From positions 1 to 64,000 of the forward strand of contig CACJKA010000002.1 of the NCBI GenBank assembly GCA_902593945.1: DNA of 64,000 nt, written 5' to 3'. Of this stretch, positions 1 to 64,000 are shown piece after piece (within the stretch, counting starts at the first letter, position 1; each line of letters starts with the position of its first letter). The translations under genes were made by a program, and so were the position numbers. This DNA is from an uncultured Candidatus Poseidoniales archaeon. GTDB taxonomy: Archaea; Thermoplasmatota; Poseidoniia; Poseidoniales; Thalassarchaeaceae. The notes beneath the pieces are model-generated. The model was not told where the DNA came from, made no database searches, and was given only the letters and a program-made list of their open reading frames with translations.

Positions 1-31
1 TTATTGGAGAAGGTAAATAATAAGGCAGATA

Positions 32-976
32 TTGTCTTTGAATGAGGAATCCTCAATCCAACTACTATTAGACAAAGAGTATTTTCGCAGTTACATGGGT
101 CGTATACGCAGAGCCGCTGGTCGTCGTATCGACTCCTTAGCAAAATGGCTTCTTAAATTTAGAATTATTGCAATTCCGGCTAAAGTAATTGCTAGTTCAA
201 GTATAGTCTGGAGTTTTGTTTCAAGGACTGATAGAATAAGGGCGAATAGACTCAAAGATAGAATAAAACAAGGAACTTTACCAAAACATGTGTCGATAAT
301 AATGGACGGGAATAGAAGATTTGCTTGGAACACAAAAATTGAGACTAATATAGGTCACGAGAAGGGAAAAGAGAAGCTCAAGCAAGTGATGGACTGGATT
401 CTAGATTTAGGAATTCCTTATCTCTCCGTATATGCACTTTCAACAGAGAATATCAAAGAAAGAAGTCAAGAAGAACTTGATGCATTGTATAATCTATATT
501 ACAATGGACTGAATGAAATGGCAGAAGATCCGAAGATTCACAATAAAAAGGTGAAAGTAAAGGCAGTTGGAAGACTAGAGATGTTACCTGAAAATATAAG
601 GGAGGCAATTAGAAATGTTGAAGAAAAAACAGCCGATTACTCTGATTTTTTATTCACGGTATGCTTAGCATATGGAGGTAGAGAAGAAATTGTTGATGCC
701 GTTCGCAAAGTTTCTCAAGAATATGCCTCTGGTACAATTAAGTTAGAAGAAATAGATACACATAAGATTTCTAATAATCTATATTCTTCAGATATACCTG
801 ATCCTGATTTGGTAATCAGAACTAGTGGAGAAGAAAGAATTTCAAATTTCTTACTATGGCAAATTGCATATTCTGAATTACATTTCACTGATGTTCATTG
901 GCCATCTTTTCACAAGAACGATTTGTATGAAGCAATAGAATCATATCAAAACAGGAGGAGAAGATTTGGTGGCTAA
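32..976 (+). CDS. uppS: (Poly)prenyl diphosphate synthase, cis-prenyltransferase (UppS family)
   Basis: ORF with [22 protein letters not shown] and [21 protein letters not shown] motifs; start uncertain, possibly ATG ~95. Confidence 0.93.
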
Positions 977-1418
977 GAGATGTGAAGAATGTGGAAGAGA
1001 CGACTATCAAAATCCTTCAGTCACAGTAGATGCGGTTGCGACAAGAGAAGGAACTGATGGCCTAGAATTATTGATGATAAAAAGAGGAAAGGACCCAAAA
1101 GAATGGGAAGGAATGTGGGCATTTCCAGGAGGTTTTGTTGATTACGGAGAAGATCCTGAAGACGCAGTGATTAGAGAACTGCTAGAAGAAACTGGAGTTG
1201 TTGGAAAATATCCACTGGCACTGACAATATTAGGAAAACCAGGTAGAGATCCAAGAAAACATTGTGTTGGACTATTTTACTTGGTAGAAGTAGAAAGTAA
1301 CTCTGAACCAGTAGGAGCAGATGATGCAATTGATGCACAATGGGTCTCCATTAGTCAACTGACAGAAGAAAATGTTGCAGGAGACCATTCAGAAGTAATA
1401 GAATTACTTCGTGAATAA
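966..1418 (+). CDS. NUDIX hydrolase
   Basis: [24 protein letters not shown] matches NUDIX box; N-terminal [12 protein letters not shown]. Confidence 0.92.
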
Positions 1419-1448
1419 ACATATCAGCAATAACACCCTGCGAACTTC

Positions 1449-1826
1449 ATGACTCGCAAGTTAAAGATTGACAATGGAGGTAAAGTTTGGGCACCTTATA
1501 GCCCAGGAATAACTGTAAGAGATCATATCTGGTTGGCTGGACAGATAGGCATCGAAGGAGGAGAGGATATTGTTTCTCAGACTTCTGAAGCCTTAAGAAA
1601 AATTGACGATTTATTGGAAATAGCAAATAGTTCAAGAGATGATCTAGTAATGGTAACAATACTCCTAACAGATATAGGGAATTATTCAGATGTGAATGAA
1701 GTTTATGGAAAATGGTTAGGAGAATCAATGCCACCAGCTAGAGCTGCATATGAAGTTAGTAAATTACCAGGTGATGCATTAATAGAAATTATATGCGAGG
1801 CTTTTAGAGGATCTGGAAAAAATTAG
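1449..1826 (+). CDS. RidA/YjgF family protein
   Basis: GPYS-like N-terminus, GQIG, C-terminal PPARAAYEVSKLPGDALIEIICEA. Confidence 0.88.
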   Translation: MTRKLKIDNGGKVWAPYSPGITVRDHIWLAGQIGIEGGEDIVSQTSEALRKIDDLLEIANSSRDDLVMVTILLTDIGNYSDVNEVYGKWLGESMPPARAAYEVSKLPGDALIEIICEAFRGSGKN

Positions 1827-1841
1827 AATTGAGGAATGTGA

Positions 1842-3230
1842 ATGAGTGTTTTCAAAGCTTATGATATTCGTGGGCTTGCTCATTCCGAATTAGATGCTGA
1901 ATTTGCAGAAAGGTTAGGGAAGTCCCTTGCTACGCACCTTGATGCAAATACTATTGCAGTAGCGCGCGATATTAGAGAGTCGGGGCCAGAGTTGCACAGT
2001 GCTTTTTTGAAAGGTTTAAACTCATCGGGAGTAGATGTATTAGACTTGGGAATAACAACAACAGGTGTTCTATACAGAGCAACTGTTGACCTTTCAGTAG
2101 ATGCTGCTGTAGTAATTACGGCTAGCCATAACCCTCCTGAATATAACGGATTTAAGATTTGTAATGGTAATTTGCCGATGGCGGGAGAAGAATTACAGGA
2201 ATTGAAGAAAACATTTGATAATAATGTGTTTAAAGAAGGAAATGGTAGTGTAAAAGATTTCTCAGATTTTGAAAATCAATATTTAGAAACAATAGTCTCA
2301 AATGCGGGAAAACCTCAAAGAAAAATGAAAATTGCTATTGATTGTGGTAATGCTGTTCCTGGCCCATTAACTATCAGACTAATGGAAAAATTGGGAGTTG
2401 AATTAATTCCTGTACATTGCGATTGGGACAATAAATTCCCAAATCATCCGCCTGACCCTACAAGGATCGAAAATATGGAAGACTTGGCTAAAGCCGTAGT
2501 TGAAAATAATGCCGAATTCGGAATTGGAATGGATGGAGATGGAGACCGAATAGGAGTTGTAGATGAAAATGGTAAATTTATTCATCCTGACAGATTAATG
2601 ACTATTTTTGTCAAAGATATATTAGGAGAAAGAGAAGGAGGTACTGAATCTGAAAGAACTGTTTTCTATGACGTTAAGTGTAGTATGGCGCTAGAAGAAG
2701 TAATCTATTCTTCAGGAGGGTTTCCAAAAATGGTGAGAACTGGTCATTCATTTATGAAAAGAGAATTAAAGGAAAATCCGGATTCACCTTTAGCAGGAGA
2801 AATGTCTGGACATTTCTTCTTGAACGATAGATGGCCTGGATTTGATGATTCATTGTATAATACTGCTAGACTGTTAGAAATTATTGCGAGAGAATCATCG
2901 CCGAGAGACGGAGGACCTAAATTCTCAGACTGGTTTGATGACTTGCCTAACTATGCATCAACTGGAGAAGCAAAAGTACCTCTAACGCAAAATAGGAAAG
3001 AAACTATGGATTCAGTAGAAAGAATATTTTCTGATATGAAGTATTCAAGTGTTGATGGAGTTAGAGTTAGGTATCCTGAGGGATGGTTTCTTTGCAGACC
3101 TAGTAATACAGAACCAATTCTTGTTATGAGAGCTGAGGCTAATGATGAAGAGGGGCTAACTAAAATAAAACAAGATGTAGAGAAAAGACTAGGAAAAATA
3201 ATCAATTTAGAGAATTTTCATAATTCTTAG
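1842..3230 (+). CDS. Phosphomannomutase/phosphoglucomutase
   Basis: FKAYDIRG, TASHNPPEYNG, GMDGDGDRIGVVDE, GEMSGH, RPSNTEPILVMRAEA motifs. Confidence 0.95.
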   Translation: MSVFKAYDIRGLAHSELDAEFAERLGKSLATHLDANTIAVARDIRESGPELHSAFLKGLNSSGVDVLDLGITTTGVLYRATVDLSVDAAVVITASHNPPEYNGFKICNGNLPMAGEELQELKKTFDNNVFKEGNGSVKDFSDFENQYLETIVSNAGKPQRKMKIAIDCGNAVPGPLTIRLMEKLGVELIPVHCDWDNKFPNHPPDPTRIENMEDLAKAVVENNAEFGIGMDGDGDRIGVVDENGKFIHPDRLMTIFVKDILGEREGGTESERTVFYDVKCSMALEEVIYSSGGFPKMVRTGHSFMKRELKENPDSPLAGEMSGHFFLNDRWPGFDDSLYNTARLLEIIARESSPRDGGPKFSDWFDDLPNYASTGEAKVPLTQNRKETMDSVERIFSDMKYSSVDGVRVRYPEGWFLCRPSNTEPILVMRAEANDEEGLTKIKQDVEKRLGKIINLENFHNS

Positions 3231-3586
3231 GACACATCTTCGAACCTTCTCATTATCTCTAACATCACAAAATAACCGATTATTGTGGCACTTAGACCAC
3301 CCCCAAGTGCAGGATAAAAGTTCCAACCTCGTTGTATTAATTCAGGCATTACAATAAATAATAACAGAGATGGAAGAATTAACCATACAATATCTTTTGA
3401 AAAATTAATTATCTCATCACTGGTTGCACCCTCATGATTCATCCACATCATTGCAAGGACACTAACTAAGGGTATTGATGCCAAAACAGCTGCTAGAAGA
3501 GTGTCACGCTGACTTAGTTGTGCCACTGCAAAAATAATTAAGGCAGTGAGTAAAATCTTAATGGTATCAAATACTAAACTCGACAT
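3227..3586 (-). CDS. Small integral membrane protein, DUF3147-like
   Basis: 119 aa, four predicted hydrophobic segments; overall resemblance to DUF3147. Confidence 0.6.
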   Translation of the reverse strand: MSSLVFDTIKILLTALIIFAVAQLSQRDTLLAAVLASIPLVSVLAMMWMNHEGATSDEIINFSKDIVWLILPSLLLFIVMPELIQRGWNFYPALGGGLSATIIGYFVMLEIMRRFEDVS

Positions 3587-3600
3587 TTAATTACCATTAT

Positions 3601-4143
3601 TTATTCCATACCACTGTTAGCCATGAATAATGGTATAGCCACAATCAAACCGCAAATAGCGGCGCAAAACAGGCCACAAATTGCAGAACCGCCGGCCATT
3701 ATCTCAGAAAGACCGCCTAGTTCAGACGAATCTGGAGAAGCGTTAATCGCGTAATCGGTGCTAAGATAGGTCCAAATTGAATTGAAAAGCCATCCTACAC
3801 CTATGGCTCCGAAAGCAATCCAGATACCTTGTTTTTTATACGAAAACATGAGAAAGCCCGCATATGCTGTTGCACCACTAATAACAACACCAGTGAGTGT
3901 TTGTCCAAGGACTAACCAAGCTGGAAAAATAACTTCACCATTGGGATCTTGCGCACCCAAATTAACTAATCCGAACAATGAAGCAAGTACCATCAAAATA
4001 CCATAGATAATAACAAGGATACCAATGACTTGTGGTGCAGAACTCCTTTCAACCATGTACATTGGTGCTGATGTTTGGACATTTACCATCTGAGGTTGTG
4101 AGGTCACGGAACCAGAGAATACTTCATTTTCTTCATCGCTCAT
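3601..4143 (-). CDS. Hypothetical multi-pass membrane protein
   Basis: 180-aa ORF with four hydrophobic stretches. Confidence 0.65.
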   Translation of the reverse strand: MSDEENEVFSGSVTSQPQMVNVQTSAPMYMVERSSAPQVIGILVIIYGILMVLASLFGLVNLGAQDPNGEVIFPAWLVLGQTLTGVVISGATAYAGFLMFSYKKQGIWIAFGAIGVGWLFNSIWTYLSTDYAINASPDSSELGGLSEIMAGGSAICGLFCAAICGLIVAIPLFMANSGME

Positions 4144-4191
4144 ATTCTCACGTGACGTGTGTTCATTGATAACACTTGAGACGGCGACGAA

Positions 4192-5469
4192 TTAACTATC
4201 AAGTTCAAGAGAAGGTAAAAGAGAACGAAATTTGTCATTAGATTTGGTTAAAGATTCAATGACTGGCATAGAACCTCCGGATAACATTGTCAAGCACGCT
4301 CCACCGCCTGTACTATTGTGTGTAACTTGATCAACTACTCCTCTATTACTGACCAATGAACTAGTATGTCCACCTCCAACAATAGTCACCGCTGACGATT
4401 CAGTACACATATTTAGAATCTCGATAGTTCCAAAAGCGAACCCTGGTAATTCGAAGTAAGAAGCCGGACCATTCCACAATATACATCCTGCATTTATCAT
4501 TAATGGCCTAATTTCTTGAAGTGTACGAATTCCTATATCATAAATTGGATACTTAGTTGGTAGTTCAGGAACTTCCAATGCAACTCTATTTCCATCTACT
4601 TCTATAGCCACATCCTTTGGTAAAAGGAAAAATTCTTTGTGATTTTTATACAAAAATTCAGCCATCTCCCAAGTTTCTCCAAAGGCATCACCTAGGGCAT
4701 TTCTGATGAATGATTTATTTCCTTCGCCAATATCAACTCCACTTGCCCATAGCATCATATTACCTACAACTCCAACTACTGGAATTGTATCAATTATTTC
4801 CTTATCTATGAGATTCTTAGCGACTCTCAGAGAATCATCACATTTTGTTCCACCAAGAATTGCTATGTAAGGGCGCGGAGGGTCATTGACTGCAATCTGA
4901 AGATTATCGATTTCCTTAGACATTAGATGTCCGGCAATACAAGGTACAGAATCATAAAAACCGGTTAGTGAAGGAGAGTTTCTGTGAGATGCTGCAAAAG
5001 CATCCGTAACATAGACATCAATTACAGATGATAATTTCCTAACTATTTCAGATTTAGCTGTTTCATCAAGAGATGCTTTTTTCATTGAATTTTCATCATC
5101 ATGCATACGGATATTATCTAAAAATAATATTTCACCAGTTTTTAGATCATTGATTGCAGAGATTGCTTCATCCCCACAGATATCTGAAATAAATTTGACC
5201 TTTTTGCCTATTAATCGAGAAATTCTATCGGCATGTTGTTCCATATTTGTGAAATCAATTTTACCGGGTCTTGATTGATGTCCAACTATTACAACCTTAG
5301 AATTTTGTAAGGTTCGAAGAGTAGGAATTATGGCTCTTAATCTACTATCATCAAGGAAAGCTCCAGATGATGGTTCTAAGGGAGAATTTACGTCTACACG
5401 ATAGAGGACTACTTTGCCGCCGAGGCGGACATCGTCCAGTGTAAGGACGCCACTCACGTTCAGGCCCAA
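4192..5469 (-). CDS. pgk: Phosphoglycerate kinase
   Basis: YRVDVNSPLE, GHQSRPG, DAFAASHRNSPSLTGF, LGGTKCDDSLRV, WNGPASYFELPGFAFGT, VGGGHTSSL motifs. Confidence 0.95.
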   Translation of the reverse strand: MGLNVSGVLTLDDVRLGGKVVLYRVDVNSPLEPSSGAFLDDSRLRAIIPTLRTLQNSKVVIVGHQSRPGKIDFTNMEQHADRISRLIGKKVKFISDICGDEAISAINDLKTGEILFLDNIRMHDDENSMKKASLDETAKSEIVRKLSSVIDVYVTDAFAASHRNSPSLTGFYDSVPCIAGHLMSKEIDNLQIAVNDPPRPYIAILGGTKCDDSLRVAKNLIDKEIIDTIPVVGVVGNMMLWASGVDIGEGNKSFIRNALGDAFGETWEMAEFLYKNHKEFFLLPKDVAIEVDGNRVALEVPELPTKYPIYDIGIRTLQEIRPLMINAGCILWNGPASYFELPGFAFGTIEILNMCTESSAVTIVGGGHTSSLVSNRGVVDQVTHNSTGGGACLTMLSGGSMPVIESLTKSNDKFRSLLPSLELDS

Positions 5470-5495
5470 AGGCTAACACTCTTTGACCGTAATGG

Positions 5496-6812
5496 TTGAA
5501 TTGTTCTAACATCCCCTACACAATACCTTTGTCATTGATATCACCACGGACCTATATGGCATGGGATAAGGAGAGTTTGACTGGACCCAATGGTGTTGAC
5601 TGGAGAGTACCGGTATCTGAATTAGAAAATCGTAGAAAATTACTTTCTGAAGCCTTATCAAATTACAATATAGAATCTGTACTAATTGATGACCCAGTAG
5701 AACTTTACTGGTTAACCGGTGGAAGACAAAATGGTATGATTTTAGTGGGATCAAAAGATTCTGATATCGAAACTACACATTGGGTTAAGCGATCTTTAGA
5801 GAGGGCGAAGTTTGAATCAGGAGGAGATAATTGTCCAGATCCAGTATTATTACAACCAAGAATGTCGGATTTAGCTAATGAAATTAGAGAAAAGGGAGGG
5901 TTTGAGAAGCCCGCACTACTTGAGGGAAAGATACCCCATGATCGATGGAGATTTATTAATCAGAAACTGATTTCACTAAATGGAGATTCTAAAGACTGTA
6001 CAAAAATAATGTATGAATTAAGAGAAATAAAATCTGATTGGGAAATCAAAATGCTCAGAGAAAGTGGAGAAATAAACAAAACAATGTTTGAGGCGATTAG
6101 AGAAATTGGAGGTTTGGGTAGAACAGAATTGGAAATGGCCTCTATAGCTGATAAAGTTAGTAGAAAGGCAGGTTTTGGTGGAAGAATAAGAATGAGGAAA
6201 TGGCCAATGGACTGCGATAGAGTAGTGATTGTCGCTGGAAGTTCGGCATCTGTGCCTTCATATTTTGACTCGGCCATTGGAGGAGTTGGAGCGAGCCCAA
6301 TATCTTCATTGGGTTCCGGACATGCCAAAGTAGAATCAAATTCACCTGTTGCCGTCGACATTGTACACTTACACAGAGGATATGTTTCAGATTGTACTCG
6401 TATGTTCAGTGCTGGAAAACTAAGCAATGAGTGGATGGAAAGATTGAATGATATGGTAGAAATAAGAAATAAAGTTGTATCAAGTTTAGGATCAGGAGAT
6501 AACTGTTCAAGAACCTGGGAAATCGGAAGTCAACTAGCAAAGGAAATGGGGTACGAGGAAAATTTGATGGGAATATTGCCGGATAAATCTAATTTCTTAG
6601 GTCATTCAGTAGGTCTGGAATTAGATGAAACTCCTGTGATTGCGAAAGGTTTCGATAGACCTCTAAATTATGGTGGAACGATGGCGATAGAGCCGAAAGT
6701 AATCTATGATAATGGTTGTATAGGAACAGAAGATACATTTGTTAGAACAAGAAATGGAATGGAATACATAACCATGGGGGATAAATTTCCCTTAATCACA
6801 GATTGGAATTAA
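5496..6812 (+). CDS. M24 family metallopeptidase (Xaa-Pro aminopeptidase-like)
   Basis: Creatinase-like N-terminus and VDIVHLHRGYVSDCTRMFSAG ... GHSVGLELDETPVI ... AIEPKVI metal-binding motifs. Confidence 0.9.
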   Translation: MNCSNIPYTIPLSLISPRTYMAWDKESLTGPNGVDWRVPVSELENRRKLLSEALSNYNIESVLIDDPVELYWLTGGRQNGMILVGSKDSDIETTHWVKRSLERAKFESGGDNCPDPVLLQPRMSDLANEIREKGGFEKPALLEGKIPHDRWRFINQKLISLNGDSKDCTKIMYELREIKSDWEIKMLRESGEINKTMFEAIREIGGLGRTELEMASIADKVSRKAGFGGRIRMRKWPMDCDRVVIVAGSSASVPSYFDSAIGGVGASPISSLGSGHAKVESNSPVAVDIVHLHRGYVSDCTRMFSAGKLSNEWMERLNDMVEIRNKVVSSLGSGDNCSRTWEIGSQLAKEMGYEENLMGILPDKSNFLGHSVGLELDETPVIAKGFDRPLNYGGTMAIEPKVIYDNGCIGTEDTFVRTRNGMEYITMGDKFPLITDWN

Positions 6813-6842
6813 AAATTAGCAACATACTAATTCCTAGTCCCC

Positions 6843-7148
6843 TTGCGCTATTATGTGTCTCAGTCATCCAGTGCGGTTGAAAGAAGGTTGGCTAAGATAC
6901 TAAGGGAAAGGAAGGAACCGCATGGTAAATTATTGAAAAGCGAAGAAATTCTAAAAGGAGTTGAAATAAGCGAAGGAGGAATTGTCGAACTTTGGATTAC
7001 TCCAACTCATCCTTATTGTCCTTGCTGTATAAACGATTTAATTGAGTTGCGAAATGAAGTTAAGAAAACAAAAGGTATTCTTGCCTGTCATATCGAGGTT
7101 GTTGGTATTCCACAAGCAAAACGATGGACGGCAGCTATTAACGAATGA
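6843..7148 (+). CDS. DUF59/MIP18-like Fe-S assembly domain protein
   Basis: GGIVELWITPTHPYCPCC followed by helical region and HIEVVGIPQAKRW; start uncertain (possible GTG 6855). Confidence 0.6.
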   Translation: MRYYVSQSSSAVERRLAKILRERKEPHGKLLKSEEILKGVEISEGGIVELWITPTHPYCPCCINDLIELRNEVKKTKGILACHIEVVGIPQAKRWTAAINE

Positions 7149-7150
7149 AA

Positions 7151-7303
7151 TTATTCTTCTTCTCTTTTCCATCTCTTAGATTGCCGTTCATTTACCTCAA
7201 TAATTTTTGATTTGACTCTGCGAGAAAGCCACCAAACTGCAAAAGACAAAGCTAATACATCAAAAATAAGAAGAAATATTAATTCATTATTCCAATCAAC
7301 CAT
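7151..7303 (-). CDS. 50-aa single-pass membrane protein (not in the supplied ORF track)
   Basis: Reverse strand reads MVDWNNELIFLLIFDVLALSFAVWWLSRRVKSKIIEVNERQSKRWKREEE then TAA; fills the gap upstream of the DUF59-like gene and abuts the ferredoxin gene. Confidence 0.55.
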   Translation of the reverse strand: MVDWNNELIFLLIFDVLALSFAVWWLSRRVKSKIIEVNERQSKRWKREEE

Positions 7304-7312
7304 TTTAAGTCC

Positions 7313-7600
7313 TCAAATTGGGGGGATTATATCGATATCACAAGAGCCTTCTGAAATCATACAACAAGAAAGAATACCAGAATTCTCAACTAAAAATTCA
7401 TCCAAACCCGGAGGTAAAGGATCAGGGTATTCAATATCTCCTGAAATTAATCTAACTATACATGTTCCACAATTACCAGATGTACAATTGGTCGGTATGG
7501 TAATACCAATTTTATCTGCAACGTCTACAATGAAATCTTCATCTTCTACTTCAGCGGAACCTAAAAGCAACCCTCCACGAAAGAAACGAATGATTGCCAT
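7313..7600 (-). CDS. 2Fe-2S ferredoxin
   Basis: CTSGNCGTC plus C-terminal CC, plant-type ferredoxin cysteine pattern. Confidence 0.9.
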   Translation of the reverse strand: MAIIRFFRGGLLLGSAEVEDEDFIVDVADKIGITIPTNCTSGNCGTCIVRLISGDIEYPDPLPPGLDEFLVENSGILSCCMISEGSCDIDIIPPI

Positions 7601-7661
7601 GATTGGCCCAACAAGATAGATTTATTCAAACCATCTAAAAAAAATGGAAAAAATAGGGTAA

Positions 7662-8756
7662 CTAACGATCTTCCCAACGAGTCCATCGACCTGTTTGCTT
7701 GTTGAAATACAGACCTGCTTTCTTCATCCACTTATTGAACTTAGTAGCTCCAGCACCTGTTGCTAGAATAAATTCTTCTCTATGTTCCTGAGCCTGGATA
7801 TATCCTTTAGCTGCAATAGTCTGATCAATCCAATCTTCTATACTCATTAATCCACCGGACAATTTACTTGCTTCAACTGCAGCCTCAAGTTCGGCAACAG
7901 ATGCTCCTGTAGATTCCAAGTCTCTCTTAATCAAATCATCGACACTGAGAGTTTCTGATTTCTTAGGGGCCTGATAAACTTTCAATCGAGGACCCTTCTT
8001 TGGATCAATTTGAATCCTATCGCCATTTTCTAATTTATCTTCTACAAATTGAGCCATTGGTGCCCGGAACTCTTTTTCGCAATCCCAACAAATTAACATG
8101 AAATCAGTCATATCTTCCATTACATTCCCTCCTCTCGGATCCATTTCTTCACCACATTCAGGGCAAGCATGCATACACAATACAGGAGCTATCTTTCTGC
8201 GAAAGTCAACTATATCTTGAGGAGTTCCGGATAAATCCAATAATTCATGATCTCTGGCCGCTTCAAGGCCACGAGTTTCTAATTGATCTCTGAGTTTAGT
8301 TCTCTGTTCGTCCTTACCTTCTTCATCAAAAGTATTCTCTAATTTAACTATTAATTCTACAGTCTTACCTAATCGGTTCATTACTAACTTCTTTTCACGG
8401 AATTGCTCAACTTTGGCAATTCTCAATTGTTCTTTCTTTTCTAATAACTCTGCATGAAGGTCTTTCTGTTCTCTCTTAAATCTCTGCTCTTCAATTTTGT
8501 CAACTTTCTTCTTACCGCCAGTATCTGAAAGAACGTCGGCCAGATACCTCTGCTTTGCTGATGAGCGAGGGCCGGATTTCACTGAGTCGAGAACAGAAGT
8601 TGCTATTTCTTTCTTCAAACCATAATTATTAGTTAAAGTTTCAACATCTAAAGTTTTCAAATCACCAACTTTAATCCCGCCATCAGATAGGATTTGGGCT
8701 GTCTTTTCATCTATACCACGACGCAATAATGCGAGATAGGTATCTTTTTTTGCCAT
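7662..8756 (-). CDS. Conserved hypothetical protein with N-terminal HhH-like region, central coiled coil and CPxCG zinc ribbon
   Basis: CMHACPECGEEMDPRGG...LICWDCEKEF; long charged helix; C-terminal basic/aromatic tail. Confidence 0.6.
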   Translation of the reverse strand: MAKKDTYLALLRRGIDEKTAQILSDGGIKVGDLKTLDVETLTNNYGLKKEIATSVLDSVKSGPRSSAKQRYLADVLSDTGGKKKVDKIEEQRFKREQKDLHAELLEKKEQLRIAKVEQFREKKLVMNRLGKTVELIVKLENTFDEEGKDEQRTKLRDQLETRGLEAARDHELLDLSGTPQDIVDFRRKIAPVLCMHACPECGEEMDPRGGNVMEDMTDFMLICWDCEKEFRAPMAQFVEDKLENGDRIQIDPKKGPRLKVYQAPKKSETLSVDDLIKRDLESTGASVAELEAAVEASKLSGGLMSIEDWIDQTIAAKGYIQAQEHREEFILATGAGATKFNKWMKKAGLYFNKQTGRWTRWEDR

Positions 8757-8848
8757 AACAAAACCTCTTGTGCGAATCTTGCCATAGGCTTCGCAGTAAC
8801 CCGCCGAATCATGCGTATGCTATCAAGTCACGGTCAGAATTGTCTCAA

Positions 8849-9754
8849 TCACTCCTCATAAGAGGATATTCTATTTGCAATTATAGCCCATTCTTCTGGT
8901 TCAAGCATATCTGGCCTGTTATCAAACCAATTTTCAGAAAATCCATCAGGAGGATTAGTCATCAAGTCTTCAATTGCGGATTTCCATCGAGATTTATGCC
9001 AACCAGTCACTCTACTAATTCTTCGAGGAGTTTTTGATAACAATGTCTTAATCTTCTTCCTACGACTGGAAAAACAATGATGTGTAATTATTCTGAACAT
9101 CTTACGATTAATTGCACCATTCTCAATTGAACGATCTACTGGAATTAGTGTAACTAAGCGTGAATTCACCCTTGGAGCAGGGCTGAAGGCCCCTCCTGGA
9201 ACTTTCTTGTCTAATTTTACATCAAAATCTAGCCATAAAGATAGCCCAAGAGGGCTTAATGAACCGAAATATTCCATGGACATTCTTTCCGCGAATTCAT
9301 CTTGAACTAGTATTACTATTGCCTTTAATGGACTTCTGTAATGATATTGTTGAATTAGATCGAGAACTGGACTGGAGATTTGATAGGGTAAATTAGCAAC
9401 AATGTGAGAGAGATTATTGGGCCATTTGACTTTCAAAACATCCCCCTGAATAATCTCGAGTTTGCCATCTGCGTTTCCAAAAATTCTTTCTAAATGTAAA
9501 ATAGCCTCACTATCTATCTCAATTCCGATTACATCGGAGCCACTTCTTAGTAGAGATAGAGTCAGAGAACCCGGACCAGGCCCAATCTCAAGTACCTTAG
9601 ATTCTGAACCTAATTGGGATCCTTGTTCTTGACAAATCTCAATTGAACGAGAAATAACATCTTGGTCAAGAAGAAAATGTTGCCCTAGTGACTTATCGGG
9701 AATAATATGATCTCTGAGTAAGTCGACTAACAATCTAGGGTCTAAATCTTCCAT
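8849..9754 (-). CDS. ksgA: 16S rRNA dimethyladenosine transferase (KsgA/Dim1)
   Basis: DKSLGQHFLLDQDV, VLEIGPGPGSLTL, IVANLPYQISSPV motifs. Confidence 0.95.
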   Translation of the reverse strand: MEDLDPRLLVDLLRDHIIPDKSLGQHFLLDQDVISRSIEICQEQGSQLGSESKVLEIGPGPGSLTLSLLRSGSDVIGIEIDSEAILHLERIFGNADGKLEIIQGDVLKVKWPNNLSHIVANLPYQISSPVLDLIQQYHYRSPLKAIVILVQDEFAERMSMEYFGSLSPLGLSLWLDFDVKLDKKVPGGAFSPAPRVNSRLVTLIPVDRSIENGAINRKMFRIITHHCFSSRRKKIKTLLSKTPRRISRVTGWHKSRWKSAIEDLMTNPPDGFSENWFDNRPDMLEPEEWAIIANRISSYEE

Positions 9755-9766
9755 AGTAATTCCAGA

Positions 9767-10339
9767 TTAATTAGATGACCGAATAAGATGATCGAGGATG
9801 CTTCGATTATTCAGTGGATCCTCAATTTCAATTAGATATCTTTCAGCCAATAATTTCACAGAATCTATTTCACAGGCTTCATCGACCTCTGAAAATTCCA
9901 TCCAACCGGCCATTCCACGAGATTGGACCATTTTCTGAGCCTTAGATTTACCAATTCCTGGAAGAAGTTGGAAAGCATGCACTTTCAGAGAAATATTATT
10001 CGCACGATTATAGAAACCAAGATGAATTTCTGAATTGTCTTTTATCGCGCCGATTAATTCATCAAGAATAATATCCTCACTATTTGATGATAAATCTCGA
10101 TAACGAAGTAATGAAAGAGGTCCAACCTTATTTTCCTCGGTAATTAACCTTGTACCGCTGGTAATTCCTTCTTTATCTATCACCCTAGCTCGTACTAGGT
10201 ACAAAGACGGTTCTGTCAATGCATGTACTTCATGACCAACCGGTCTTCTTTCGGAAATATCTAAAATTCTCAAATGAGTTTCACCTGAAAAAACCGATGA
10301 AGGGCCGTCTCCAGCATCAGAAGGCGAGTTCGCATACAT
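9767..10339 (-). CDS. DUF655 family RNA-binding/HhH protein
   Basis: Start domain then QLLPGIGKSKAQKMVQSRG HhH; archaeal neighbourhood with ksgA and rpoF. Confidence 0.85.
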   Translation of the reverse strand: MYANSPSDAGDGPSSVFSGETHLRILDISERRPVGHEVHALTEPSLYLVRARVIDKEGITSGTRLITEENKVGPLSLLRYRDLSSNSEDIILDELIGAIKDNSEIHLGFYNRANNISLKVHAFQLLPGIGKSKAQKMVQSRGMAGWMEFSEVDEACEIDSVKLLAERYLIEIEDPLNNRSILDHLIRSSN

Positions 10340-10404
10340 GATTTACAGCCCCCTGAGACAGGTCTTTATTCAATAATTAATTCATTAAAAGGTACTATTT
10401 TCAT

Positions 10405-10767
10405 TCAAAGAACGTGTTGTCGGATTACAGTGATGATTTCTTCAACCTCAGATGTATCCATTGCAATCCTCTTACTTGAGATTATTACTCTAACTCCTTT
10501 CACATTCAAAGGAGTTAGTTCAGCTAACTTTGAACAAATCTCTGGATACTGAGATAATTTCTCATTTTCAGAGAGTGCTTTGTAAAGTGCAACAAACACT
10601 TTCGGATCAGTCTTAGTGCCTCCTCTGTTAGTTGATGCAGCCCACTCAGCATGTTGTAAAGCCATTATTTGTTCGTAGGATAAATCGCCACGCCTTTCTC
10701 TCGCGTCTGATAAAAGTTCACGTACTGTAGCAAAATCTACAAATTCTTTCTCGGTCATAAAAATCAT
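10405..10767 (-). CDS. rpoF: RNA polymerase subunit Rpb4/RpoF
   Basis: 120-aa protein between L21e and DUF655; EQIMALQHAEWAAS and LTPLNVKGVRVIISSKR pattern. Confidence 0.88.
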   Translation of the reverse strand: MIFMTEKEFVDFATVRELLSDARERRGDLSYEQIMALQHAEWAASTNRGGTKTDPKVFVALYKALSENEKLSQYPEICSKLAELTPLNVKGVRVIISSKRIAMDTSEVEEIITVIRQHVL

Positions 10768-11060
10768 TCCTTAATTGGTTTAAGATGCTCTGGACGAGCA
10801 ACTACTGTCTTTTTCATATTGCCATCTTTAAAGTTGACAATATAGGCACGTCCTTGTTTACCAGCAATAATTCCTGTACGTCCCTGAAATCTTCGGTGAG
10901 GCATTCCTTTATGCTGAGCACCATCTAAAACAATAGCTACTCTATCTCCTTCTGCATAAGGGTGCATTACTCTATTAATGAATACTCGGCCTTTGTCACG
11001 CTTACTTTTTTTAAGAATAGAACGTGTTCCTTGACGTTGTCCATGTGTTCTTGTCACCAT
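10764..11060 (-). CDS. rpl21e: 50S ribosomal protein L21e
   Basis: HGQRQGTRSILKKSKRDKG ... YAEGDRVAIVLDGAQHKGMPHRRFQGRTGII. Confidence 0.95.
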   Translation of the reverse strand: MVTRTHGQRQGTRSILKKSKRDKGRVFINRVMHPYAEGDRVAIVLDGAQHKGMPHRRFQGRTGIIAGKQGRAYIVNFKDGNMKKTVVARPEHLKPIKE

Positions 11061-11139
11061 GATATCACCTTACAGACCATAGGTCTTGGAAGCGGTCGAC
11101 CTGCCTCGTATTCTTAAGTACTCGGATTTAGTTAATTAC

Positions 11140-12567
11140 TCATTCATAGTGAATATCTTCGACATCAAGCCAAATAACAGTACATTCTTTATCGCCTAAC
11201 ACACTGCTAACAGAAGGTACTGTTCGACCTTCATCTGAATGCACTAATTCCTTAACATATGTTCCTGCCTCACAACGGACAAAGAACTGAACTTCATCTT
11301 CTTCTACCACAATATCTGAAAGTTGGATGACTTTTCTTTTACGGGTTTTTGCGGCTCTACGATGAGAAACTCGTTGAGGTGTTTCTTGTGCTAGAGTAAC
11401 TCCTGAGAGCGAAGATATAGACTCAATTACCGTTTCTTGATCGGGGATATCTTCCACTCTAAATCGAATTGTATATGATTTCTCAGAACGACTTTCCTTC
11501 ACCTTTACTACTTCTGAGCGATTTGACCATCTGAGACTATTGATTTCCACCTTTTCTTTCGCGTTCTGATTGACAATGTTCTGTATTTCTTCTAAATCAA
11601 CATCTCTAGTTCCGGGTTTTTTAATCTCAAGAACAAACGGACGACCATTTCCTAAACATCGAACATCGATATCCTCTCTCCCCATTCCATGGAATGATGT
11701 ATCTTCGGCAGATAATGCAAGACGAATAGGTTCTCCTATCAAATCTTGAACGGATTCTAGGTATTGTAGTCCAGTATTATTACACGATTCACAACCTCCA
11801 GAACGTCCTCTACAAGCCCTGCATGGCCACCGAGTCTGAGGTAGTTCTCGAATTAACTTACGATACCTTCCATACAAGAAAACCGGCCTTACGTCCACGT
11901 CAACCTTGAGAGTCAAACCATCTACTAGAATCATTAAATCGGGCCTTTCCTTGACAAAACTAACATTATTCACCTTAATAGATAACTTCTCTTGAATTGC
12001 TCTGACAAAAGATGGTTTCAGAGGAGCAGATCCTGGAGAGCCGTGTCTTGACCTAATCTTATCTTCCTCATCTACCAGATCTTTTGGTAGATGTATTCCA
12101 AGTTGAATTGTAGAATGCTCTACTTGCCCTATCTCGTCAATTATTCTAGTTACAATATTATCTACATCACCAAACAAATCTTCACACATAGGACAAAGTT
12201 CATTTTTCAATGAAGATTCTAATTCGGGATTATTTTGGAATGCCTCCTTACGTATTTCTTTGCCTCCTTCTTCACCTTTAGAATTAGTACGTCTACCGGC
12301 CAATCTTTGAACACAAAAATCACAGCACCCTATACGAATAATATGTTCAATACCGAGCGGAGCTGGACAAGGGGGGGCGTCCCAATTGATTGTGGAGCCT
12401 TCAAATTCAAAATCATCTCCATCAAACCATTCCTCCTCTTTTTCTGAATTTGAGTCATTTGTTTCTTCTGATTCAATGATTGAATTGCCATAACTCGCAT
12501 CAGCATACAATGCCCATGAATCATCCTCAATATCATCTTCACGATTTTCTTCTTTCATATTTATCAC
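11140..12567 (-). CDS. pus10: tRNA pseudouridine(54/55) synthase Pus10
   Basis: CxxC zinc-binding region, GREDIDVRCLGNGRPFVLEIKKP, C-terminal CEAGTYVKELVHSDEGRTVPSVSSVLG. Confidence 0.93.
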   Translation of the reverse strand: MINMKEENREDDIEDDSWALYADASYGNSIIESEETNDSNSEKEEEWFDGDDFEFEGSTINWDAPPCPAPLGIEHIIRIGCCDFCVQRLAGRRTNSKGEEGGKEIRKEAFQNNPELESSLKNELCPMCEDLFGDVDNIVTRIIDEIGQVEHSTIQLGIHLPKDLVDEEDKIRSRHGSPGSAPLKPSFVRAIQEKLSIKVNNVSFVKERPDLMILVDGLTLKVDVDVRPVFLYGRYRKLIRELPQTRWPCRACRGRSGGCESCNNTGLQYLESVQDLIGEPIRLALSAEDTSFHGMGREDIDVRCLGNGRPFVLEIKKPGTRDVDLEEIQNIVNQNAKEKVEINSLRWSNRSEVVKVKESRSEKSYTIRFRVEDIPDQETVIESISSLSGVTLAQETPQRVSHRRAAKTRKRKVIQLSDIVVEEDEVQFFVRCEAGTYVKELVHSDEGRTVPSVSSVLGDKECTVIWLDVEDIHYE

Positions 12568-12648
12568 AGCCGTAAAACGGGGGCGACCCGTATATTCGAC
12601 AATCTAACGCGAGTGTGAGTTACATTTCAGGACTTCGGAAACTAGATT

Positions 12649-12975
12649 CTAATCTAATTGCTCACCAAGTTCCTCTGAAACTTTCCTTAAATGAGTAAAA
12701 GAGTGTATTCCTGAGGAGCAACCAGTAGGCCATTCGAAACGGATACCGTATCTGCCAACCAGTTCAACTTTGGGTTTCTCTAACATTAAACGAGAAATTT
12801 CTTCTTCTAACTCAATCACCCTCTGCTCATTTTCCTGTCTAGGTTTACATTTGGCGCACTGACATCTGGATCTAATAGACAAATAACTCAATCTGTATGA
12901 GTTCCCATCTCCAAATCTGAGGACACAATCTTCATCGCTACGCTCTAAATCCGTAAGTATGTCGCCCTCTCCCAT
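12649..12975 (-). CDS. DUF971 (GBBH-like) domain protein
   Basis: LRFGDGNSYRLSYLSIRSRC ... GRYGIRFEWPTGCSSGIHSFTHLR. Confidence 0.8.
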   Translation of the reverse strand: MGEGDILTDLERSDEDCVLRFGDGNSYRLSYLSIRSRCQCAKCKPRQENEQRVIELEEEISRLMLEKPKVELVGRYGIRFEWPTGCSSGIHSFTHLRKVSEELGEQLD

Positions 12976-13080
12976 GATGTTTCGGAAGAGGTTTCATGCT
13001 TCAATATAAGGGGTAATAAATACTATTTTCTGAGTGGTCCGAAAACACTCATTGATAATCTAGGTACTTTTCAGAGGGAC

Positions 13081-14103
13081 ATGGTTTTGTTCAGCAAGGA
13101 GAAGGTAGGCACCAAAATTTCTGTTTCTGAGGCATATCAGATTTGCGAAGATATTACAAGATCTGCTTCTACTTCATTTCTAAGATCATTCAAATCTTTA
13201 CCAACTGAGAAAAGGTCGTCGGTTCATGCATTGTATGCATTTTGTAGAAAAGTAGATGACATTGTAGATGGGGACTGGTTGCCTGATCTTTCTGTTTTGG
13301 AAAAAGAAGAAATTCTAGATTTGAATCAGAGAGCAGAATATAGAGCCATTGCTTTAGGTATAGAAAGAATGAATGAACCCTCAAATAATGATAAGAACCA
13401 CTTCCAAAGAGTGAGGGCTCTGCTATGGTTCAGAGATAATCTGGATTTAATAGATTCAGGACTAGATGTAAAACATCCGATATTTATAGCTCTCAAAGAC
13501 ACAGTAGAAAAGTTTCCAATTAGAATTACAGATTTGAAATTATTGATTGAAGGGATGGAAGATGACCTCTTTCCGACCAATTATCAAAGTTTTGAAGATT
13601 TGAGAGGTTATTGTTTCAAAGTTGCATCTACTGTTGGTTTAAGTTTGATAGAGATATATGGATATACTAATCCTGATGCGAGAGAATATGCTGAAGAAAT
13701 GGGGATTTTCTTGCAAATGGTCAATGTGTTACGTGATATCCAAGAAGATAGAGAAAGAGGGAGATTATACTTACCAACGGATGAATTAGAAATCTTCAAT
13801 ATCAAGCCTGAAGAAATAAAAGATATCAATTTGGCTAGTAGTAAGAAATGGAAACGATTTATGAAACACTACATTAACAGAACAAAAACGCATAGAAATA
13901 TAGCGTTAAACCTGATACCTTTGATAGAAAAGGATTCTAGAAGAAATCCTCATATGATGTGTGCAGTATACTCGAGTATTGTTTCTGAGGCTGAAAGAAG
14001 AAATGGTGATGTTCTCTCTAAAAGACTACAATTAGGATTTATGAGGAAAATAGGGTTCGCACTATCTGCCCTTGGTCTTTGGTCTATATCTGCTAAAAAA
14101 TAG
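13081..14103 (+). CDS. crtB: Phytoene/squalene synthase family protein
   Basis: YAFCRKVDDIVDG and LQMVNVLRDIQEDRERGRLYLP Asp-rich motifs. Confidence 0.93.
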   Translation: MVLFSKEKVGTKISVSEAYQICEDITRSASTSFLRSFKSLPTEKRSSVHALYAFCRKVDDIVDGDWLPDLSVLEKEEILDLNQRAEYRAIALGIERMNEPSNNDKNHFQRVRALLWFRDNLDLIDSGLDVKHPIFIALKDTVEKFPIRITDLKLLIEGMEDDLFPTNYQSFEDLRGYCFKVASTVGLSLIEIYGYTNPDAREYAEEMGIFLQMVNVLRDIQEDRERGRLYLPTDELEIFNIKPEEIKDINLASSKKWKRFMKHYINRTKTHRNIALNLIPLIEKDSRRNPHMMCAVYSSIVSEAERRNGDVLSKRLQLGFMRKIGFALSALGLWSISAKK

Positions 14104-14105
14104 AA

Positions 14106-14534
14106 TTATTTTCTAACTAAAATTAAGTTAATTATTAATCCAATTGGCATTAGCATTACTCCGAAAAATACGGATAGCCATAATTTCCATTTTTCACATT
14201 TTGAATCAATACATCTTTTCCAAATCCATCGTGTGACAAATATATCGCCAGCAACCATATGAGACCAAGCCGCAGATGCTCCAGCTTTGGTTCCAAGTAA
14301 ATCTGCAAGGCTTTGTAATGCTAAATTCGGATCCATTGTATCTACAAATAGATCTATTAAACCTGAAATATCTGAAAATGATACTAAATACCATATCAAT
14401 ATAGGGCCAAGGAAAAACCAAGGACCTTCCATTAATTGATGTGTTTTTTCATGATTAGGATAAAGCAGCATTGCTATCCAAAAAGGCCCAATCCACATTG
14501 TTGATAAGAAGAATGATAAGTCATATAAATCCAT
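14106..14534 (-). CDS. ABA4-like (DUF4281) membrane protein
   Basis: Four hydrophobic segments; AWSHMVAGDIFVTRWIWKR ... GVMLMPIGLIINLIL resembles ABA4/DUF4281; flanked by crtB and crtI. Confidence 0.7.
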   Translation of the reverse strand: MDLYDLSFFLSTMWIGPFWIAMLLYPNHEKTHQLMEGPWFFLGPILIWYLVSFSDISGLIDLFVDTMDPNLALQSLADLLGTKAGASAAWSHMVAGDIFVTRWIWKRCIDSKCEKWKLWLSVFFGVMLMPIGLIINLILVRK

Positions 14535-14543
14535 TTTAAAACC

Positions 14544-15134
14544 TCAATTAATAAAAAATTTAATCTCCTCAAGAACTTCTAAAGTTGGCCAATATGTCTT
14601 AGATGTCCAGATAATTTCCCCATTAGTATCCATGATTTGGAGAGTTGGAGTAGGGGGGTTCCCAAATGAGTTGTAAAATCCAGAATTACTTTCGTATCCA
14701 GTCTCAAGATCGAAAACGACAGTGTCGCCGGAAGGTAGGACTAGTGGCCAAAGAACTGGATTGCTGGAATTTTGATGATTGCCATACACTTCCTCAACAT
14801 AAGATTCGGATTCAAAAGAGGAGTATCTATGAACACTGAGTAATGAGGATTCACTGATATTCCCATTTTCAACTTCATCCGCTAATAAATCCGTCCAAGA
14901 ATGACAGCCCCTGCATCCAGCCGCTACCCAAAGCATCAGAACCGGACCATCTGAAACATATTCTTCGAGAATAAAGTTAGTAATATTCGATGAACCATTC
15001 AATAAAGGAGCAGAGAATGATAATCTTTCAGGAATCTCGCTAGAAGAATCTTCCGAAACTTGTTCTCCATCGGATATACACCCAGAAAGTGCACTAGAAA
15101 CTAAAATGAAGAAAATAAACATTGAAGATTTCAT
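14544..15134 (-). CDS. Thioredoxin-like lipoprotein
   Basis: MKSSMFIFFILVSSALSGC lipobox-like signal and AAGCRGCHSW CxxC motif; ATG at 15134 preferred over the longer track start because the longer form overlaps crtI. Confidence 0.75.
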   Translation of the reverse strand: MKSSMFIFFILVSSALSGCISDGEQVSEDSSSEIPERLSFSAPLLNGSSNITNFILEEYVSDGPVLMLWVAAGCRGCHSWTDLLADEVENGNISESSLLSVHRYSSFESESYVEEVYGNHQNSSNPVLWPLVLPSGDTVVFDLETGYESNSGFYNSFGNPPTPTLQIMDTNGEIIWTSKTYWPTLEVLEEIKFFIN

Positions 15135-15136
15135 AA

Positions 15137-16705
15137 TTATACCACTAATTTGTTTACTATTTTTGGTTTCTTTAATTCTCCAAACCAAATGTCAATTCCA
15201 TTCCAGTCTGGCTCAATACCCAAATCTGAAAGTATCAATTTACTAGTGATTCTTCCGCTTTCAAATATTGTTGGGAGGCCACTACCTGGATGTGTTCCTC
15301 CGCCGACAAGGAATAGATTATTAAATTCTTCAAATCTATTCTGAGGACGGCGCCATAGCATTTGATCTAGAGAATGAGCTAGGTTGAAAACTGCTCCACG
15401 GTAAATATCAGATGAACCCCAATCATCAGGAGTAACTATCGTCTTAGAAACTATGAAATCCCTAACATTTTCAAAACCAAGTTTGCTTTCCATCATACCG
15501 AGTATAACTTCACTATATTCGTCTTTAATATCATCCCAAGTTATACTATCGTCAGTATTTGGAACAGGCACTAATACATACAATGTAGATTGACCTGAGG
15601 GGGCCAAACTAGGATCAGTTATACAAGCATTCTGAACATAAAGTGAAGGATCTTCCCAAGTAATTTTATGATTGGTAATATCTTTCAAATTCTCTTCATA
15701 TTTCTCGGATGCATAAATTTGGTGATGAGGTTTGTCATACAACTTATCAATTCCCAGATATAGCATAAATGTAGAGCATGAGTATCCTTTACTTTCCAAT
15801 TTCTTATTTGACCAACGTTTTCTTTTGTTGTTTGGAATCAACGTAGTCATAGCATGAGCAAAATCAGCATTTAGAACTACCTTCTTTGCTCGATACTCTC
15901 TTTCATTTGTCTTTACTCCAACTACTGTTTTATTATCAAAAATTAATTCTTCTACTTCGGTTTCAAGTTTGATATCGACTCCGAGTTCAATTGCAATCTC
16001 TGACATTCTCTTCGTAATAGATCCCAACCCCCCTTCAGCATGGAATATACCATGTTCATATTCTAAAAATGCCAATATTGTAAACAGTGACGGGGCATGA
16101 AAAGGACTCATTCCAAGATACTTAGTTTGGAAAGACATTGCTAACCTAACCCTCTCATCATCAAAAAGTCGTGATAAATCGCTTGCAACTGATGCCCATG
16201 GTTTCAATATAGTTGCAACTTTCATAGCCCTCTTAGTAAGTAAATCAGAAGGACCCTTCCAAGGTGTCTGCAAACATACTCTAGAGTAATCTAATTTTTT
16301 TCTGTTTTCTAGGACATATTTCTCAAACCCTTTGGCATTTTTATCTCCAGAAAGTTCTCTAATCCTCTCAGTCATTTCATCGAGATTAGAAGTTGCATCT
16401 ATAGAACCGCCAGCACCAAAGGTCAGTCGGTATGAAGGATCTAAAGGCATCAAACCTAACTCTTTGTGAGCATCTCTACCAATTGCTTGAAAGATTTCTT
16501 CAATTACTTCGGGATAATGGAAAAAGGTTGGGCCTCTATCGAACTTAAATCCATCCATTTCTACGATTTTAGTTCGGCCGCCTACAGACGAAGATTTTTC
16601 CAATATTGTCACCTTGACGCCTGAATGAGCCAACAAAAGTGCAGAAACTAAACCACCTGGGCCCGCTCCTACTATCAAAACATCTTGTGAATCGTCTACG
16701 TCCAT
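15137..16705 (-). CDS. crtI: Phytoene desaturase / carotenoid FAD oxidoreductase
   Basis: VLIVGAGPGGLVSALLLAHSGVKVTILEK and C-terminal LFLVGGGTHPGSGLPTIFESGR. Confidence 0.94.
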   Translation of the reverse strand: MDVDDSQDVLIVGAGPGGLVSALLLAHSGVKVTILEKSSSVGGRTKIVEMDGFKFDRGPTFFHYPEVIEEIFQAIGRDAHKELGLMPLDPSYRLTFGAGGSIDATSNLDEMTERIRELSGDKNAKGFEKYVLENRKKLDYSRVCLQTPWKGPSDLLTKRAMKVATILKPWASVASDLSRLFDDERVRLAMSFQTKYLGMSPFHAPSLFTILAFLEYEHGIFHAEGGLGSITKRMSEIAIELGVDIKLETEVEELIFDNKTVVGVKTNEREYRAKKVVLNADFAHAMTTLIPNNKRKRWSNKKLESKGYSCSTFMLYLGIDKLYDKPHHQIYASEKYEENLKDITNHKITWEDPSLYVQNACITDPSLAPSGQSTLYVLVPVPNTDDSITWDDIKDEYSEVILGMMESKLGFENVRDFIVSKTIVTPDDWGSSDIYRGAVFNLAHSLDQMLWRRPQNRFEEFNNLFLVGGGTHPGSGLPTIFESGRITSKLILSDLGIEPDWNGIDIWFGELKKPKIVNKLVV

Positions 16706-16854
16706 GTTATACCCAACGCTATGATAGATATAAAAAAGCGTTTTTAATTTTCTATGTATTATAATTTTGAAAACAATCTTTAATATACGTTGAATCTGGA
16801 TTGTATTTCCAATTCATACATCTATTAAATAGGCAAATAAAATCGCAAGAGATT

Positions 16855-19212
16855 ATGCCCAAAAGGAATGCATTGATTGCCCTAATAATGACTGCCTGTC
16901 TGATGACGATGCCTGTAGCTATGGCTGATTCAAGCGAAGACATACCCACAAATGCTACAAATACCGGTGTACATGATACATTAGTTGATGCTCTAGTGCA
17001 AGCTGATTTGGTCAGCACACTACAAGGTGACGGACCTTTCACAGTGTTCGCTCCAACAGATCAAGCATTCACTGATGCTGGAATTGACCTATCAACATTT
17101 GATACAGACGAAGAACTTGCTGTCCTAACAGACATCTTGCTTTACCATGTTTACACTGCGGGTGCAGTGTACGCAGCTGATGTAACAGATGGATTAACTG
17201 TAGCAATGGCTAACGGAGATGATGCATCATTCACAGTAACAGATGGGACTGTAATGATTGGAGATGCTACTGTAACCACAGCTGATGTTATGGCATCAAA
17301 CGGTGTTATCCATGTCATCGACAAGGTACTAATGCCACCAGCTGACTTAGTAGATATTGCGGCTGTTGCAATGTCCACAGGAATGCATGACTCATTAGTC
17401 GCTGCTCTAGTAAAGGCTGATTTGGTGAGTACAGTACAAGGTGATGGCCCTTTCACAGTTTTCGCTCCAACAGATCAAGCATTCACTGATGCTGGAATCG
17501 ATTTAGATTCATTCACAACTGATGAAGAGATTGCTGCTTTGACAAATATCTTGCTTTATCACGTTTACTCAGGGGCAGTCAATGCTGCTGACGTAACAGA
17601 TGGTTTAGCAGTACAAATGGTAAATGGTGACTATGCTCAATTTACAGTTTCAGAAGGAACTGTAATGATTGAGGATGCAACAGTTACTGCAGCCGATGTT
17701 ATGGCATCAAACGGTGTTATCCATGTCATTGACAAGGTACTAATGCCACCAGCTCCTTACACAGGAGTCGGTATTTGCTACAACACCGCAACACACATGA
17801 TCGCAGCAGGAGCTTCAATGGAAGAGTGTGGATCATACATGTATGTAGAAAATTACAGCATGGGTGGACAAGAGTTTACTGGATGCTACAACACTGTATC
17901 TCACGTATTGAGTGATGTTACACAAGCAATCTGTGAATCATACATGTGGACACCTCCGGTAGACATCGCAACGACTGCAATGTCCACTGGAATTCACACT
18001 TCCTTAGTCGGTGCATTATCTGCATCAGGATTAGTTGCTACATTACAAAATGACGGACCTTTCACAGTGTTCGCACCAAGTGACCAAGCATTCGCTGATG
18101 CTGGAATCGATTTAGCAGCATTTACTACAGATGAAGATATTGCTACACTAACAGACATCTTACTTTACCATGTTTACTTAGGAGCAGTCAATGCTGCTGA
18201 CGTAACAGATGGATTAACTGTAACAATGGTTAACGAAGAGGATGCTTCATTCACAGTAACAGAAGGGACTGTAATGATTGGAGAGGCTACTGTAGTATTG
18301 GCTGATGTGCCTGCATCAAACGGTGTTATCCATGTCATTGACAAGGTACTAATGCCACCAGCTGACCTAGTAGATATTGCAGCAGTTGCAATGTCAACAG
18401 GAGTACATGACTCATTAGTCGCTGCTCTAGCAAAGGCTGATCTAGTTAGTACAGTACAAGGCGATGGACCTTTCACGGTGTTCGCTCCAACAGATCAAGC
18501 ATTTACTGATGCTGGAATTGATTTGGATGCATTCACAACTGAAGAGGAGATTGCTGCTCTAACAGACATCCTACTTTACCACGTTTATGCAGGAGCAGTC
18601 AATGCAGCTGATGTAACAGATGGATTAACTGTAGCAATGGCTAACGGAGATGATGCTTCATTTACAGTAACAGATGGAAATGTAATGATTGGAGAGGCTA
18701 CTGTAACAACAGCTGATGTTATGGCATCAAACGGTGTTATCCATGTCATCGACAAGGTACTAATGCCACCGGCTGATGAACCAGTTATTCCAGAAGGATG
18801 TGACTTCGTAATCGGATTGACTGATGATGGAATGGCTTTCGATAATACTGATCTAAGTATTTCAGTAGGCCAAACAGTATGCTGGATTTGGAATGATGCA
18901 GCTATGGCACACAACGTTGCACAAATCAGAGAAGAAGGAGATACAACAAGAGGTTTAGGAGGACAGTACAGTGGTGCTGCAGTTACTACAATTGATTATC
19001 GACTAACTTTTGATGAAGATGAAACATTCTACTACATTTGTGAACCCCATGCAGGAATGGAGATGAATGGTAAAGTAATTGTTGGAACTGGAATCAGCGA
19101 AACACCTACAACCGTAGTAGAATCTGATGATAATACCCCTGGATTTACAGCGGGTATTGCTGCAATAGCACTAATCAGTGCATTGGTTGTCGCAGGCTCA
19201 CGCCGTAGATAA
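16855..19212 (+). CDS. Secreted surface protein: four FAS1 (fasciclin) domains + cupredoxin + PGF-CTERM-like C-terminus
   Basis: Signal peptide MPKRNALIALIMTACLMTMPVAMA; four GPFTVFAPTDQAF...LLYHV...GVIHVIDKVLMPP units; AMAHNVAQ...ICEPHAGMEM type-1 Cu ligands; TPGFTAGIAAIALISALVVAGSRRR tail. Confidence 0.93.
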   Translation: MPKRNALIALIMTACLMTMPVAMADSSEDIPTNATNTGVHDTLVDALVQADLVSTLQGDGPFTVFAPTDQAFTDAGIDLSTFDTDEELAVLTDILLYHVYTAGAVYAADVTDGLTVAMANGDDASFTVTDGTVMIGDATVTTADVMASNGVIHVIDKVLMPPADLVDIAAVAMSTGMHDSLVAALVKADLVSTVQGDGPFTVFAPTDQAFTDAGIDLDSFTTDEEIAALTNILLYHVYSGAVNAADVTDGLAVQMVNGDYAQFTVSEGTVMIEDATVTAADVMASNGVIHVIDKVLMPPAPYTGVGICYNTATHMIAAGASMEECGSYMYVENYSMGGQEFTGCYNTVSHVLSDVTQAICESYMWTPPVDIATTAMSTGIHTSLVGALSASGLVATLQNDGPFTVFAPSDQAFADAGIDLAAFTTDEDIATLTDILLYHVYLGAVNAADVTDGLTVTMVNEEDASFTVTEGTVMIGEATVVLADVPASNGVIHVIDKVLMPPADLVDIAAVAMSTGVHDSLVAALAKADLVSTVQGDGPFTVFAPTDQAFTDAGIDLDAFTTEEEIAALTDILLYHVYAGAVNAADVTDGLTVAMANGDDASFTVTDGNVMIGEATVTTADVMASNGVIHVIDKVLMPPADEPVIPEGCDFVIGLTDDGMAFDNTDLSISVGQTVCWIWNDAAMAHNVAQIREEGDTTRGLGGQYSGAAVTTIDYRLTFDEDETFYYICEPHAGMEMNGKVIVGTGISETPTTVVESDDNTPGFTAGIAAIALISALVVAGSRRR
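16950..18774 (+). repeat. Intragenic FAS1-domain repeat, 411-nt period with one 198-nt interruption
   Basis: Near-identical segment gcatcaaacggtgttatccatgtcatygacaaggtactaatgccacc at 17293, 17704, 18313 and 18724; spacings 411, 609, 411. Confidence 0.95.
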
Positions 19213-19584
19213 TCGGACTTCGACCCACCCGTCGAGCTCTCTCGTCTCATGGACGACGAGGGGGCTCGGCCTCCTTAGGGAGCCAAGAAATCGTCCATAA
19301 AGAGGAAATAGAGGGAATGGTGACCATTCCTTTACCTCACCATTATTTAGATCATACCGAGTTTGATGTAATGGGCAAGTGATACAATCATCTTTCACTT
19401 TACCACCATAAGCAAGTGGCCAAGCCATATGTCTGCAGAGAGCATCTGTTGCATGAACTGTTGATTCTTTTCTAAGTAACATTATACTTCTAAAACCAAT
19501 ATTAGACATCTTTTTTTTACCTAATTTTAATTTATCACTTCTAATGACTTGATGCCAATCATCGCCTTCCAATGGTAATTTCAT
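19198..19584 (-). CDS. Rieske [2Fe-2S] domain protein
   Basis: LCRHMAWPLAYG and CPLHQTRYDL (CxH...CxxH). Confidence 0.88.
   Translation of the reverse strand: MKLPLEGDDWHQVIRSDKLKLGKKKMSNIGFRSIMLLRKESTVHATDALCRHMAWPLAYGGKVKDDCITCPLHQTRYDLNNGEVKEWSPFPLFPLYGRFLGSLRRPSPLVVHETRELDGWVEVRLSTA
19234..19267. terminator. GC-rich 13-bp hairpin at convergent gene junction
   Basis: GAGCTCTCTCGTC-TCATGGAC-GACGAGGGGGCTC; 13 pairs including G-T wobbles; lies in the 3' end of the Rieske ORF just downstream of the FAS1 gene. Confidence 0.45.
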
Positions 19585-19642
19585 AGCGATTCTAACTATG
19601 AAGTGACATTTGAATGTCTGTAATCGATAGAAACAAAAATTT

Positions 19643-20383
19643 CTATTTTAGGTTAGTTAAACCACCATCGACAGGTATAATGTCACCGGTCATCCATTCA
19701 GGAGCGCTAGTGATTAACCACTCGGCTACTGAGGCGATATCATCTGGTTCGCCTATTTTACCTACTGGATGCATGTCTTCACTAATCTTTCTACTTTGTT
19801 CGCTTGCCAATAAATATGATGAAAGAGGAGTATCTACTAATCCTGGAGAGATTACATTTACTCTGATTCCACGCTTTGCATAATCGGATGCTGCTGCTCT
19901 AGCTAAACCTTCAACTCCTGCCTTTGCTGCTGAAATGGCTGCGTGATTAGGCATACCTAGAGATGCTGCTGCAGATGAGAAAAGTACAATTCGGCCACCA
20001 TTTCCTCTCATCATTATCTTTGCAGTGGCTCTTATTACATTGAACGAGGTAACTAAATTTTGGTTAATAGTTTCCATGAATTGCTCCGAACTTGTTGCAT
20101 GAAGAGGTCTGAGAAATATTGATCCTACCGAATTTACAACAGCATCTAATGATCCATAAGTCTCATTAATCTGTTTTGCTTTTTCTTGGACATCATCAGC
20201 GTTTGTTGCATCAACAATCAGGCTGTCTATATATTTACCATCAGAAACTAGATTTAAATTTTCTATATTTCTAGCACTAATTATGACTTTCCAACCATTA
20301 TCCGACATACGTCTAGCAAGGTTAGAACCTATGCCACCAGAACCTCCAATAATCCAAACTACTTTACTATCTACATTTGACAT
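19643..20383 (-). CDS. Short-chain dehydrogenase/reductase
   Basis: WIIGGSGGIGSNLAR, AAISAAKAGVEGLARAAASDYAKRGIRVNVISPG. Confidence 0.92.
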   Translation of the reverse strand: MSNVDSKVVWIIGGSGGIGSNLARRMSDNGWKVIISARNIENLNLVSDGKYIDSLIVDATNADDVQEKAKQINETYGSLDAVVNSVGSIFLRPLHATSSEQFMETINQNLVTSFNVIRATAKIMMRGNGGRIVLFSSAAASLGMPNHAAISAAKAGVEGLARAAASDYAKRGIRVNVISPGLVDTPLSSYLLASEQSRKISEDMHPVGKIGEPDDIASVAEWLITSAPEWMTGDIIPVDGGLTNLK

Positions 20384-20387
20384 AACT

Positions 20388-21632
20388 TTACACCTTTAAT
20401 TCACTAATTTTTTCATTTAAATTGAGACCCAAACGGAATTCTTCAAGATAAGGACCCATTGACTCAATTAATTTTACATCAGGATGTGTTCGAAGGACTA
20501 ATCCATCTAAGTACATCAATGCACGAATAATTGGAAATGCTTCTTCACCGAAATCAGCTCCTGCTTTTTCTACCGCAGCCTGAACTGTTTGCATCATGAT
20601 TCTAGTCAAACTTTTCTCACCAACTGATTGATTTTCAAAGCCGTCATAAATCTTATTCATTTCTTTGTAGTAATTATCTAAATTATTAGAAGTCAATGGA
20701 GAATCCGACAAACCGAGAAGTGAATCAAAGGCTTCCTTGAAGTTATTTGCAGATAAATGCTCAAAGAACTGGAATAGCGAAAGATTGACTTTGGAAGGGG
20801 CATGGCATATTGCTCCATTATCAATAAAAACAAACTTACCTTCATTGTCTATGATACAGTTTCCAGGATGTAAGTCTCCATGAAAAGTACCGATTCCAAA
20901 TAGATAAGCCCCATGAATTCTGAATAATTGTAATAGAGTATCCCAAGTAAGCGATTTTTCTTCAATCCCATCTTCTAAAGATTTACCTTCAATAAACTCA
21001 GAAACTAAAACATCCTCATTAGACAACTCAGGCCAATATTTTGGAAATCGTAACAAATCCATAGGAAAATTCTTAGAAATCTCATATTTTATTTCTTCTA
21101 GTTCTTCTGCTCCTTTGATTTCGTTACGTAGGTCGAGTTCTCTGGTCGTGTAATCTGCAACGTGATTTAGTAAAGCAACAGGATTACCTACTCTGCGAAG
21201 TTTTCTATTAAAGAAAAGGAAAATTCTGAGCCACCTTCTCATTCTCTCGACATCTCTTCTAAATGTTTTAGAATTTTGATTTTTAATTATTTTAACTACT
21301 ACTTCTTCACCTGTTTTTAATTTTCCTCTATGTACTTGGCCAACAGATGCTGCTGCCAAAGGCATTTTCTCAATATTCTCAAATGCATCAAAAAAACCTT
21401 CAGGAGCCCTGGATTCAAGGTTAGCAAACACATCTTCAGTTGGGATACTAGCCGCATGCTGATACAGTTGCTGTAGTTGCCTACATTTTTCAACACCAAT
21501 CAGATCGGATCTGAGAGCAAAAATCTGTGCTAACTTAACTGAAAGTAATCCTTGTTTCTGAATCCAGTCCAAATCTGCTGGTTTTTTCTTCAAGATTTCA
21601 CGCATGAAGAATAGGAAAGTCAGTAGTCTCAC
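20388..21632 (-). CDS. ABC1/UbiB family atypical kinase
   Basis: PLAAASVGQVHRGKLKTGEEVVVKI, GTFHGDLHPGNCIIDNEGKFVFIDNGA. Confidence 0.93.
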   Translation of the reverse strand: MRLLTFLFFMREILKKKPADLDWIQKQGLLSVKLAQIFALRSDLIGVEKCRQLQQLYQHAASIPTEDVFANLESRAPEGFFDAFENIEKMPLAAASVGQVHRGKLKTGEEVVVKIIKNQNSKTFRRDVERMRRWLRIFLFFNRKLRRVGNPVALLNHVADYTTRELDLRNEIKGAEELEEIKYEISKNFPMDLLRFPKYWPELSNEDVLVSEFIEGKSLEDGIEEKSLTWDTLLQLFRIHGAYLFGIGTFHGDLHPGNCIIDNEGKFVFIDNGAICHAPSKVNLSLFQFFEHLSANNFKEAFDSLLGLSDSPLTSNNLDNYYKEMNKIYDGFENQSVGEKSLTRIMMQTVQAAVEKAGADFGEEAFPIIRALMYLDGLVLRTHPDVKLIESMGPYLEEFRLGLNLNEKISELKV

Positions 21633-21722
21633 ATCTACTAGTATGCACTAACTAATATAATGGGTCGTATCAATCCATAGGGAAAAATACAGCTAATTTC
21701 AACTGTAAATCTGTTTCTATCA

Positions 21723-23477
21723 TTAACAGCAACTATCGTCTACACTATCTTGAGCGCAGAAACATGTCTTAGCAGGAATAATGTCTGCTCGAGAACTTCT
21801 TGCGTTAAATTGAGACGTTACTTTTTCTAGCTCACCGGAAGTATCTCCTCTAGCTTCTAAACATAATTTAAGTCCTAATAGGCCCCACATATTATCTTTC
21901 CAAAGATCGATGTCTGCACGATATACTGCTTCAGCTTCTTCTACTTCTCCTTGTTCTAGAAGTAGCGCACCTAGAATATGACGTACGGGTTGCATTTGAC
22001 CCCAAGGTTCGTTGTATGCAAGATTTAATGACAAATCTACTCCACGACGCAGGTGATCGAATGCTACTGTAAAATCAGCATCTTGGCCTTTTTCTTTTGC
22101 GAGATACTGCCTACGATATTCAATTTCTCCGTCTAAAATTGCATCATTTACTAAAAGAATACAGGGGCCTTCACTTGGATCTTGGTACATCAAATTGTTA
22201 TGAAGTACTCTACCTGCTAGAGCCGGATTCTGTAATGCTTCTTTGAATAAAACTTGTTCGGCTTCTGCTTCAGGTACCATTCCCATAGATGCATAAGCAA
22301 CTCCTCTTGCATAATGCTGAGTAGCTATAGCCGCAGGGAATACATCTCTATCTGTATGCAGCGGTTCATTTAGGATCTCATCCCACTTGCCGAATCTAAT
22401 CATTACATGCCAAGGCATTGTAACATAAGATTCAAGGAAAATAGCGCCCATTGGTATCACTCCCGCTAACATGAACTGAACGCCTGAATTTGCGTCACCA
22501 GCAGGAAGTGTCTCAACTGCCTTGCGTGCATATTTTAGGGCAGTTTCATATTGACCATCGAACATTGCACACCAAACAACGAAGTGATGGTTATGCATTC
22601 TGTAGAATTTATAAAATTGTGATTCATTACCTGTTATCTCGACATACCGGTCATCGGCCTCTACTGCTGCAATATTACAATCTATGGCTTCTTTCCATTG
22701 ACCTACCCAAGCATCAATATGAGATGGCATATGAACTAAGTGACCCAAGCCAGGCATTCTTGTGCGGAGAACATCTGCAGCAGGAAGCGCTCTTTCAGGG
22801 AAAGGTGACAACTCTAGTGCATGACAGTATAGGTGACATATAGCGGGATGTACCTTTGCTTCATCACTGCTTTCAAATGCATCTTCCAGGACTTTCACAA
22901 GGAGTAAAGTATTATCGTCAGCAGGAGTTATTTCCCCAGTTTTTGTATTCTTATCCCAAAGTTGCCATGCTTTAAGATTCATCAGAGCCTCTACATAAAT
23001 TGCTGTTACATCTAAGTTTCCTTTGTATTTATTGTAGAGAGGGCCCATTGCATCTGCAAAAGCAATATTTAACTCCGGACTATTCCCCATGTTTAGAACC
23101 GTAGGATCGGCAGAATCACGTGCTTCGGCTGAATGTCTTTTTGATAATGCATCAATCAAATCTTGTTCTAATTCTGTACAATTATCTTTGAGACTAACGG
23201 CCTTTTGAATCGGGTCATGACCTGAACCTAGACCTGGGGTCCAGTTATAATTTGATGAAAGACAATATGCAATACCCCACCATGCCATGGCACAATTAGG
23301 ATCTAATTCTGTACATCTTTGGAAACATGCGATAGCTTCTTCATGGTTGTAGTTAAGCATATGCCCATATGCAAGAATAAACACCTTTCGAGTTTCATCG
23401 TTATTACAAGTTATTTTATTCACAAAAGAATAATTTTCAGCATTTCCAAAATCGTAGTCGTCGGGCTTTAGTACCAT
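21723..23477 (-). CDS. TPR-repeat protein (TTC38-like) with Cys-rich C-terminal tail
   Basis: AIACFQRCTELDPNCAMAWWGIAYCL TPR signature; tail KTCFCAQDSVDDSCC. Confidence 0.75.
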   Translation of the reverse strand: MVLKPDDYDFGNAENYSFVNKITCNNDETRKVFILAYGHMLNYNHEEAIACFQRCTELDPNCAMAWWGIAYCLSSNYNWTPGLGSGHDPIQKAVSLKDNCTELEQDLIDALSKRHSAEARDSADPTVLNMGNSPELNIAFADAMGPLYNKYKGNLDVTAIYVEALMNLKAWQLWDKNTKTGEITPADDNTLLLVKVLEDAFESSDEAKVHPAICHLYCHALELSPFPERALPAADVLRTRMPGLGHLVHMPSHIDAWVGQWKEAIDCNIAAVEADDRYVEITGNESQFYKFYRMHNHHFVVWCAMFDGQYETALKYARKAVETLPAGDANSGVQFMLAGVIPMGAIFLESYVTMPWHVMIRFGKWDEILNEPLHTDRDVFPAAIATQHYARGVAYASMGMVPEAEAEQVLFKEALQNPALAGRVLHNNLMYQDPSEGPCILLVNDAILDGEIEYRRQYLAKEKGQDADFTVAFDHLRRGVDLSLNLAYNEPWGQMQPVRHILGALLLEQGEVEEAEAVYRADIDLWKDNMWGLLGLKLCLEARGDTSGELEKVTSQFNARSSRADIIPAKTCFCAQDSVDDSCC

Positions 23478-23546
23478 ATCTTAATTCGGAAAAGGGATAG
23501 AGTATAATCAATCTCCCAATAATTTATATCTATGAAGAAAAAAAAA

Positions 23547-24917
23547 TTAATTCATTATTATCTCATATCTACTATGAAAATCATTTGACGAATTTCCTGC
23601 AATTCTAGTTACTTCTATTCCATCTCTTGATTCGTAACGTGACATAATGGCTCCCTCAATAATACCGTCATCCAAAGCAGATAAAGGTAAACTTTCTCCT
23701 GAAACCTTCGGTTCATCTAAGTGAACTTCAATATGGAAGACTGGATCAATATCATATGTTAATTTACCTAATCCTGAGTATTCCCACCAGTCCATTATTT
23801 CGTTAAGATATTCAACATCTCCATTAATGTCTTTCATAGAGAATGACAACTCTTCTCCAATTCTTATACCAACCTGTCTCAATAAAGTTTCAATATCAAT
23901 ACCAAAGGCTGCGAGGCTTTGTACTCCTCCCGTTTCTAATTTCTTTCTCGCTTGATTAATTTCCATCCCTGCATTAAGAATTGACTCTGGATCGAAAGGA
24001 GTATCTTCAGTTGGTAAGTCATGATTTACATTGAGAATTTCTCTTATTCGCTCTAAAAATGAGCCACCCTCAAACGTTAATTTAAGAGGGTCAACTATTC
24101 TATTCTCAGTATATCTCTTGGATGCCGAATCAAGAGGAATGCCTTCTGACCAGATGGTCTCAACAAGATTAGCCCAAGAGTTTGAAAAATCAGGAGATTC
24201 AATAACTAGAGCAGCATCTTCTTTTCCTCTTCCAACAGGATTTTCTTCCATGTTCAAATACTGTATAGTTTCAAGATTATCCATCAAAGCACCTTGTGCT
24301 TCTAAATTATCGGTATGTCGAACTTCTATTAGATCATGTAATTCTTGATAAAATCGTAAAGTACGGCGGTCTAATTGGCCTATTACGCGAATATTAATTC
24401 CTCTATTAGCAGCATTATTGACTGCTGAAATAGCTGGACTTCGACAAAGATGAAGAATACCAAATTTACCTAACAATAAGATTAAATTCTTTGTAGAGTC
24501 ATCTGCCATTTTTTCAATTCTTTTCACTATATGCGTCCTTTCCTTTAGCACCGCAAATTTTGGATTGATATCTGTGCTTTCTTCGATCGTATCAATAAAT
24601 TTGAGTGTGTTCGGATTGACTTGAACTTCTTCATATGCCTGTTCTATCCTTTGCAATTGCAGTTTCCTAATCCCAATGAGATGTTCTACAGCCTCAGTAA
24701 TAGGGGGACAAGAGAATCTCATAGGCCTATCGGCGGTTGTTTTCACTAATCCAATAGACTGTAATTTTTCTAAAGAATTGTAAGCATCTAATCTAGTGGT
24801 TTCCAATTCTTTAGCAAGTTCACTTGCCTTAAGATTAGATTTAGAAGAAAGAACCAAAACTGCCTTAATTTCTCTTTCATTGAGTCCTGCATCACTCAAG
24901 ATAGTTTCCCAACTCAT
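23547..24917 (-). CDS. TrmB-like winged-helix transcriptional regulator
   Basis: N-terminal LNEREIKAVLVLSSKSNLKASELAKELETTRLDAYNSLEKLQSIGLV; phospholipase-D-like middle domain. Confidence 0.8.
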   Translation of the reverse strand: MSWETILSDAGLNEREIKAVLVLSSKSNLKASELAKELETTRLDAYNSLEKLQSIGLVKTTADRPMRFSCPPITEAVEHLIGIRKLQLQRIEQAYEEVQVNPNTLKFIDTIEESTDINPKFAVLKERTHIVKRIEKMADDSTKNLILLLGKFGILHLCRSPAISAVNNAANRGINIRVIGQLDRRTLRFYQELHDLIEVRHTDNLEAQGALMDNLETIQYLNMEENPVGRGKEDAALVIESPDFSNSWANLVETIWSEGIPLDSASKRYTENRIVDPLKLTFEGGSFLERIREILNVNHDLPTEDTPFDPESILNAGMEINQARKKLETGGVQSLAAFGIDIETLLRQVGIRIGEELSFSMKDINGDVEYLNEIMDWWEYSGLGKLTYDIDPVFHIEVHLDEPKVSGESLPLSALDDGIIEGAIMSRYESRDGIEVTRIAGNSSNDFHSRYEIIMN

Positions 24918-25390
24918 CAGAATTCTCTCCGTTCTGTAACGTCGCTCATGGCAGCTAGTATCTTAGCAACATGTTTGCGAGGTCGGAATAACCAATCATA
25001 AACGTAATGGATTTCTCTGTCGGGGCCGATTACAAAAGATGATTTGGCCGGAAATTGGCCAAGATATACAGGAACCTTATACAAGTCCGCAACAGACCTG
25101 TCTGGATCTGAAAGTAAAGGGAATGGTAATTCTAGTTCTTCTTTAAATTCTTTATGCTCAGAAGATGTATCTTGACTAATCCCAATAATTTCAACAGGAG
25201 GAGTGAGTGAACGAAATAAATCGTATTGCTCTTTGAAACTTAGACAACCTCTTTTACATGTAGGAGACCCATCTTTTGCATAAAAGAAAATTACTTTCCA
25301 CTCTCCATCTAAATCAGAAAATTTAAATTCGTTAGATTCACTATCCATCAATGTAAAATCTGGTGCTTTGTTTCCTACTGCCATTGTCAT
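24917..25390 (-). CDS. Peroxiredoxin (AhpC/TSA, Bcp-like)
   Basis: APDFTLMDSES, FFYAKDGSPTCKRGCLSFKEQYDLF. Confidence 0.9.
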   Translation of the reverse strand: MTMAVGNKAPDFTLMDSESNEFKFSDLDGEWKVIFFYAKDGSPTCKRGCLSFKEQYDLFRSLTPPVEIIGISQDTSSEHKEFKEELELPFPLLSDPDRSVADLYKVPVYLGQFPAKSSFVIGPDREIHYVYDWLFRPRKHVAKILAAMSDVTERREF

Positions 25391-25416
25391 TATTCCATCT
25401 CCTATGATATATATAC

Positions 25417-26046
25417 TTACTCAACATCAATTAGGTGACCCATTCGAGAACTCTTTGTTCTAAGATATTCTTTATTTTCATCTGATAGACCTGTGATATG
25501 CGAAACTCTATCTGAAACTTCTATTCCGTTTTCAACTAGACCTTTGATTTTAAGAGGATTGTTTGTCATAAGACGTACATTAGTTATTCCTTTTTCTTTC
25601 AGCATTTTTGCAGCAATAGAATAATCTCTTGCATCAGCGGGATGGCCCAAAGCAAGATTAGCGTCGAGTGTATCATAACCTTTGTCTTGTAGAGCGTAAG
25701 CTTGTATCTTAGATTCTAAACCAATCCCCCTTCCTTCTTGTCTCAAGTAAACAATTGCTCCAGCACCTTCTTCTTGAATTAATTTCATTGATTTTTTAAG
25801 TTGTGGACCACAGTCACATTTCATTGATCCGAAAGCATCTCCTGTTAGGCATTCAGAATGAATACGTATGAGGGGGTTTACAGCTTCTTCGAAACCATCA
25901 ACATACAACAGAGCATGTTCCATCCCATCAGCATCAGGAGTAACTGAAACTCTGAAGTTACCACTCTCAGTGGGTAAATGGGCATCTGATTTCACTTCTA
26001 TTGGTTCAATATTTTGTGACTTTCTCATCTGAATTGTCATAGGCAC
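25417..26046 (-). CDS. ribA: GTP cyclohydrolase II
   Basis: RIHSECLTGDAFGSMKCDCGPQL, IVYLRQEGRGIGL, RLMTNNPLKI. Confidence 0.95.
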   Translation of the reverse strand: MPMTIQMRKSQNIEPIEVKSDAHLPTESGNFRVSVTPDADGMEHALLYVDGFEEAVNPLIRIHSECLTGDAFGSMKCDCGPQLKKSMKLIQEEGAGAIVYLRQEGRGIGLESKIQAYALQDKGYDTLDANLALGHPADARDYSIAAKMLKEKGITNVRLMTNNPLKIKGLVENGIEVSDRVSHITGLSDENKEYLRTKSSRMGHLIDVE

Positions 26047-26082
26047 GCCTCGAGATAATCACTTATGAAGTAATGTTTCGTT

Positions 26083-27690
26083 ATGTCATTTTTTGAAAAC
26101 ACTTGGTTATATGCTATTAAGTTGGTGAAGGGCATGATGTACCAGTTGTACTCTTCATCGAAACTCACGGATTCTCGTGTTAGAACGATGAATAAACACC
26201 CAATTAATGAAAGTGGAAAATTTATACTTTATTGGATGACATCTTGTAGAAGATTTGCATACAATGCTTCTCTTCAACATGCAGTATCGCTGTCAAATTT
26301 ATTGAAAAAACCCATTCTAGTGGTAGAAGCCGTATCTATAAGTCACAAATTTGCTAACGATAGGATAGTATCCTTTATGGTACAGGGAATTATGGACAAC
26401 ATAATTGATTTTAGTGAAAATTCAGTCTCTTACATACCTTGGGTTGAAATTAAGCAAAGAGTCGGAAGTAAAATGCTAGCTTCTCTAGCTGAAGAAGCCA
26501 CTTGTGTTGTAATAGATGACTATCCGACATACACTCCTAGTAAGATTAGAGATGCTGCTGCCAAAAACCTAAAAATTCGTGTTGACGCAGTAGATTCAAA
26601 TGGTATTTTCCCTATGAAGTGGGCTGAAAAAGAATTTACTACAGCATATTCATTCAGAAAATATGTTCAAAGAAATCTTCTAGATGCTTTTCAAACTATT
26701 CCTTCAAAAAATCCAATTGAACATAAGTATCGAGACATAAGGGTAAATGAAGAAATTATTTCTGATTTGAAAAAGAACATAGGGTTTGAATCAACCCCAC
26801 TAGAATGGTTATGGAGAGTAGCTGAAGGAGGAGATGTTGGCAACCAAGCTATGGAAGAGTTTCCTATAGACCATACAGTTCCTGCAGTAATTACCTCGAA
26901 AGGTGGAGTTAATGAGGCAAGACTTCGATTACAGAAATTTCTAAATTACAGATTAAATAAGTACAGCACAGATAGAAATAATCCAGATAAACCTGCAGTA
27001 AGTGGACTTTCTCCTTGGCTTCATTTCGGCCATATTTCCTCATATGAAATAATTCATAATGTGTTAAGTAAAGAGAACTGGAATCCAGATTCATTGAATC
27101 ATGAAGATACTGGTAAAGGTACAAGAACTGGATGGTGGGGTGTTTCAGAATCTTCATCATCATTCTTGGACCAAATTATTACTTGGAGAGAGTTGGGATT
27201 TAATTTTGCATATAATAGAGATGATCATGCAACTGTTGAGACCATACCTAATTGGGCAAAATTATCTATGAAAGAGCATATCAATGATGATAGAATCATA
27301 TATTCACTTGAAGAATTAGAGAGCGCAGAAACTCACGATGAAATCTGGAATGCTGCACAAAGAGAATTACTTAGAACTGGACAAATGCACAATTACATGA
27401 GAATGTTATGGGGTAAGAAAATTCTTGAATGGTCGCCAAGTCCAGAAATTGCTGCTGAAAATATGATTTATATTAATGACAAGTGGGCCCTTGATGGTAG
27501 AGACCCAAATTCATACACGGGCATATTCTGGGTTCTTGGAAGACATGATAGAGCATGGGGGCCAGAAAGACCAATCTTTGGGAAAGTCAGATACATGTCT
27601 TCTGAATCTGCTTATAGGAAATTAAAATTGAAAAATTATCTTCAGAAATATGCAAAGGATGAAAATACAACGTTGGCAAAGTTCGGGTGA
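26083..27690 (+). CDS. phr: Class II CPD photolyase
   Basis: FILYWMTSCRRFAYN, ITWRELGFNFAYNRDDH, DPNSYTGIFWVLGRHDRAWGPERPIFGKVRYMS; real start may be ATG 26188. Confidence 0.93.
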   Translation: MSFFENTWLYAIKLVKGMMYQLYSSSKLTDSRVRTMNKHPINESGKFILYWMTSCRRFAYNASLQHAVSLSNLLKKPILVVEAVSISHKFANDRIVSFMVQGIMDNIIDFSENSVSYIPWVEIKQRVGSKMLASLAEEATCVVIDDYPTYTPSKIRDAAAKNLKIRVDAVDSNGIFPMKWAEKEFTTAYSFRKYVQRNLLDAFQTIPSKNPIEHKYRDIRVNEEIISDLKKNIGFESTPLEWLWRVAEGGDVGNQAMEEFPIDHTVPAVITSKGGVNEARLRLQKFLNYRLNKYSTDRNNPDKPAVSGLSPWLHFGHISSYEIIHNVLSKENWNPDSLNHEDTGKGTRTGWWGVSESSSSFLDQIITWRELGFNFAYNRDDHATVETIPNWAKLSMKEHINDDRIIYSLEELESAETHDEIWNAAQRELLRTGQMHNYMRMLWGKKILEWSPSPEIAAENMIYINDKWALDGRDPNSYTGIFWVLGRHDRAWGPERPIFGKVRYMSSESAYRKLKLKNYLQKYAKDENTTLAKFG

Positions 27691-27694
27691 GTGA

Positions 27695-29092
27695 ATGACT
27701 AATTATAAACATGAAACTGTTGTAAATGCGGATATAGAATCTACTTTTGATTGGTTTGAACATGAAGGTTCTTTCAGAAGATTGATGCCTCCTTGGGAAG
27801 TTGCTGAAGAAGTTCGAGCCGATGACTCTCTCGAGGTTGGTTCTCAGAGAGTTTTTAGATTTCCAGCACCAGGTTTACCATTTGTAAATATGACTTGGGT
27901 TGCAGAACATACTGGTTACGATAAGCCAAATTACTTTGCAGACACAATGGTAAAAGGCCCTTTCTGGAAATGGGATCATGACCACTACTTAACTGAAGAA
28001 GAAGGAATTACAACTGTCGTTGATGATGTAACATACAGTGTACCATTTGGTCCACTTGGTATGCTAGTCGACAAAATTCTTGGAGGAGCTTTGGTAACAG
28101 GAAGAATTTCTGCTATGTTCAAGGCGAGAGAACTGAGATTACAAAGAGATATGCGTGAACACAAAAAATACTCAAATGAATCTAGAAAAAGAATTTTGGT
28201 TTCTGGTTCATCTGGATTGATAGGCACACAACTAGTTGCTTTCTTAGACACAGGGGGGCATGATGTATGGAGACTTGTTCGAAGACCTGTTAAGGAAGGA
28301 TCTAAAGAACTAACTTGGAAACCAGATAAAGGAATCTTGAATCCGAACGACATAGAAGGTTTTGACGTCATTATACATCTGGGAGGAGCAGGTATTGGTG
28401 ACAAAAGATGGAGTAAAAAAAGAAAAGCTTTGATTATTGATTCACGAAAAGATAGTACAACATTGCTTTCTGATACTATGAGTAAACTAAGCAAAAAACC
28501 CGAAGCATTCATTGTAGCCAGTGCTATAGGCTACTATGGAAATCGGGGAGATGAAGAATTGACTGAAGAAAGTGAGCCGGGCGAAGGTTTCTTGACAGAT
28601 ACAGTAATTCAATGGGAATCATATGCTGATTCGGCAAGAAACGCAGGTATCAGAGTTATAAACACAAGAAATGGCATTGTATTGGCGGCTACTGGGGGGG
28701 CTCTAGGACGTATGTTACTTCCTTGGAAAATAGGAGGCGGTGGGCCTCTTGCAGGAGGAAAACAATGGATGTCATGGATTTCTCTTGATGATGAAATATA
28801 TGCAATTCACCATTTGATGATGAATAAAAATTGCGAAGGCGCTTACAATTTGACTGCTCCGAACCCTTGTATGCAGAAAGTTTTCTCGAAAACGCTGGGC
28901 AAAGTACTCAGAAGGCCCGCAATCGCACCAATACCGGGTATTTCTATGAAAATTCTATTTGGTGAACTTGCTAAACCACTCCTAATTGAAGGTCAAAGAG
29001 TCTTGCCTAGTAGGCTAGAAGAATCTGGTTATGAATTTACTCATGAAAACCTCGAAGAGGCTCTAAGAGATTCATTAGGTAAGTGGAGATAA
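27695..29092 (+). CDS. SRPBCC domain fused to TIGR01777-type epimerase (SDR39U1-like)
   Basis: N-terminal START-like domain; ILVSGSSGLIGTQLVAFLDTGGHDVWRLVRR, VIHLGGAGIGDKRWSKKRKALIIDSR. Confidence 0.88.
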   Translation: MTNYKHETVVNADIESTFDWFEHEGSFRRLMPPWEVAEEVRADDSLEVGSQRVFRFPAPGLPFVNMTWVAEHTGYDKPNYFADTMVKGPFWKWDHDHYLTEEEGITTVVDDVTYSVPFGPLGMLVDKILGGALVTGRISAMFKARELRLQRDMREHKKYSNESRKRILVSGSSGLIGTQLVAFLDTGGHDVWRLVRRPVKEGSKELTWKPDKGILNPNDIEGFDVIIHLGGAGIGDKRWSKKRKALIIDSRKDSTTLLSDTMSKLSKKPEAFIVASAIGYYGNRGDEELTEESEPGEGFLTDTVIQWESYADSARNAGIRVINTRNGIVLAATGGALGRMLLPWKIGGGGPLAGGKQWMSWISLDDEIYAIHHLMMNKNCEGAYNLTAPNPCMQKVFSKTLGKVLRRPAIAPIPGISMKILFGELAKPLLIEGQRVLPSRLEESGYEFTHENLEEALRDSLGKWR

Positions 29093-29096
29093 TTTA

Positions 29097-29564
29097 ATGA
29101 AAGATACTCATGAATATTTAGTAAATACTAAATTTCCACAGTTTAACCTATATGATGATAAGAGAAAAATTGTTACTGAAGAAGACTTTAGTGGGAAATG
29201 GAATGTGATCTTCTTTTATCCAAAAGATGAGTCTCCGGGTTGCACTATACAATCGTGTTCATTTAGAGACAAATATGAAGAATTTAATAATCTTGGAGTA
29301 CAAATCTTCGGGGTTTCTTCCGATTCAGTATCCTCGCATAAAAGATTCAAAGAAAAATATAATCTCCAATATTCTCTTTTGAGCGATAAGGCGGGCGAAC
29401 TTGCAAAAAGTTTAGTGTTGAAAAAAAATCTAGGTATTCTCCATGCAAGAGTTACATTAATTGTTGATCCTCAAGGAATGATAACATATGTTCATACTAG
29501 CCAGCTTGGAGTAACTGGCCATGTAAGAAAGGCACTCAAAGAAATTAAGGCTCAAGGAAAATGA
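29097..29564 (+). CDS. bcp: Peroxiredoxin (Bcp-type)
   Basis: FFYPKDESPGCTIQSCSFRDKYEEF. Confidence 0.92.
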   Translation: MKDTHEYLVNTKFPQFNLYDDKRKIVTEEDFSGKWNVIFFYPKDESPGCTIQSCSFRDKYEEFNNLGVQIFGVSSDSVSSHKRFKEKYNLQYSLLSDKAGELAKSLVLKKNLGILHARVTLIVDPQGMITYVHTSQLGVTGHVRKALKEIKAQGK

Positions 29565-29658
29565 TAAGATTTTGGATACTTTAAAATCATTAAGATATAG
29601 CCATTTGTGTTATCTTCTATTACACTAGTTGAAGTAGTATGGGGTTCGCGTGGGTAAT

Positions 29659-29850
29659 ATGGCTCAAGGTACAGTCAAGTGGTTTAACAAGAAAAAAGGG
29701 TTTGGATTTATCGAACAAGAAGATGGGGAGGACTTATTCGTCCATTATACTCAAGTTGAGGGAGAAATCCAAGATGGGGATTCTGTGGAATTCGAAGTTG
29801 GAGAAGGGCCGAAAGGACCTAATGCAATTAACGTCTCAAAAACTGAATGA
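29659..29850 (+). CDS. cspA: Cold-shock domain protein (CspA family)
   Basis: [36 protein letters not shown]. Confidence 0.95.
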
Positions 29851-29851
29851 T

Positions 29852-31120
29852 TCATTTAATTTCAGAATAATAATCAATTGCAGCTTCTTCAATGTCTTTG
29901 CAGGCTTTGGATTCATCAATTGTTAGGGTTTTACCGTTACGGCGTAAAGCTTCTCCGCCAACAAAAACGTCTAACACATCTCCCCCAGAATAGATGGCGT
30001 TGGCAAGAATTCTACGACTATCTCGGCCAATAGGTCGCATACGAATATCGTCAAGATTCCAAGTTATCCAATCGATGGATCCTTTAGTTGCTAATTTCCA
30101 AGTTTCAATTGGATCTAAAATTCTTGCATCCCAATGATCATGTCTCTGAACTAAGCTAGCTGCCTTAGATTCTGCACGCATGTCAAGACTATTGTTACTT
30201 GCAGCACCATCAGTACCCAAGCGAACATCGACTCCTGCTTCTTTCATAGCAGGATATGAAAGAGTGCCTCCGCAAGCTAATTTTTGGTTAGATGTCGGGC
30301 AATGAACTGCATGAGCTTCATATTTTGCTAATATTCTCATTTCTTTTTTTGTAACCCATCCACAATGAGCACAAACAGTATTTCCATCTGAAAAGAAATC
30401 TAATGATTCAAGATATTCAATTGGATACATTCCAGTCAATGAGTGGCAATCCGCAACTTCTTTACGAGTCTCAGAAGTGTGAATACTCAACTTACAATTA
30501 GTTTCTTTCGAAACTTCAGATGCTTTTCTTAAGGTCTCCTCACTGCAAACATAGACTGAATGAGCACCTATCCCATATGAGATCCTATCCGGACGTGATG
30601 ATCCATTTTTGATTAAGTTCTGCATATGTTTCAATGCATCTCCAGAACCTGGTTTGAAATTTGGAGTTAGTCCATCAGTAATTGGCCCGCATAATTCAGC
30701 TCTTAGGCCAGATTTGGCTAAAGTTTCACCAATTACTTCAGTATGAAAATACATATCACAGGCAAATGTAGTTCCTGTAGATATTAGTTCTGCTGCTGCT
30801 GCGCGGGTTCCAATTTCAACAAATTCTGGTGTGAGGAACTTTTCGGCAGGAAATATTGATTTTTCTAACCACTCCATTAATGGAAGACCTTCTCCCATTC
30901 CTCTGTTCAGAACCATGGGTAGGTGTGTGTGCCAATTCTGAAAAGAACGTGTAATGAGTCGCATTGAACCATCAATTACTTCAATTACATCTTCGTCCCC
31001 TTTACTTTGAGAAAAACTACCATCTTCATGAAGTAAAAAATCTCCATATTTAACTATACCATCGTGGTCAATTAATCGAGTATTTGTTACTCTTCTAACA
31101 CCAACCTCAGATGCGAACAT
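29852..31120 (-). CDS. Amidohydrolase (TRZ/ATZ / S-adenosylhomocysteine deaminase-like)
   Basis: QNWHTHLPMVLNRG, LSIHTSET, CAHCGW, VRLGTDGAASNNSLDM. Confidence 0.88.
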   Translation of the reverse strand: MFASEVGVRRVTNTRLIDHDGIVKYGDFLLHEDGSFSQSKGDEDVIEVIDGSMRLITRSFQNWHTHLPMVLNRGMGEGLPLMEWLEKSIFPAEKFLTPEFVEIGTRAAAAELISTGTTFACDMYFHTEVIGETLAKSGLRAELCGPITDGLTPNFKPGSGDALKHMQNLIKNGSSRPDRISYGIGAHSVYVCSEETLRKASEVSKETNCKLSIHTSETRKEVADCHSLTGMYPIEYLESLDFFSDGNTVCAHCGWVTKKEMRILAKYEAHAVHCPTSNQKLACGGTLSYPAMKEAGVDVRLGTDGAASNNSLDMRAESKAASLVQRHDHWDARILDPIETWKLATKGSIDWITWNLDDIRMRPIGRDSRRILANAIYSGGDVLDVFVGGEALRRNGKTLTIDESKACKDIEEAAIDYYSEIK

Positions 31121-31233
31121 GATTGTTCCAAGAGGTCATTTACCGTCAATCTTTGCTTGAAAGAAAGTAACAATCACTAAAATTAGGACATGGAAGTCCA
31201 TACATCTTTATCTTATACTCTCTAGAGATAATT

Positions 31234-34017
31234 ATGAGTAACTTCGGAGAGATTGGTTTCTCTGGGAAGTTACGTCCTTCGCAATTAGCATCATCAGACA
31301 TAATTCGTAAACAATTAGATGCAGGCGAAAAAAATCTGCATATTGTAGCACCTCCAGGTTCAGGCAAGACTGTTCTTGGACTGTATACTTGGTCTGATCT
31401 TGTAAGATTACCCACTCTTGTTTTAAGCCCTAACTCTGCAATTCAAGCACAGTGGGTTGCTAGGGCTAAAGAATTATTCAATTTAGACGGGAAGGAGGAT
31501 CAAATTCTTACAAATACAAATTCCCCTGGGCTGCTAACTTCTCTAACATATCAATCAGTTACTCTTCCAAAGAGGGCTGATAAAAATCTAGATGATGCAG
31601 CAATGAAAATATGGATAAATAAACTAATTTCAGAAAATGAAGCGGATAGTTTGGAAACTGCCAAAGCTTGGATTAAAGACTTAGAAGATAATAATAATGA
31701 TTACTTTACTGATAGATTCAGTTCTTATCGGAAACAAGTAAGAGATGATTTTGCTAGTCATGGTAATGCTTTATGGGTATTGCATGAATCTTCGAAAAAG
31801 AACCTAGAGAATCTTGCAAAAACAGGAATTGGCATGATAATCCTTGATGAATGTCATCATCTACTTGGACACTGGGGGAGAGTCCTAAGTGAAATAAGAG
31901 AATATTTTGGAAATCCAATTGTTTTGGGACTTACAGCTACACCCCCAGACATAGGTTCTGTGAGTATTGATGATGGTGAAAGATACAAAGAATTTTTTGG
32001 AGAAGTAGATTATGAAGTGCCTGTTCCAGCATTGGTTAGAGATTCGAATTTATCCCCTTATCAGGACTTAGCTTATTTTGTAAGGCCAAACCCTGAAGAG
32101 TTGCAATATATTGCTAATGTTGATAAAGAATTTGAAGAATTAATTGAAGAAATTAGTAATGGCCCTGAAGATACTAGTAACCGTACACCAAAGTTAGATA
32201 TTTGGTTAACTGAAGTTCTGAGTAAATTATTACTTCCTAGTGGCTCGGTAAAAAATTGGACCTCTTTTGTTAAAAGAGATGAGAACCTGGCAAATTCTGC
32301 TAGACTTTATCTTCTTTACAAAGAAATAGAATTACCGGAAAATGTACCATTCCCCGAACAAAAATTAATAGATCTAGATTTAACAAAAAACCAAGTTATG
32401 ATTACTTTATTGGACCGTTATATTAGACATGGCCTTCTTCGTTCAAAAAATGAGAAAGATCATGAATTAGCAGAATTGGCTATTCAAAAATTAAGGATGT
32501 TGGGGCATCAGATTACTGAAACCGGAATGAGGCCCTGTGCGTCACCTGTAGGGCGTGTAATGGCATATGCATCGGCAAAATATGATGCGTTGAGAGATGT
32601 CTTAACTGCAGAAATGCAAGCTCTAGGGCAAGACATTAGAGCAGTGATTGTTACTGACTTTGAGAAAACTTCTGCTACTGCTCTAGTTGAGGGAGTCCTA
32701 GATAAAAATGCAGGGGGAGCTATTGCAGCATTCCGTTCACTTCTAATGGATGAGACAACTGATCGACTTAATCCTGTTCTAATGACTGGCTCTACAGTAT
32801 TAGTAGATGATGATTTATGTGAAATAATAATACCGAAATTTAAAGAATGGATTAAAGAAAAAGAATTAGATATAAAAATCGAATATGTCGAAAAAGAAGG
32901 TTATAATGAAATTAGAGGAAGAGGGAATCAATGGAAACCTAGATACTATACTGAGATGATTACAGAATTGTTTCAAGAAGGGGTTACAAAATGTCTAGTA
33001 GGAACTAGAGGACTACTTGGAGAAGGTTGGGATGCTAGTAGAATTAATGTTCTAATTGATTTGACAACAGTAACAACCAGTATGAGCATTAATCAATTGA
33101 GAGGACGTTCATTTAGACTTGATAAAAAGAATCCTGAAAAGGTGGCAAATAATTGGGATATTGTATGCTTAGCAGAAGAATTCAGTAAAGGATTTGATGA
33201 CTATCATCGTTTCAAGAGAAAGCATTCGAGGCTTTATGGAGTATGTGACGATAGTGCTATTGAGAAGGGTGTGGGTCATGTACATGCTGCATTTACCGAA
33301 GTGAGACCGGAAGGGATCTCTGAAACTTTGGATGTCTTCAATGAGGAAATGATTCGTAGAGCCAGAAATAGAGAAAGAACAAGAGAACTATGGAAAATTG
33401 GTGAACCTTTCGATGCAGAGCCGAAAGAAGCAATTGAAATGAAAATGAAAGACGGTTTTTCAGGTGGATGGCCCATATTGAGTACTTCATTTCAAAGACC
33501 TGAGTGGAATGATGAATCATTAGTACTCGCAATAGCAACGGCTGTTTCTAGGGCGCTAAGAGAAACTGGAAATTTGGAAACAAAGTCTACTATTGCATCA
33601 GGAGATAGAGGAGGAGGTTGGATGAGAGCATACCTTGAAGATGCTTCAGAAGAAGATTCGAAAATATTTACAGAAGCTATGGAACAAGTACTAGGACCAC
33701 TGGATAATCCAAGATACATGATTCCAAGACAAGTAAAGATGATTAGTGATACTTGGGTTAGTAAATTACTTCCTGAAGTAATTGGAAAATATTTTAGAAC
33801 AAAGAAAAAAAGGCTCGTAATGTTCCATTCTGTACCCAAGAAGTTGGCTCAAAATAAAGAAGATGCGGCTATTTTCCAAAAACATTGGAATTTCGAAGTT
33901 AGTCCAGGGGAAGTAATGTATGGTTACAGTAAAGATGGCAGAGAACGGGTTCGTTGGGCAGTTGAGCAAAATCTTTCACCAAGAGGAGATTTTCATAGTA
34001 AAAGCGTATTTACTTAG
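31234..34017 (+). CDS. Superfamily II DEAD/DEAH-type helicase, 927 aa
   Basis: APPGSGKTVLG (I), ILDECHHL (II), GLTATPP (III), NQLRGRSFR (VI). Confidence 0.9.
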   Translation: MSNFGEIGFSGKLRPSQLASSDIIRKQLDAGEKNLHIVAPPGSGKTVLGLYTWSDLVRLPTLVLSPNSAIQAQWVARAKELFNLDGKEDQILTNTNSPGLLTSLTYQSVTLPKRADKNLDDAAMKIWINKLISENEADSLETAKAWIKDLEDNNNDYFTDRFSSYRKQVRDDFASHGNALWVLHESSKKNLENLAKTGIGMIILDECHHLLGHWGRVLSEIREYFGNPIVLGLTATPPDIGSVSIDDGERYKEFFGEVDYEVPVPALVRDSNLSPYQDLAYFVRPNPEELQYIANVDKEFEELIEEISNGPEDTSNRTPKLDIWLTEVLSKLLLPSGSVKNWTSFVKRDENLANSARLYLLYKEIELPENVPFPEQKLIDLDLTKNQVMITLLDRYIRHGLLRSKNEKDHELAELAIQKLRMLGHQITETGMRPCASPVGRVMAYASAKYDALRDVLTAEMQALGQDIRAVIVTDFEKTSATALVEGVLDKNAGGAIAAFRSLLMDETTDRLNPVLMTGSTVLVDDDLCEIIIPKFKEWIKEKELDIKIEYVEKEGYNEIRGRGNQWKPRYYTEMITELFQEGVTKCLVGTRGLLGEGWDASRINVLIDLTTVTTSMSINQLRGRSFRLDKKNPEKVANNWDIVCLAEEFSKGFDDYHRFKRKHSRLYGVCDDSAIEKGVGHVHAAFTEVRPEGISETLDVFNEEMIRRARNRERTRELWKIGEPFDAEPKEAIEMKMKDGFSGGWPILSTSFQRPEWNDESLVLAIATAVSRALRETGNLETKSTIASGDRGGGWMRAYLEDASEEDSKIFTEAMEQVLGPLDNPRYMIPRQVKMISDTWVSKLLPEVIGKYFRTKKKRLVMFHSVPKKLAQNKEDAAIFQKHWNFEVSPGEVMYGYSKDGRERVRWAVEQNLSPRGDFHSKSVFT

Positions 34018-34576
34018 CCAAGTTTTCACAAGATTTACAATCAATTCCGGTACCTTTGTGTGCATCACAGAATCTTTTCCTACAAGTAAAACATCTGAAA
34101 TCGAATGCAGTTACACTTTTTGAACAATTCACATCACCACAAATGTCTACACTTTTAGGAATTGGAACTGACGATGAGGGCGTTGTAGAATTATCATCAG
34201 ATTTATCCTCCCACCAGTTAACTTCTTCAGATTGTGTGTTAGATTCTAAAACAGGTTCTAGGTTTAATGCTCTAACTACATGTGGATGATTGAAGAAATT
34301 TTTCGCATGCTCCGGATGAACATTATAGAAATAATAATGAAATTGCTTTATACCTTCTTCGATAGTTTGGACTGGCTCTAAAAGGGCAATTAATCGATTA
34401 TATGAAATTTCCATTCTTTTGGTTAATTTACGATTGGGATCTCTACGAGGATAATCGCTTGGATCACGATAGTTAGGGGATTTCCAATCAATCTCGACCA
34501 CATCAGGCAACCATGATCCTTGCTTAGCTCTATCACTACCTGCAAACGCCTTTATGATTTTATCAAAAAAGCCCAT
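34010..34576 (-). CDS. AN1-type zinc-finger-like protein
   Basis: CGDVNCSKSVTAFDFRCFTCRKRFCDAHKGTGIDCKSC at C-terminus. Confidence 0.7.
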   Translation of the reverse strand: MGFFDKIIKAFAGSDRAKQGSWLPDVVEIDWKSPNYRDPSDYPRRDPNRKLTKRMEISYNRLIALLEPVQTIEEGIKQFHYYFYNVHPEHAKNFFNHPHVVRALNLEPVLESNTQSEEVNWWEDKSDDNSTTPSSSVPIPKSVDICGDVNCSKSVTAFDFRCFTCRKRFCDAHKGTGIDCKSCENLAK

Positions 34577-34596
34577 TATTTCACCTTATTTGTTTT

Positions 34597-34625
34597 GGCC
34601 ATGGCGCTGTCCCGGCGCCATGGCC
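34597..34625. other. Perfect GC-rich hairpin in intergenic gap (possible structured leader/ncRNA/terminator)
   Basis: GGCCATGGCGC-TGTCCCG-GCGCCATGGCC, 11-bp perfect inverted repeat, in a GC-rich gap within an AT-rich genome. Confidence 0.6.
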
Positions 34626-34721
34626 TTTGGGTTCTGTGTGGTTCGATGCGTAGCATCTGCAGTCATCACCGTGAGGCTCCTTCTTTGGGACAACGCGTCG
34701 TCTGAAAACAAGAACATAAAC

Positions 34722-36032
34722 TCAACGCCGGATTGCTACTCTAATTGGTACTTTATCACTTCCTGAGACTTCACCTTGATGCTCTCGAATAGGCAGGCCC
34801 AAACGTGAACATATCTCAAGATGAGGCGCGGACCAAGGGTGTAGACATTCATCAGAGAATTCGTATCCAAGTACTGTTACAGGTTCAATCTCCCCTTCCC
34901 AATTTTCTTCAACCAGTCTGCCCGAGATTCTTGTCCAACTATGGCCCATGTGGCGTGTTTCATAAACAAAATTCTTGAAATCTTTTTGAGATAATTTACT
35001 AAGCAGAAAGTCTCTAGGAATTGCTCTCGGAATAATTACTAAAACTCTCTCATGGTCATGAAAATATGCAATCGGACCTAAATTTAATTGAGAGAACAGT
35101 TCTTGTGATTTCTCTATAGATGAGCGAATATCTCCCCATTTTCTGGGTAACCATGATACAAATGCAGAACGGTCTTTGGTTCCGGAAACATGGCTACTTA
35201 ATTCTAAACTAGTATGTTGAGGGGAACTTGCTATTTTTTTGGGTGTAAATCTTAGATTCATTTTAGGAAGAGAAAATTTAGGTATTTTAATTGGCGGTCT
35301 TTTTGGGATTTTAATTGCAGATTCATGTTTAGGAATTTTATTTATCCATTCATAAACTGGTAATTCAATCCATCCCTCACTAAGAATTGTACAAATCCAA
35401 CCGGTCTTACCATGAATGGTTCCAGGTAAACGAATTACTCTTCTAGTATCTGCAGTTACAACCTTATCAACAGGATGCCCCGCTTCAATTACTTGATTCA
35501 AAAGTTGCTTACGTTGAGATTTAACTTTCTCTTCTCTCAATACGGGATCAGGTTCAGAAAATGGAACTCTATTTGGATCTTCAGCAATAATATGAAATCC
35601 CTTACTTCCTGAAAATGTGATATGTCTAATTTTAATATCAGTATTTTCTATTAACCAATTTCTAAGATTCAAAGTTGCTTTCCTTGCTTCTTCTAAGCGA
35701 ATAAGACAAAAGGGTCTGATATCAATATCAAATACAACAAGATGATCTAAAAGTATAGGTGAGGGTTTTTTCGTGTCTTTAATTCTAGGAAGATTGATAG
35801 GGTTGAGCCATGAAGAAGTTGAAACATAAACATCTGTTGGGATAGAATTAGAAAATAGTTGAATCAATTTTTTTGAAGAAGAAATTCTTCTGTCTGATGT
35901 AACCCAAGGGCCTTTCAGTGACTTCCATCGAAACTGATGTCTAGAGGATTTATTAAGCCAAGATAAGTCTATTTCTCTATCAAAATAGTAGGTTGATAGT
36001 TCGTCTTCAGACCAATTCAGAACACGACTCAT
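34722..36032 (-). CDS. priS: DNA primase small (catalytic) subunit PriS
   Basis: VVFDIDIRP, TFSGSKGFHI, TADTRRVIRLPGTIHGKTGW motifs. Confidence 0.9.
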   Translation of the reverse strand: MSRVLNWSEDELSTYYFDREIDLSWLNKSSRHQFRWKSLKGPWVTSDRRISSSKKLIQLFSNSIPTDVYVSTSSWLNPINLPRIKDTKKPSPILLDHLVVFDIDIRPFCLIRLEEARKATLNLRNWLIENTDIKIRHITFSGSKGFHIIAEDPNRVPFSEPDPVLREEKVKSQRKQLLNQVIEAGHPVDKVVTADTRRVIRLPGTIHGKTGWICTILSEGWIELPVYEWINKIPKHESAIKIPKRPPIKIPKFSLPKMNLRFTPKKIASSPQHTSLELSSHVSGTKDRSAFVSWLPRKWGDIRSSIEKSQELFSQLNLGPIAYFHDHERVLVIIPRAIPRDFLLSKLSQKDFKNFVYETRHMGHSWTRISGRLVEENWEGEIEPVTVLGYEFSDECLHPWSAPHLEICSRLGLPIREHQGEVSGSDKVPIRVAIRR

Positions 36033-36069
36033 ATTCTTAGGGATAAGTATGTGGTCTTTGATTAATCGG

Positions 36070-37101
36070 TTAAAGACCCTTATTTACCAGTGGTGAGACC
36101 TCTTTTCCTATCAGGCCTATTGTGTCGATTAACTGATTGTGTGTGAGACCTGCATTATCTAACTGAAAAGAAAAACGAGATATCCCTCCTAATGCCTCAC
36201 TATGTCTGATTATTTTCTCGGCAACTTCTTCAGGATCACCAATCACATAAGCACCGAGAGGCCCTGTTTGTTCATCGAATCTATGTCGAGTCACAGGGGG
36301 CCAACCTCTTTCCTTCCCAATTTTTGTGAAGGCTTTTGCATAGCCGGGGAAATAAATATCTCTAGCTTCTTGTGAATCGTTTGCAACAAATCCGAGCGAA
36401 TGAAGCCCCACTTTCAGTTGATCAGGGTTGTGTCCAGCACGCTCACCCGCCTCTCTGTAAAGGTCAACTAATGGACGAAACCTATGAGTTTCTCCGCCAA
36501 TGACTGCTATCATTAATGGCAAACCTAGCAATCCTGCTCTTACGAAAGATTGAGGAGTACCTCCTACTCCTAGCCAGATAGGTAATTTTTCTTGAAGAGG
36601 CCTTGGATAAATCTCTTGATTGTGCAATGCGGGTCTATAACGCCCAGACCAATTAACGGCTTCATTATCTCGAATTGCCAATAACAAATCTAATTTTTCA
36701 GAAAAGATTGCATCATATTCATTTAAATTTAATCCAAATAATGGGTAAGACTCCGTAAATGAACCTCTGCCTACTACCATTTCTGCACGTCCAGAAGATA
36801 CCAGGTCTAGAGTGGCGAAATTTTGGAATGCTCTTACAGGGTCTGCCGCACTCAATACAGTAACTGCGCTAGTCAAACGTATTTTTTCTGTTCGAGACGC
36901 TGCTGCAGATAATATAACTGAATTTGCTGAATCTAAAAACTCTTTACGATAATGTTCACCTATACCGAAAACATCTAGACCAACTTTGTCAGCATATTCT
37001 ATCCTATCAAGGAGATCTGAAATAGATTGGGCACTGTTTTCAGAATAACTTTTCCCATTATCTAGTTGAGCCTCTGCAAAACTATCTATCCCTATCTCCA
37101 T
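36070..37101 (-). CDS. LLM-class flavin-dependent oxidoreductase
   Basis: IGEHYRKEF, GRAEMVVGRGSFTESYPLFG, PIWLGVGGTPQS. Confidence 0.9.
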   Translation of the reverse strand: MEIGIDSFAEAQLDNGKSYSENSAQSISDLLDRIEYADKVGLDVFGIGEHYRKEFLDSANSVILSAAASRTEKIRLTSAVTVLSAADPVRAFQNFATLDLVSSGRAEMVVGRGSFTESYPLFGLNLNEYDAIFSEKLDLLLAIRDNEAVNWSGRYRPALHNQEIYPRPLQEKLPIWLGVGGTPQSFVRAGLLGLPLMIAVIGGETHRFRPLVDLYREAGERAGHNPDQLKVGLHSLGFVANDSQEARDIYFPGYAKAFTKIGKERGWPPVTRHRFDEQTGPLGAYVIGDPEEVAEKIIRHSEALGGISRFSFQLDNAGLTHNQLIDTIGLIGKEVSPLVNKGL

Positions 37102-37164
37102 AATTATCGCGGGCTATATTCTCTATTATAATCAGTAGTTTCAAATCCGGAACTACGAGATTAA

Positions 37165-38319
37165 TCAAGGATGGAAAAGGAAGGCTAAACCGAGGATGGC
37201 ATATGTTGACAATAACATCAATCCTTCTAACCAATTTGATTTGCCATCTGCTGCAATCAGATTGGCAATTGACACTGCAAGGAATACAGCAATTGTTTCA
37301 AGAATTCCAAATTCAAAGGTCAATGGTACTCCTAAAATCCAAGCAACAATTACCATCAAAGGTGCTACAAACACAGCAATTTGAGTTGAAGAACCAATCG
37401 ATATTGCGAACGATAGGTCCATCTTATTTTTTGCAGCAACCGATACTGCAGTGAAATGTTCTGCTGCATTACCAAAAAGAGGAAGAAGAATTACTCCAAT
37501 GAAAATATATGGAAGATGATATTGCTCAGCAGCAGATTCTACAGAATGTACCAATACTTCTGCCATCCATGACACTAGTACTGTGGCTAAAATTAGTAGG
37601 AATATAGCATCTTTTTGATCCATTTTGGGATCTTCATGATGCACATTTTCAGTGGCGAATAAATGAGAATGAGTCTTCAATTGGAATAAAAGAAACATCC
37701 CATATATCGCTAAAAGAATTATTGCGGCAGCATGAGATAACTTTTCCACACCATCATCTCCTGCAGTTCCGTCAACTGTGAAATTGAATACTGTTGGAAT
37801 TATCAATACTATTACCGCTAGCAATAATAGTGAACTATTCGAACTCACTTGTGTTTCCGAAAAACTCTGTTCTGAGTGGTGCATACCGCCCCAAACAAAA
37901 GAAAGACCCATTACCAGTAATAAATTACCTAGAATACTACCAATAAGACTTGCCTGAACTAAATGAATCATATTTTCTGCTGTTTCGGGAGAAGTAGTAG
38001 TAGACGCCGCATAAAGTGCGAATAAGGCAAGAATCATTTCAGCTGCATTACCAAAAGTGGCATTTAACAAACCTCCAACAGATTCAGATGTTCTTAATGC
38101 AATTTCTTCGGTTGCTTTACCCATAAGAAATGCTAGTGGCATTATAGCAATCATTGAAGTTATGAAAGAAATATTTGGATCATGAGCAATATAATTGAAG
38201 TAAACAGTTAGGGGGACTGCAAGTAATAAAATATTCAATTTACTTTCTCTAGGATCGAATGCTTTGGCAATGCTCGTAAGGTTAACCATCATACCCTGCG
38301 AGAGAACTAATGAAGTCAA
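37165..38319 (-). CDS. cax: Calcium/proton exchanger (CaCA family)
   Basis: GGLLNATFGNAAEMILALFAL and LLPLFGNAAEHFTAVSVA repeats. Confidence 0.93.
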   Translation of the reverse strand: MTSLVLSQGMMVNLTSIAKAFDPRESKLNILLLAVPLTVYFNYIAHDPNISFITSMIAIMPLAFLMGKATEEIALRTSESVGGLLNATFGNAAEMILALFALYAASTTTSPETAENMIHLVQASLIGSILGNLLLVMGLSFVWGGMHHSEQSFSETQVSSNSSLLLLAVIVLIIPTVFNFTVDGTAGDDGVEKLSHAAAIILLAIYGMFLLFQLKTHSHLFATENVHHEDPKMDQKDAIFLLILATVLVSWMAEVLVHSVESAAEQYHLPYIFIGVILLPLFGNAAEHFTAVSVAAKNKMDLSFAISIGSSTQIAVFVAPLMVIVAWILGVPLTFEFGILETIAVFLAVSIANLIAADGKSNWLEGLMLLSTYAILGLAFLFHP

Positions 38320-38389
38320 TGTTACGCCTACAATAGGGAGGATTCATCCGTTAAAGCAATTCCCAACAAATATGCGAGGAGGTTGTAGA

Positions 38390-38914
38390 GTGGCAATTAG
38401 CGGCACACCAGGTACAGGTAAAACTACAATTTCAACAATGCTTAAGGATGAAGGATTCAATGTATTGGCTTTAGAAAAAATAGCAGAAAAATATGATTGT
38501 TTAGGCAAATTAGATACTTCAGATAATTCTAAACCAATAGATATAGGATTACTAATTTCAAAATTAAAAGATGATTGGAGTATTATGCCTAAAAATATCA
38601 CTATAATTGATGGGCATCTCTCTCATTTATTGCCATGTGACCAGACAATAATTCTACGTTGTAAGCCAGATATATTAGAAACAAGACTCGAAAGAAGAGG
38701 GTATTCAAAAGAAAAAATACAGGGAAATGTTGAGTGGGAATTAATTGGCGGTCCGTGGAATGACAATGAAAACGCTAGTGATTGGTTAGAGTTGGACACT
38801 ACGGAAATAAACCAAAATAGCATTAAAGAGCTTATACTCAAATGGATAGCAGATGACTTCAAACCAACTGCTATTGACACAGATATAGACTGGATTGCGA
38901 CAATGGGGGAGTAA
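38390..38914 (+). CDS. Adenylate kinase, AK6/Fap7 family
   Basis: VAISGTPGTGKTTISTML, IIDGHLSHLLPCDQTIILRC; GTG start at 38390 preceded by GAGGAGG. Confidence 0.9.
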   Translation: MAISGTPGTGKTTISTMLKDEGFNVLALEKIAEKYDCLGKLDTSDNSKPIDIGLLISKLKDDWSIMPKNITIIDGHLSHLLPCDQTIILRCKPDILETRLERRGYSKEKIQGNVEWELIGGPWNDNENASDWLELDTTEINQNSIKELILKWIADDFKPTAIDTDIDWIATMGE

Positions 38915-38915
38915 T

Positions 38916-39596
38916 ATGTTAGAAAAAATGAGAGAAACGTGGACAAAAGCAATACAACCAATTGTAATTAAATTAGGGGATTTAGATCCTTCTGTTTTAA
39001 CTTGGACTTCTTTGTTAGTATCAGTAGTCGGTTTCTATATGTTAACTATTGCAGAAATGAATACTAATGGTTCGATAATGATAATATTAGCAGTTATATT
39101 AGTATTAGTTGCAGGAGTATTGGATGCATTAGATGGAGCATTAGCAAGACATCAAGGTACTGATGGACCATATGGAGATTTTTTAGATCATACAATCGAT
39201 AGGGTTGTAGATGTTGGATTACTAGTTGCAATAGGAATGAATGCCGCTTTTGTAAGTAATATGAATGCAGGGCTTGCAGCAGGATTACTGACATTACTAG
39301 GATCATATATGGGCACACAAGCTCAATCTGTTGGATTAGATAGAATATATGGAGGATTTTCGAGAGCTGACCGTATGATTATCACACTTCTAGGATTGTT
39401 AGTTGCTGCTATGCAAGCTTATACCGGAGGTGCAGGTATTGATGTTAGTAGTTACAATGAATACTTCCAGTATATTTTACTAGGTAACAATGAACTAAAT
39501 GGAATGACTGGGGCATTAGCAATCTCTGCTTGGGGTGGAATTTATACATTTATTGTACGCTTTAATAGTACTAGAAAGCAGTTATTAGAATTATGA
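38916..39596 (+). CDS. CDP-alcohol phosphatidyltransferase
   Basis: DALDGALARHQGTDGPYGDFLDHTIDRVVD motif. Confidence 0.93.
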   Translation: MLEKMRETWTKAIQPIVIKLGDLDPSVLTWTSLLVSVVGFYMLTIAEMNTNGSIMIILAVILVLVAGVLDALDGALARHQGTDGPYGDFLDHTIDRVVDVGLLVAIGMNAAFVSNMNAGLAAGLLTLLGSYMGTQAQSVGLDRIYGGFSRADRMIITLLGLLVAAMQAYTGGAGIDVSSYNEYFQYILLGNNELNGMTGALAISAWGGIYTFIVRFNSTRKQLLEL

Positions 39597-39630
39597 TTCG
39601 TAATTTGTATTATCTTACAAAACAGGAACT

Positions 39631-40803
39631 ATGCTCGTTGAAATAAGGGTAATGGTTATCCTCTATACAATCCGCCTGAGGTCCGTGAAGAGTATCATCG
39701 ACCGTGTTTTGGAACTTCAAGAAGATGAAGGAATACCTTCTGCACCTATAGATACTGAGAGTGATTCAGAGCTTGTTCAACTACTATCATCATTACAACC
39801 AAGGATACGAGTTTTTGGTTGTGGTGGTTGTGGATCTAATACGGTAGCGAGATTAGAACAAGAAGGATTATTCGATGACACCTATGTTAAAGGGATGGCG
39901 ATTAATACCGATGCACAGCACTTACTTCGAGTAGGTGTGGAAAATAAGGTTCTAATCGGAAGAACTGCGCGTGGCAGAGGGGCTGGGGGAGATCCTGAGA
40001 AAGGTGAACAGGCAGCGTATGAGTCCGAAATTTCTCTGAAAAAAGAAGTTGATGATTGTGATTTAGCATTCATAACAGCTGGACTTGGCGGAGGTACCGG
40101 AACTGGTTCGGCTCATGTAGTTGCAAGACTAGCAAAAAATGCTGGTGCACTAACTATAGCAGTCGTATCATATCCATTTCTTTCTGAGGGCGCTCTAAGG
40201 AGACAAAATGCGGAATGGGGGCTTGAAAGATTGAGAGAAGTTTGCGACACAGTAGTAGTTTTACCGAATGAAAGACTGTTAGAAGTAGAAGGAGTAAGGG
40301 ACCTACCTCTAGATGCGGCTTTCAGAGTAGCTGATGAGCTATTAATGAGGTCAATTTCTGGAGTTTCTGAAATGATTGCAAAGGAAGGTATAGTAAATCT
40401 TGATTTCCAAGATCTGCGCTCTGTAATGGAAAATGGAGGAGGAGTTGCTATGATTGGTCTAGGAGAAGCTAATGGCCCAGATCGTGCAGAAAAAGCAACC
40501 GAAGAGGCGCTTCATTCCCCATTGTTAGATATTGATATCTCAGATGCTAGAGGTGCCCTGATTAACGTAGTTGGCGGTCCAGGTCTATCCTTAGGAGACA
40601 CTGAGAAATGTGCAAAAATTATACGTGATAGAATAAATCCTTATGCAAGAATAATTCTAGGTGCAACCACAGATCAAGAAATGGGTGATGAAATACGTGT
40701 ACTGTTAGTATTAACCGGAGTTAAATCTGAACAAATTCATGGTGCGGCTTTGCATACTCAAATGCGGAATTTAAAAACGAGAACAGTAGAATTTATTAAT
40801 TGA
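39631..40803 (+). CDS. ftsZ: Cell division protein FtsZ
   Basis: GCGGCGSNTVARL, GLGGGTGTGSA, NAEWGLERLRE motifs; start may be GTG ~39682. Confidence 0.95.
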   Translation: MLVEIRVMVILYTIRLRSVKSIIDRVLELQEDEGIPSAPIDTESDSELVQLLSSLQPRIRVFGCGGCGSNTVARLEQEGLFDDTYVKGMAINTDAQHLLRVGVENKVLIGRTARGRGAGGDPEKGEQAAYESEISLKKEVDDCDLAFITAGLGGGTGTGSAHVVARLAKNAGALTIAVVSYPFLSEGALRRQNAEWGLERLREVCDTVVVLPNERLLEVEGVRDLPLDAAFRVADELLMRSISGVSEMIAKEGIVNLDFQDLRSVMENGGGVAMIGLGEANGPDRAEKATEEALHSPLLDIDISDARGALINVVGGPGLSLGDTEKCAKIIRDRINPYARIILGATTDQEMGDEIRVLLVLTGVKSEQIHGAALHTQMRNLKTRTVEFIN

Positions 40804-40896
40804 GATTAACAAACTTGCCCGAGATAAATTCCAATGGGTCTCCCGACGTGCTTAAATGAGGTCGGTCAGTCGCCGAGGCACTTCAGAGGGAAAGTC

Positions 40897-41160
40897 ATGG
40901 CTGTAGAGAACTCAAACATTGGTGTAGTCGAGGAGAAAGTCCAAGACTGGCAAGATGAGATTGAGAGTCGTGTTCGTGGCCTTCAAACTGGTTCTTATGC
41001 AAGAATTCTGAAGATGGCTAGGAAACCTTCCAAAGAAGAATTTCGTCAAACAGTGATTGTTTGTGGGATTGGAATGTTTGTGCTTGGAGGAATTGGATTT
41101 GTTATGCTATATTTGATGGATAATCTACTTCCTTCGTTCTTTGATTGGTTGACTAAGTAA
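40897..41160 (+). CDS. secE: Protein translocase SecE/Sec61-gamma
   Basis: RILKMARKPSKEEFRQTVIVCGIGMFVLGGIGFVMLYL; in-frame ATG 40897. Confidence 0.9.
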   Translation: MAVENSNIGVVEEKVQDWQDEIESRVRGLQTGSYARILKMARKPSKEEFRQTVIVCGIGMFVLGGIGFVMLYLMDNLLPSFFDWLTK

Positions 41161-41176
41161 ATAGAGAGTGATTTTT

Positions 41177-42043
41177 ATGTCTGACGCATTTACAGTATTT
41201 ATCCGCCATGAAGAAAAAGTTCTACTTATGCAAAGAGCAGATGAAGTTTCTGATTTACCAGGAGCTTGGGATGGAGTCTATGGCTATGGTGATCATAACG
41301 ACTTAGACGCTGTAGTTTCAAGAATTGTAGAATCAACCGGAATCCCTGCTGACAAGTTACAACATGTAAGAACTGGAAAATCTAGAGGAATTGCGATGGG
41401 GAATTCACTACTAGAAGTTACACCTATTCTGTTTATTTCAGAAAGTAATGAGGTTACTCCTAAAACATTGTACAAAAACTCAGAATGGGTAGACCCAGGT
41501 ATGATCGGTAAGAAAGAATACAGCACTCCAAGTCTTAGAGATATGTATGGAGATGTTGCCTCTTTCTTGTACATTCTTAAAACTAGTATTGGACAAGAGC
41601 AAAATGTTGCAAAAGAGATTCAAGCAAGACTCTCTGGAAGCGGTTCACTAATGGACATCCAAGATGAAATATATGGTGTATTGAGTCCTAACTATATGAA
41701 AGGATACATCTTTGTTGAGGCTTCTGCATTCCACCATGTTGAGAAACTAATTGGTAGGGCTGGAGTTTCAACAACTCCTATCAAAAACTGTAGAAAGGTA
41801 TTGGATGGTGAATCTCCTCTTGAAGATGTCCTTCCATACTTGGAGCCAAAGGCGGCTACAACAGGGATCGAAGAAGGCTGTATTGTGGAGATCCACGGAG
41901 GAGCATTCAGAGGCCAATCAGCACGTGTTATTCGAGTTACTGAATCAAAGGAAGAAGTTACTGTTGAACTATTCGAAGCTGCAGTTCCTGTGGCATTAAC
42001 AGTTAGAGCCGATCAAGTAAGAGTTACACAACGTGTAGAATAA
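41177..42043 (+). CDS. spt5: Transcription factor Spt5/NusG with N-terminal NUDIX-like domain
   Basis: C-terminal LYILKTSIGQEQNVAKEI...YMKGYIFVEA...GCIVEIHGGAFRGQSARVIRVTESKEEVTVELFEAAVPV (NGN-KOW); N-terminal ~128 aa NUDIX fold pattern. Confidence 0.9.
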   Translation: MSDAFTVFIRHEEKVLLMQRADEVSDLPGAWDGVYGYGDHNDLDAVVSRIVESTGIPADKLQHVRTGKSRGIAMGNSLLEVTPILFISESNEVTPKTLYKNSEWVDPGMIGKKEYSTPSLRDMYGDVASFLYILKTSIGQEQNVAKEIQARLSGSGSLMDIQDEIYGVLSPNYMKGYIFVEASAFHHVEKLIGRAGVSTTPIKNCRKVLDGESPLEDVLPYLEPKAATTGIEEGCIVEIHGGAFRGQSARVIRVTESKEEVTVELFEAAVPVALTVRADQVRVTQRVE

Positions 42044-42128
42044 TCAAACATAGGAGACCAAAGACCAACGCAACACGCTCAAATAGTGAAGGTAGGTCGG
42101 CGAGACACAATTATAGGAGGTCATACAC

Positions 42129-42407
42129 ATGTCAGCGCGAAATGAAACACCACACAAAGTTGTTCAAGCGTTAGGTAAAAAGAAGTGTAATGGTTCTTGG
42201 GAAGATGCTTCTGAAAATTTGACTATGGATCAAATTAAGAAGATTGCTACTGAACAAGAAGATCGCCTAACAGGTGCAAATCTGTATGCTAGATGCCGTG
42301 AAGTTATGGGGACTTGTGTTGCAATGAGAGTACATGTAGAAGGTTATGCACCTAAAGAAGCACTCGACAGAATGAGTAAGGGGGAATTCAGCGAACACTT
42401 TAGCTGA
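42129..42407 (+). CDS. rpl11: 50S ribosomal protein L11, C-terminal domain only
   Basis: TPHKVVQALG...NLTMDQIKKIATEQEDRL...REVMGTCVAMRVHVEG matches archaeal L11 CTD; strong SD ATAGGAGGTC upstream of ATG 42129; between spt5 and L1. Confidence 0.8.
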   Translation: MSARNETPHKVVQALGKKKCNGSWEDASENLTMDQIKKIATEQEDRLTGANLYARCREVMGTCVAMRVHVEGYAPKEALDRMSKGEFSEHFS

Positions 42408-42460
42408 GTTATCACGAATTGTGGGAGAGGGAAACCTCGTTGACCACGGAGGTGAAAAAA

Positions 42461-43105
42461 ATGCAAGAAAATATCCAGAACGCTATTCAACAAGCAATAG
42501 AGAATGCCCCTGAACGTAAGTTCGTAGAATCCTTTGAGATGGCAATTACACTCAAAGATGTAGATTTGAAGAATCCAGTAAATCGTATTCAAGAAGAAGT
42601 TCGTTTACCCTCTGGAAGAGGGAAAGAAGTTCGTATAGCAATGTTTGCTGGTAGTGAGATGGCATCTAAAGCACGCGCTGCTGGTATCAGCGTAATTGAC
42701 CCTGCAACTATCGAAGACCTAGGTGGAAACAGACAACAAGCTCGTAAAATGGCTAAACAATATGATTTCTTCTTATCGGAAATCCCACATATGGGAACTG
42801 TTGGAAGATATCTCGGTGTAGTTCTAGGTCCTCGTGGTAAAATGCCTCGACCAGTTCCCCCGACCCTAGACCCTGCAATGATTGCCAATGGTTTACAGAG
42901 TACAACAATAGTAAGATCAAGAGATAAAGTAACTTTCCACACGGCATTTGGTTCTAGAGAGCAAGGTATGGATGAATTAACTGCTAATGCCATGGCAATT
43001 TGGACTAGGGTTACTAGTAAGTTAGAGCGTGGTGCAGGAAATATTCGTTCTTGCTATGTAAAAACTTCAATGGGGCCATCGATAAAGGTAGAGGTGATTG
43101 AATGA
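42461..43105 (+). CDS. rpl1: 50S ribosomal protein L1
   Basis: RKFVESFEMAITLKDVDLKNPVNRI, VLGPRGKMPRPVPP; SD GGAGGTG upstream of ATG 42461. Confidence 0.95.
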   Translation: MQENIQNAIQQAIENAPERKFVESFEMAITLKDVDLKNPVNRIQEEVRLPSGRGKEVRIAMFAGSEMASKARAAGISVIDPATIEDLGGNRQQARKMAKQYDFFLSEIPHMGTVGRYLGVVLGPRGKMPRPVPPTLDPAMIANGLQSTTIVRSRDKVTFHTAFGSREQGMDELTANAMAIWTRVTSKLERGAGNIRSCYVKTSMGPSIKVEVIE

Positions 43106-44124
43106 TTACCCCTAAGATTGCACCGTGGAAAAAAGATCGAGTTCAAGAGTTGACAGATGTTTTAAATTCTGACGGAGTTGTTGGGATTGTCGATGTTGGC
43201 GGAGTTCCTGCTGGAAACATGTTAGACATGAGAAGTAATCTAAGAGATTCAATGAAAATTACTATGGCTAAGAAAACATTGATTAGGTTAGCATGGGAAA
43301 ATTCTGGGAGAAATAGTGAAGAGTTAGAAAATCTAATGGAAAGCGCTATTCAACCTTGTATAGTTCAATCTGATAAATTAAATCCGTTCGAATTATTCTT
43401 AGAACTTGAAAAAACACGTCAAGGACGTGCTGCTAAAGAAGGAGAACTTGCTCCTAGCGATATTGTAGTAGAAAAGGGTCCAACTTCATTTGGGCCAGGA
43501 CCAATCGTTGGAGAATTCAATGCTGTTGGCATTCCTGCAAAAATCGATAAAGGTAAAGTTGCAATTCAAAAAACTACTACAGTTGTTGAGAAAGGGCAAC
43601 CTATTTCTGCAGACTTAGGGATAATGCTAGCAAAATTAGATATTAATCCTATAGAGATTGGAATTATCTTAACTGGTGCAATTGAAGATGGTTTCTTCTT
43701 CCCTGCATCTGCATTGAATATTGATTTGGATCAAACTCGTACAGATATTATTACAGCAACATCAGGGGCATTCAACCTTGCATGCAACGTGCGTTGGTTC
43801 TCTGAACAAACAATGCCAACACTGCTTTCGAAAGCAAGTGGAGAGGCTTTGTCAGTTGCTGTTGAGGCAGGAGTTACAAATGAAACAACCTCGCCTCTAT
43901 TCATTTCACGTGCCAACGCACGTGCTTTGGCCCTAGCAGGCCAATTAGATTCCTCTGCACTGGACGATGAGTTGTCAGCAGCACTTGGTGCTGCTGCTTC
44001 AACGGCTAGTGAGTCGGTTGTTGCAGCCTCTAATGCAACTGAAGAAGTAGCTGAAGCTACTGAAGAGGAAGAAGAGGAAGAGGAGACACAGGAGTTCGGT
44101 GGACTTGGTGATCTCTTCGGCTAA
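43102..44124 (+). CDS. rpl10: 50S ribosomal protein L10 (P0)
   Basis: Position, TSFGPGPIVGEFNAVGIPAKIDKGKVAI, acidic C-terminus EEEEEETQEFGGLGDLFG. Confidence 0.95.
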   Translation: MITPKIAPWKKDRVQELTDVLNSDGVVGIVDVGGVPAGNMLDMRSNLRDSMKITMAKKTLIRLAWENSGRNSEELENLMESAIQPCIVQSDKLNPFELFLELEKTRQGRAAKEGELAPSDIVVEKGPTSFGPGPIVGEFNAVGIPAKIDKGKVAIQKTTTVVEKGQPISADLGIMLAKLDINPIEIGIILTGAIEDGFFFPASALNIDLDQTRTDIITATSGAFNLACNVRWFSEQTMPTLLSKASGEALSVAVEAGVTNETTSPLFISRANARALALAGQLDSSALDDELSAALGAAASTASESVVAASNATEEVAEATEEEEEEEETQEFGGLGDLFG

Positions 44125-44144
44125 ATAAAAAAAGGTGAAATAAA

Positions 44145-44459
44145 ATGGAATATGTATATGCTGCAATGTTACTGCACTCTGCGGAAAAGGAAATTGATGA
44201 TAAGGCTGTCACAGCGGTTCTAACTGCTGCTGGCGTAGATGTTGATGGTGCTCGAGTTAAGGCTCTTGTTTCATCACTAGGGTCTGTTGACATCGGTGAA
44301 GCAATGGCAACTGCTGTTGCTGCTCCTGTTGCTGCTGCACCAGCAGCTGCTGGTGGCGGTTCGTCCGCTGCTGAAGCAGCTCCTGCTGAAGCAGCAGTTG
44401 AAGAAGAGGAAGAAGACGACGGTGCGGGCTTTGAAGGCCTCGGATCTCTCTTCGGATAA
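44145..44459 (+). CDS. rpl12: 50S ribosomal protein L12 (P1/P2-type)
   Basis: MEYVYAAMLLHSAEKEIDD, Ala-rich hinge, EEEEEDDGAGFEGLGSLFG. Confidence 0.95.
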   Translation: MEYVYAAMLLHSAEKEIDDKAVTAVLTAAGVDVDGARVKALVSSLGSVDIGEAMATAVAAPVAAAPAAAGGGSSAAEAAPAEAAVEEEEEDDGAGFEGLGSLFG

Positions 44460-44486
44460 GACTGTAAACGAAGCGAAATAAATTGT

Positions 44487-44503
44487 ACTTCGGTTTCCGA
44501 AGT
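44487..44503 (+). terminator. Hairpin downstream of rpl12
   Basis: ACTTCGG-TTT-CCGAAGT perfect 7-bp stem followed by TGTTTGT. Confidence 0.5.
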
Positions 44504-44543
44504 TGTTTGTGCGGATGCTTGACTCTAGAAAATGATTTAGACG

Positions 44544-45839
44544 CTACTTCTTAGCATGAATACTGATTACATCTCCATTTTGTAACTCATATTCTGCACC
44601 AATTACTCGGCCGCTTTTCGCATCTGTTGCTCTAATGAAACCATCTCCAAGATCAGAGTGAACAGCATATGCCAAACCTTTGGCAGTGGTTCCTTCTGAA
44701 ACTAAAATTGCGTCTGGAAGAATATTGCCGTCTCCATCGACCCAATGAGAATCATCTTGAACAGGGTAAGCAACATTTCTATTTAATCTGTCAAAGACTA
44801 CTGAAGAAAGTAAACCCAGTAAACCTCCTCCCGGTAAATCCGAAAGTGTTTGAGAAATATTTGACAGAGCATTTCGTTGTGCGTCAGATAAATTCTTTTC
44901 TCCCATATCTGTGATAGAGAAATTAGATGTCCCTGAATTTAACTCAATTAAACCAGCCTTGGATGCTCTGTGTAGAGCTAATTCTGCTTCCGCACTCGTC
45001 AAAATCACTTTCCCACCCTGAGATTCTACAATCGATGATAATTCTAGTTCTGAATTCTTGTTCTTATCCGCTTTATTTGCAGCTACAGATATTGGGAAGA
45101 GTAGGGAACGAATAGTTCCTGCCATTGTCATTAATTCATCATTCCCCCATGACCAAGGTACTCCTGATTCAGGGTGTTTCTCATTGACTGATAATATCCC
45201 TGCATTTACATGATAATCGGTAGCTCCTATTCCAGACAATTGATCGATTAGAAACTTGGATAGTGCTTTTTCTCCTTCTGACTGAACTCTCCGAGCACCT
45301 CTAGACCAACTTGATTGAATAATACCAACAATCCAAGCATCAATCTCATTTAGAAGAAAATTATATTCTTCAATTGGCTTAGAGCCTCCTTCCCCAACAG
45401 GATTGCCCTCTATATCTGTTGAACCTGAAATGTCGATTACCTGAATTAGAGCGTCGCAACGCGCTAAATCTGAAAGGAATTGATTACCTCTTCCACGCCC
45501 CTCATGAGCACCAGGAACTAATCCTGCAACATCAACTAAAGTTACTGGAACTAATCTTTGATAGCCTCTGCAAGAACCGGATTTGGGGGTACAAATACTT
45601 CCTCCACGAGGGTCTTTATCATCAACTTTCGACATCCTACCTTGCTCTTCTTTTTTCTTACGTAGAATCTTACAAGCACAACTTTCTCTCAGAGGTAACC
45701 AAGCAATACCAACATTTGGTTCAATTGTAGTAAATGGATAATTAGCTATTTCTACAGGAGTTTCTGTTAGTGCAGAAAAGGTTGTTGATTTACCAACATT
45801 AGGTTTACCAACAAGTCCAATACGCATATCTACACCCAT
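44544..45839 (-). CDS. ychF: YchF/Obg-like GTP-binding protein
   Basis: MRIGLVGKPNVGKSTTFSALT, DVAGLVPGAHEGRGRGNQFL, TGS-like C-terminus. Confidence 0.94.
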   Translation of the reverse strand: MGVDMRIGLVGKPNVGKSTTFSALTETPVEIANYPFTTIEPNVGIAWLPLRESCACKILRKKKEEQGRMSKVDDKDPRGGSICTPKSGSCRGYQRLVPVTLVDVAGLVPGAHEGRGRGNQFLSDLARCDALIQVIDISGSTDIEGNPVGEGGSKPIEEYNFLLNEIDAWIVGIIQSSWSRGARRVQSEGEKALSKFLIDQLSGIGATDYHVNAGILSVNEKHPESGVPWSWGNDELMTMAGTIRSLLFPISVAANKADKNKNSELELSSIVESQGGKVILTSAEAELALHRASKAGLIELNSGTSNFSITDMGEKNLSDAQRNALSNISQTLSDLPGGGLLGLLSSVVFDRLNRNVAYPVQDDSHWVDGDGNILPDAILVSEGTTAKGLAYAVHSDLGDGFIRATDAKSGRVIGAEYELQNGDVISIHAKK

Positions 45840-45899
45840 ATTAGATAAAAGAAATTTTATTATTAGAATAAAACATAATTATCTTTTTCTCTACATTAA

Positions 45900-47699
45900 T
45901 TACCCTTGTTCAGTCATGTACTTGTCTATATCAGTACCATCTGCTGGCCGCCATGTCCATTTTCCTTCTTTCTTATATCGAACATAGAGTTTAGTAGGAG
46001 TTGTGGAATCTGATAATTGTTCAAGTGATGTTGCATTACCTTTTACATTATCTTCTTCAGTAGGACATACTTCAGTATCAAGATCTGCTCCACTCGCAAG
46101 GATTCTACGAACAGTCATAGGAGATACAAGAAAATATGATTCAACGGAAATAGATGATGAGTTTACTGATTTCTGCGAAATTAATTCACCTCTAAACATT
46201 CCAGTAACCATATTCAATGAATGTAATATTGCTCCTATTACTACACCGTAGAACATTACTGAACCCAATTTACGGAGTTCTTCAGACAGAGCACTTGGGT
46301 CTTCGACCATCATCTCCATTAGAGCCATGTCCATAAAATCAGCAACCATTGTAATCGACAAGCCGAAAATTGCTCCTCCTGTCATCATTAAGTAACCCCA
46401 TCTTGCTCTACTATTGGAAAATAAATGCCTACCAGTTAGTTCAGGATAAAGGCTTAGAGCAGCCCCAAGCGATAGTGGAACTAGAACTAACCAACCAGAC
46501 ATGACAGACATGGAATTAGCAATACCTACTAATTCCAAAGTACCACTAACTGTATCTGTTTGAACAAAAAGTGAGCCTAAAACAATAGGAACAATTGCCC
46601 ACGCGCCTAAGTTAAGTTCGGCATTTCCAGGATAATCGGGAGAGTCTACGAAAGCATCGGAACCCCTCATTGTGATCAGCATATTACTGGCAAAGGCAAG
46701 TACTGGTATAGAAACGAGGGCCATCAAGAAAGTAGCGGCTAACATATCTTGATTCGAGAAAGATACAACATTATTTTCTGCTAATGGCCCGAAAGCGTCC
46801 ATAACCATCTGACCATGAATATCTCCAAATGGATTAATGGTAATAATACTGCCAAAAAGAGTTACGCCAACCAATGTCTTGGACCAAAGAGGGTTTCCGG
46901 ATGCAAAAGATGAGGCGTAAAGAGCAACTCCGGCTACTCCAGCGAAAATGAAGGCCCCTCCAAATAAATGATATGAAAGCCATTGACCGGCACTATCATC
47001 TACAGCACCCGAAATTATAGAAATTATACTTAAGATAGGATTACTCAGTAATGCAATTAATATTAACCAACCAGGAAGCGCCATTTTTCTTGTTCTATTT
47101 GCAAATGTCAATAATTGATTGAGAATAACTGCAAATAAGGCAATAGCATTTATTGCGGTCCCTAAAGGTATTATCTCAATACCAAGAATCATATTGTTTT
47201 GAGAACCTACGACTAGAACTAATACAGAAATTGTCCAAACAAATGAAACTAAATTGGCATTAGTTTCACTGGCTAATTCGGTCCCTGCTAGTTTTGGTAT
47301 GATGTGAAAACTAGAACCTATTACTAACATAGATACTGAACCGTATATTGTAGCATAAACACCAGCAGATGCTAGCTCATCGGCATTAGCAACAAAGCCC
47401 CATGAAGCAAGAGAATGGAGAGCATTTGGATCATGTGTTAACCACATACTGATGAATGTAAATGTAGAGGCTAAAATTAGCCACAATGTGCCTTGAAATA
47501 TCCAAGACCTAGCGCCAGATCCTGGACGTCCCTCTACTAAATCTGAACCTGGCCCTAAGGCTTTCTCAAGCATGAAAGAGACTGTTCCTTTTGCCACGTC
47601 GGAAAATATCCATAATCCTCTCTGAATCAAGAAGAAAACAATAAATAATGAAATCCAAAAATAAAACATTGTTGTTAATACTATATCCATAATAATCAC
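45900..47699 (-). CDS. Heme-copper oxidase subunit I-like membrane protein (cbb3/FixN-like), ligand-degenerate
   Basis: Multi-TM; LHSLASWGF, SSFHIIPKLAGTELAS, YHLFGGAFIFAGVAG, YPELTGRHLFSNSRARWGY resemble HCO subunit I spacing. Confidence 0.55.
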   Translation of the reverse strand: MIIMDIVLTTMFYFWISLFIVFFLIQRGLWIFSDVAKGTVSFMLEKALGPGSDLVEGRPGSGARSWIFQGTLWLILASTFTFISMWLTHDPNALHSLASWGFVANADELASAGVYATIYGSVSMLVIGSSFHIIPKLAGTELASETNANLVSFVWTISVLVLVVGSQNNMILGIEIIPLGTAINAIALFAVILNQLLTFANRTRKMALPGWLILIALLSNPILSIISIISGAVDDSAGQWLSYHLFGGAFIFAGVAGVALYASSFASGNPLWSKTLVGVTLFGSIITINPFGDIHGQMVMDAFGPLAENNVVSFSNQDMLAATFLMALVSIPVLAFASNMLITMRGSDAFVDSPDYPGNAELNLGAWAIVPIVLGSLFVQTDTVSGTLELVGIANSMSVMSGWLVLVPLSLGAALSLYPELTGRHLFSNSRARWGYLMMTGGAIFGLSITMVADFMDMALMEMMVEDPSALSEELRKLGSVMFYGVVIGAILHSLNMVTGMFRGELISQKSVNSSSISVESYFLVSPMTVRRILASGADLDTEVCPTEEDNVKGNATSLEQLSDSTTPTKLYVRYKKEGKWTWRPADGTDIDKYMTEQG

Positions 47700-47700
47700 C

Positions 47701-47979
47701 TCACTCGCTAGTTGCCTCTAATAATAAACGCCCCACAATAGAGAATATTCCAATCATTATACCTAGTATAAAGAACCAAATTCCAGAGTCAAATACTCCA
47801 CTAAAAACGGGAATTAAGTCCGAAATTACCGGCAAATCTTGCCCAGGATAAAGTATACTATAAAGCAATAAGAAAGAGAGTGAAAAGACTGTTCCTACAA
47901 CAATGAATACCCATGAACCCGATGGTTCTTTTTCACCTTGAAGAAAAACGTCTGCGGAGTCTGTTGTATTGATTGACAT
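47701..47979 (-). CDS. Small two-TM membrane protein, likely partner of the downstream oxidase-like gene
   Basis: 92 aa with two hydrophobic segments, 1-2 bp from the following gene. Confidence 0.55.
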   Translation of the reverse strand: MSINTTDSADVFLQGEKEPSGSWVFIVVGTVFSLSFLLLYSILYPGQDLPVISDLIPVFSGVFDSGIWFFILGIMIGIFSIVGRLLLEATSE

Positions 47980-48067
47980 GGCTACACCTCTAGATATCCC
48001 GTTAAGGATATTACTACCAACGGAGATTCAGCCTTAAGTATTAGCCGATAGGATAATCGATTCGACA

Positions 48068-49222
48068 TTAAGGTGCACGGACTATATCTACTCGAGATAA
48101 ACGCCTATCTCTTCCCTGACCCATAGGAACCGGTAATGATAAATCATTTTCAATTTCTGTTTTCCAAACCTTTTTGCATTCGCAATCAAGGCCCTTAAAT
48201 TCTCTTAAGTTTCTCGAAACAGAATACCTTTCTATTGCGGCTACCACCTCTGCATCGCATTTTTTGCAATTGTGTGCACCTCTTATTCGGCCACCAGCTG
48301 TTGGATGCACAATAGTACGACAATCAGAATCTATAATTTGGTGATGGGTTCTCTCAATCATTTCAACAAGTGACCAGAGCCATGGAGGGCGATATTCTCT
48401 ATTTCTAAATATTCTATCAACAACAGTGTTTTTCTGAATGTTCATTGGATTGATAGAAACCTCATCAGAGAGAGGTGCTACTTGTACTAACCATTCTGAA
48501 GTTAAATTTAGAGCATCTCCCTCTGACATAAAAGGTGGTTTGAAAAGTAAGTAAGTTTTGACACGTAACCCCGCTTTCCTCAAATTATCTACAGACTTTC
48601 TCCATGTTTTTGTAGAGAATCCTTTGTTACAATGAAAACGTAGAACTGTATCATCGTATGCTTCTAGTCCGATTGCAACAGTACAACCTGGATGCCGTTC
48701 TGCTACCCATGCTAATTTATCCGGGTTACACAAATGTGCTTGAGCCTCAACAACTAATTCTAATCCTCTTTCATAAGTTTCTCTAAGAACCATTTCTTGC
48801 CATTCAGGAGGATTTTCTCGATCTTCAAAAAATGTCCCAGAAGTATATACTTTAACCATTTTACAGCCTTCAAAATCATTTGTTAATCTTTTGGCTTCTT
48901 CCCATTGGGCGGATAAATCATTTGCAGTAACGTCATCTCTGACATCATTAAAATATCCACAAAAAGTACATCCGGATTTCCACCACCATACGCAACCTCT
49001 AGTTCTCAAGATAACTGTTGCAGCAGTACAACTAGTACCATCCTGTAACATCTCAGGAGTTTTGTAAACGGTTGCAGGTTTGGTCGCGTCCCAAGATTCT
49101 CTGCGAGAAATTGATTGTGGTGTATTCTCGGGGGCCTTCACTAGATGATGGATTTTGACGGCTTTCTTGCCGTCTCCCAATATCCCAGAAGCCCCTTTCA
49201 CAGCCCCTCGGTTAGTTTCCAA
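48068..49222 (-). CDS. Archaeosine biosynthesis radical SAM protein (RaSEA-like)
   Basis: ILRTRGCVWWWKSGCTFCGYFND (Cx7CxxC) and family-typical length/context. Confidence 0.82.
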   Translation of the reverse strand: METNRGAVKGASGILGDGKKAVKIHHLVKAPENTPQSISRRESWDATKPATVYKTPEMLQDGTSCTAATVILRTRGCVWWWKSGCTFCGYFNDVRDDVTANDLSAQWEEAKRLTNDFEGCKMVKVYTSGTFFEDRENPPEWQEMVLRETYERGLELVVEAQAHLCNPDKLAWVAERHPGCTVAIGLEAYDDTVLRFHCNKGFSTKTWRKSVDNLRKAGLRVKTYLLFKPPFMSEGDALNLTSEWLVQVAPLSDEVSINPMNIQKNTVVDRIFRNREYRPPWLWSLVEMIERTHHQIIDSDCRTIVHPTAGGRIRGAHNCKKCDAEVVAAIERYSVSRNLREFKGLDCECKKVWKTEIENDLSLPVPMGQGRDRRLSRVDIVRAP

Positions 49223-49289
49223 CTATTGATACTGCCGTCGCCAAAAACATCTTGTTAAGAGTGCTCTAGGGTCAAATATTGGTGATGCA

Positions 49290-50045
49290 GTGAGGTCTTT
49301 CACAATTGTACAGAATTTATTAACTGCCTTGGTTATTCCGTTTCTAGCATCTATTGTTGGAATTTCTGCTTTACCCGGAGTATATGTTTTCTACAAGATT
49401 CTAGATCTAACTAATACCAATCCTGGATCTTTCTTATCTTCCGATATAGATTCAATGCCGATTATTTTAGATTTTGCGATTACAGGAATTTCAACCGGAA
49501 TGGCAGTGATGACTTGGGGGATTAGTTTAGTGATTATTTGTGGAGTACTTGGGGGGTTATTTAGACCAAGATTAGATCCTGGAAGATATCCTCTACAGTC
49601 ATTTGTGACAATTCAATGGGCTTGGTCAATGATTTTCCATAGGATTGCATTATTCTTTTTGCCATTCCTAGTTCCATCATTTATTGGAAATATTTACTAT
49701 CGATTATCAGGGGCTAAGTTAGGGCAAGGAGTACAGATCAATAGTGCACATCTCAATGATGCTGGTTCGGTAACATTAGGGGACAGAGTAGTCATTGGAG
49801 GAAAAGCAATAATCAATGCACATTTAACAGAAAGTGGAGAATTAGTAATGTCTCCAGTAGTTATTGGAAATGGTGCATTGATTGGAATGGGGTCTGTAAT
49901 TCAACCGGGTTGTACAATAGGTGAAAATGCTGTTGTTGCATCCAGAGCAGTAGTTCCAAAGTGGACTAACATACCTGATGGGGAAGTATGGGCTGGAATA
50001 CCTGCAAAGTGCATAAAGCGTGCAGATGGTACAAAACCTGAATAA
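49290..50045 (+). CDS. Membrane protein with left-handed beta-helix (hexapeptide) acyltransferase domain
   Basis: VTLGDRVVIGGKAIINAH...VVIGNGALIGMGSVIQPGCTIGENAVVASRAVVP. Confidence 0.8.
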   Translation: MRSFTIVQNLLTALVIPFLASIVGISALPGVYVFYKILDLTNTNPGSFLSSDIDSMPIILDFAITGISTGMAVMTWGISLVIICGVLGGLFRPRLDPGRYPLQSFVTIQWAWSMIFHRIALFFLPFLVPSFIGNIYYRLSGAKLGQGVQINSAHLNDAGSVTLGDRVVIGGKAIINAHLTESGELVMSPVVIGNGALIGMGSVIQPGCTIGENAVVASRAVVPKWTNIPDGEVWAGIPAKCIKRADGTKPE

Positions 50046-50681
50046 TCAGTCTTCTGATTCTTCTTCAGGGAGTTCTTCAGACATCTCTTGAGCGTGTGCA
50101 ACTGCTTCTTCTGCTGCATCTAGGGCTTCATCCATTCTAGACTTGAAAGTGTCTTGTTTCTTTGCGAATTCAGCACTCTTTTCGATAGCGGAATCAATCA
50201 TTTCGTATCTTGTCTGTATTGCTTGATTCAGATTTTCAAATAATTTCATATGTTGGACATACCAATCGTCTCTAGCTGTAAGTTCCACTTGAGCCGTTTG
50301 TAATGCTTCATCAAGTTCCTCTGCTACTTCGAAAACACGGCCCAGTCTTGCTTTTTCACGAGTATACATCTCTTCCGTTTTCTCCAGCTTTGGCTCAAGA
50401 TGTTTGATTCTAGTAGAAGACTTTGCTCCTTCCATTTCCATCTCATGGATTCTATTGTCCTTATCTGAAAGGAGAGTTTCCATACCTTCTCTCTCGATTT
50501 CTTTATCGATTGCTTCTTTCTCTAAAACATCAATAATGGCATTTTTCTCTTCAAGTTCTTGCTCAACTTTACGATAAGCAACGTATAGTTTCTCTAGTCG
50601 ATCTGATTCTTCAACTAATCTTTCCTCTAGTTGTTTGATACGATTTTCTGGCGTTATTGAACCGCCTTCATCATTACTCAT
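50046..50681 (-). CDS. Coiled-coil protein
   Basis: Long Glu/Lys heptad-rich ORF. Confidence 0.7.
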   Translation of the reverse strand: MSNDEGGSITPENRIKQLEERLVEESDRLEKLYVAYRKVEQELEEKNAIIDVLEKEAIDKEIEREGMETLLSDKDNRIHEMEMEGAKSSTRIKHLEPKLEKTEEMYTREKARLGRVFEVAEELDEALQTAQVELTARDDWYVQHMKLFENLNQAIQTRYEMIDSAIEKSAEFAKKQDTFKSRMDEALDAAEEAVAHAQEMSEELPEEESED

Positions 50682-50765
50682 TGGATACCCTCACCTTCCT
50701 CGAATCATATCCTCGCTTTAACTTCGGCGGATTCTTTGTCTAAGAATTGCTGATTTCTAGTCTAT

Positions 50766-52178
50766 TTATTGAGATAATGCTGCAATAGTTGCAGATAATA
50801 CTGCAGTCAATCTTTTCGACGAAGGAATATGTAATTTTTCATCAGGGCCATGAGCATTATTTCCTGGACCACCAGTACCTGTACAGAAGAACTGTGCAGA
50901 AGGATATTTTTTCTGCATCATTGCCATAAATGGAATTGTTCCTCCCACCCAAGTAGCCATTGGAGGATATCCACTAATATGCAAAGATGCAGTAGAAAGA
51001 GCATCAGCAATTTTCCCATCCATAGTAGGAGCATGAAAACCATCTGCTGCCGCATCAGGAATATATTCAACTTGAGAACCATAAGGTGGATTACTCTCTA
51101 AGGTTTCTTTCAAAATAGAATCAATATCTTCCGATAAGACCCCGGGGGGGATTCTGAAACTCAATTTCAGATCAGTATTCGTTCTCAGAACATTACCTGC
51201 AGTCTGAGTTGGAGGAATTCCATCTGCACCAATGACTGACATTGCAGGTCTCCAATTAATATCAAGAAGAATTTCGGCCGCACCCTCATTTTGAGGCCTT
51301 AGAGAATCTACAACGGGAAGTTGTGACCAAAGTTCATCACCAAGTAAATTACCAAGTTGTTCGGCTTCGTTTCGGACTTTATCACTAATCTCTACATGCA
51401 TTTCAGGAATCAAAATTTTTCCAGTACTAGAATCTTCTACTCTATCCAAAAGCATTCTTTGAATTCTAAATGAAGAAGGGATTACTCCTCCAGACATTCC
51501 AGAATGGACACCTTCATTTGATACACGGACTGAAAGATTTCCCGCAACTAATCCCCTCAACGCCTCCGTAACCCAAATGTGTTCATAATCCGGTCCGCCG
51601 CTGTCAAGAACGACTATCAAATCGGGCTCACCTAAATCTTTAGTTAATGATTCAAGATATGGAGGTAAATCATAAGAGCCTGATTCTTCACATGTTTCAA
51701 TTAGAAAATGTGAACGAGGATATGGGACTCCTTGCTCTTGTAGCATTTTAAGAGCAGTGACACATACATATCCTCCATATCCATCATCCAAAGCTCCCCT
51801 TCCATATAACCAAGGATCTCTTCGTACGGCTTTCAATGGATGTAATCCTTCAGACCATAGATTAGGCCTAGATGGTTGTTTATCTAGATGTGAATAGAAA
51901 ATCACTTCTCCTGGACCAGTACCTTCGACTGTAACTAAGAGAACGGGAGTTCTTTCGTCTATGCGGTGTATTTTGTATTCCATTCCTTCTAATTCTTGAT
52001 CTACTAACCATTTTGTAAATAATTCAATTGTCGCATCAAGTTCTCCTTTTTCTCTCCAATTAGGTTCGAAACTAGGAGAAAGTGCTTCTATCTTAATAAA
52101 TTCAGTTAAACTCGGGATTATTGATTCCTCCCATAACTCATCTGATCTAGCCATTAACCTATCCAAGTCCACGGTCAT
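50766..52178 (-). CDS. M20 family metallopeptidase
   Basis: VIFYSHLDKQP, LYGRGALDDGYGGYV, ETCEESGS, FCTGTGGPGNNAHGPDE. Confidence 0.92.
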   Translation of the reverse strand: MTVDLDRLMARSDELWEESIIPSLTEFIKIEALSPSFEPNWREKGELDATIELFTKWLVDQELEGMEYKIHRIDERTPVLLVTVEGTGPGEVIFYSHLDKQPSRPNLWSEGLHPLKAVRRDPWLYGRGALDDGYGGYVCVTALKMLQEQGVPYPRSHFLIETCEESGSYDLPPYLESLTKDLGEPDLIVVLDSGGPDYEHIWVTEALRGLVAGNLSVRVSNEGVHSGMSGGVIPSSFRIQRMLLDRVEDSSTGKILIPEMHVEISDKVRNEAEQLGNLLGDELWSQLPVVDSLRPQNEGAAEILLDINWRPAMSVIGADGIPPTQTAGNVLRTNTDLKLSFRIPPGVLSEDIDSILKETLESNPPYGSQVEYIPDAAADGFHAPTMDGKIADALSTASLHISGYPPMATWVGGTIPFMAMMQKKYPSAQFFCTGTGGPGNNAHGPDEKLHIPSSKRLTAVLSATIAALSQ

Positions 52179-52216
52179 GTATCCTTCTTAGGTGGCTCAG
52201 TCTTTGAATCTTTGAT

Positions 52217-55200
52217 TCATAGTTCCTGCTTTGAGGGGCCACAGATAGGAATTTTACCCTTAGAAAAGGGGCAGTGATTACACGGTCCGGAAAATTCGAT
52301 GTTCAGAGGTGGGTGATTAGAGATATCTTCCTCAGGATTTAGTTCAATAGAGGCAACCTGTATTAAAATTTCATCTAACTCTTTCTGGGCTTTCAAAAAT
52401 AAGTCTTCAGGATATTCGACCAATCTTCCAGTTACTCCAACCCAAATTGCAGGACGTAGAACTCTACGAGGATGTGCCTTTTTCTGTTCAATTCTTTCTA
52501 ATGCTCTGTAATAGAGTGCTAACTGCATTCGATGATGATGTAACATAGAATACTCTGCTTCACATGCTGGTTGATATGATTCATCGCCAAGAGATTCTAA
52601 TAATCCCTCCGATCGATTAGAAAATAATCTTGATACTTCTTCTGTCTTCAAATCAATTGGACGGATTGATGGCCCGTCAATACTGTTCGTGCATAATACA
52701 AGGTCAATTAGCCCATCCATTAAAACTGATACTTCGTTGATTGATGAGAGTTTATCAGTACCTCTCGGGGTCCAACGCCCTCTAGTAATTCCATTAAGTG
52801 GGACTTTGAAACTAATATGAAAAGGTAGTTCGGTTCTCAAACCCTCGACTGTCTCATCATCAATAATTTCACCAGATACTAGCCTCCCTAGTTTACTATT
52901 AGATAGCCTATTAGTCATCTCAATTACTGAATCATTCATTTTTGAGGCAATGAAATCATTATCAAGTAATTCGGAATATATTTTCTGATGAACTTCTGGA
53001 TTATTGAGGCCATTGGAGTTCTTTTTAATCCAAGAACTAGGCAAATTCGGGGAACCCTCTGACAACGAACCAGGATTAGGAATACCAATTTCTACAATGC
53101 GATGAACGACGGAACCGAAAAGAGCAGGGTCAAAATGATGCTTGGATTTATCAATAGTTAATTGTTCCGAAATAGGTATTATTGGAGTTGAATTAAGTCC
53201 TCCTCGTGTTTCAAACCAATGACGCCTAGAACATTCCGATAATACAGAAAGACGATGTGGGGCTGTTTTGACCCTATAATGAGAATCTTTCCTAGCTATT
53301 AACTGCTGAACAGAATTATTATCCATTGAAATTTTTGCTACATTGTCTTTGAGTGAAAGTTTTTCAAATGGTGTAAGAATTACATCATTTGTTTGTGCTT
53401 GATCGGCATTAAAGCAGTCTTCATCGTGCAGAACTATAATTCCGGGCAATAAATTACTTCCTAGGAAAGAATTTTGAATCATTGTAAACGGATTCAGATA
53501 TCTTGCATCTTTTTCACCTAAGTTTCCAATCGGATCTGCATAGGTCCAGATAGACATGTCTTCATTTCTGTTTACAGAGCCCTGTCTAAGAGATTCTAAC
53601 CATATTTGTCCTAATTGAGGAAGTGGACGTGTGTAAGACCAAGGAATTTTTAACCCATTTCTCGGATTATCTTCACTCCATGAGGTCCCTTTAGGAGACC
53701 CGACTATTATGAGACGATTTTTTGCTCTGGTTGCCCCGACATAAAATAAACGTCTTGCTTCGGCATCTTTTCTTGACTGATATATCCATTTTGTATGCAT
53801 CCAAGTTGCAGTTTTAATTTCTTGCTGGTCAGTCCATGGAATTGGGTTTCCTGAAAACAATTCAGGACTTACCATTGCTCTAGAACGACTATCTATAGTG
53901 AGGTTGGTCTGTCGCTTAGAAAAAATATCTACTAAAAATACGACACTTGCTTCGAGACCTTTAGATCCATGTATTGTCATTATTCTAACCGCGTCCGATG
54001 GAGGAATTGTTATCGCTTCCATGGTTGAAGATTCATTTTCTCGGAGTTGTCTAATTTTGTCAGCGATTACTATTGCGTCGCCTCCTAACTCAGAACTCAA
54101 TGAAGAAACTAATTCAATGAATTGTTCTACGTCTTGTAATGAAGATTCTTCAGGATAAGTTAGTAATAAGTCCGAGAAGTCTAAAGTATCTTCTAATAAT
54201 TCGTTAATCAAGCCTTTTTCTGAAAAATCAATCCAATGACTAACTAATTCTTTCTGATGTGAATTTATAGCCAATTCTCTCAAGCGATATAATAAATTTT
54301 CATTCTTTTTCGATTTACCTATGAAATCTTGTGTTTGTTTATCGTTAAAACCGATTAAACAAGACCTTGCAACCCAAACTGCGTTGTGAGGGTTTCTAGG
54401 TCTAGCAATAAATTGTAACAAACCATCTAATGTGTGCACTGCTGGTCTTTCTAATAATCCTCCTTCTCTATCGGCCTGTGAAGGAATATCAAAATCATTT
54501 AGATATCTAATTATAATATCTCTAATATCTCTTCTTGAAGGTAAAAGAACCATAATTTCACTGGGAGGGACCTTTTCACAAGTAGGTTGAATATCCCAAT
54601 CTCCAGTTGGAGACAGGACTCGAACGGGTTTACCATCAATAAGATGCTTGATTCGCTGGGCAATCATTAGTCCCTGTCTTTCAAGAGAATCTCCAGAATC
54701 AAAGGCGTCTAAATATTCACTCAAATCGGTCGACGGATTTGTAGAAAGATCATTATTCAAGGGACAAATCCATTCGAGATTGCCCGCTATTTTTTTATTC
54801 TGAGGTGAAGGAATTAATTCCTGAGGTTCAGCATAAAAATCACCATTGAAAACTCTCCTATGTCTAGGATCGAATACGTCCTCCCACCATTTATTCATCA
54901 CATCCAATAAACCTCCATCTGTACGATAATTAATTTTCAACGAAATATAACCTTCTTTTCGCAAATCGGTAACCTCTTGATCACCAGAATCCAATCCATC
55001 ATAGTGATGGAATGGAATCCAACCAAGAAGGTCTTGCCCTCCGTCTTCGTAATGTTTCCTCGCGTTTGCGATGGTGATTTTGTGAGAATTTCTTGGATCA
55101 CGGCTAAAATCTCTACTTCTTAACTCTCTACCGGATTCAGTTAATTCAGAAATACTATTAAATTCATGATTATTGATGCTTCTAAGTATCTTAGAATATT

Positions 55201-57115
55201 CTAAAAATCCTGTTACTTCTGCCTGTCTAAATGCATAGATACTTTGTTTTATATCGCCGACATAACATATAGTCGGTTGCCACGGAGTGTCGGGTACTTT
55301 CACCTCATTATCTTCGAAATGTCGATCTCCCCATAACCTAGATAGTAACTTCCATTGTAATGGTGAATTATCTTGAGCTTCGTCAATAATAAAAGCCCTA
55401 TATCTTCTCCTAATTTTCTTTAATAATTCGTATCTCCGGATTAAATCATCCTTACTTTGTTTAATATTGGGTACTGAGTCTTTCTCAAAATCTTCAAGAA
55501 TTGAAATTGCAGCAATAATATGATCATCTTTCCATGAGTCCTGTGGAGGATTATTCAAAGTATAAATTACCGATTCGGGGTAGAAATCCTCACAAGTTTG
55601 AGGGCAATTTGCCAATAATAGATCGCCGGCCATTCTTTGGATATCATCAAAATCATGTACTTCATTCACTTCTTTTAGTTTCTCCAATATTCCATTAAAT
55701 CCTTTCATAACAATACGTAAATCATCTAAATTTCTAGCTTCTTTTTCTAGAGTAAAACCGTAAATGGTATCATCATTAACTGTAGGATGATTTGCAGAAA
55801 GAAGTCCATCTAAAGTAAATATAGGGTGTTGCCAATCATTCGGAGTACCCGGTATTTTCTTTTTACTAATTACCATCGTTAAACGAATAAAATGTAGCAT
55901 TATATCCCCATCAGTAGAATGCCATAATTCCTTTAATTCGGTGGCTACTGGCTTAATCACACCGCTAACACGCCCTAAACTATTTATTCCTCTAGGCCAA
56001 TTATCTCCGTCTTTCGGTAGGTTTCCATAAGGGAATACTGAAGGTTTATCCGATGCTGAATCCTTGAATAAGGATTTACGAGAAACTACACAATTATACA
56101 CATTACTTAGCCAAACTAATTTATCCCAAATATTTTCTTTGGGTGGTAAAGATGCAAGATGATCAAGACAACCTATACGCGTATAATGACTCCACCCCGA
56201 ACCTAATTCATTTGGATATTGTTTCACTAAATCGCAAAAATTAAAAATTATTTTTTGGGTTTCTTCAATGAAACTATCTAATAGCCTAGGATTTATCGAA
56301 TTAACAATTCTTTCTTTGATCTTGTCTGAAATAATTTTCCCATCTGAATCAGTTAATCCTTTTATTGCTTCATCGATAAATATTGAACGTTTAGATAAAT
56401 TACGAATAACTCCGATTGCTCTGTTCCGACCAGCGTAATGGCGTTGAATACGATCTCGGGATTCTAGAACTTCTTTAGGTCCAAAAGTACGATTGACTGA
56501 AATTCCAGCATCTACCGCTTCAGAAATACGGGATGGATGTGAAGATAATCTCCATAATATGTTTAATGCCGACTCTGTTAATAATATTCTGCCAGAGTCA
56601 GATATATTTTCTTGGGTTAGAGAGTCTCCAAGAATACCTCTGTAAGGAGAAACTAATTGATTGAAAAAGGAGTCAATTGTTCCAATTGGTGCGTCGTCTA
56701 ATAGTGTCAATAATTGTTCATTAAAACCTTCATATCGTATTCTAGGATCTGTCCTATTCTTACCGTCATCACTTGATGGACCGGGGGCTAAATGTGTGAG
56801 TCTTTGTCTTAATCTATCTTTCATTTCATCTGCGGCTTTATTGGTGAAAGTTAGAAGAACGACTTCTCCGGGCAATAAACCTCCCCAATCTCTAAGATTT
56901 TGAGTATCTGATTTACCTGAAACTAGCATTCCACCAGATAATTCGAAAGGCCTTTCAGGCCTAGGCAATATTCTAGTCGCTCTTTGATCTTCTGAAAGGT
57001 AGTGCTCAATCACTCTATCAATAATTGTACTAGTCTTTCCTGTACCTGCACCAGCATCAACAACTATGTGTGAGTCTAAGTTTAGAGCCAATAATTGTGC
57101 ACGATTTAATTTCAT
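52217..57115 (-). CDS. AddA/UvrD-like helicase-nuclease (1632 aa)
   Basis: VDAGAGTGKTSTIIDRV, LTFTNKAADEMKDRLR, IIDEAQDNSPLQWKLL, MTIHGSKGLE, RRLFYVGATRAKNRL; C-terminal nuclease IDLKTEE...MQLALYYRAL and C...PCNHCPFSKGKIPICG. Confidence 0.92.
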   Translation of the reverse strand: MKLNRAQLLALNLDSHIVVDAGAGTGKTSTIIDRVIEHYLSEDQRATRILPRPERPFELSGGMLVSGKSDTQNLRDWGGLLPGEVVLLTFTNKAADEMKDRLRQRLTHLAPGPSSDDGKNRTDPRIRYEGFNEQLLTLLDDAPIGTIDSFFNQLVSPYRGILGDSLTQENISDSGRILLTESALNILWRLSSHPSRISEAVDAGISVNRTFGPKEVLESRDRIQRHYAGRNRAIGVIRNLSKRSIFIDEAIKGLTDSDGKIISDKIKERIVNSINPRLLDSFIEETQKIIFNFCDLVKQYPNELGSGWSHYTRIGCLDHLASLPPKENIWDKLVWLSNVYNCVVSRKSLFKDSASDKPSVFPYGNLPKDGDNWPRGINSLGRVSGVIKPVATELKELWHSTDGDIMLHFIRLTMVISKKKIPGTPNDWQHPIFTLDGLLSANHPTVNDDTIYGFTLEKEARNLDDLRIVMKGFNGILEKLKEVNEVHDFDDIQRMAGDLLLANCPQTCEDFYPESVIYTLNNPPQDSWKDDHIIAAISILEDFEKDSVPNIKQSKDDLIRRYELLKKIRRRYRAFIIDEAQDNSPLQWKLLSRLWGDRHFEDNEVKVPDTPWQPTICYVGDIKQSIYAFRQAEVTGFLEYSKILRSINNHEFNSISELTESGRELRSRDFSRDPRNSHKITIANARKHYEDGGQDLLGWIPFHHYDGLDSGDQEVTDLRKEGYISLKINYRTDGGLLDVMNKWWEDVFDPRHRRVFNGDFYAEPQELIPSPQNKKIAGNLEWICPLNNDLSTNPSTDLSEYLDAFDSGDSLERQGLMIAQRIKHLIDGKPVRVLSPTGDWDIQPTCEKVPPSEIMVLLPSRRDIRDIIIRYLNDFDIPSQADREGGLLERPAVHTLDGLLQFIARPRNPHNAVWVARSCLIGFNDKQTQDFIGKSKKNENLLYRLRELAINSHQKELVSHWIDFSEKGLINELLEDTLDFSDLLLTYPEESSLQDVEQFIELVSSLSSELGGDAIVIADKIRQLRENESSTMEAITIPPSDAVRIMTIHGSKGLEASVVFLVDIFSKRQTNLTIDSRSRAMVSPELFSGNPIPWTDQQEIKTATWMHTKWIYQSRKDAEARRLFYVGATRAKNRLIIVGSPKGTSWSEDNPRNGLKIPWSYTRPLPQLGQIWLESLRQGSVNRNEDMSIWTYADPIGNLGEKDARYLNPFTMIQNSFLGSNLLPGIIVLHDEDCFNADQAQTNDVILTPFEKLSLKDNVAKISMDNNSVQQLIARKDSHYRVKTAPHRLSVLSECSRRHWFETRGGLNSTPIIPISEQLTIDKSKHHFDPALFGSVVHRIVEIGIPNPGSLSEGSPNLPSSWIKKNSNGLNNPEVHQKIYSELLDNDFIASKMNDSVIEMTNRLSNSKLGRLVSGEIIDDETVEGLRTELPFHISFKVPLNGITRGRWTPRGTDKLSSINEVSVLMDGLIDLVLCTNSIDGPSIRPIDLKTEEVSRLFSNRSEGLLESLGDESYQPACEAEYSMLHHHRMQLALYYRALERIEQKKAHPRRVLRPAIWVGVTGRLVEYPEDLFLKAQKELDEILIQVASIELNPEEDISNHPPLNIEFSGPCNHCPFSKGKIPICGPSKQEL

Positions 57116-60100
57116 TAGAAATCACCTTCCAATTTGACATCACAGAGATTACTAACTGAACAAAACTTACAATTAGATTTACTTGGAATTGGATTTATAA
57201 ATCCTAGATTAGCTCGATTCGATACGTTTAATGCCACAGAGATTCGGGATGCAAGCCAAGCTCTAAATGGGTCACTATCAGGAGATTTATCTTCATTTAA
57301 AAATCTAAATTTATTCTTAGTAATGTCGGTTTTAATTCCAAATTTTTGTAAATTTTCGACTAAATTGTGTTTTGATAATTCGACAAAATGAGAAATTTTA
57401 TGGCCTAATATAGATATTCCAGCACCTATTACTAAATCGCCAGGATGAGCTATTTCCCATGCCCTAGCATAAAGTGCTAATTGAAGTTCTTCAAGAATTC
57501 CTTTGTAATGCCTTTCCTTGGCTTTTGTTTTCTCTGTTGTTTTGATATCTCTAATAATTACTAATCTGCGAGGTTTCCAATCGTTCCGAATATGTGACTC
57601 TAGGGGGGCCACTTCTTTACTACCATCTTCATCTATCCAAATGTTTTTCTCTATATCAAATGGAACTAAATCTACACGATCTATTTGACCTCTTAACATA
57701 ATTGAGGGAACTGATTTTTTATTTGGTAACGTTAATTCAGCAGGAAGGGAAATCTCAATACCTTTTGACTTAGATTCTGGTAATTTTAATATCCATTCAA
57801 TAGCAATTGGTGCAACATTTTCTAATACTAATTCTTCTTTTATTAAACGCCCAATCCTGCCTGCTAAAGGCATAGGCTTTTGATCTAAAATCCAATTATC
57901 CCATTCTTTAATACTCATACCAGTCATCATTCTAATTCTATTAGTAGATACAGCATCACTTTTATTCAACCAAGGAGCAATTTCATTTAGATGGGAAAGC
58001 GCATTTTGCATCAAAACTTCAGGTTGAATTTTAGATTTAGAAAGATTTATTGGAGTTTTATTCGGATGAAAATCTCTAGAAAAACCTTCTTTAAAATTAA
58101 GTGTCTGAAGCAATAAATTATGATGGATTTTATGAAATAAATCTCCGTGTGTACGAGCATCCAAATCTTCTTTCTGGATCTCCTCTATACCTATATCTAA
58201 ATCCCTAGTTAACCAACCTGAACGAGGACACCGTAACCATTTCTCAATCCTAGTAGGGGACCAATTACGAAATCTTTGATTCTCTAAAACAACAAATCCA
58301 TTCCGAGAATCACTCACTTGTAATCCTGAAGGTTTCGGAGTAAATGGCCGAGGATCAACACTAAGAGTTTTGATTTTACGACTATTGTCGTTGACAGTAA
58401 TACCTGAAACAACTGGCCATCGTTCATTCAATCTAGGGATATCAAATTGTTTGGGTATTCTACTAAGCCACATACTTTCGACATCAAAGCTGAATAAAGA
58501 TTCTTGATAACCTTCAGGAAGATATCCGTCATTTCCTGCTAACTGGGGTTGTCTCCTTTCTCTGTCTCTTTGCAATAATGGCTCTATCGACATTGTAACA
58601 GAATCTGAATTAATTGGCGGTCTTGAAGATTTTTTATTATCGCTCAATCTTAAACCATCAATTCTATGAGCGTGTCGAGGACTTATCGAATAATCATTTT
58701 GTTTAGATTCGAATACTCGTTCAGTAAAGTCTTTCGAAATCGACCATTCCCTGATAGGAGTTGATGGAGGATTAGAATCATCCATTTCGGAATCTAAAAT
58801 AAATACTTTAGATGCACATTTCAAAATATGCTCAAAATTGTGTCTAGCGTTACGAATAGGTCCATCGGGTCTAAGTAAATTATTCTCATGTCTTTCTATA
58901 TCTCCAATAAAATGCATTTTCGGGACTCTAAGATCCCATGAAACAGATGATGTATTTGCTAATACAACTACATCTGCAGAACATCCAAGTGCCTGATCAC
59001 ATGATAAAATTCTTACTCTATTTCTACTAAGATTTGAAAACATGGGTATCTTTATTTTCTGTATTAATGTAGAAATTTCATCTATCCATCCTGGCCCCAT
59101 TTTAGGATGATTTTGGCCAAGAGTTAGTTGTAATGAGCGAAGATTAGATACCTCGGAAGAAAGAGATTGGAGAACTCGCAATGAAGTTATTGACTCTTCC
59201 ACATTTTTCTTCTTAGTCATTTTTTCACTGAGGAGATCGATTGTAAATTGAAGCCATTGATCTCCATCTTTCGGAATAGATGGGAGAGGAAGTGATTCTT
59301 TTGTGAATACTCCTTTATCAGAAAAATCTTCAATAGTATTCCTGTCATACCCTGACAGTAGAGGAGTTAACCACTTCGAAATACAGAGTAACCACCATTG
59401 AGTTGATTCTTTTTTTATGTTATCTTCATCGCCATTAATTCCAAAATCGAAATCCGAGCTAAGACTTCTCAACCACTGAAATAATGCTCCTGGTCCCCCA
59501 AGGATATGGTTGGTTCTAGCTATCTTCGTCAGTAATTCTGGGTCAGGGATTGGCCTAATTCTTTCATTTACAGGATGAATTGGCATTTCTGGAAATAGTA
59601 ATAGAGACTGTTGGAGTGAAAGAGATCTTAATTTCTCTAAAGAAAATGCGTCGTCACTATGAGGCAAATTCAAATAAGAATGAATCCAATGTCCCAATGA
59701 ATTATTTGTGATTATTTGATCATCTTGAGAAAACGGAAGACCCAGATTCTTCATCCCTCTTCTCCAAATATATTTATTATTGTCAAAATTAGGATCTATT
59801 ATCAATACTGTATTTTCTGGAGATTCTAATAGATACTTAGAAACTATGGAATATGTAGCTTCAAATGATTGATTTTCCCGATTAAGTAAAACTCTTTCAA
59901 CATAATTTTGATTGTTTTCTAAAATTAATTCGTGCTTTGGAACCCATTTGGGTAACTCAGAAGATTCTGTGATTGCCCACTCGTCTATTAATCTAAGACC
60001 ATGTTTGCCTAAACGAATATTGCCGATATTTCCTAATTGATGTATTGGACAATGATGAGAAATTGCTTTCATAAAATCGATATGAGATTTAGGAATTGTA

Positions 60101-60741
60101 GGTGAATGATTAAGCATGATAATTCCATCTACATCGATTAAGGAGAATGGTTCTTTAGGCTGATTTAGTATCTCAATTAAACGCTCAGGGAGAAAATCAT
60201 CATGAGTCCGATTAAGTTTAGATTCAAGAGATTTTATTATTTTTCTAAAGGTTTCAATCCCTGGGCCCTTCCAACCATTTGCTAGAGATTCAGAAGAAAG
60301 AAATTTATGTAATTCGCTGAGAGCCACTGTTTTACCTCTACTCCAATTCATGTCGGGAAGTGGATTTATTATTGGAAAACCTAAGTTTGCAGAGGATTTC
60401 TTACACTCATCATGAAGAATTAATTGAAATGAAGAACTATGATTTAATTTCTGAGGCATTCTAAAATCAGACATGATAGAATCCATTAAAGACGGAATTG
60501 TATGATGTAGGGTGTTGTCAATAACATATCCTTGATTACTGATTAGGTCTATTATCTCACGTCTAGATTCTGTAGTTGGATATATCACTAGAATCCTTGA
60601 TTTGCCGCCATCGGAATATGACTTTCCATCAGATAATTGAGAAATTAAGTGATTTAGCAACCAATCAGGAACGGATCCCGGAGAAACCTCTTCATTAGTA
60701 ATTCTCATCTCATGAACACTCAACGTACGACCCCCGAACAT
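57115..60741 (-). CDS. AddB-like nuclease/inactivated helicase (1208 aa)
   Basis: C-terminal RGQIDRVDLV...IRDIKTTEK...LQLALYARAW and Fe-S cysteines EKWLRCPRSGW ... NCKFCSVSNLC; stop/start overlap (TAATG) with the AddA-like gene. Confidence 0.82.
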   Translation of the reverse strand: MFGGRTLSVHEMRITNEEVSPGSVPDWLLNHLISQLSDGKSYSDGGKSRILVIYPTTESRREIIDLISNQGYVIDNTLHHTIPSLMDSIMSDFRMPQKLNHSSSFQLILHDECKKSSANLGFPIINPLPDMNWSRGKTVALSELHKFLSSESLANGWKGPGIETFRKIIKSLESKLNRTHDDFLPERLIEILNQPKEPFSLIDVDGIIMLNHSPTIPKSHIDFMKAISHHCPIHQLGNIGNIRLGKHGLRLIDEWAITESSELPKWVPKHELILENNQNYVERVLLNRENQSFEATYSIVSKYLLESPENTVLIIDPNFDNNKYIWRRGMKNLGLPFSQDDQIITNNSLGHWIHSYLNLPHSDDAFSLEKLRSLSLQQSLLLFPEMPIHPVNERIRPIPDPELLTKIARTNHILGGPGALFQWLRSLSSDFDFGINGDEDNIKKESTQWWLLCISKWLTPLLSGYDRNTIEDFSDKGVFTKESLPLPSIPKDGDQWLQFTIDLLSEKMTKKKNVEESITSLRVLQSLSSEVSNLRSLQLTLGQNHPKMGPGWIDEISTLIQKIKIPMFSNLSRNRVRILSCDQALGCSADVVVLANTSSVSWDLRVPKMHFIGDIERHENNLLRPDGPIRNARHNFEHILKCASKVFILDSEMDDSNPPSTPIREWSISKDFTERVFESKQNDYSISPRHAHRIDGLRLSDNKKSSRPPINSDSVTMSIEPLLQRDRERRQPQLAGNDGYLPEGYQESLFSFDVESMWLSRIPKQFDIPRLNERWPVVSGITVNDNSRKIKTLSVDPRPFTPKPSGLQVSDSRNGFVVLENQRFRNWSPTRIEKWLRCPRSGWLTRDLDIGIEEIQKEDLDARTHGDLFHKIHHNLLLQTLNFKEGFSRDFHPNKTPINLSKSKIQPEVLMQNALSHLNEIAPWLNKSDAVSTNRIRMMTGMSIKEWDNWILDQKPMPLAGRIGRLIKEELVLENVAPIAIEWILKLPESKSKGIEISLPAELTLPNKKSVPSIMLRGQIDRVDLVPFDIEKNIWIDEDGSKEVAPLESHIRNDWKPRRLVIIRDIKTTEKTKAKERHYKGILEELQLALYARAWEIAHPGDLVIGAGISILGHKISHFVELSKHNLVENLQKFGIKTDITKNKFRFLNEDKSPDSDPFRAWLASRISVALNVSNRANLGFINPIPSKSNCKFCSVSNLCDVKLEGDF

Positions 60742-60797
60742 TATACGTCAATGACGACAGTTATTGAACCCAACGATGGAAGAACTCAAATTATTGC

Positions 60798-61730
60798 TCA
60801 GTTTTTATTTCGCGGGTAAAATATGGCAATAAATAATGAAACAAATATTACTGCACTAGGAAAAGGTATTGCACTCAGTAAACCATCTTCTGGATTATCG
60901 TAATTCCAATCGAATACAAGAACTGCAGTTAGATCTTCTCCATCATATGCCATATTAAAATCTACAGAAATATTACCATCAGTTGAAGATAGGGGAATTA
61001 TATCTCTAAGGATGTGATGATAATATTTCTCACCATTTCCACCCTCTGGGAAATATGCTTCATCTTCAATAATGAATATCATAGGTTCAATAGTATACTT
61101 ATCACTCAAAGAAGGGGTTGAGATGTTCCAAGAGAATTCATTACTTCCAGAAGAATTTGTCCAAGATAGAGTCGCAGAAAGTGTCGAGATATCTATTGAT
61201 GGCCCTTTATCTAAAGATGTTTGATAATCAATTTCTAAAGATTCTGAAAATTTTGTAGTACCTGTATGGAGTCTTTCTCCATCAAAAACCTTGGAAGGAG
61301 CTATGTTTTCATATTCATAAATACTTGTCACTCTAGAAGCAGGACCATATCTATCTATCCATCTGTCATCTGTTTTTTCGGAACCAAAAGGGTCTTGAGT
61401 CTCCGCAAAGAAGCGGTGATAATGGATTTTCATTACTGATTCTTCTTCGGGAATTGAAAGAGAGTCGATTATATTTTGAGTTGTGACACAGTTAATACAC
61501 CAAGTAGCAGTATATACTTCAATGAGACTCGGCCACTCATCCCCCAGCATTGTGTTACTGTTATTTGTAATATTACTATCTAAAGGAATTGAGACTCCCC
61601 CCAAAGTTCCTGTATCTGAATATTCAGATATTACCTCATTCCAAGTCCTAAGGTTCTCAGATTGAGCAGATGTTTGTTGTGAAGTAGCTAGTAAAAGAAA
61701 GGTCACTGCAACAACAAAAAAACGATTCAT
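60798..61730 (-). CDS. Secreted/membrane-anchored thioredoxin-fold protein
   Basis: Signal peptide, TATWCINCVTTQNIIDSL CxxC, C-terminal TM. Confidence 0.7.
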   Translation of the reverse strand: MNRFFVVAVTFLLLATSQQTSAQSENLRTWNEVISEYSDTGTLGGVSIPLDSNITNNSNTMLGDEWPSLIEVYTATWCINCVTTQNIIDSLSIPEEESVMKIHYHRFFAETQDPFGSEKTDDRWIDRYGPASRVTSIYEYENIAPSKVFDGERLHTGTTKFSESLEIDYQTSLDKGPSIDISTLSATLSWTNSSGSNEFSWNISTPSLSDKYTIEPMIFIIEDEAYFPEGGNGEKYYHHILRDIIPLSSTDGNISVDFNMAYDGEDLTAVLVFDWNYDNPEDGLLSAIPFPSAVIFVSLFIAIFYPRNKN

Positions 61731-61767
61731 ATTAATTCGAAGTGGTTTTCACACAAAAAGTAGAGGG

Positions 61768-62817
61768 TTAATTGCTAATAGTTTTGAACGCATCAATAGT
61801 TCTAGAAATATCTTCATCAGTTATATGTAAATGAGTTACTGCACGGACTACGTCCTCATTGATTGATAGGACATCGATACCCAAATTTCCTAACTCTGAA
61901 ACTACAGTTGATGCTGACTTGTTTTGACATGTGATATAAGCCATATTTGATTGAACGGAGCTGATATCAACCTCGAAACCGTTCATTGAGTTAACAGATT
62001 TTGCAAGTTTAAATGCTCTACTATGATCTTCATGAAGTCTATCGATATTATTTTTCAAAGCATACAATCCTGCTGCTGCTAATATGCCAGATTGCCTCAT
62101 TCCGCCTCCAAATATTTTCCTCCAACGATGTGCTTCGGCGATTGTTTCAGAGTCACCTACCAGCAAAGACCCTACAGGAGAGCCAAGCCCTTTTGAAAGA
62201 CAAATAGAGATTGTATCGAAATTTTTAACCATTCTATCAGGACTAATATTACTAGCGACTGTTGCATTAAAAAGACGGGCCCCATCTAAATGTGCTCTGC
62301 AATTATTATCGTGAGCAATCTGGCAAATTGAATCTAATACATCAATTGGATATAAAGAACCACCTCCCATATTTGCTGTATTCTCTACACAAATTAAGGA
62401 ACAATTTGGATAATGAGATTGACTGCCCTCAGATTTTCTGATTGCTGATTTGACATCACCTGGACTCATAATCCCCTTATCTCCACCTACTAGAGATACT
62501 GAACAACCTGCTAGTGACGCATAACCTCCTCCTTCGTAGAGATAAATATGAGATTTCTTATGTGTCACAATTTCGTCCCCTGGTTTTGTCTGTGATTTTA
62601 TTGCAATTGCATTTGACATTGTTCCTGAAGGAACAAAAAGTGCTGCTTCTTTACCTAAAATTCTCGCAATATATTCCTGCAATTCATTGACTGTTGAATC
62701 GTCACCTAATACATCATCTCCAACTATTGCAGATGACATTATTTTTCTCATCTCAGATGTTGGCTGAGTCACGGTATCGCTACGAAGGTCAACTCGGTCG
62801 CTGGGGTAATGCCTCAT
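61768..62817 (-). CDS. L-threonine aldolase / beta-eliminating lyase
   Basis: VDLRSDTVTQPTSEMR, GDDVLGDDSTVNELQ, HLDGARLFNA, SICLSKGLGSPVGSLL. Confidence 0.93.
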   Translation of the reverse strand: MRHYPSDRVDLRSDTVTQPTSEMRKIMSSAIVGDDVLGDDSTVNELQEYIARILGKEAALFVPSGTMSNAIAIKSQTKPGDEIVTHKKSHIYLYEGGGYASLAGCSVSLVGGDKGIMSPGDVKSAIRKSEGSQSHYPNCSLICVENTANMGGGSLYPIDVLDSICQIAHDNNCRAHLDGARLFNATVASNISPDRMVKNFDTISICLSKGLGSPVGSLLVGDSETIAEAHRWRKIFGGGMRQSGILAAAGLYALKNNIDRLHEDHSRAFKLAKSVNSMNGFEVDISSVQSNMAYITCQNKSASTVVSELGNLGIDVLSINEDVVRAVTHLHITDEDISRTIDAFKTISN

Positions 62818-62879
62818 GAACTGGCCATGAGGTTATCACATATCAAATAAAGTGAGAATCGTTCTAAATCGAATTAGAA

Positions 62880-64000
62880 TTACTTCTTTTTCATTTTTCT
62901 ACGCTTCTTACCTGACTTCCTGGCTTTAGGCTTTGAACCTGGCCTCATCAAAACACCGATTATTACTAGCGCAACTGCCACTACTCCACCAATTAAAGCA
63001 AATGTAGGTATTTCTGAATCTTCTGAATCAACATTGCATGAGGATTGTCCGGTTAGAGGCTGTGATTCTCCACTAGGACATGCTGTTTGTGCAGCCATTC
63101 CTGGAGATGCAACATAATTATTTATTGAGGAAAGAAGACATTCATTTGAGCCCATTAATGGTTGATAACTTCCTATATCGCAAGGAGTCTCCTCAGTCGC
63201 TGCTGCAGATTCAACATAATGTCCTCTAGCAGCAGAAATACAACTAGATTGTCCAGTTAATGGTTGATATTCTCCTGGTTGACAACTAGTTTGCTCTGTT
63301 GAAGAAACATCACTTGAGTAATATCCAGAATCTGCTAAAACGCAACCAGATTGACCAGATTGACTTTGATAAGACCCTGGTAAACAAGGCGATGGAGATG
63401 TTGCTCCTTCCGAAGAATATGCCCCTGGACTTACAATCAAGCATTCAGAGGACCCGGGCTGAGGCTGATACTGGCCAGCAGGACAGATTGTTTGCATAGA
63501 TTGACCTTCTGTTGGTACACTATATCCAACATCAGAGAGTATGCAACTAGTAGAGCCATTTTCTGGTTGGTAAGATCCTGCTAAACAAGGAATCTGAGAT
63601 GATGCTCTATCTGATGAAGTATAATGTCCTGGTTCTGCATCCAAACATTCAGATTTACCAGAATCCGGCTGATATGTCCCTGCCAAACAATCGGTTGCTG
63701 ATGAATATCCTGAATCTGGAACATAAGTTCCACTAGAGGATTCTAAACATAATGTTTGACCTGAATCCGGTTGATAAAATCCTGCATAGCAAGGCCTTTG
63801 TTCTGAAGACCCTGGAGTGTCTACATAGTGTCCGGGATCTGCTGGTAAACAATCATTAGATGAAATAGAATAACTATTTGGATTATAGGTACCTGTTGGA
63901 CATTCTGTCTGAGTGCTTGCACCCTCAGAATCAACATAATGTCCGGGGTCGGACCAAGCACAGAACGAACTCTCAGTGACGCCATAAGAAGGATTAAATG
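62880..64000 (-). CDS. Cys-rich repeat surface protein (ephrin-receptor-like/GCC2-GCC3 type), C-terminal TM and poly-basic tail; 5' end beyond window
   Basis: At least nine ~34-aa CxxGxYQPxxGxxxC units; frame stays open from 63686 (TTG in track) to the window edge; TM then KARKSGKKRRKMKKK. Confidence 0.85.
   Translation of the reverse strand, partial: FNPSYGVTESSFCAWSDPGHYVDSEGASTQTECPTGTYNPNSYSISSNDCLPADPGHYVDTPGSSEQRPCYAGFYQPDSGQTLCLESSSGTYVPDSGYSSATDCLAGTYQPDSGKSECLDAEPGHYTSSDRASSQIPCLAGSYQPENGSTSCILSDVGYSVPTEGQSMQTICPAGQYQPQPGSSECLIVSPGAYSSEGATSPSPCLPGSYQSQSGQSGCVLADSGYYSSDVSSTEQTSCQPGEYQPLTGQSSCISAARGHYVESAAATEETPCDIGSYQPLMGSNECLLSSINNYVASPGMAAQTACPSGESQPLTGQSSCNVDSEDSEIPTFALIGGVVAVALVIIGVLMRPGSKPKARKSGKKRRKMKKK
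62990..64000 (-). repeat. Tandem degenerate ~102-nt (34-aa) Cys-rich repeats
   Basis: Translated units CLAGTYQPDSGKSEC.., CLAGSYQPENGSTSC.., CPAGQYQPQPGSSEC.., CLPGSYQSQSGQSGC.., CQPGEYQPLTGQSSC.. Confidence 0.88.

Follow-up and report, generated by a model that had tools for sequence, protein, structure and literature searches.

The locus raises the question of why the transcription elongation factor Spt5 of an uncultured marine archaeon is nearly twice its usual length, where the additional N-terminal part came from, and what it could do on the elongation complex. The window, the whole stretch of 64,000 nucleotides that was analysed, lies on contig 2 of a 1.2-Mb genome, 65% complete, from Marine Group II, family Thalassarchaeaceae. 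The close relatives of this archaeon are Euryarchaeota UBA, Thalassarchaeum and Poseidoniales MAGs. An earlier note, made from the sequence alone, had read the gene as an Spt5 of ~289 instead of ~150 amino acids, with a degenerate Nudix domain fused in front of the NGN domain. The unusual length is real, since 288 residues are encoded, compared with 147–152 in solved archaeal Spt5 chains. The features of the gene and its neighbours are collected in Table 1.

Table 1. Nudix-Spt5 fusion gene and adjoining features, in positions of the window
Feature	Position	Strand	Remarks
secE	40834..41160	+	Upstream neighbour, conserved spt5 context
Shine-Dalgarno-like GAGAGTGA	41164..41171	+	5 nt upstream of ATG
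Nudix-Spt5 fusion gene	41177..42043	+	ATG at 41177; 288 aa + stop
Predicted pseudo-Nudix domain, residues 1–114	41177..41518	+	Pfam/NCBIfam, AlphaFold, Foldseek, profile-profile match to catalytic-looking relatives
Degenerate Nudix box GYGDHNDLDAVVSRIVESTGI, residues 36–56	41282..41344	+	R49 and S53 replace Glu; E52 kept; short loop
Joint, residues 115–129 (approximate)	41519..41563	+	Predicted helix 120–127, invariant Y124-G125
NGN domain (RNA polymerase-binding), residues 130–226	41564..41854	+	
KOW domain, residues 229–286	41861..42034	+	
rpl11 (uL11), C-terminal RNA-binding domain only	42129..42407	+	Downstream neighbour

The fusion gene is the genuine and sole Spt5 of its source archaeon. 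Residues 130–286 are an ordinary archaeal Spt5 by their TIGR00405, Pfam and PDB matches: the TIGR00405 model covers residues 132–286 (E 2e-33; 115 bits, cut-off 69.95), the NGN domain matches Pfam Spt5-NGN PF03439 above its 22.4-bit cut-off (E 2e-11), and the KOW domain matches PF00467 at 20.3 bits (E 5e-4), slightly below the cut-off of 22.3. This NGN-KOW part also matches the structure 3p8b in Foldseek (E 1e-15). The open reading frame starts 16 bases downstream of secE and is followed by rpl11, rpl1 and rpl10, giving the gene order secE-spt5-rpl11-rpl1-rpl10. Spt4 is encoded in the source genome (PF06093, E 3.9e-11) and in 78 of 79 Poseidoniales genomes; because this partner is retained, a role of the pseudo-Nudix domain as a substitute for Spt4 was ruled out. 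Within NGN, lineage-specific insertions are found near one place, namely VMNKGKGYGRSKEPDTFGT in the sister order (L111–L116) and a GRDPSARRG-type sequence in Poseidoniaceae (e.g., L084–L110), close to a residue that touches upstream DNA in Thermococcus.

The N-terminal domain has, according to structure prediction, a Nudix fold. By itself, the window protein scores weakly against Nudix models (TIGR02150, IPP_isom_1, E 2e-5; Pfam NUDIX, E 0.007), as expected for a degenerate member of the family, and 24 of 39 diverse homologues match Pfam NUDIX, with a best E of 2e-6. AlphaFold of the full-length protein (pTM 0.64) gives the strand and helix order of Nudix proteins with the Nudix helix at residues 43–54; the domain alone, run with an alignment of fused and free homologues, is modelled with a pLDDT of 93.8 and a pTM of 0.88. 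The top Foldseek matches in the PDB are Nudix hydrolases, including 3grn (TM 0.82/0.77), NudI, RppH and Ap4A hydrolase. Structure prediction, from which a refutation of the Nudix reading might have come, thus yielded a confident model of that very fold. Among other models, NtrR (NCBIfam) is matched by one member only, at E 0.21.

The replacement of the REx2EE core, which the earlier note had read as SRIVEST, is confirmed and extends across the order. The core aligns to S48-R49-I-V-E52-S53 in the window protein, and the full Nudix box, Gx5Ex7REUxEExGU, is absent from the fused sequences: RE has become xR in 78 of 80, EE has become E followed by S, C, A or V, and the loop has become shorter, with another two residues missing in Poseidoniaceae. 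The catalytic-base glutamate is an arginine (R49 in the window) in 78/80 and the last catalytic glutamate is Ser, Ala, Cys or Val; E39 is lost, as is W-E-H, a motif close to the C-terminal end of the domain. Three of the four acidic positions conserved in catalytic relatives are changed. The fused domain has acquired invariants of its own (R10, D32, R49, G71, Y99 and D106), while R20, W31, G36 and W104 are invariant in fused and catalytic-looking proteins alike. R49, in place of the catalytic glutamate, and D32 may form a salt bridge at the former metal site.

It could be argued that the domain is still an enzyme that relies on other catalytic residues. At position 52, Glu persists in 63/80 fused sequences and Asp stands in nine, and the best NCBIfam match is the isopentenyl-diphosphate isomerase-type Nudix model. 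However, the loss of the base glutamate, the last glutamate, E39 and W-E-H makes such activity extremely improbable, and an active type 1 isopentenyl-diphosphate isomerase was rejected outright, as the TIGR02150 score is 24.5 bits against a cut-off of 105.8 and the catalytic set is lost.

A further objection raised beforehand was that an internal start might yield NGN-KOW alone. The sequence signals are against it: of 80 genomes, 70 have a Shine-Dalgarno-like motif in front of the N-terminal start and none has one in front of the internal Met123, a contrast that is still strong although the motif list is broad and some matches will be due to chance. Met123 itself is present in only 71/80. The internal start was therefore rejected, and by these signals, translation of the Nudix-Spt5 protein begins at the upstream ATG. 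In ~80 aligned genomes the frame is uninterrupted, and dN/dS between relatives is mostly 0.01–0.12 for the Nudix part, compared with about 0.003–0.02 for NGN-KOW. The Nudix domain is under strong purifying selection; open frame and low dN/dS together place its preservation far beyond chance. It evolves faster than NGN-KOW and may therefore play an auxiliary part.

The fusion is a trait of the whole order Poseidoniales and has a single origin, two points that the earlier note had left unremarked. A whole-protein search recovered it in 97 of 98 relatives, covering both families of the order, and this spread over genomes from many projects rules out an assembly artefact or a fusion private to one strain. 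The fused protein is normally the only Spt5 of a genome. A second full-length fused copy is found in one genome with 4% contamination (G299), and second, partial Spt5 matches in three others (G304, G277 and G197); those of G304 and G277 are fragments or divergent copies on separate contigs, possibly contamination. Some of the partial matches in G133, G121, G139 and G200 are close to, or directly at, the end of a contig, and an odd insertion in G232 (L199) proved to be a run of N, that is, a scaffold gap and not biology.

The survey of the Nudix-NGN-KOW architecture that had been suggested was run within Thermoplasmatota and bore out the reading as a feature of the order: no Nudix domain was found on Spt5 in six sister-order genomes or in 34 other Thermoplasmatota Spt5 proteins that were read. 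When the Nudix domain was used as a profile against 286 genomes of the phylum, it was recovered as the fused copy in Poseidoniales and as separate genes elsewhere, with none of the listed non-Poseidoniales matches at an Spt5 locus. Viral copies of the domain were looked for and none was found. In the sister order, which belongs to the same class, Spt5 has a short acidic N-terminal tail (about -27 to -33 charges per 100 aa in L111–L116), which recalls the acidic N-terminus of eukaryotic Spt5. In the remaining members of the phylum, Spt5 is plain or bears another, beta-rich extension. The latter is seen in other Thermoplasmatota families (L009, L010, L029 and L117–L120), where some 130–150 apparently beta-rich residues without a Pfam match stand before NGN. 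Additions before NGN thus seem to have arisen more than once in Thermoplasmatota.

The free relatives of the domain in other Thermoplasmatota are stand-alone proteins of ~135–150 aa or C-terminal domains behind an AcnX swivel domain (PF01989). Profile-profile comparison by hhalign relates fused and free forms with a probability of 99.3% (E 2.4e-20) over residues 1–116. The stand-alone proteins are homologous to the fused domain and share R20, W31, G36 and W104 with it, but they look catalytic, having kept the E-x2-E-E and D-W-E-H motifs that the fused domain has lost: glutamate occupies all three catalytic positions in 20/20 free relatives and W-E-H is kept in 19–20 of 20. In a midpoint-rooted tree, all fused sequences fall together on the same side of a 100/100-supported branch; this tree holds only the fused and the free Thermoplasmatota sequences and leaves the closest relatives among all Nudix proteins undecided. 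Given this branch and the distribution of the catalytic set, a single fusion in the ancestor of Poseidoniales, with catalysis lost at or soon after fusion, is the simplest account. In early Poseidoniales, an in-frame fusion would have placed the gene of a stand-alone Thermoplasmatota Nudix enzyme at the 5´ end of spt5, and the catalytic residues would have decayed at that time or shortly afterwards. We are nearly certain of the identity and evolutionary history of the fusion as described.

A Nudix domain whose catalytic motif is apparently intact stands behind the AcnX swivel domain in L233, L238, L242, L246, L247, L250 and L259; by homology, the swivel domain is the small subunit of phosphomevalonate dehydratase. 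The AcnX-Nudix protein of L259 matches both PF01989 and PF00293, and in some Thermoplasmatota (L259, L260 and L262) only a few kb separate the genes for the AcnX large subunit and AcnX-Nudix from the spt4 cluster (rpo7-spt4), a proximity that is given no weight here. A link between AcnX and the Spt5 fusion was not drawn, as Poseidoniales keep AcnX and show no Nudix match outside Spt5.

The binding or regulatory role suggested in the earlier note is an inference, and what the domain does is a matter of graded likelihood. The NGN domain binds RNA polymerase and the KOW domain recruits factors (PMC3382729). In a Thermococcus complex, residues 12, 13 and 68 of the archaeal NGN contact the upstream non-template DNA (PMC11616081); by alignment these correspond to window residues near 137–138 and 206, and the Nudix domain is therefore attached within a few residues of that site. 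It is acidic, with a mean net charge per 100 aa of -8.6 in the fused form, compared with -1.9 in free relatives and +1.4 in NGN; the Nudix part of the window protein (-5.3) is less acidic than the family mean, and the ORFs of the window average -2.9.

The reading that we prefer, for which the chances appear evenly balanced, is that the principal function of the domain would be that of a non-catalytic acidic docking module, possibly ligand-gated. As in other Spt5 proteins, NGN would hold the factor to the clamp of RNA polymerase, and the conserved joint, a helix ending in MYGDV, would fix the pseudo-Nudix domain beside it, near the upstream edge of the transcription bubble. There the acidic domain would offer a partner protein a non-catalytic docking surface, which a small ligand in the former substrate pocket might gate, and Spt5 would have a recruitment site in addition to KOW. 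The fixed position is argued from the conservation of the joint and its predicted helix; a rigid joint holding the two domains in one orientation would fit both, although the full-length pTM is too low to establish it. The explanation as a whole, from fusion to docking, we consider slightly better than an even proposition.

The acidity favours protein docking over general nucleic-acid binding. By analogy with NUDT21/CFIm25, the pseudo-Nudix domain might contact nascent RNA or upstream DNA, as its tether to the NGN strand that carries the DNA-contact residues 12–13 of Thermococcus would allow. The inactive Nudix protein NUDT21 recognizes UGUA in RNA (PMC12116747), and the fold matches include structures of RNA pyrophosphohydrolases. 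Nevertheless, the negative charge next to a slightly positive NGN, together with the absence of any match to the NUDT21/CFIm25-type model NUDIX_2 (PF13869) among 39 members scanned with Pfam at E <= 1, makes such binding distinctly unlikely. The charge could also be the function itself, in an acidic module that shields or chaperones basic partners, be they histone-like proteins or the basic surfaces of RNA polymerase, as a folded counterpart of the acidic N-terminal Spt5 tails seen in the sister order and in eukaryotes. The strongly acidic tails of the sister order and the greater acidity of fused over free domains agree with this idea; the invariant R10, W31-D32-G33, R49, G71, Y99, W104 and D106, however, exceed what charge alone would need, and we regard it as improbable.

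The acidity of the domain is compatible with ligand binding and does not exclude it. The old pocket may have become a sensor in which a nucleotide or metabolite (for instance ADP-ribose/NAD, NTP or an alarmone) is bound but left intact, so that elongation or termination answers to metabolism, much as the NrtR repressor answers to ADP-ribose. The fold is kept, with the four invariants that fused and catalytic-looking proteins have in common, and there are precedents for Nudix domains that lack catalysis and are predicted to bind NAD metabolites, that of DBC1 being non-enzymatic (PMC5389931). On the other hand, the pocket is remodelled by the changes at W-E-H and at three of the four acidic positions and by the shortened loop; the sensor is thus a possible but rather unlikely reading. 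Similarly doubtful is the proposal that Spt5 is here a metabolite-responsive elongation factor, whose action on RNA polymerase would change when a nucleotide or an NAD-type ligand occupies the dead active site. If true, ligand-bound Spt5 would couple elongation or termination to the energy state of the cell in a dominant marine archaeal order.

Separately from the Spt5 fusion, the neighbouring rpl11 encodes a uL11 of ~92 aa. The uL11 N-terminal domain (PF03946) is missing order-wide in Poseidoniales: nothing scored over the cut-off in the genomes of the order that were examined, and the domain is present in 18 sister-order genomes and in 14/14 controls. This truncation is surprising, since the N-terminal domain is normally part of the factor-binding centre of the ribosome.

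Finally, the fusion can be set beside known systems. Archaeal Spt5 proteins such as those of Pyrococcus furiosus (3p8b), Methanocaldococcus jannaschii (4zn1) and Thermococcus kodakarensis (9bct) likewise consist of NGN and KOW, occur with Spt4 in the same genomes, stand in the order secE-spt5-rpl11-rpl1-rpl10 and are normally single-copy; the Poseidoniales protein differs in ~130 more N-terminal residues, the predicted Nudix fold plus joint, and in two Poseidoniales-specific insertions in NGN. The extensions of the other Thermoplasmatota families are also N-terminal to NGN but are unrelated in sequence and not Nudix. The presence of a folded former enzyme before NGN sets this whole order of globally abundant ocean archaea clearly apart from that plan; the domain offers a new surface on the elongation complex that can be tested, and it provides a case of enzyme-to-regulator conversion whose catalytic-looking relatives persist in the same phylum. 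Pseudo-Nudix domains in gene expression are already known, and no description of one on Spt5/NusG was found in the open-access literature searched. NUDT21/CFIm25 is likewise an inactive Nudix fold recruited to RNA metabolism, but it is eukaryotic, binds UGUA RNA and is not fused to a transcription factor. NrtR and DBC1 also use the Nudix fold for regulation instead of catalysis, with different partner domains. The NrtR repressor responds to ADP-ribose through its Nudix domain, which is joined to a winged helix in a DNA-binding repressor, whereas in Poseidoniales the Nudix domain is followed by NGN-KOW in an elongation factor.
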